This document shows positions 1-20,194 of a stretch of DNA of 20,194 nt, one piece after another. This DNA is from a virus, in IMG/VR virus record IMGVR_UViG_3300001533_001577, positions 1-20,194 of that record. One strand, given 5' to 3'. The position numbers and the translations under genes were made by a program. Within the stretch, counting starts at the first letter, position 1. Every line of letters starts with the position of its first letter. Under the pieces are notes generated by a model. The model was not told the origin of the DNA. It made no database searches and saw only the letters and a list, made by a program, of their open reading frames with translations.

Positions 1-92
1 CCACGAACTTCTGTAGGACCTCTTCCTAAAATTTCTGGATTTCCTTCACCAACAAAAAATCTTTTTCCTACAAATATATCAGGTACTTTCAT
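1..92 (-). CDS. 5' end of an unidentified late/structural gene, cut by the window edge
   Basis: An ATG at 92-90 opens a frame that stays open to base 1, giving about 30 residues that begin MKVPDIFVGKRFF and include a GRGPTEVRG-like segment. The start overlaps the stop of the upstream needle-like gene (ATGA), which fits the tight packing of the rest of this operon and supports a real, translationally coupled gene. The position downstream of gp5 and needle genes suggests a virion component, but the visible part is too short to assign a family. The 3' end lies outside the window. Confidence 0.65.
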   Translation of the reverse strand, partial: MKVPDIFVGKRFFVGEGNPEILGRGPTEVR

Positions 93-661
93 TTATTATT
101 CTCCTCGTTTTTTGAACCACCTTTAGACCCTTTGATTTTTGTTGCACCATCGGCACAATCAATTAATCCTCCGTATATATTTAAGATACCTTTTCCAATA
201 CATTCTACAGTATTTTCTGAAATTATTTTCACCGATGTATCAGAGTTTACAAAAACACCTTCCTTTCCATTCACAACAACTTTTTCATTTGCATCAATAT
301 TAATCACACCATTTTTCCCATCACCACCAGTTGCTCTTAAATCAATATTTTCACCTTCAATACGAACTCTTCCCTTTGCTTTAAGAACTAAATCACCACT
401 GACTGCATCAATATAAACTCCAGGTTCACCATCAGGAACATTATCTCCTGCCTTGATTTGAAATGAACCAGGTGCTCTGCATATTGTTCCGTGCTTTAGG
501 TGTGGTTCACCTGTAGAAGACATCGCAATATAATGTTTGGAATGTGTTCCACTTCTTACAAGAAAGGCAAGCAGTTGATTTTTTTCGTTAATGTGACCGA
601 ACTTTAATTCACCATCCTTATTTCCATAACGAATGATATGATAGTTTTCTTTTTTAGACAT
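89..661 (-). CDS. Beta-helical needle/spike-like baseplate protein (separate counterpart of the gp5 C-terminal needle)
   Basis: 190 residues. From about residue 75 to 180 the protein is a series of short beta strands rich in Val, Ile, Gly and Asn/Asp (GVYIDAVSGDLVLKAKGRV, then IEGENIDLRA, VINIDANEKVVVNG, VFVNSDTSVKI). This is the look of a trimeric beta-helix such as the needle at the C-terminus of T4 gp5. The tail is a short Lys/Gly/Asn-rich segment. No enzyme motif or signal peptide is visible. The start codon shares one base with the stop of the gp5-like gene (TAATG), so coupled translation and a place in the same hub-spike complex are likely. I infer that it forms, or is part of, the membrane-piercing needle that the upstream OB-fold protein lacks. 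A tail-fibre-like or other structural role is possible. Confidence 0.6.
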   Translation of the reverse strand: MSKKENYHIIRYGNKDGELKFGHINEKNQLLAFLVRSGTHSKHYIAMSSTGEPHLKHGTICRAPGSFQIKAGDNVPDGEPGVYIDAVSGDLVLKAKGRVRIEGENIDLRATGGDGKNGVINIDANEKVVVNGKEGVFVNSDTSVKIISENTVECIGKGILNIYGGLIDCADGATKIKGSKGGSKNEENNK

Positions 662-3009
662 TATCGTGGAACTCTAAAAACATTTACATCTGGTATTTTT
701 CCAACACAATCAATTACAGAAATAATCTTATCTTGCACTTCTGGTTCTTTGACTTCATCTTTTGATACTCTATCTATACAGAAAACTGGAAGTAATCTTG
801 CATTATATCCAGTTTCACTTTGAATATAAATTGAAGGAACTTCTTTGAATCCTTCACCAGATGATGTAATTTTAATACTTTCAATTACACCAAATGGTCC
901 AAATTTTGGAACTGCAACAGCACCATTATTAGGTTCAATTACAATCTCATCAGTTTCTTGATAATTAAATCCACCATTTTGTATTTCTAATCCACAAAGA
1001 TATAAAATTACAGGATATTTACCATCATCCAATCCAGGATAATCACCTCTAACTAATGTAGAAGAATCTTGTACTGGTGCAGTAATAGTTCCAAAAGTAT
1101 TCACAGTATAATCAACACCACCACCAATAATTTCATTCCCCAATTCAGTACTTGTATTATTTGGAAGTCTTACAGTATCACCAGGAAGTAATTCAATAGT
1201 ATCACCAGGATTGTAGGGAGTATCATAAGTACCATCACTTCTTTGTACTGTTGTATTATCAGCAGGAGCCCATACTCTTCCATCACCACCACGATCTCCA
1301 TTTGGACTGGTCCTATATCCAGTTCCAGGATCTTCAATTACAACACTAGTTACACCATTAGTTCCAGTACCACCAGCAGTTACAGGAGTTCCACCAGTCC
1401 CAGCACCATCAGTACCACCAGTAGTATCAACAGGTCCTATAACTGCTCTTCCTACAGCACCAGTACCAGTTCCACAAGCATCAATAAATCTCACAAAAGG
1501 TGCAGAACTATATCCAGAACCAGGAGTTACAATATCTACTCCAAGTATATCACCAACAGCACTCACAATTACATTTCCAGATGCTCCAGAACCACCACCG
1601 CCAAAAAATTCAACTGTTGGTGGACCACATAAAACTGCTCCAACATTACAAGGATTATCAAATACATCACTAAAATCTAAATCAAAATTAAAATTATCTG
1701 GATCTATAGAATCTGTAACATTATCAGCAAAAGACTTTGCTTTTTCTATTAATGAATTCACATCAAAACTAGCAACATTACCTGGACCATCCCAAATATT
1801 CCATTCTTTTACTTCGGGACAATCAGGATTCTCATCACAAGAAAGAAATGTAAGTATATCAATAAGAAAATCAATAACATCACCTACAAGGTCAAATGCT
1901 CCAAGAAGTGCATTAATTGGTGCAAGTATTGCATCTAAAGCAGAAGTAATAAGACCAACAATCTTTCCAATCAATCCACCAACCATATTTTCAACAGCAC
2001 ATAGTGGTACATTAATAAATCTATCTATTGCTTGAAGTAAAAAATCAGTAATCATTTTCAGTAGATTACTAATAATTTTACGGAACAAACAAGCAATTAA
2101 ATCATTCGCAGTTTCCATTGTTCTTTTAAGACCTGGCCTTTGATTTGGAAACAGAACATAATATAAATCTTTTGCAGTATTATTTAATTTATTTGTTACA
2201 AACTTTTGTATTTCTGTTATGACCCACTTTATACCACCAGCAATAAAATTTGCTGCATCATCTACTGCGTTTCTTATAAAATTCTCTATATCTTGTATTC
2301 CATTTGTGATAGATTGTCTCCAATCATTTGCTTGTTTTTTTACTCTTTCAATAGATTGAATAAGATTTTTAATCTTAAGTTGAATTGCACCTAATGGTAC
2401 TCTATCACAATTTGCAGGAGTTGCTAATGATTCATCATTTTCATCAACTTCTTCTTCATCTTGAATATTTTGAGCCGTTCCACTACTTAATGTATTAGAT
2501 TCCCAAAGTGATGCTTGACCTCCTTGCCCTCCTGTAGGACTTGTTGCAACTGAAAAATATGGAGCATCAAGATTAAAAGGATTAAATGCACTTAATGGGT
2601 CAAACCCATTCTCTTGTGTACGATTTAAAAATGTTTGTTCGTTGTTTCCTATACAACCAAGAATGATAGGTTCATTCCCATCAATACCATCCTTATAAAA
2701 TCCAAGAACAACTGAACCTTGTCTTAAATTTGATGTTTGATAACTTGCTGCGTGACCTGAACCAGCAGTGACTGGATATAAAACCTCACATAATTCAAGT
2801 TTATCATCAGGAAGTTTATTTTTAACTTGAGGATGTTTTCCTGTAACTCTTGCTTTATATCTTGCCCCCCATCCAGGAAGATTTGTTACATCATTCCATT
2901 TTTCTGCAACTTGATTTCCTTTCCAATTTTCATCAGGTACGATAATTCCAGTCCACCAATAAAATCCACCATTACCAATTGATTCTGGATTAAAGAGACT
3001 ATTCTGCAT
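661..3009 (-). CDS. 5: gp5-like baseplate hub/spike protein with OB-fold, without the lysozyme domain
   Basis: 782 residues. Residues about 18-125 match the T4 gp5 N-terminal OB-fold: WWTGIIVP opening, ARVTGKHPQ, LCEVLYPVTAGSG, then GSVVLGFYKDG and EPIILGCIGN. T4 gp5 then has a lysozyme domain and a triple-stranded beta-helix; neither is visible here. Instead there is an acidic linker (about 183-194), a long amphipathic helical region (about 205-390), a Gly/Thr-rich stretch (526-553) and beta-rich repeats with GSGY/GTGY turns (about 478-745). The protein should sit on the gp27-like hub, whose gene is directly upstream with a one-base overlap (TAATG), and connect to the needle encoded downstream. 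The OB-fold assignment is firm. The role of the helical and repeat regions is unknown. Confidence 0.8.
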   Translation of the reverse strand: MQNSLFNPESIGNGGFYWWTGIIVPDENWKGNQVAEKWNDVTNLPGWGARYKARVTGKHPQVKNKLPDDKLELCEVLYPVTAGSGHAASYQTSNLRQGSVVLGFYKDGIDGNEPIILGCIGNNEQTFLNRTQENGFDPLSAFNPFNLDAPYFSVATSPTGGQGGQASLWESNTLSSGTAQNIQDEEEVDENDESLATPANCDRVPLGAIQLKIKNLIQSIERVKKQANDWRQSITNGIQDIENFIRNAVDDAANFIAGGIKWVITEIQKFVTNKLNNTAKDLYYVLFPNQRPGLKRTMETANDLIACLFRKIISNLLKMITDFLLQAIDRFINVPLCAVENMVGGLIGKIVGLITSALDAILAPINALLGAFDLVGDVIDFLIDILTFLSCDENPDCPEVKEWNIWDGPGNVASFDVNSLIEKAKSFADNVTDSIDPDNFNFDLDFSDVFDNPCNVGAVLCGPPTVEFFGGGGSGASGNVIVSAVGDILGVDIVTPGSGYSSAPFVRFIDACGTGTGAVGRAVIGPVDTTGGTDGAGTGGTPVTAGGTGTNGVTSVVIEDPGTGYRTSPNGDRGGDGRVWAPADNTTVQRSDGTYDTPYNPGDTIELLPGDTVRLPNNTSTELGNEIIGGGVDYTVNTFGTITAPVQDSSTLVRGDYPGLDDGKYPVILYLCGLEIQNGGFNYQETDEIVIEPNNGAVAVPKFGPFGVIESIKITSSGEGFKEVPSIYIQSETGYNARLLPVFCIDRVSKDEVKEPEVQDKIISVIDCVGKIPDVNVFRVPR
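1351..1434 (-). repeat. Low-complexity Gly/Thr-rich coding tract inside gp5-like gene
   Basis: Residues 526-553 of the gp5-like protein are almost entirely Gly, Thr, Ala, Val and Pro. The DNA is an imperfect array of ACC-, CCA- and GTT-containing triplets on the plus strand. It links two GSGY/GTGY-type beta repeats and is probably a flexible linker. The array may vary in length by slippage. The biased composition also creates a long open frame on the opposite strand that is not a gene. Confidence 0.55.
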
Positions 3010-4310
3010 TATCGTTTGTATGGTTTTCTACCGTAAGAATCTCTTACAAGAGTCAATTTTGTAAATGCACCTTCTCGTGCATCAAAAAATTGTACTAGGT
3101 TTGATATCATATATAGTCCACTATTTTTACCACTTACAACTTGAGTTTTATCTGAACTCAATTCTGGGAAATCACAATAGATTAAATTCCCAGCACGATG
3201 TGATAAATCACCGGCAATTGTAATATTTAATATAATTGTAAACAACTGATTATAACGACTTGCTGCTTGTGCTGTAATTTCATTTACATCATAATCTTTT
3301 TTCTTTGAATTCTCCTTATCAATTTTTTGCATCACTCCAATTGGTTGCATCTTACTGATAATTCTGGTTGGTTTCCCAAATAAATCATCAGGAAGACGAG
3401 GTAGATTTGTTCCTGCAAGATTTACTCCATCAGCACCTTCTCTTTCACTTTCAAGTTTTCTTTCTTCGTATTCAGTGCTAAAGAAATTATATCTTCTCAC
3501 TTCAGAACCATAAGCACCAATCATCATCTTTTGCTGAACATCAATATTAATTGTTGGAGTTGCTTCTAATATTTTTCCATCATATCCAGCAGGAAGTTCT
3601 GTTGTATTTGTATAAATGTATTTTTTATATCCTCTATTTTCATCAAGTAATTTCTCAATTGATTTAAAGTGAAATCCATCATAGTTCTCAAAGAAAAAGA
3701 AACCAGCAGACTTATCTCTTCCACCTTCAGGAATACTTCTTTTTCCTAACCAAGTACATTTATAAAATGGTTTTTCAGTGTGTCCGTTAAAATTATATTC
3801 ATTATCAGTAACTTCTATACTTAAATCCTTTTCAGTATTTAAAAAATCTGTAAGTATAAGTGCAACAGAAGTAGATATTTTACCTTCAAAATGTCCGTCT
3901 ACTCTAGTTTCAACAAGTTCATTTGTAAAAAACTCTTTTGTTACAAGGTCCACCACAAAAACCATATTTTGTGTATGTTCCATTTTATTACGAATTCTTC
4001 CAATATAAAGACACTTCTCATTTGAGAAATCTAAAATATTTCCATAACCATCTTCAAGTTTTAATTCAACTTTTTCTGCACCACATAAATCTAAACCTTC
4101 AATTAAACTTACAAGTTTTCCATCTTTATCAACAGAGTAACCAGTATCAGCAATAATTGCAGTTGCCTTTATGTAATTCTCAAGTACACTTTCATAGTAA
4201 TGTAGATTCACAAAACCACGATTTACATCACAAGACTTACCACCTTCATTTGAATAAATGGTAAACTTTGATACATTATATTCTCTTGCAACTTGATTAG
4301 TGAGACTCAT
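3009..4310 (-). CDS. 27: gp27-like baseplate hub protein
   Basis: 433 residues, against about 390 in T4 gp27. The N-terminal half contains beta-rich stretches typical of VgrG/gp27-type hub proteins. The C-terminal part shows GDLSHRAGNLIYCDFPEL followed by SGLYMISNLVQFFDAREG and a TKLTLVRDSYG ending. This is the layout of the last hub domain, where the protein describes a 'returned' beta sheet that holds the tail tube. No enzyme motif is present. Its gene lies directly upstream of the gp5-like OB-fold gene with a one-base overlap, matching the physical gp27-gp5 complex in T4. The assignment rests on position, length and the C-terminal pattern rather than on close identity, so it is likely but not certain. 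Confidence 0.65.
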   Translation of the reverse strand: MSLTNQVAREYNVSKFTIYSNEGGKSCDVNRGFVNLHYYESVLENYIKATAIIADTGYSVDKDGKLVSLIEGLDLCGAEKVELKLEDGYGNILDFSNEKCLYIGRIRNKMEHTQNMVFVVDLVTKEFFTNELVETRVDGHFEGKISTSVALILTDFLNTEKDLSIEVTDNEYNFNGHTEKPFYKCTWLGKRSIPEGGRDKSAGFFFFENYDGFHFKSIEKLLDENRGYKKYIYTNTTELPAGYDGKILEATPTINIDVQQKMMIGAYGSEVRRYNFFSTEYEERKLESEREGADGVNLAGTNLPRLPDDLFGKPTRIISKMQPIGVMQKIDKENSKKKDYDVNEITAQAASRYNQLFTIILNITIAGDLSHRAGNLIYCDFPELSSDKTQVVSGKNSGLYMISNLVQFFDAREGAFTKLTLVRDSYGRKPYKR

Positions 4311-7300
4311 TATCCAACAGTAAGTGGTTGTAATATACTATCCATACTACTATCTATGGAAGATGTTGAAGCATTTCCTCCACCCATCGGCATAGGAACT
4401 GGTTTTTCTACAATAACTCTTTGTAGCATTATTGTAGAAGTATTCTCTCCTTCATAAGAAGTGTAATTTTTTAAGACTGAAATCGCATCATCATATTTTG
4501 CTCTATTCAAATCACTTAAAAATCCAGGAAAGTTCTGTTCTAATGCAGCAGTTGTATCAGCATCAAGAACAAACTCTGGACCTTTTTCTCCTAATATTGC
4601 TTTTGTACGACCGTGAACTTTTCCACCTTTTTCAAATGCAACGTGAACATGGTCATTGTGTTGACGATTTGTGGAATCACCCCAATAGTCTAAAGATACT
4701 CTTTTACCATTTGCAATACCGTATCCAAGTGGTGTATAAATTAACTGTGTTATATTAGAACCATAATTATCAATTAATTTTTGAGCAAATTCAAGCATTT
4801 CTGGAGTTCCCATTTGACCTGCACCAACATTTGAAAAATCCATTGCTCTTCCAGATATGTGATAACTTTTATCACCAGGAAATCTTGGTGCTCTTTGTCC
4901 ACTCGTCATTTGAAGTCCCATACTTTCTGCAAGTTCTCTTGCTACTTGAAGATTACCAGAACCAGTTCCTAAAGAAGTTCCAGCTCTAAATTTCGCAGTC
5001 CCATCAGGTGCTTTAGGAACTGTGCTTAAATATTGTGCGTGTTTTCTACTTCCAGAACTTTCGTCAGCAGGTCTTTCCCATTCCCTCATCCACCAATCTG
5101 CTGCTTCTTGTGCGGAAGAAAAACTTCTTCTTTGATATTCACCTGGTGAAACTAAAGAAAGATTTTGAGGTTCATTTAGTGCATAATCAATTTGTGCTTT
5201 CCAATTAGTTTCCCAATCAGGAACAGCACGAATAAAAGGTTCAACTCTACCGTGAGACCATTGAAACAAACCAATTCCAGTTCCTCCAGGTTCTCTTACA
5301 TTTGGTCTAAAACTACTTTCTCTAGAAATATTAGCCATTAAACCAAGTGCTTGTATATCACTCATCTTCTTCACACTAATCAAATAATCATAAATTTCTT
5401 TCTGTATTCCTGTAGGTGCATATCCACCATACATTCCTCCAGGAGAACTACCAGGTCTAGTACCAGGTTCAGTAATACCGTCTAAATTCAATTGTCTACG
5501 AATTGATTGTAGACTTTCATTTACTTTTGAATTAATCATCACTTCAAAAGTTCTTGAAATTTGCTCTCCAATCTTCATACCAATATTTTCATTAGAAGAA
5601 AGAGTTCTTGGAACTACACCACCACCAGCAAGACCTACAAGTTGCTTTTGAATGCTTTCTATGGTTTGTGAAGATTGACTATCAATTGCATTTTGAATCA
5701 GTGCTCCAAATCCATATCCAATTTTTTGAAATACACTCTTCTCTGGTTTTTGTCCCATCACCAAATCAACAGAAGCACCCATCAACCCACCAAGCATAGG
5801 AATTTCTTTTAGATTTTTAGAAGTTTTTTCTAATATTCCAAGTGGGTCTTTTTTTGATTTGTCTTTTGATGTTGGAAATAACTTTTCAATCTCTTTTTTA
5901 CCACCAATATCTTTACCTGGGATTGTTCTTTGTGGTTGTACTCTTGGTGGTCGTCTTCTTATCTTTTTAATTTTTCTTCTAATTGCACCACCAACTTTCT
6001 TACCACCTCTTGTAACTTGACCACCCTTTGATTTTATTTGAACTCCAGTATTTCCTGCAAAAGTATCATAAAGTGCTCCACCAACAATATCACCAAGAAT
6101 ACCCCCAAGAATTGTTCCAGCAAAAGGAATTGGTATAAATGTCCCTAAAGCAGAACCAATTGTAGCACCAACTGCTTTTGCTGCTGCTCTTCCAGGTTTT
6201 TCACCCATCGCAAGAGAAAATGCAAAATCTAATAACCCACCAATTATAGGAACTCTACCAAAAATACCTTTTGCAATTTTAGTTCCTGCTGTACCAAGAA
6301 CTTTAAGTGATGCTCTATTTGCTGCTTTCCCCAATCCACGAGAAAAAATTGCTCCTTTTCCTGTTCCTCCAGCAAGACCTCTTTGAACTCCATATCTTTG
6401 ATTAAGAGGTTTAAATCTCTTTCTAACATCAGCAAGTGCTCTCTTCTGACTTGCACCTTGTGCTCTTCTTCCCTCATATATTCTTGCAGCATCATTACCA
6501 TATATCTTTTCAATTTTTTTAACTTGGTTATTCCTGTTAAGATAATCTCGCAGTTTTTGGTTTGGTTTTAATGCTCCTCCTTTTGAACTTATACTCGGTT
6601 TTCCACCAGTTTTCCCTCTTCCCAATCCAAAATCAGTTCCACCTGTCGCAGCAAGTCCCGCAATAATCGCAAGATTTGCAAAGATATTAAACTGCTTACT
6701 AAACTCATCAAAAGTTTTCTCAAAATTTTCACCACCAATAGATTTTGCAATTCCTCTTACTTGGTCGTATGCTTTATATCCAGCACCTATAAAATCAACT
6801 ACACCATTCAATATATTTCCAGTTAGTTCTTCAACAAACTTAAATGCTGGTGTAAGTTTCTTTGCAAATTCTAATACCTTTGGAATGTGCTTTCCAAATT
6901 TATTGAAGGCATAACCAAGTGATGTAAATAATAAAAATCTTTTCAGTCTATCAAGAAATCCAATCTTTGGTAAAGAAGGACCTGATATTTCCTTTTCACT
7001 TTTTGGTTCTTTCTTTTCTAATTCTTTTTCTCTTTTTTCAAACTTTTGTCTTTCTAATAACTTTCTCTTTCTTTCTTCACTTTTTTGAAATAATTTTGTA
7101 TTTTTATTAATTAACTTCTCAAGTTTTATAACTTTCTTACGAATTCTTATAACTTCAAATAATAAAGAAGTTCTTGTTTGTTTTGGTTGTTCTTCTGTTG
7201 GACCTATATCACCTGCTTTTACAATCGCAGAAGATTTTGGAATAATATTAGAAATTGGGACAAGAAACTTTTGACTATCGGTCCCTGTTGATTTTGATGG

Positions 7301-7333
7301 TGGTAATAATTTTTTAGAGTTAATAACAGCCAT
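4310..7333 (-). CDS. Tape-measure-like tail protein with tail-lysozyme and M15 peptidase-like domains
   Basis: 1007 residues. An N-terminal tail precedes a Lys/Glu-rich coiled coil (about 58-115). Next come a hydrophobic motif LDRLKRFLLFTSLGYAFNKF (127-146) shared with the neighbouring 744-residue protein, Gly/Ala-rich hydrophobic segments (about 355-425), a very basic stretch (445-465) and a second copy of a VPIIGGLL...MGEKP-like unit (361-380 and 511-530). Residues about 642-780 resemble the phage tail lysozyme family, with candidate catalytic Glu672 in NISRESSF and a GIGLFQW segment. Residues about 790-905 look like an M15 peptidase: H825-x6-D832 in SYHISGRAMDF and H895-x-H897 in DHVHVAF. 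A tape-measure-type GEKGPEFV motif follows. I infer a protein in the tail lumen or hub that degrades the cell wall during entry. It could replace the T4 gp5 lysozyme and perhaps gp28/gp29. Confidence 0.7.
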   Translation of the reverse strand: MAVINSKKLLPPSKSTGTDSQKFLVPISNIIPKSSAIVKAGDIGPTEEQPKQTRTSLLFEVIRIRKKVIKLEKLINKNTKLFQKSEERKRKLLERQKFEKREKELEKKEPKSEKEISGPSLPKIGFLDRLKRFLLFTSLGYAFNKFGKHIPKVLEFAKKLTPAFKFVEELTGNILNGVVDFIGAGYKAYDQVRGIAKSIGGENFEKTFDEFSKQFNIFANLAIIAGLAATGGTDFGLGRGKTGGKPSISSKGGALKPNQKLRDYLNRNNQVKKIEKIYGNDAARIYEGRRAQGASQKRALADVRKRFKPLNQRYGVQRGLAGGTGKGAIFSRGLGKAANRASLKVLGTAGTKIAKGIFGRVPIIGGLLDFAFSLAMGEKPGRAAAKAVGATIGSALGTFIPIPFAGTILGGILGDIVGGALYDTFAGNTGVQIKSKGGQVTRGGKKVGGAIRRKIKKIRRRPPRVQPQRTIPGKDIGGKKEIEKLFPTSKDKSKKDPLGILEKTSKNLKEIPMLGGLMGASVDLVMGQKPEKSVFQKIGYGFGALIQNAIDSQSSQTIESIQKQLVGLAGGGVVPRTLSSNENIGMKIGEQISRTFEVMINSKVNESLQSIRRQLNLDGITEPGTRPGSSPGGMYGGYAPTGIQKEIYDYLISVKKMSDIQALGLMANISRESSFRPNVREPGGTGIGLFQWSHGRVEPFIRAVPDWETNWKAQIDYALNEPQNLSLVSPGEYQRRSFSSAQEAADWWMREWERPADESSGSRKHAQYLSTVPKAPDGTAKFRAGTSLGTGSGNLQVARELAESMGLQMTSGQRAPRFPGDKSYHISGRAMDFSNVGAGQMGTPEMLEFAQKLIDNYGSNITQLIYTPLGYGIANGKRVSLDYWGDSTNRQHNDHVHVAFEKGGKVHGRTKAILGEKGPEFVLDADTTAALEQNFPGFLSDLNRAKYDDAISVLKNYTSYEGENTSTIMLQRVIVEKPVPMPMGGGNASTSSIDSSMDSILQPLTVG

Positions 7334-7334
7334 C

Positions 7335-9569
7335 TTATCCTATTCCGTAAATAGAAGCATTTGCTCTTTGAGTGGAAGTCATTTGGTCCATAATCTGTGG
7401 TACTTGAGAACCACCAGAAGCAACTTGTTGCCCTCCTGCCTGTTGAATTATATCAGGTAGTGGTATGATTGATGATTGATTACTTCTGCTTACTGGAGGA
7501 CCAGGAACCGATGGTTTTGCTTTTGGTGCAAATAAATTACGAATTGGTTTTGGAATAATACCAGATAAACCACTATCATCACTTAAAGATTCTCTAATAC
7601 CTTTAGGTCCTGCTGGTTTTACAACCTTTGCTTTTGGTGGTTCAACTTTCGTTAAATCTTTAGGACCACTTAACAATAATTGCCTTTCTAAATTCAATCT
7701 AAATTGACTTGGACCACCTCTTTGCACTTCTTTAGCAGCAGTCACCATATCTCCAGTTTGAAGTGACTTTGTTAATTTCTTATAAGTTCCAATAGGACCA
7801 TAAGGAGCATTATATCCAACAACTAATACTCCTGCCTTTTGGTCGTCACTCATTTTATTCCAGTGAGGAATCTCTTTTTGATATTTCTTTGATAAATTAC
7901 CTATATTTGTTTTTAGTATACTATCTGCTTTTCTTTTTGTGATTGTATCTCCCATTTTTACAGGTTTCTTTCCACTCAATATACTATCATAAAAAGTAGA
8001 ACCCCATCCAATTGTAGACTTACCTACACTATCTTTATATGCGTGAATTGGTGTATCTGGTTTAATGGAACTCCAATTCATTCCACTAACAACACTACTT
8101 CCACCAGGTTTGATATAATCATTTACACCTTTTGTTAATGAAGATAGTGCTTCATCTTTTTGTAAATGGTGTGCTGCTTTTCCAATAAAACCACCACCAG
8201 CAGCAAATTGAATATTATTCGTCATTCGTGGAATATTAGTTCCACCTGCTGATTTATTTAAATTTAATAAGAACCCAGCACCATATTTGTCTACTGCCTT
8301 TTTAGACATTACAATTTCACCAGGTTGTGCTGCAATCAGTTGTGTATCAGGACCAGCACCAGTAATATCAACACCTGCATCATCATCAATATAACCACCT
8401 TCCTCATAAGCAATACTTTCTACAGGAATAAATGGAATCATTCCACCACCTTTAAATCCACCAATTCCTCTTTGCAGAATACTTTCCTGCATTAATTGAG
8501 AACCACCAGGAGTTTTACCAGAACCTGGTGTTACAATATTTGGATCAGTCTTTTTAAATTCTTCTCGTCTTTGAGTATTTTGTTGTGTTGCAAGATATGC
8601 TCCACCAGCAGCAAGAGCACCACCTGCGACTAATCCTGCAGTTATAGGATTTTTCATCGCAAACTTTGCAAGTTTTGGTATTGCAAATTTCGCAAGTCTA
8701 AATGTAAGTTTTGAAACTGTCCCTATAAATGAACGAACAAATCCACCAAATGGTGTTGTGAATAAAACTAAAGCACCTAATAATGCAGGCCACCAATCCT
8801 TTAAAAATCTTGTTAATACTTCTACTTTTTCTTTATTTTTTGGGTCATTAAACCAATCAATAAATTTTACAAATGCTCTACCTAATAATGTATAAAGTAT
8901 AAAATTTAATATTCTATCTAATATTCCACGAACAGGTGCTAAAACTTTAGAAGCAAATGCAGTAACTTTACTTATACCTTTTTCTAAATCTTCTTCTCTT
9001 CCTTGTCTTCTTAATCGTTCTTGTCTTTTTCTTTCATTCTCTTCAGTCTTTTTAATTGCTTGATTTTGATTTGTAAGACTTTCAAGTATTCTTCCTAAAG
9101 TTTCATTAATTGTAATTACATTTTTAAGAAGTCTATCCCCACCTTCTTCCTTCTTATCTGCAAATTCTGGTGTGATTGCCTTTTCTGTAAGATAATACTT
9201 TTCCTTATTAACTCTTACAGGACCAGAAACTCCTAAATTATCTGCAGTTATTTTCTTTTTCTTTAATTTAAACCTACCAACCTTACCTTTAACTCTTTTA
9301 AATTCATCAGTCAAAAGCATACTTTCTTCGGTTGATATTTTTTTATCAACCATTCTTGCTTCCACCATCTTCTCACGAAGAAGAGTCATATAAGTTGAAT
9401 AATCAATATCAAAAACATCATCAAGACCTAGAAGTCTTAATAGTCTTTCATCAACTTCTTCACTCACTAAATCATCATCACGAGTTCCTTCATATAAAGC
9501 AAGAGCTTTTTCTCTCTTTGCTTCATCTCTAATACTATTAAGAAGTTCATCTAAATCTTCAGGACCCAT
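7335..9569 (-). CDS. Tape-measure-like tail protein with a GH24 (T4 lysozyme-type) domain
   Basis: 744 residues. The N-terminal 145 residues are charged. A coiled coil runs about 146-195. The motif LDRILNFILYTLLGRAFVKF (217-236) is shared with the downstream 1007-residue protein. Further hydrophobic segments lie at about 259-285 and 308-327. Residues 411-430 carry an AQPGEIVMSKKAVDKYG motif of the kind seen in phage tape-measure proteins. Residues about 467-636 resemble GH24 lysozymes, with AYKDSVGKSTIGWGS giving Asp513 and Thr519 at the T4 lysozyme Asp20/Thr26 spacing, and an FRLNLERQLLLSG end. The position of the catalytic Glu is Pro504, next to Asp505, so activity is uncertain. The C-terminus is Pro/Lys-rich. 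Gene order (after gp26 and gp51) parallels the T4 hub cluster. A tape-measure or hub role is inferred. Confidence 0.68.
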   Translation of the reverse strand: MGPEDLDELLNSIRDEAKREKALALYEGTRDDDLVSEEVDERLLRLLGLDDVFDIDYSTYMTLLREKMVEARMVDKKISTEESMLLTDEFKRVKGKVGRFKLKKKKITADNLGVSGPVRVNKEKYYLTEKAITPEFADKKEEGGDRLLKNVITINETLGRILESLTNQNQAIKKTEENERKRQERLRRQGREEDLEKGISKVTAFASKVLAPVRGILDRILNFILYTLLGRAFVKFIDWFNDPKNKEKVEVLTRFLKDWWPALLGALVLFTTPFGGFVRSFIGTVSKLTFRLAKFAIPKLAKFAMKNPITAGLVAGGALAAGGAYLATQQNTQRREEFKKTDPNIVTPGSGKTPGGSQLMQESILQRGIGGFKGGGMIPFIPVESIAYEEGGYIDDDAGVDITGAGPDTQLIAAQPGEIVMSKKAVDKYGAGFLLNLNKSAGGTNIPRMTNNIQFAAGGGFIGKAAHHLQKDEALSSLTKGVNDYIKPGGSSVVSGMNWSSIKPDTPIHAYKDSVGKSTIGWGSTFYDSILSGKKPVKMGDTITKRKADSILKTNIGNLSKKYQKEIPHWNKMSDDQKAGVLVVGYNAPYGPIGTYKKLTKSLQTGDMVTAAKEVQRGGPSQFRLNLERQLLLSGPKDLTKVEPPKAKVVKPAGPKGIRESLSDDSGLSGIIPKPIRNLFAPKAKPSVPGPPVSRSNQSSIIPLPDIIQQAGGQQVASGGSQVPQIMDQMTSTQRANASIYGIG

Positions 9570-9738
9570 TAGATTGCTCTTGCTTTAATTTCTCTTCTTC
9601 TAGATGATTCTTTAGCATCATTACATAAATGTCCCTCTCCCAAGGGATGAGATTTTCTATCTCCGTCAAAGAATATTTATGATACTGCATCAAGGCAAAA
9701 TTGAGTTGATAATAATTCTCTAGGTCCATATGGACCAT
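9559..9738 (-). CDS. 51: Short gp51-like baseplate hub assembly protein
   Basis: A 59-residue frame starting at ATG 9738-9736, two bases after the stop of gp26, and ending in a TGA at 9561-9559 that overlaps the next gene by 11 bases. The sequence begins MVHMDLENYYQLNFAL, contains LIPWERDIYVMMLKNHLEEEK and ends in a charged helix. An alternative ATG three codons in (9729) is possible. Small proteins of this type follow gp26 in T4-like cyanophages and are annotated as gp51, the hub assembly catalyst; T4 gp51 is several times longer. The T4 order is also 26-51-27. No enzyme motif is visible, and the function is taken from position and family resemblance. Confidence 0.65.
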   Translation of the reverse strand: MVHMDLENYYQLNFALMQYHKYSLTEIENLIPWERDIYVMMLKNHLEEEKLKQEQSNGS

Positions 9739-9740
9739 AC

Positions 9741-10460
9741 TTATACGAAAAAAGATGATAACCCTTCTAAAACAACTTCATTTTCTACTTTTGTTTTAGG
9801 ATTTGTAACTGTAATCTTATGAGACAATTTAGGCATCGTCTCAAAGAATGTTTCAATTTTTTTGAACTGTAAGGAATTCATTTGATCTAAAAATTCAGTG
9901 ATTTCTTTTTTCGTCACATCACTTGTAGACCAAACTTCATCTTCCGTATAAATTGTATCAATACAAGAAGAAATTAGATCAAATGCTTGATCCATATCAT
10001 TTGCCGCACTGAAGTCAAAATTATTTTTAATAAATTGATCTAATGATGGATACTTCATTTCAAGCATAATATTATCATCAATTTTAATTTTTTTATCGTG
10101 CCCGTCAAACTTCTTGACTTCAATCTCATCTACATTAATTTTTACAGGGACTGTGGTTTCCCCATCATCAGGACAGATAATATTAACTTCAATTTCTTCT
10201 CCTACAGATTTTCCACGAATATTCAAGAACAAATATTCAATATCAAAAGTAGGTAAAGTCTCAACTTTAACTCCTCTAGTCTCAATACAACTTTTAATGA
10301 CTGTCTTAATTGCTTCTGTAATTTGTTTAGTATCTTCACTTTCTAATGCAAGGACTAATAATTTTTCTTCTCTAACTAAAAATGGACGATATTTAATTTC
10401 TTTTCCAGTTGATGGTAAAGTCAAGTGGTAAGATGGTGTAGAAATTTTAGGCAGCGGCAT
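9741..10460 (-). CDS. 26: gp26-like baseplate hub assembly protein
   Basis: 239 residues, close to T4 gp26 (208). It begins MPLPKISTPSYHLTLPSTGK and continues with IKYRPFLVREEKLLVLALES, the conserved start of the T4 baseplate gp26 family. A beta-rich middle (EIEVNIICPDDGETTVPVKI) and a helical C-terminal part with an F-x-x-M-P-x-L segment follow. In T4 it is needed for central hub assembly. It is the first gene of the minus-strand hub/tail operon and is preceded by an exact late promoter. The gp51-like gene follows after two bases. No clear Shine-Dalgarno sequence is seen in the A/T-rich leader. Confidence 0.85.
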   Translation of the reverse strand: MPLPKISTPSYHLTLPSTGKEIKYRPFLVREEKLLVLALESEDTKQITEAIKTVIKSCIETRGVKVETLPTFDIEYLFLNIRGKSVGEEIEVNIICPDDGETTVPVKINVDEIEVKKFDGHDKKIKIDDNIMLEMKYPSLDQFIKNNFDFSAANDMDQAFDLISSCIDTIYTEDEVWSTSDVTKKEITEFLDQMNSLQFKKIETFFETMPKLSHKITVTNPKTKVENEVVLEGLSSFFV

Positions 10461-10482
10461 AAAAATATAATTTCAGGTACTT

Positions 10483-10490
10483 TATTTATA
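10483..10490 (-). promoter_or_regulatory. T4-type late promoter upstream of gp26
   Basis: The minus strand reads GGTTATAAATAAAG, an exact match to the T4 late -10 consensus TATAAATA recognised by gp55 with gp33 and the sliding clamp. It lies in the 36-base gap between gp54 and gp26, 22 bases before the gp26 ATG. Transcription should start about 6 bases downstream and cover the hub/tail operon. Only three exact copies of the octamer were found by eye in the window, all at gene starts. Confidence 0.8.
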
Positions 10491-10496
10491 ACCTAT

Positions 10497-11312
10497 TTAA
10501 AAATCTCCAGTTTCACTTGCAACATAAGTCCTCCCACCAATATTTACCTCACTTCCATCTGGATATAAAGTAATTCTAGAACCATTTGGATCATAAATTG
10601 TTGCTGGTTCTGTTAAATCTGAACTAACTGCACTAAATGAATTAAGAGTATTTTTATTACTTGAATTTACTTCATAATTTACGTATGTATGACTTATAGT
10701 ATATCTTGAATATGTAAAAGAAACCGTACACTTTAGTAATTGAGAACTATCATAAGAAACAGGCATAGAATTAATACTGATTGGAAATGCATTAATGAAT
10801 CTATATCTCAATACTCTCCCATTGTAATCCTTTTCCGTTTTTGTAATATAAAGATTATCAGTCTTATACAATTCTGGAAAATTAACTCTATAGTTATATG
10901 TTCTTCCTAATTGTGCTGTAGCATTATCTTCACCTACAATATAACTAATCCAACTTTCAAAAAAATTAATTACCCGATAATCTCTATCCACATAAAAAGT
11001 AAAATCTGATCTATCATCATACAATCTACGATATGCGTGTCTTTCAGTAACTCCAGTATAATCATTATTAATTTCATTTGTAGCAAGTGAAGAACCAGGA
11101 AGTGATGCTTCATTACAAGAAATTTTTATAATTTCTTGATTTTCTCCAGAATAATTTGCTCCAACATAACCTGCATTTTCCCTAACTTTTAAAAAATTAG
11201 TTACATCTTCTGGAGGAAAAAATTCACATAGAAATACTGACGTTAAAGCAGGTCTCAATAATTTTGATTTAATATCAGAAACTTTTCTTGGTTTAATTCC
11301 TGGCGCAGCCAT
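10497..11312 (-). CDS. 54: gp54-like baseplate tail tube initiator
   Basis: 271 residues, somewhat shorter than T4 gp54 (about 320). It begins MAAPGIKPRKVSDIKSKLLR. The middle has FTFYVDRDYRVINFFESWIS, a tail-tube-family pattern, and the C-terminal half has FPISINSMPVSYDSSQLLK followed by CTVSFTYSRY. That segment corresponds to the PISVSAPELSYD/DVTFAYR region of T4 gp54 and related tail-tube proteins. The protein should form the ring on which tube polymerisation begins, between hub and gp48. It is transcribed alone from a late promoter lying inside the divergent gp4 gene. It ends 36 bases before gp26, whose own late promoter fills that gap. gp48 is the other possible identity, but a better gp48 candidate is encoded nearby on the plus strand. 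Confidence 0.72.
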   Translation of the reverse strand: MAAPGIKPRKVSDIKSKLLRPALTSVFLCEFFPPEDVTNFLKVRENAGYVGANYSGENQEIIKISCNEASLPGSSLATNEINNDYTGVTERHAYRRLYDDRSDFTFYVDRDYRVINFFESWISYIVGEDNATAQLGRTYNYRVNFPELYKTDNLYITKTEKDYNGRVLRYRFINAFPISINSMPVSYDSSQLLKCTVSFTYSRYTISHTYVNYEVNSSNKNTLNSFSAVSSDLTEPATIYDPNGSRITLYPDGSEVNIGGRTYVASETGDF

Positions 11313-11313
11313 C

Positions 11314-11321
11314 TATAAATA
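11314..11321 (+). promoter_or_regulatory. T4-type late promoter for gp4-gp48-gp53 operon
   Basis: Exact TATAAATA on the plus strand, preceded by C and followed by CTCTTA. It ends 33 bases before the gp4 ATG at 11355, so the leader should be about 27 bases. The octamer directly abuts the gp54 start codon on the opposite strand. Confidence 0.8.
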
Positions 11322-11354
11322 CTCTTAAAGTTTATAATACTATGTAGTTAAGTA

Positions 11355-11798
11355 ATGGCGGAAAGTAATAAGAGTATTTATAGACCATCATATCCAAAAA
11401 AATATAAAGGAGATCCAAATTCTATTGTATGTAGAAGTACTTGGGAAAGAAAGTTTTGTAGTTATTGTGACTTAAATGAGAATATAATTTCCTGGGCGAG
11501 TGAAGAATTTTTTATTCCTTATGTGTCTCCATTAGATAATAAAGTTCATCGTTATTTTCCAGATTACCTGATAAAAGTAAGAGAACAAAATGGAGAAACT
11601 AAAACATATCTAATTGAAGTTAAACCAAAAAAACAAACAAAACCTCCAGTTAAAAAATCAAGAGCAACTAAATCATTTATATATGAAACCAAAACTTATG
11701 CAGTTAATCAAGCAAAGTGGAAAGCAGCAAAAGAATGGTGTGATGATCGTAAGATAGAATTTAAAATTATCACAGAAGAAGATTTGTATAATAAATGA
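11355..11798 (+). CDS. 4: gp4 head completion protein
   Basis: 147 residues, against 150 in T4 gp4. The start MAESNKSIYRPSYPKKYKGD is followed by CRSTWERKFCSYCDLNENI, WASEEFFIPY, HRYFPDYLIKV, YLIEVKPKKQTKPPVK and YAVNQAKWKAAKEWC. These line up block by block with T4 gp4 (RSNWEKFF, WGSETAVIPY, RRYFMD, FIEIKPKKETQPPVK, YSVNTDKWKAAQ). The D..IEVKPK pattern resembles a PD-(D/E)XK nuclease core (Asp of FPDY, Glu-x-Lys of EVKPK). The protein acts on filled heads so that tails can join. It is the first gene of a plus-strand late operon and overlaps the next gene by four bases (ATGA). Confidence 0.92.
   Translation: MAESNKSIYRPSYPKKYKGDPNSIVCRSTWERKFCSYCDLNENIISWASEEFFIPYVSPLDNKVHRYFPDYLIKVREQNGETKTYLIEVKPKKQTKPPVKKSRATKSFIYETKTYAVNQAKWKAAKEWCDDRKIEFKIITEEDLYNK
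11375..11382 (-). promoter_or_regulatory. T4-type late promoter for gp54, inside the gp4 coding region
   Basis: The minus strand reads GGTCTATAAATACTC, an exact late octamer within gp4 codons 7-10 (Ser-Ile-Tyr-Arg). It points left toward gp54, whose ATG is at 11312. The predicted leader is about 56 bases and is complementary to the start of the gp4 leader. No other exact late octamer precedes gp54. Confidence 0.75.
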
Positions 11799-12205
11799 AT
11801 CAAGGTTTCGGGCAATATATCAGAAGAAATGAAACTTCTGAAGACAGAATGTATGAAATCAAAAAAAGGATCAGAAGAATGTCTGACCCTGAAGATATTA
11901 TGATAGAAATTATTTCAGTATTAAGAGAACTTGAATATGTTCCAGATATTGGAAATTATTATACTTTCATCTATAATGCAAAAACTCCAGGAATAAAATA
12001 CGATCAACATCCACTTATTGCGGCATTAGGAAGATATAACTGGGGATTTAGAGGATTAAATTATCACTGGGAAAGAGTTGATCCATCTCAAGCAATTCGT
12101 AATTATACGTGGAATGAAGTTGCTGGGTCATTACATCTTGTATATCCAAATGAAATAAATTATATGAGGTCAATACCTTATTCAAAATTCAGAATAAATA
12201 GATAA
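11795..12205 (+). CDS. Unidentified conserved-looking protein in the late structural operon
   Basis: 136 residues, not recognised as a named T4 protein. It begins MNQGFGQYIRRNETSEDR and has a charged helical N-terminal third (KKRIRRMSDPEDIMIEIISV). A compact aromatic region follows: YYTFIYNAKTPG, YDQHPLIAALGRYNWGFRGL, NYHWERV and NYTWNEVAGSLHLVYPNE. The rich Tyr/Trp/Gly content suggests a stable small fold. There are no signal peptide, membrane segments or catalytic motifs I can name. The gene overlaps gp4 by four bases and is 13 bases from gp48, so late expression and a head-completion or baseplate role are likely from context alone. In T4, gp2 and gp50/65 lie near gp4, but no resemblance was evident. 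Confidence 0.75.
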   Translation: MNQGFGQYIRRNETSEDRMYEIKKRIRRMSDPEDIMIEIISVLRELEYVPDIGNYYTFIYNAKTPGIKYDQHPLIAALGRYNWGFRGLNYHWERVDPSQAIRNYTWNEVAGSLHLVYPNEINYMRSIPYSKFRINR

Positions 12206-12218
12206 AAACCTGTGTCTA

Positions 12219-13577
12219 ATGGCGGACCAAATAACTCAAGCATATCCAAAATGGAATATTCCACTTAAGCAACTAGTGAATACTAATAATGGAGACACTG
12301 AAGTATTTTTTGGTATTGGAAGAAAAATTATATCTAGTGATGGGAGTGATCCGACCAAATGGGAAATAAATGAAGATGAGATTGGACCATTTACTACTGA
12401 ATACAATAGAAGAAATCCTAATAATAAATTAACAGAAAATGATGTTAGAAGACTTCTTATAGGTGAAGCAACAAATAGTAATGGAGCATTTCTTAATGAA
12501 AGAGCTGCTGTTATAAACAATAATACAAATGAAGATATTAGAAGATCATTAGCAGCAAATAATAAAATACCAAAAGTAACCTCAGGTGCAGTAGGAACAG
12601 TATCTGCTGACGGACAACAAATAAACCCTGTAACTTTACCACCATCAGATCAATCAAACACTGATGGAACAGATCCACCACCAAAAACTTTACAAATAGA
12701 CGAAATTGTATCAGATACAAAAGATCCACAATATGAAAATTTAGTATACCCAACTGGATTGGGGGACTTCGGTCAAGATTTTATAAAATTCACTGCATAC
12801 TCTTATGGTGGAAGAACTTTCAATCCAGGAGCAAACGCAGCAGAAACTCTGTCTCTTGGAATTGGTCCTAGAAACTTTACAAAAATAGAAGGATCAGTTT
12901 CTCTTCCAATTCAACCATCAATTACAGATTCAAATACAGTTCAATGGGGTGGTGAAAATTTAAATCCCATAACTGCTTTTGCAGCATCTCTTTCATTTGG
13001 TGCTATGATTTATCCAAGTCAGGCATTTAATGAGGCATTAGGAGCAGCAGAAAGAATGATTAAACAAGAAAATACTAGTCCTGCAGTAAGATTATATCTT
13101 GCTGGAAAAGCAGTTGGTGTAAATGGATTACTTTCAAGAATTGGTGGTGGAATATTAAATCCAAATATGGAGTTATTATTTCAAGGTCCTCAATTAAGAC
13201 CATTTACTTTCGTATTCAGATTATCAGCAAGAGAAAAAAAAGAAGCAGATACAATAAGAAAAATTATTAGATACTTTAAACAAAATATGGCTGTTAAAAC
13301 AACGGCAGACAATTTATTTTTAAAGGCACCAAATATATTTGAGATACATTATAAACAAAGAGGAAGAAATAAATCAGAAGATCATCCATCATTAAATAGA
13401 ATTAAAAAGTGTGCTTTACAGTCCTGTAGTGTTGACTACACTCCAGATGGTTCTTATATGACCTTCAATGATGAAAGCAATACAATGGTTTCTTATAATT
13501 TAACTCTTCAATTCCAAGAACTAGAACCAGTTACATCTAAAGATTATGATAATAATCTAGATCAAATAGGATACTAA
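12219..13577 (+). CDS. 48: gp48-like baseplate tail tube cap
   Basis: 452 residues, longer than T4 gp48 (about 364). The N-terminal 165 residues are variable and Asn/Thr/Pro-rich. The conserved part starts at NLVYPTGLGDFGQDFIKFTA. Near the C-terminus come GGGILNPNMELLFQGPQLRP, FTFVFRLSAREKKEADTIRK, IIRYFKQNMAVK and CSVDYTPDGSYMTFND, then YNLTLQFQELEPV. This 'NP..ELLF.GP..R.F.F.F.L..R...E' block is the tube-cap/tail-tube-like fold of gp48. The protein should sit between gp54 and the first gp19 ring and permit sheath assembly. gp53 follows after one base. No strong Shine-Dalgarno sequence is visible. Confidence 0.85.
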   Translation: MADQITQAYPKWNIPLKQLVNTNNGDTEVFFGIGRKIISSDGSDPTKWEINEDEIGPFTTEYNRRNPNNKLTENDVRRLLIGEATNSNGAFLNERAAVINNNTNEDIRRSLAANNKIPKVTSGAVGTVSADGQQINPVTLPPSDQSNTDGTDPPPKTLQIDEIVSDTKDPQYENLVYPTGLGDFGQDFIKFTAYSYGGRTFNPGANAAETLSLGIGPRNFTKIEGSVSLPIQPSITDSNTVQWGGENLNPITAFAASLSFGAMIYPSQAFNEALGAAERMIKQENTSPAVRLYLAGKAVGVNGLLSRIGGGILNPNMELLFQGPQLRPFTFVFRLSAREKKEADTIRKIIRYFKQNMAVKTTADNLFLKAPNIFEIHYKQRGRNKSEDHPSLNRIKKCALQSCSVDYTPDGSYMTFNDESNTMVSYNLTLQFQELEPVTSKDYDNNLDQIGY

Positions 13578-13578
13578 A

Positions 13579-14580
13579 ATGCCTTCATATTTCAGACAAG
13601 TTCCAGATTTTGAATATGTAAGTAGAGATTCCGAACAAAGACAAATCTCTGAATACGCAACTGTTAAAAATTTATTTCGTCGTGGAAAACTTCGTGAAGA
13701 TATTTTTGGAGATCTTGCATTCTTCACAAAGTATAAAATTATAGGTGATGAAAGACCTGATAATGTTGCTTATAAAATTTATAATGATGAAACTTTAGAT
13801 TGGGTTGTTTTACTTTCTAATAATATACTCAATATTCAAACAGAATGGCCTTTACCACAAAAAGTATTTGATATTGTAATGCTAGAAAAATATAATACTT
13901 ATGATAATCTTTATAATGGTATTCATCATTATGAAACTCAAGAGATTAAAGATAGTGTTGGAAATCTAATTCTTCCATCTGGAATTAAAATACCAAATGA
14001 ATGGAAATCTGGTAATGGATTTGTAAATGCATTCAAAACTGAAGGAGTAAGTTTTATATCATATAATAACACAAGAAAAACATACACTATAGTTCCACTT
14101 AATATTATTGAATCTATTGAATTAGGATCAAAAGTTATTATAAGTGGTTCTTCAGAAAATGCGGTAAACTCTACATTTACAATTAGCAATGTAGAAAATT
14201 CATTTGGAAATTTAATTTCTTTTGAAATAGAGTCAACAATAGCACCTGAAACGGATGAAATAGAAATAACTGGAAATGAAACTCTTGAATTTATTTCAAA
14301 AATTTCATTATCAAATTCAAACAATTATTACTATGAATATTATGATGGAAATTTAGGAAATGAAGTTACACTACCAGCATCTAGTATTTTAACACCAATT
14401 ACAAATTATGAATATGAAAGTCAATTAGAAGACGATAAAAGAAATATATTTGTACTCAAACCAAGATATTTAAATATTGTATTTAATGATCTAGAAGAAA
14501 TTATGAAGTACAAAAAAGGGTCCTCTCAATATGTTTCAAGGACCCTTAAAAAAGGAGACAATATCAGATTATATAACTAA
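13579..14580 (+). CDS. 53: gp53-like baseplate wedge protein with an extra internal domain
   Basis: 333 residues, against 196 in T4 gp53. The N-terminus (MPSYFRQVPDFEYVSRD, VKNLFRRGKLRED, YKIIGDERPDNVAYKIYND, TLDWVVLLSNNILN) matches the gp53 family, where the 'A..IY.....YW.LL.CN' block binds the wedge. The C-terminus (TNYEYESQLEDDKRNIFVLK, YLNIVFNDLEEIMKYKKGSS) is also family-like. Between about 145 and 245 lies an added beta-rich segment with ELGSKVIISGSSENAVNSTF and DEIEITGNETLEF, resembling a small beta-sandwich. In T4, gp53 joins neighbouring wedges around the hub. The stop codon TAA is directly adjacent to the stop of convergent gp32, and the gp32 terminator lies within the last 70 bases. 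Confidence 0.88.
   Translation: MPSYFRQVPDFEYVSRDSEQRQISEYATVKNLFRRGKLREDIFGDLAFFTKYKIIGDERPDNVAYKIYNDETLDWVVLLSNNILNIQTEWPLPQKVFDIVMLEKYNTYDNLYNGIHHYETQEIKDSVGNLILPSGIKIPNEWKSGNGFVNAFKTEGVSFISYNNTRKTYTIVPLNIIESIELGSKVIISGSSENAVNSTFTISNVENSFGNLISFEIESTIAPETDEIEITGNETLEFISKISLSNSNNYYYEYYDGNLGNEVTLPASSILTPITNYEYESQLEDDKRNIFVLKPRYLNIVFNDLEEIMKYKKGSSQYVSRTLKKGDNIRLYN
14512..14547 (-). terminator. Intrinsic terminator for gp32, inside the 3' end of gp53
   Basis: On the minus strand AAGGGTCC (14547-14540), a 16-base loop and GGACCCTT (14523-14516) form a perfect 8-bp stem. TTTT follows, giving a run of six T when the last two stem bases are included. It is 34 bases beyond the gp32 stop. On the plus strand the stem is followed by A residues, so it should not terminate gp53 transcription efficiently. 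Confidence 0.75.
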
Positions 14581-15528
14581 TCAACTTTCTGCTAGTTTTT
14601 GAAAATATGAAAGTGGATCGTCTTCATCATCACCACTAGAATCATAACTTGATTCAGAAACAGATTTACTACGACGATAAGAATCTTCAAGTTCTTCCAT
14701 CACATTAGTTTCAACAGACTTTGATTGCTCCTGTGAAGCATAAGAATCATATTCAGTCTCTTCTTCTACTGGAGTCATTTTAGGAGTTCCTTTCTTACCA
14801 AGAACATAATCAAGACGTTTTTGAAGTTCTTCATAAGACTTAAATTGATCTGTAGCAGTAATTGCAGATAAAGAATATTCTTTCTTCCAAAGTGCTTCTA
14901 GAGCATCATCATCATCTAGCAATGATGAAGGACGATCAAACTCAGACTTATCATAATTCCAATAACCGTCTTTCTTCACAAGTTTCAATTTGAAATTTGC
15001 ACCCTGCCAAAAATCAAACGGATTGATTGGTTCTTCATCTTCAAATTCTGGTTGCATAACATCCATAATTTTATCAAAGATTTTCTTTCCATACTTATAA
15101 AGAAAAACTTTTCCTTCATTTTGTGGATTTGCTGGATCCCTTACAACATAAATGTTAGAATAAAAGCTCAGTTTGCGCTTTTGCTTACGAACTGTCTCTT
15201 TATCTGATTCATTACCGCTATTCCAAAGTTCACGATTATATTCAGAAACTGGATCTTTTTGACCAATAGTAGTTAGTGAATTCTCAATATACCACCCACC
15301 AGGACCTTGGAATGCGTGAGAATATAGTTTTGCCCAGGGAAGATCTTCTCCTTCTGGAGCAGGAAGAAAACGAATGATTGCAGAACCTACGCCATCTTTA
15401 CCCATTTCTGGTTTCCACAAACGTTCATCTGCACTTAAACCAGTGTTATTCATCTTTTCAACTTCTTTGACTAGTTTAGCAGTCAAATTGCCGATAGAAG
15501 ATTGTTTTTTTAAACTTTCAAAAGACAT
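14581..15528 (-). CDS. 32: gp32 single-stranded DNA-binding protein
   Basis: 315 residues from ATG 15528, preceded by GAGG at a seven-base spacing; T4 gp32 has 301. An upstream in-frame TTG-type extension to 15600 would overlap the promoter and is not used. Conserved blocks are AIIRFLPAPEGEDLPWAKLY, HAFQGPGGWYIENS, SNIYVVRDPANPQNEGKVFL, YKYGKKIFDKI and FDFWQGANFKLKLVKKDGYW. A QFKSYEELQKRL block and an acidic tail (GDDEDDP) used by gp32 to contact partner proteins follow. The protein coats ssDNA in replication, recombination and repair. T4 gp32 holds zinc with one His and three Cys; here the equivalents are His71 and non-Cys residues, and the whole protein has no Cys. It has its own promoter and terminator, while still lying downstream of gp59 and the DUF1825-like gene. 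Confidence 0.93.
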   Translation of the reverse strand: MSFESLKKQSSIGNLTAKLVKEVEKMNNTGLSADERLWKPEMGKDGVGSAIIRFLPAPEGEDLPWAKLYSHAFQGPGGWYIENSLTTIGQKDPVSEYNRELWNSGNESDKETVRKQKRKLSFYSNIYVVRDPANPQNEGKVFLYKYGKKIFDKIMDVMQPEFEDEEPINPFDFWQGANFKLKLVKKDGYWNYDKSEFDRPSSLLDDDDALEALWKKEYSLSAITATDQFKSYEELQKRLDYVLGKKGTPKMTPVEEETEYDSYASQEQSKSVETNVMEELEDSYRRSKSVSESSYDSSGDDEDDPLSYFQKLAES

Positions 15529-15571
15529 TTTTACCTCGGATTGAATTGGATTTGGCCTTTGAGACGACTTT

Positions 15572-15600
15572 ATCTTAGCAGAAGTAAGAATGGTTGTCAA
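15572..15600 (-). promoter_or_regulatory. Sigma70-type promoter for gp32
   Basis: The minus strand reads TTGACA (15600-15595), a 17-base spacer and TAAGAT (15577-15572), with TGC just before the -10 hexamer giving an extended -10 look. This is an exact -35 and a one-mismatch -10 at ideal spacing. The -35 contains the TGA stop codon of the upstream DUF1825-like gene. A start near 15565 would give a leader of about 37 bases ending in GAGGTAAAA before the gp32 ATG. It is expected to be read by host RNA polymerase early in infection. Confidence 0.82.
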
Positions 15601-15929
15601 GCCAATTCAAGTTGAATTTTCATATTTTGAATTACAGTTGATATATTATTAAAAACAAGATTCATATCCATACCTTCAGGCATTCCCATCATTACTGCGG
15701 AACTTTCAATATGAGATTTTACATCTTGTGCTTCAGGATCATCAGATAGACTTAATCGTGTATATAAAACTTTTTGCATATTTAAAAGTTCTTCTAACAT
15801 TTCAATATGCTTTAGTTTATCACTTTTACACATTTTATGAAATTCAAAGACATTATTATATACAATTTCTTGTAGTTTTTTAATTTCTTCTAATTCTTCT
15901 TGAACTAAATCAGAACTAAAAAATCCCAT
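15597..15929 (-). CDS. DUF1825-like small protein
   Basis: 110 residues from ATG 15929, four bases after the gp59 stop; a TTG four codons upstream would overlap gp59 and is less likely. It begins MGFFSSDLVQEELEEIKKLQ, then YNNVFEFHKM, DKLKHIEMLEELLNMQKVLY and TRLSLSDDPEAQDVKSHIES. The MGFFDSEIVQEEA-type start and LM...R.Y.RL.LS.D..A pattern match the DUF1825 family, which is typical of cyanobacteria and their phages. The protein looks all-helical, with no membrane segment or catalytic motif. Its function is unknown. The location between the helicase loader gp59 and gp32 suggests a role in DNA replication or takeover, but that is only context. Confidence 0.75.
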   Translation of the reverse strand: MGFFSSDLVQEELEEIKKLQEIVYNNVFEFHKMCKSDKLKHIEMLEELLNMQKVLYTRLSLSDDPEAQDVKSHIESSAVMMGMPEGMDMNLVFNNISTVIQNMKIQLELA

Positions 15930-15933
15930 AATA

Positions 15934-16533
15934 TTACCCAATTACCAAATCTTTTAAAATTTTTTTGTATTTAAATACATCTATATTTAGGAGAGGAGAA
16001 TATTTTTGAATTTTCATTGATACAGAACTCCATATAGGATCATTTAACTTCTTATCAAAATCATTTTTAAATCCTAAAATTTTATCAAGAATTACAAGTG
16101 TTTCCAATGAAATATTGCTCTTCAAAAATTCTTTTAAAATTAAGGGATGTTTTGATCCAGTAATTAAAAACATCTTATTAAAATCTTGAGAAGAAAATAC
16201 ATTTTCAATATCACTCTTAAAATGATATGATAATGATTGGATTTTTTTCATCCAATTCATATAAGTATCATTTCCAGATTTAATAATCTCACCAATCCAT
16301 AAAGATTGAGGATCTTCCGCAGAAGAAAAATTAGCAACAAAAAAATCTACAATTTCTTTATCCTTTTTTTGACGAGATAATTTTTCAAACCAAAAACGAT
16401 CTTTACGAGAATAGAAACTTTTTTCACCTGCTTTTACTTTTCCATTATACTTCAAATAATCATAATCAAGTCTAGTAAAATGATTTTTAAGTGAAATATA
16501 AGTTTTATAAGTTTCAATTGGAGTCACTTTCAT
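15934..16533 (-). CDS. 59: gp59 loader of the gp41 replicative helicase
   Basis: 199 residues from ATG 16533; T4 gp59 has 217. A TTG start at 16566 is possible but would increase the overlap with the oxygenase gene from 20 to 53 bases. Motifs in T4 gp59 order: TPIETYKTYISLKNHF, DYDYLKYNGKVK (YDVIKYNW in T4), RKDRFWFEKLSRQKK (RRDKYFFQKLSEK), DFFVANFSS, LWIGEI (AWIGDI), ISLETLVILDKIL (ISFETFILLDSFL) and PIWSSVSMKIQKYSPLLNID. It binds fork DNA and gp32 and loads the helicase. The genes for gp59 and gp32 are next to each other in T4; here a DUF1825-like gene lies between. Confidence 0.9.
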   Translation of the reverse strand: MKVTPIETYKTYISLKNHFTRLDYDYLKYNGKVKAGEKSFYSRKDRFWFEKLSRQKKDKEIVDFFVANFSSAEDPQSLWIGEIIKSGNDTYMNWMKKIQSLSYHFKSDIENVFSSQDFNKMFLITGSKHPLILKEFLKSNISLETLVILDKILGFKNDFDKKLNDPIWSSVSMKIQKYSPLLNIDVFKYKKILKDLVIG

Positions 16534-17173
16534 CTTCTGGGTAAAATCCTGCGTAATTTTTATCAAAGGTAAAAAAGTTTGAAATTGTATATCTACATCC
16601 TTCTCTGACTTGTGATACTCCGTGAGTGTATTTAAGTCCTGCTGGATGAAGTGATACTAATCCTTTTTCTGGAGTAACTTCTAAATTCAAATTTGGGTAA
16701 TATAATTTACCACCTATAAAATTAGAATTTAAAAAAATTACACCTCCAAAATCTCTCCAAGAAGAAGAATTTGGACTTACTCCATCTTGTTCAATATTAT
16801 CAGCATGAGGAGTCAATAAATCACCTTCTCTCCATCTAACAATTTGTGGAAGTTCAGCATATAAGTATCTTGATTCTTGAGGTAAGTTTATTTGAATAAA
16901 CTTTCTCATTCCTAAAGATGCTTTTTTTAAAATGTATTTAATTTCTTTTGGAATTCTTTCATCAGAATAATGAATACATTTACCATTCCAATATCCAATA
17001 CTACTAGTGTGCTCATCAAACATACTTTCTTGATATTTTATCCACTTCATTAATAAGTTAATTGAATGTTCTGTGAGAAAATTATTTTCCACAATAGGAA
17101 AAATGTCTCCATATGTAGTATCATTAAGTTTCTCGTGCTTTTCAATTAACGGTATTTCATCGTGAAAGTTCAC
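16514..17173 (-). CDS. 2OG-Fe(II) oxygenase (prolyl 4-hydroxylase-like)
   Basis: 219 residues with a GTG start at 17173, two bases after the gp33 stop; no ATG occurs before residue 42. The double-stranded beta-helix motifs are complete: His123-x-Asp125 (TPHADN), distal His184 (YTHGVSQV) and Arg194 for 2-oxoglutarate (CRYTISNFF), at the usual ten-residue spacing. The WRDFGGVIFLNSNFIGGKLY and LVSLHPAGLKYTHG segments fit the P4H-type family common in marine T4-like phages. The enzyme should couple 2-oxoglutarate decarboxylation to hydroxylation of an unknown protein, nucleic acid or small-molecule substrate. It is inserted between gp33 and gp59 and overlaps gp59 by 20 bases, so it should be expressed with the replication genes. 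Confidence 0.88.
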   Translation of the reverse strand: MNFHDEIPLIEKHEKLNDTTYGDIFPIVENNFLTEHSINLLMKWIKYQESMFDEHTSSIGYWNGKCIHYSDERIPKEIKYILKKASLGMRKFIQINLPQESRYLYAELPQIVRWREGDLLTPHADNIEQDGVSPNSSSWRDFGGVIFLNSNFIGGKLYYPNLNLEVTPEKGLVSLHPAGLKYTHGVSQVREGCRYTISNFFTFDKNYAGFYPEDESDSN

Positions 17174-17175
17174 AG

Positions 17176-17451
17176 TTATAAAGGCAATTTTGCTCTAGAA
17201 GTTTTTTTCAGGAAATTAAGTTCAATTGCATTCCATTTAATTTTTTCTTTGAGTGGTTTTGAAATAAGTTTTGGAACTTTTTCAAGTTCAATTTCATTTT
17301 GCTCACAAAAAAAGACAATCGCAGTGATATAATCCATATCCTGATTATCTTTAACTAATGTTTCAATTTCTTGTGCAAATTTTTCCGCACACATAAATTT
17401 TTTTTCAAATTCAACTTGTAGTTGATTTGTTATATTATTTTGAAGTTTCAT
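17176..17451 (-). CDS. 33: gp33 late promoter transcription accessory protein
   Basis: 91 residues, against 112 in T4 gp33. The conserved region is MDYITAIVFFCEQNEIELEK followed by VPKLISKPLKEKIKWNAIEL. It corresponds to the T4 SYLEATTAFLEENSIPETQF / KFIPSGIIEKIQSEAIDENL region that binds the RNA polymerase flap. gp33 bridges RNA polymerase, gp55 and the sliding clamp to activate late promoters such as the three TATAAATA sites in this window. The T4 protein ends in a hydrophobic-acidic clamp-binding peptide (LDFLL); here the end is basic, SRAKLPL. The gene starts inside the exonuclease gene (17-base overlap), and the oxygenase follows after two bases. Confidence 0.8.
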   Translation of the reverse strand: MKLQNNITNQLQVEFEKKFMCAEKFAQEIETLVKDNQDMDYITAIVFFCEQNEIELEKVPKLISKPLKEKIKWNAIELNFLKKTSRAKLPL

Positions 17452-18121
17452 AAATCTCCAGTTTATCTTCTACAAATTTTTGAATGTATTGTACTAATAG
17501 TTCTAGATATTTCTTCTTATCATACTCTTCATATACTACACATTCACCAGTTTCGCAAGCCATTAAAATTACTAACTTCTTAACAATTGTACCAGTAAGT
17601 TCATAATACATTGCGGCATATGCTGCTGCCTGAACAAAATAATGTTCAATCCACTCTTTTGGTTTTGGTTTCTTTGAAGTCTTAAAATCAATGACTGCAA
17701 GTTCTCCGTTATACTCTGAAATACAATCTACAGTTCCTGCAATACCAAGTTTTTTACTGTATAATGCACCTTCTAAACAATGAATATTATCAATTTTATT
17801 CAGTTCAGGTTTTGCAATTTTAAATAAGAAATCTGATAATGGTTGAACTGTTGGGAGTTCTGGAATATTGTAAAGATAATTTTCAACTAAAGAGTGCATA
17901 TCAGTTCCCCGACTTGTTGCTGCTTTAGTGATCTTATTTGCAGTATCTTCCCCGACCCTTTTTCTCCAGTTTACAAATATCTCTTTATTGAAATGACTTG
18001 TTACAGAAGTAATGGAGACCAGTTTTATAAGGTCTCCATTATCAGGCACAGAATAATACCTAACTCCATCTATAGTAGTTCTTTCAAGACGAGGAAGAGA
18101 AACATCAATATGATTAAACAT
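17435..18121 (-). CDS. PD-(D/E)XK exonuclease (RecB/MGME1-like)
   Basis: 228 residues. The nuclease core is clear: His76 in DMHSLVENYL, Glu118 region (HCLEGALYS), GIAGTVDC with Asp132, VIDFKTSK with Asp145 and Lys147, and Gln164 in VQAAAYAAMYY. This is the RecB-type layout (H, E, GxxD, DxK with x = Phe, QxxxY). The family in cyanophages resembles the mitochondrial maintenance exonuclease MGME1 and is expected to degrade DNA ends with Mg2+. It may supply ssDNA for recombination, degrade host DNA or process replication intermediates; the exact substrate cannot be told. The start codon shares one base with the PhoH stop (TAATG), and gp33 begins inside its 3' end. Confidence 0.85.
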   Translation of the reverse strand: MFNHIDVSLPRLERTTIDGVRYYSVPDNGDLIKLVSITSVTSHFNKEIFVNWRKRVGEDTANKITKAATSRGTDMHSLVENYLYNIPELPTVQPLSDFLFKIAKPELNKIDNIHCLEGALYSKKLGIAGTVDCISEYNGELAVIDFKTSKKPKPKEWIEHYFVQAAAYAAMYYELTGTIVKKLVILMACETGECVVYEEYDKKKYLELLVQYIQKFVEDKLEIYETSK

Positions 18122-19953
18122 TAATTAAATCCAAGTTCATTTTTTGCGACAAGGTACTCTTTACAAATTCCAGAACGGACAATATCTTCAATACCAAACT
18201 CAATTATATCAAAAGAAGGCATTTGACGCAAGATTTTCATAAAATCTACAATACCATTCCTTTCATTTGTTCTTATTAAATCACTTTGTGTTGCATCACC
18301 ACAAAACATAATTTTAGAATTTTCACCAACACGAGTAATAATAGAATCTAATTCGTGAAAATTTAAATTAGAAAATTCATCTACAATAATAATACAATTA
18401 TCTAAAGTTGTTCCACGAATAAATGAAGTACTCCAAAAACTAATCGTTTCTTGTTGTTTCAAATTACCATACAACATTTCAAAGTCTGCATCACTAGGCA
18501 TTTGAAACATATACTTTACCATATTCTTATATGGAATTTGATAAAGTGAAGATTTGTCTTCGTGAGATCCAGGAAGAAATCCAATTTCTCTTGTTGGAAC
18601 TAGAGATCTTACAAGATAAATTTTTTCATAAGGAGTATATTCATTCAATACTTCTTTTAAAGCATTATACAATGTAACAAAAGTATTATGTGTAATGATA
18701 TAATCATCAGTAATATAAAGATGTTTTTCATCTTCAATCATAATACACTGTGCTTCTTCCTCTCCAACATAATTTACTTCTTTAATCTTCCTTCTATATT
18801 GAAGTTTATCGTAAGTTTCTCTACATAAATCTTTTTTTCTTTGTAAAGTAAATAGTTCTTTTGGGTTTCTTACAGTAATAAAAACATTATAAGATCTTCT
18901 ACCATTCTTTTTGATTCCATCATAAGTATATGATGGAATTCTAGATGTGATATTACAAATACCACCAAGAGACCAAATAATTTCTTGAACTTGCTTTGCT
19001 AAAACTTGACTTGTTGTTGAAAAAGATACTGTACCATTTCTACGATCAACAGTTCCATCCGTATCCATTAATCCTCTTATAAGGCTTAATTTTTGTTCAG
19101 TACCAGAGTTAATATAAATTGATGGAATAAACTTTTCGTAGGATTTTTTTCCTTGAACACCCAAATCCTTTAATATATTTGTCAGTGAATTTAATTTAGT
19201 TGTTCTTGATGAATTGTCTATAAAATTATAATCACAATTTTCACCTTTACAGGATTTGATCTTTATATTTTCAGATAATGCATATTTTAATTGTTCTAAT
19301 ATAGTCAAATCCTTAGTTGTAAATTTGGGAGTAGTTGTTGTTAAACATCCATCACCAATCAAACATCCAAGAAGATAAGGATCTAATGGAACTTTAACAT
19401 TTTTTGTTTTGATGGGTTCAATTAAATCAATTGAAATGTTAGTTGTAGATTTTCTAAGTTCTTTTTCTTTTAGAAAATCAATTATATATTGAGTATTAAC
19501 TACTTTTTTATACCCAGCTTTTTTTCTACTCCATCCACTAGGAGAATTAATTTCCCAAAGATGTTCTAAACAGCATCTAGTTTTAGATCCGTCGTGAAAA
19601 ATAATTTCATAAATTTGTTTTTTTCCTTGAGGAAAAATCCCACAAATTTTTGTTTTTTTTCCACTGGGAGTCAGTACATAATCTCCAACGTTAACTTCAC
19701 CAATTGTAGTCCAACCATTTGGGGTCAAAACTTTAGAATATAATGGTTGTGCTTTACCCGTTCCAGCTGCTCCATAAGCAATTAGATTTTTACCATCACT
19801 ATAAGCAGTAAAAAGTTTTTTCTGATTATCTGTTAGAGGTTCTATATCAATTAAGTATTCACTATTAATTGGTTTTTTTCGTTTCATCTGTTTTGCAGTA
19901 AGACCAACTCCGATTGGTTGGTTTTCATTTGTAGTCTTCCTTCTTCTTGCCAT
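18121..19953 (-). CDS. phoH: PhoH-like ATPase precursor interrupted by an intein
   Basis: 610 residues encoded. Without the 356-residue intein (68-423) the product is 254 residues, the usual size of phage PhoH-like proteins. The N-extein ends in the Walker A loop GAAGTGK, and the C-extein resumes with TFVTLYNALKEV, rebuilding GAAGTGKT. The C-extein holds IYLVRSLVPTREIGFLPGS, the Walker B segment CIIIVDEFSN, and FCGDATQSDL, all typical of PhoH. Precise splicing should be required for ATP binding because the insert splits the P-loop. The role of phage PhoH is not settled; it is an RNA/DNA helicase-like ATPase widespread in marine phages and sometimes linked to phosphate stress. The gene follows a small protein after seven bases and overlaps the exonuclease start by one base. 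Confidence 0.93.
   Translation of the reverse strand: MARRRKTTNENQPIGVGLTAKQMKRKKPINSEYLIDIEPLTDNQKKLFTAYSDGKNLIAYGAAGTGKAQPLYSKVLTPNGWTTIGEVNVGDYVLTPSGKKTKICGIFPQGKKQIYEIIFHDGSKTRCCLEHLWEINSPSGWSRKKAGYKKVVNTQYIIDFLKEKELRKSTTNISIDLIEPIKTKNVKVPLDPYLLGCLIGDGCLTTTTPKFTTKDLTILEQLKYALSENIKIKSCKGENCDYNFIDNSSRTTKLNSLTNILKDLGVQGKKSYEKFIPSIYINSGTEQKLSLIRGLMDTDGTVDRRNGTVSFSTTSQVLAKQVQEIIWSLGGICNITSRIPSYTYDGIKKNGRRSYNVFITVRNPKELFTLQRKKDLCRETYDKLQYRRKIKEVNYVGEEEAQCIMIEDEKHLYITDDYIITHNTFVTLYNALKEVLNEYTPYEKIYLVRSLVPTREIGFLPGSHEDKSSLYQIPYKNMVKYMFQMPSDADFEMLYGNLKQQETISFWSTSFIRGTTLDNCIIIVDEFSNLNFHELDSIITRVGENSKIMFCGDATQSDLIRTNERNGIVDFMKILRQMPSFDIIEFGIEDIVRSGICKEYLVAKNELGFN
18685..19752 (-). mobile_element. 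Intein with LAGLIDADG homing endonuclease, class 3 signature
   Basis: 356 codons in frame inside phoH. Intein residue numbers: Ala1 begins AQPLYSKVLTPNGW, block B is RCCLEHLW with His64 and Trp66, block F is AQCIMIEDEKHLYITDD with Cys336, and the C-terminus is IITHN (Thr354, His355, Asn356) followed by Thr as the first C-extein residue. The lack of Cys/Ser at position 1, with Trp at B:12, Cys at F:4 and Thr at G:5, is the signature of class 3 inteins. These start splicing with the block F cysteine. Two LAGLIDADG motifs are present, LLGCLIGDG (127-135, Asp134) and LIRGLMDTDG (224-233, Asp230/Asp232), so the homing endonuclease looks intact. The frame has no stop or frameshift. Confidence 0.93.
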
Positions 19954-19960
19954 CTAAAAC

Positions 19961-20194
19961 TTAAATCTTTTTAACTTTTGAACCAGGTGCTTTACTTGCA
20001 CGATCTAAAACTTCATTCCATCCAGGATGCTTTTTAACTAAAGTATCCCTCCATTCACCAACATTCCCTGCAGAAGCGCATCCTTCAGACCAATCTCTAG
20101 ACCATTCAGAGTTATCTTTATACCATTGAGAGATTTCATAAACACTCATTTCAACTACACGTTTTTCACCAGTTTCTTTATGAATAATTGGATA
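19961..20194 (-). CDS. Small unidentified protein, 5' end outside the window
   Basis: An ATG at 20149 would give 62 residues, but the same frame stays open to the window edge. The upstream codons read YPIIHKETGEKRVVE, a plausible N-terminal beta strand-turn-strand, so the true start is probably beyond base 20194. The visible protein continues with EISQWYKDNSEWSRDW, NVGEWRDTLVKKHPGWNEVL and a basic end, SKVKKI. The pattern of a short beta hairpin followed by a helix and a 'hPgw..vl..a.aPg' end is like small conserved cyanophage proteins near phoH, but I cannot name a function. No catalytic or metal-binding motif is visible. It ends seven bases before the phoH start. Confidence 0.65.
   Translation of the reverse strand, partial: YPIIHKETGEKRVVEMSVYEISQWYKDNSEWSRDWSEGCASAGNVGEWRDTLVKKHPGWNEVLDRASKAPGSKVKKI

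Follow-up and report, generated by a model that had tools for sequence, protein, structure and literature searches.

Tandem paralogous proteins with exchangeable wall-hydrolase domains as candidate tape measures of marine T4-like phages

T4-like cyanophages are among the commonest marine viruses. In T4 itself, a single enzyme-free tape measure of 590 aa, gp29, is encoded after gene 27 in the 51-27-28-29 cluster. Siphophage tape measures, such as those of mycobacteriophage TM4 and phiCbK (gp95), can embed a peptidoglycan hydrolase, and the phiCbK protein bears a CHAP domain (PMC3556154). For the T4-like cyanophages, a 2020 survey could not identify the tape measure (PMC7029224). Here we describe a locus that lies close to gp26/gp51 and to the hub genes, a setting comparable to that of the T4 cluster, but which, unlike T4, encodes a pair of proteins with enzymatic cargo, A and B. 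We think it fairly probable that A and B are duplicated tape-measure-type tail-lumen proteins with exchangeable wall-penetration cargo, at least one of which sets tail length.

Gene slot and domains of the two proteins

The window, by which we mean the whole 20,194-nt stretch analysed (IMG/VR record IMGVR_UViG_3300001533_001577, positions 1 to 20,194), comes from a marine cyanobacterial phage. It contains both tandem ORFs named in the initial annotation, protein A (tape-measure-slot paralogue 1; 7335..9569, 744 aa) and protein B (paralogue 2; 4310..7333, 1007 aa), with B starting 1 bp past the A stop; these and all features below lie on the minus strand. Upstream are a gp26-like baseplate hub protein (9741..10460; PF12322, 6.1e-78) and a small gp51-like ORF of 59 aa (9559..9738), which overlaps the A gene and occupies the same place in S-PM2, Syn9 and S-SCSM1. 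Downstream are a gp27-like hub protein (T4-GC 15; 3009..4310), assigned by synteny and PHROG 350 tail protein (1.3e-80), and a gp5-like hub protein (661..3009; PHROG 1922, 1.6e-102) in which a Pfam scan found no lysozyme domain, as in 9 of 9 phages tested. The pair had been placed where T4 has 27-28-29; this holds for its proximity to the hub genes, but the slot lies between gp51 and the gp27-like gene rather than strictly at 27-28-29.

The order gp26-gp51-A-B-gp27-like-(gp5), which puts both genes in a tail/baseplate cluster as expected of a tape measure, recurs in S-PM2, S-SM2, SynMITS9220M01, S-CREM2, S-N03, S-SCSM1, S-SZBM1, S-H34, S-SRM01, Syn9, P-SSM7, Bellamy and S-CREM1. The pair is found in this slot across Kyanoviridae, and B immediately follows A in each of the 64 viral contigs that have enough downstream sequence (B is truncated in 2). 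In S-CRM01 and the pelagiphage HTVC008M, one gene fills the slot, so the pair is not obligatory. The HTVC008M gene encodes a putative tape measure of 687 aa, I899_gp020, that matches seven tape-measure PHROGs (8e-12 to 1e-8) and whose N terminus aligns weakly with A of cluster C (69%).

Three wall-hydrolase domains had been proposed; the one in A lacks its canonical catalytic residue. This GH24-like domain of A (residues 481-645, 7635..8129) is recognized by its family profile (PF00959, 1.4e-10) and by fold (Foldseek to phage endolysins, best 1.9e-4), but PDB and family alignments place Pro at the position of the catalytic Glu of the E-D-T triad (KPDTPIHAYKDSVG). The relatives of A and the B protein of cluster C likewise have no Glu at this position, whereas S-CRM01 keeps it. 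In B, a tail lysozyme domain (residues 644-763, 5045..5404; PF18013, 7e-22) retains the Glu of NISRESSF. It is followed by an M15-like zinc peptidase domain (residues 795-905, 4619..4951) with the zinc motifs SxHxxGxAxD at residue 823 (SYHISGRAMD) and HxDHxH at 892 (HNDHVH). The Pfam match of this domain stays under the cut-off (PF08291, E 0.13); it matches tape-measure PHROGs 9228 and 16277 (2.7e-9 and 1.5e-8) and, by tblastn, annotated (actinobacteriophage) tape measures. At the same place in relatives, GH24, GH19, PF18013, GH73, M23, M15 and other domains sit in either A or B, and many A members have no detectable enzyme domain. As read from these sequences, it is well supported that the cargo is modular and shuffled between A and B.

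Around this cargo, A carries a GPDTQLIAAQPGEIVMSKKAV...LN motif (residues 398-440, 8250..8378) matching tape-measure PHROGs 10030, 37649 and 3547 (2e-5 to 4e-3), and a C-terminal stretch (residues 680-744, 7338..7532) that phmmer segments and alignment recognize in many relatives without GH24 cargo. B carries a Gly-rich hydrophobic segment (residues 340-440, 6014..6316) matching PHROG 12490 'endolysin' and cyanophage families, and, by reading of the sequence, a LGEKGPEFVLDADTTAAL...LN motif (residues 915-960, 4454..4591) whose only match is the cyanophage PHROG 35997. A segment resembling the Gly-rich part of B also occurs in A of S-CREM1/Syn9 (hhalign).

Homology between A and B

In A, a K/E-rich coiled-coil helix predicted by AF2 (residues 145-210, 8940..9137) precedes the motif LDRILNFILYTLLGRAFVKF (residues 217-236, 8862..8921); in B, a coiled-coil helix in the AF2 model (residues 57-106, 7016..7165) precedes LDRLKRFLLFTSLGYAFNKF (residues 127-146, 6896..6955), with 12 of the 20 motif positions identical. 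phmmer aligns A 145-253, coil included, with B 55-161 at E ~3e-9. Profiles of the cores find the other protein in both directions (A-core to B, 3.6e-18; B-core to A, 9.2e-22), and profile-profile comparison with hhalign gives 99.1%. Within other lineages, hhalign pairs A with B at 98.4% in S-PM2, 98.1% in both S-CREM1/MS29 and Syn9, 96.9% in S-SZBM1 and 95.0% in cluster C. Both proteins do contain Lys/Glu-rich segments, as convergent coiled-coil composition would produce. However, when the K/E-rich coil is removed, profiles starting past it still find the other family specifically: the A profile recovers 49 of 62 B proteins and the B profile 76 of 78 A proteins, and no unrelated ORF among ~4,300 falls under E 0.25. 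This rules out a coiled-coil artefact as the source of the similarity and, with hhalign values of 95-99% in six lineages, refutes convergence, which we regard as having almost no probability.

Profiles detect the homology in each of the paired lineages examined, and the paralogy of A and B is well supported at the sequence level. The shared coil and motif of the initial annotation are thereby borne out, and its picture of a duplicated scaffold with swapped enzymatic cargo agrees with this homology and with the varied hydrolases of relatives. Its similarity between N-terminal halves extends over a coil-plus-motif segment of ~110-130 residues but not the remainder of the halves, and for the Gly-rich parts and GE/GPEFV motifs, which it also compared, no homology of A with B was established. 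A tree of the N-core puts A and B in separate clades; built on ~95 residues and with a split support of 0.17, it leaves the duplication undated.

Virion presence and tail length

Published proteomes place A/B equivalents in the virions of two relatives. S-CREM2 virions yield gp208 and gp209 with 73 and 71 unique peptides, respectively (PMC10665884), and S-SCSM1 virions contain ORF213/214 (PMC9602691). The authors of both studies labelled the proteins "endolysin" or non-structural virion enzymes (PMC10665884, PMC9602691).

S-CREM2 provides a natural experiment for the idea that A and B act as a ruler. Compared with S-H34, whose tail is 129 nm rather than 418 nm long, its A is 1.66 times and its B 1.98 times as long, whereas other conserved structural proteins have ratios of 0.86-1.08, with the adaptor an exception (1.34). 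Only S-CREM2 has tandem repeats in these proteins, with units of 13 aa (B) and 14-15 aa (A), and some of the added length of its A comes not from helix but from additional cargo and Ser/Thr/Asn repeats. Across eight isolates, with tail lengths taken from TEM in different laboratories, tail length correlates with the length of A (r 0.92) and B (r 0.88) in a manner dependent on S-CREM2 (r 0.71 and 0.79 without it, n=7); gp26 and gp27 lengths show no such correlation. An α-helix rises 1.5 Å per residue. In the seven ordinary isolates, the longer of A and B relates to tail length with a slope of 1.48 Å per residue, but a simple helical ruler fails for S-CREM2, where either protein alone would need 2.7-2.9 Å per residue. 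Among other S-CREM2 proteins, gp124 (length ratio 1.08), gp122 (1.00) and gp211/gp5-like (0.90) were rejected as tape measures, as was gp130, a long unassigned virion protein with a beta-rich appearance and no match to a tape-measure family.

Structural predictions are of low confidence (pLDDT 59 for A and 54 for B). The A model has ~200 residues of continuous helix (145-341 largely helical), the remainder containing Gly-rich and disordered stretches; the B model is mostly helical at 57-314, 364-426 and 497-616, with long disordered parts. Against the PDB, the B model returned nothing significant (best E 0.58) and the B sequence no match. PHROG profiles gave no full-length similarity to known tape measures, only short matches at the PGE motif of A (2e-5) and the M15 domain of B. 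With hhalign, no direct homology to T4 gp29 or gp28 was detected, and gp29 showed no similarity to any A, B or single-gene protein (≤1.2%). Circumstantial support for A or B as the missing tape measure, as had been suggested, comes from the slot, the virions of two relatives, HTVC008M, the motifs and the S-CREM2 enlargement; on the other side stand the missing gp29 similarity, the scarcity of predicted long helices and a length relation that is not quantitatively clean.

Alternative roles and comparison with known systems

Some members are labelled endolysin in PHROG and GenBank, and A and B could be ordinary endolysins that lyse the host cell when infection ends. We consider this very improbable: the genes lie in the baseplate operon, the non-enzymatic scaffold is large, and the GH24 of the window lacks its catalytic Glu. 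Barring carry-over signals, the proteomes of relatives contradict it. A virion-borne role in entry, with A and B as wall hydrolases on the hub or in the lumen and another protein as ruler, would fit the low predicted helix content, the large cargo, the lack of detectable gp29 similarity and the published labelling of the equivalents as enzymes. It seems unlikely, since, the modest exception of the adaptor aside, S-CREM2 has no further conserved virion protein whose size follows that of the tail, gp130 does not resemble a tape measure, and HTVC008M has a tape measure in this very slot. Moreover, an enzyme-only role leaves the retention of A unexplained in the numerous members without a detectable enzyme.

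A more plausible alternative, although still one we would not favour, is that the tape-measure role falls to a single member of the pair, the other being a derived helper that has retained the N-terminal docking segment and serves as a second lumen protein or as a hub plug like T4 gp28. S-CRM01 and HTVC008M do have one gene in the slot, the separate N-core clades are compatible with old functional divergence, and the correlation between A and B lengths in 15 isolates is driven mainly by S-CREM2. Yet S-CREM2 enlarged both proteins, gaining repeats in each, and their unique-peptide counts are nearly equal. A further arrangement, a hetero-oligomeric tape in Kyanoviridae in which the paralogues jointly fill the tube and each delivers a different exchangeable wall enzyme, is a speculative and rather unlikely extension; it might comprise three copies of each in a six-stranded bundle or the two end to end, and S-CREM2 would have reached 418 nm through growth of repeat arrays in both proteins.

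Under the duplicated tape-measure account that we prefer, A and B would be virion proteins residing in the tail lumen and the hub, paralogues derived by duplication of a scaffold comprising an N-terminal coiled coil, hydrophobic helices and variable cargo. At least one, and probably both together, would set tail length; on infection they would exit through the tube, and their wall-cleaving domains would open the peptidoglycan in place of the T4 gp5 lysozyme. We infer this lumen location, ruler function, ejection and wall digestion from the evidence above. Their position at the expected ruler site, together with swappable wall-cutting domains, makes A and B the best candidates for the missing ruler of Kyanoviridae. 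If they are the tape measure, a gap in the virion map of T4-like cyanophages closes, many 'endolysin' database entries are tail structural proteins, and the ruler is an unusual one, with two paralogues and a swappable entry-enzyme cassette; we found no duplicated or two-component tape measure in the literature searched.

Several described systems share parts of this arrangement. The S-CREM2 and S-SCSM1 proteins are slot equivalents of A and B with different cargo and, in S-CREM2, long repeat arrays. I899_gp020 of HTVC008M, from the same virus family, likewise follows gp26 and gp51 and has an N-terminal coil and then a hydrophobic segment; unlike A and B, it is a lone gene without wall-hydrolase cargo, and most of the protein clearly resembles tape-measure PHROGs. 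The hub protein gp15 of Anabaena phage A-1(L) also carries peptidoglycan-degrading domains in a cyanophage tail, but in that phage a different protein, a helical bundle, serves as the tape measure (PMC10966104). TM4 and phiCbK embed their hydrolase in one tape-measure protein, whereas A and B form a tandem pair in a contractile T4-like tail, and the lysozyme that T4 keeps on gp5 is absent from gp5 of all nine phages tested here.

A conserved tandem pair

The window, a viral record of 20 kb, contains a T4-like structural block whose minus-strand genes run in the order gp26-like (9741–10460), gp51-like (9559–9738, a 59-aa open reading frame (ORF)), A (7335–9569, 744 aa), B (4310–7333, 1007 aa), gp27-like (3009–4310) and gp5-like (661–3009). 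The same order occurs in the cyanophage isolates S-PM2, S-SM2, SynMITS9220M01, S-CREM2, S-N03, S-SCSM1, S-SZBM1, S-H34, S-SRM01, Syn9, P-SSM7, Bellamy and S-CREM1. Among 80 related viral contigs, B directly follows A, mostly after a 1-bp gap, in 62 of the 64 with enough sequence; B is truncated in the other two. Elsewhere in the window, a 610-aa PhoH (18121–19953, minus strand; ~250 aa in S-PM2) has an apparent intein within its Walker-A P-loop (GAAGTGK/AQPLYSKV...ITHN/TFVTLY) with LAGLIDADG-like motifs LLGCLIGDG and LIRGLMDTDG.

The initial annotation described A and B as paralogues sharing a Lys/Glu coil followed by a conserved stretch, LDRxxxFxLxTxLGxAFxKF (the LDR motif), and sequence comparison supports the relationship. 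In a single-sequence comparison, A 145–253 matches B 55–161 at E ~3e-9, and the family profiles cross-match at 3.6e-18 and 9.2e-22, each detecting every member of the other family. To rule out coil composition, we used coil-free profiles that begin just before the LDR motif; that of A recovered 49 of 62 B proteins and that of B 76 of 78 A proteins, with no unrelated ORF below E 0.25 among ~4,300 ORFs. Compared profile to profile, A and B scored 99.1% in the window clade; the pairs of cluster C (another lineage), S-PM2, S-CREM1/MS29, Syn9 and S-SZBM1 scored between 95.0 and 98.4%, so the pair is general rather than a local duplication. Judged by sequence, A and B are related proteins, but the homologous part is confined to the coil and motif, ~110–130 residues; the remainders cannot be aligned to each other in the window.

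Exchangeable wall-hydrolase domains

All three wall-hydrolase-type domains attributed to the pair were recovered, a GH24-like domain in window A and a PF18013 tail lysozyme plus an M15-like domain in window B, the last matching tape-measure PHROGs and annotated actinobacteriophage tape measures. Relatives of A carry GH24 (9 of 37), PF18013 (2) or GH19 (1); those of B carry M23 (16 of 38), PF18013 (13) or GH73 (5), with SLT, SLT_3, Hydrolase_2, M15, DPBB and VanY among their other domains, and isolates add GH19, GH73, VanY, M23 and Hydrolase_2. One GH24-like domain lies in A of the window clade and in B of cluster C (hhalign 99.7%), indicating that cargo moved between A and B. It has Pro at the position of the catalytic Glu of solved lysozymes; this Glu is absent in all A relatives and cluster C and present in S-CRM01, so the Glu-less domain may be inactive or act through another mechanism.

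In none of nine phages does the gp5-like hub have a lysozyme domain, and wall digestion thus appears to have passed from gp5 to A and B. The window's hub is helical over residues 213–443, a stretch that resembles tape-measure PHROGs (1.9e-5); a small gene, PHROG 26118 (89–661), comes next. In S-PM2 the A equivalent, p207 (L083 9272–12775), has an ADP-ribosyltransferase-like N-terminal domain (residues 66–218, PF01129, 1.3e-5), possibly an injected phage effector akin in idea to T4 Alt. PHROG families 7, 790, 1200 and 12490, labelled endolysin, include A/B-type tail proteins, so cyanophage genes annotated automatically as endolysins are probably often mislabelled.

Candidate tape measures and tail length

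The tape measure of these phages eluded a 2020 survey (PMC7029224). The proposal that one or both proteins fill this role is favoured by their gene place and by A's PGE motif, which matches three tape-measure PHROGs. The 687-aa protein in this place in HTVC008M has clear tape-measure similarity, and a weak alignment (69%) links its N-terminal coil and hydrophobic segment to A of cluster C. Between gp51 and this protein, HTVC008M also has a 110-aa ORF that includes a hydrophobic stretch (L112 9022–9354); no equivalent was seen in the window. Published proteomes place both equivalents in virions of relatives: S-CREM2, with 73 and 71 unique peptides, classed as endolysins (PMC10665884), and S-SCSM1, classed as non-structural (PMC9602691). 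Against the proposal, neither A nor B resembles T4 gp29. AF2 models of both are partially helical, at low confidence.

In the proposal's favour, S-CREM2, with a reported tail of 418 nm, has an A of 1565 aa and a B of 1456 aa, 1.66 and 1.98 times longer than in S-H34 (tail 129 nm); the ratio is 0.86–1.08 for other conserved structural proteins and 1.34 for the adaptor. Across eight isolates (tail lengths from PMC10665884, PMC9602691, PMC9964418, PMC7472177, PMC9146016, PMC10436341 and PMC8557907), longer tails go with a longer A (r 0.92) and a longer B (r 0.88), a correlation that neither gp26 nor gp27 shows. Counting against the proposal, the correlation is weak once S-CREM2 is left out, and S-CREM2 misfits a helical ruler for A or B alone (2.7–2.9 Å per residue), and the sum of A and B gives 1.38 Å per residue versus 0.65–0.85 in the others. 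Its A is enlarged in part by additional domain-like sequence, judged by eye, and has an array of 14–15-residue repeats; its B (gp209) matches a 13-residue repeat, FxQ(S/T)(M/N)GSVxPxxx, 31 times between residues 775 and 1298, all in strict register (L084 13501–14937). Other isolates lack a comparable array, with weak signals in A of S-N03, S-H34 and P-SSM7. Speculatively, the B unit, if extended at ~3.1 Å per residue, would span ~40 Å, near one T4-like tube ring. A ruler function is probable for these candidates; the two proteins could run alongside each other or end to end, or a single one might span the whole tube.

Proposed mechanism and origin

Homology, gene order and domain content are established for A and B, and virion presence only in relatives; beyond these, tape measures with lytic domains (PMC3556154) are the basis on which we infer a mechanism. 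The related N-terminal segments would dock A and B, which would be assembled within the growing tube upon the gp27/gp5-like hub and limit the length of the tube. Sheath contraction would drive them out in front of the DNA; the hydrophobic segments might touch the inner membrane, and the wall enzymes would cleave peptidoglycan.

In S-CRM01 (tail 140–170 nm), one 864-aa protein at this place joins a coil and hydrophobic helices to two PGE-type motifs, an M15-like domain and a GH24 domain that retains its Glu, and a single long gene also follows gp51 in HTVC008M and the more distant pf16. The pair therefore seems to have arisen by duplication inside the cyanophage branch, or else S-CRM01 lost one copy; a tree of the N-terminal segment sets A apart from B with low support. 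In the literature searched, we found no account of tandem paralogues that exchange cargo at the tape-measure place of T4-like phages; tape measures carrying lytic domains are already known.
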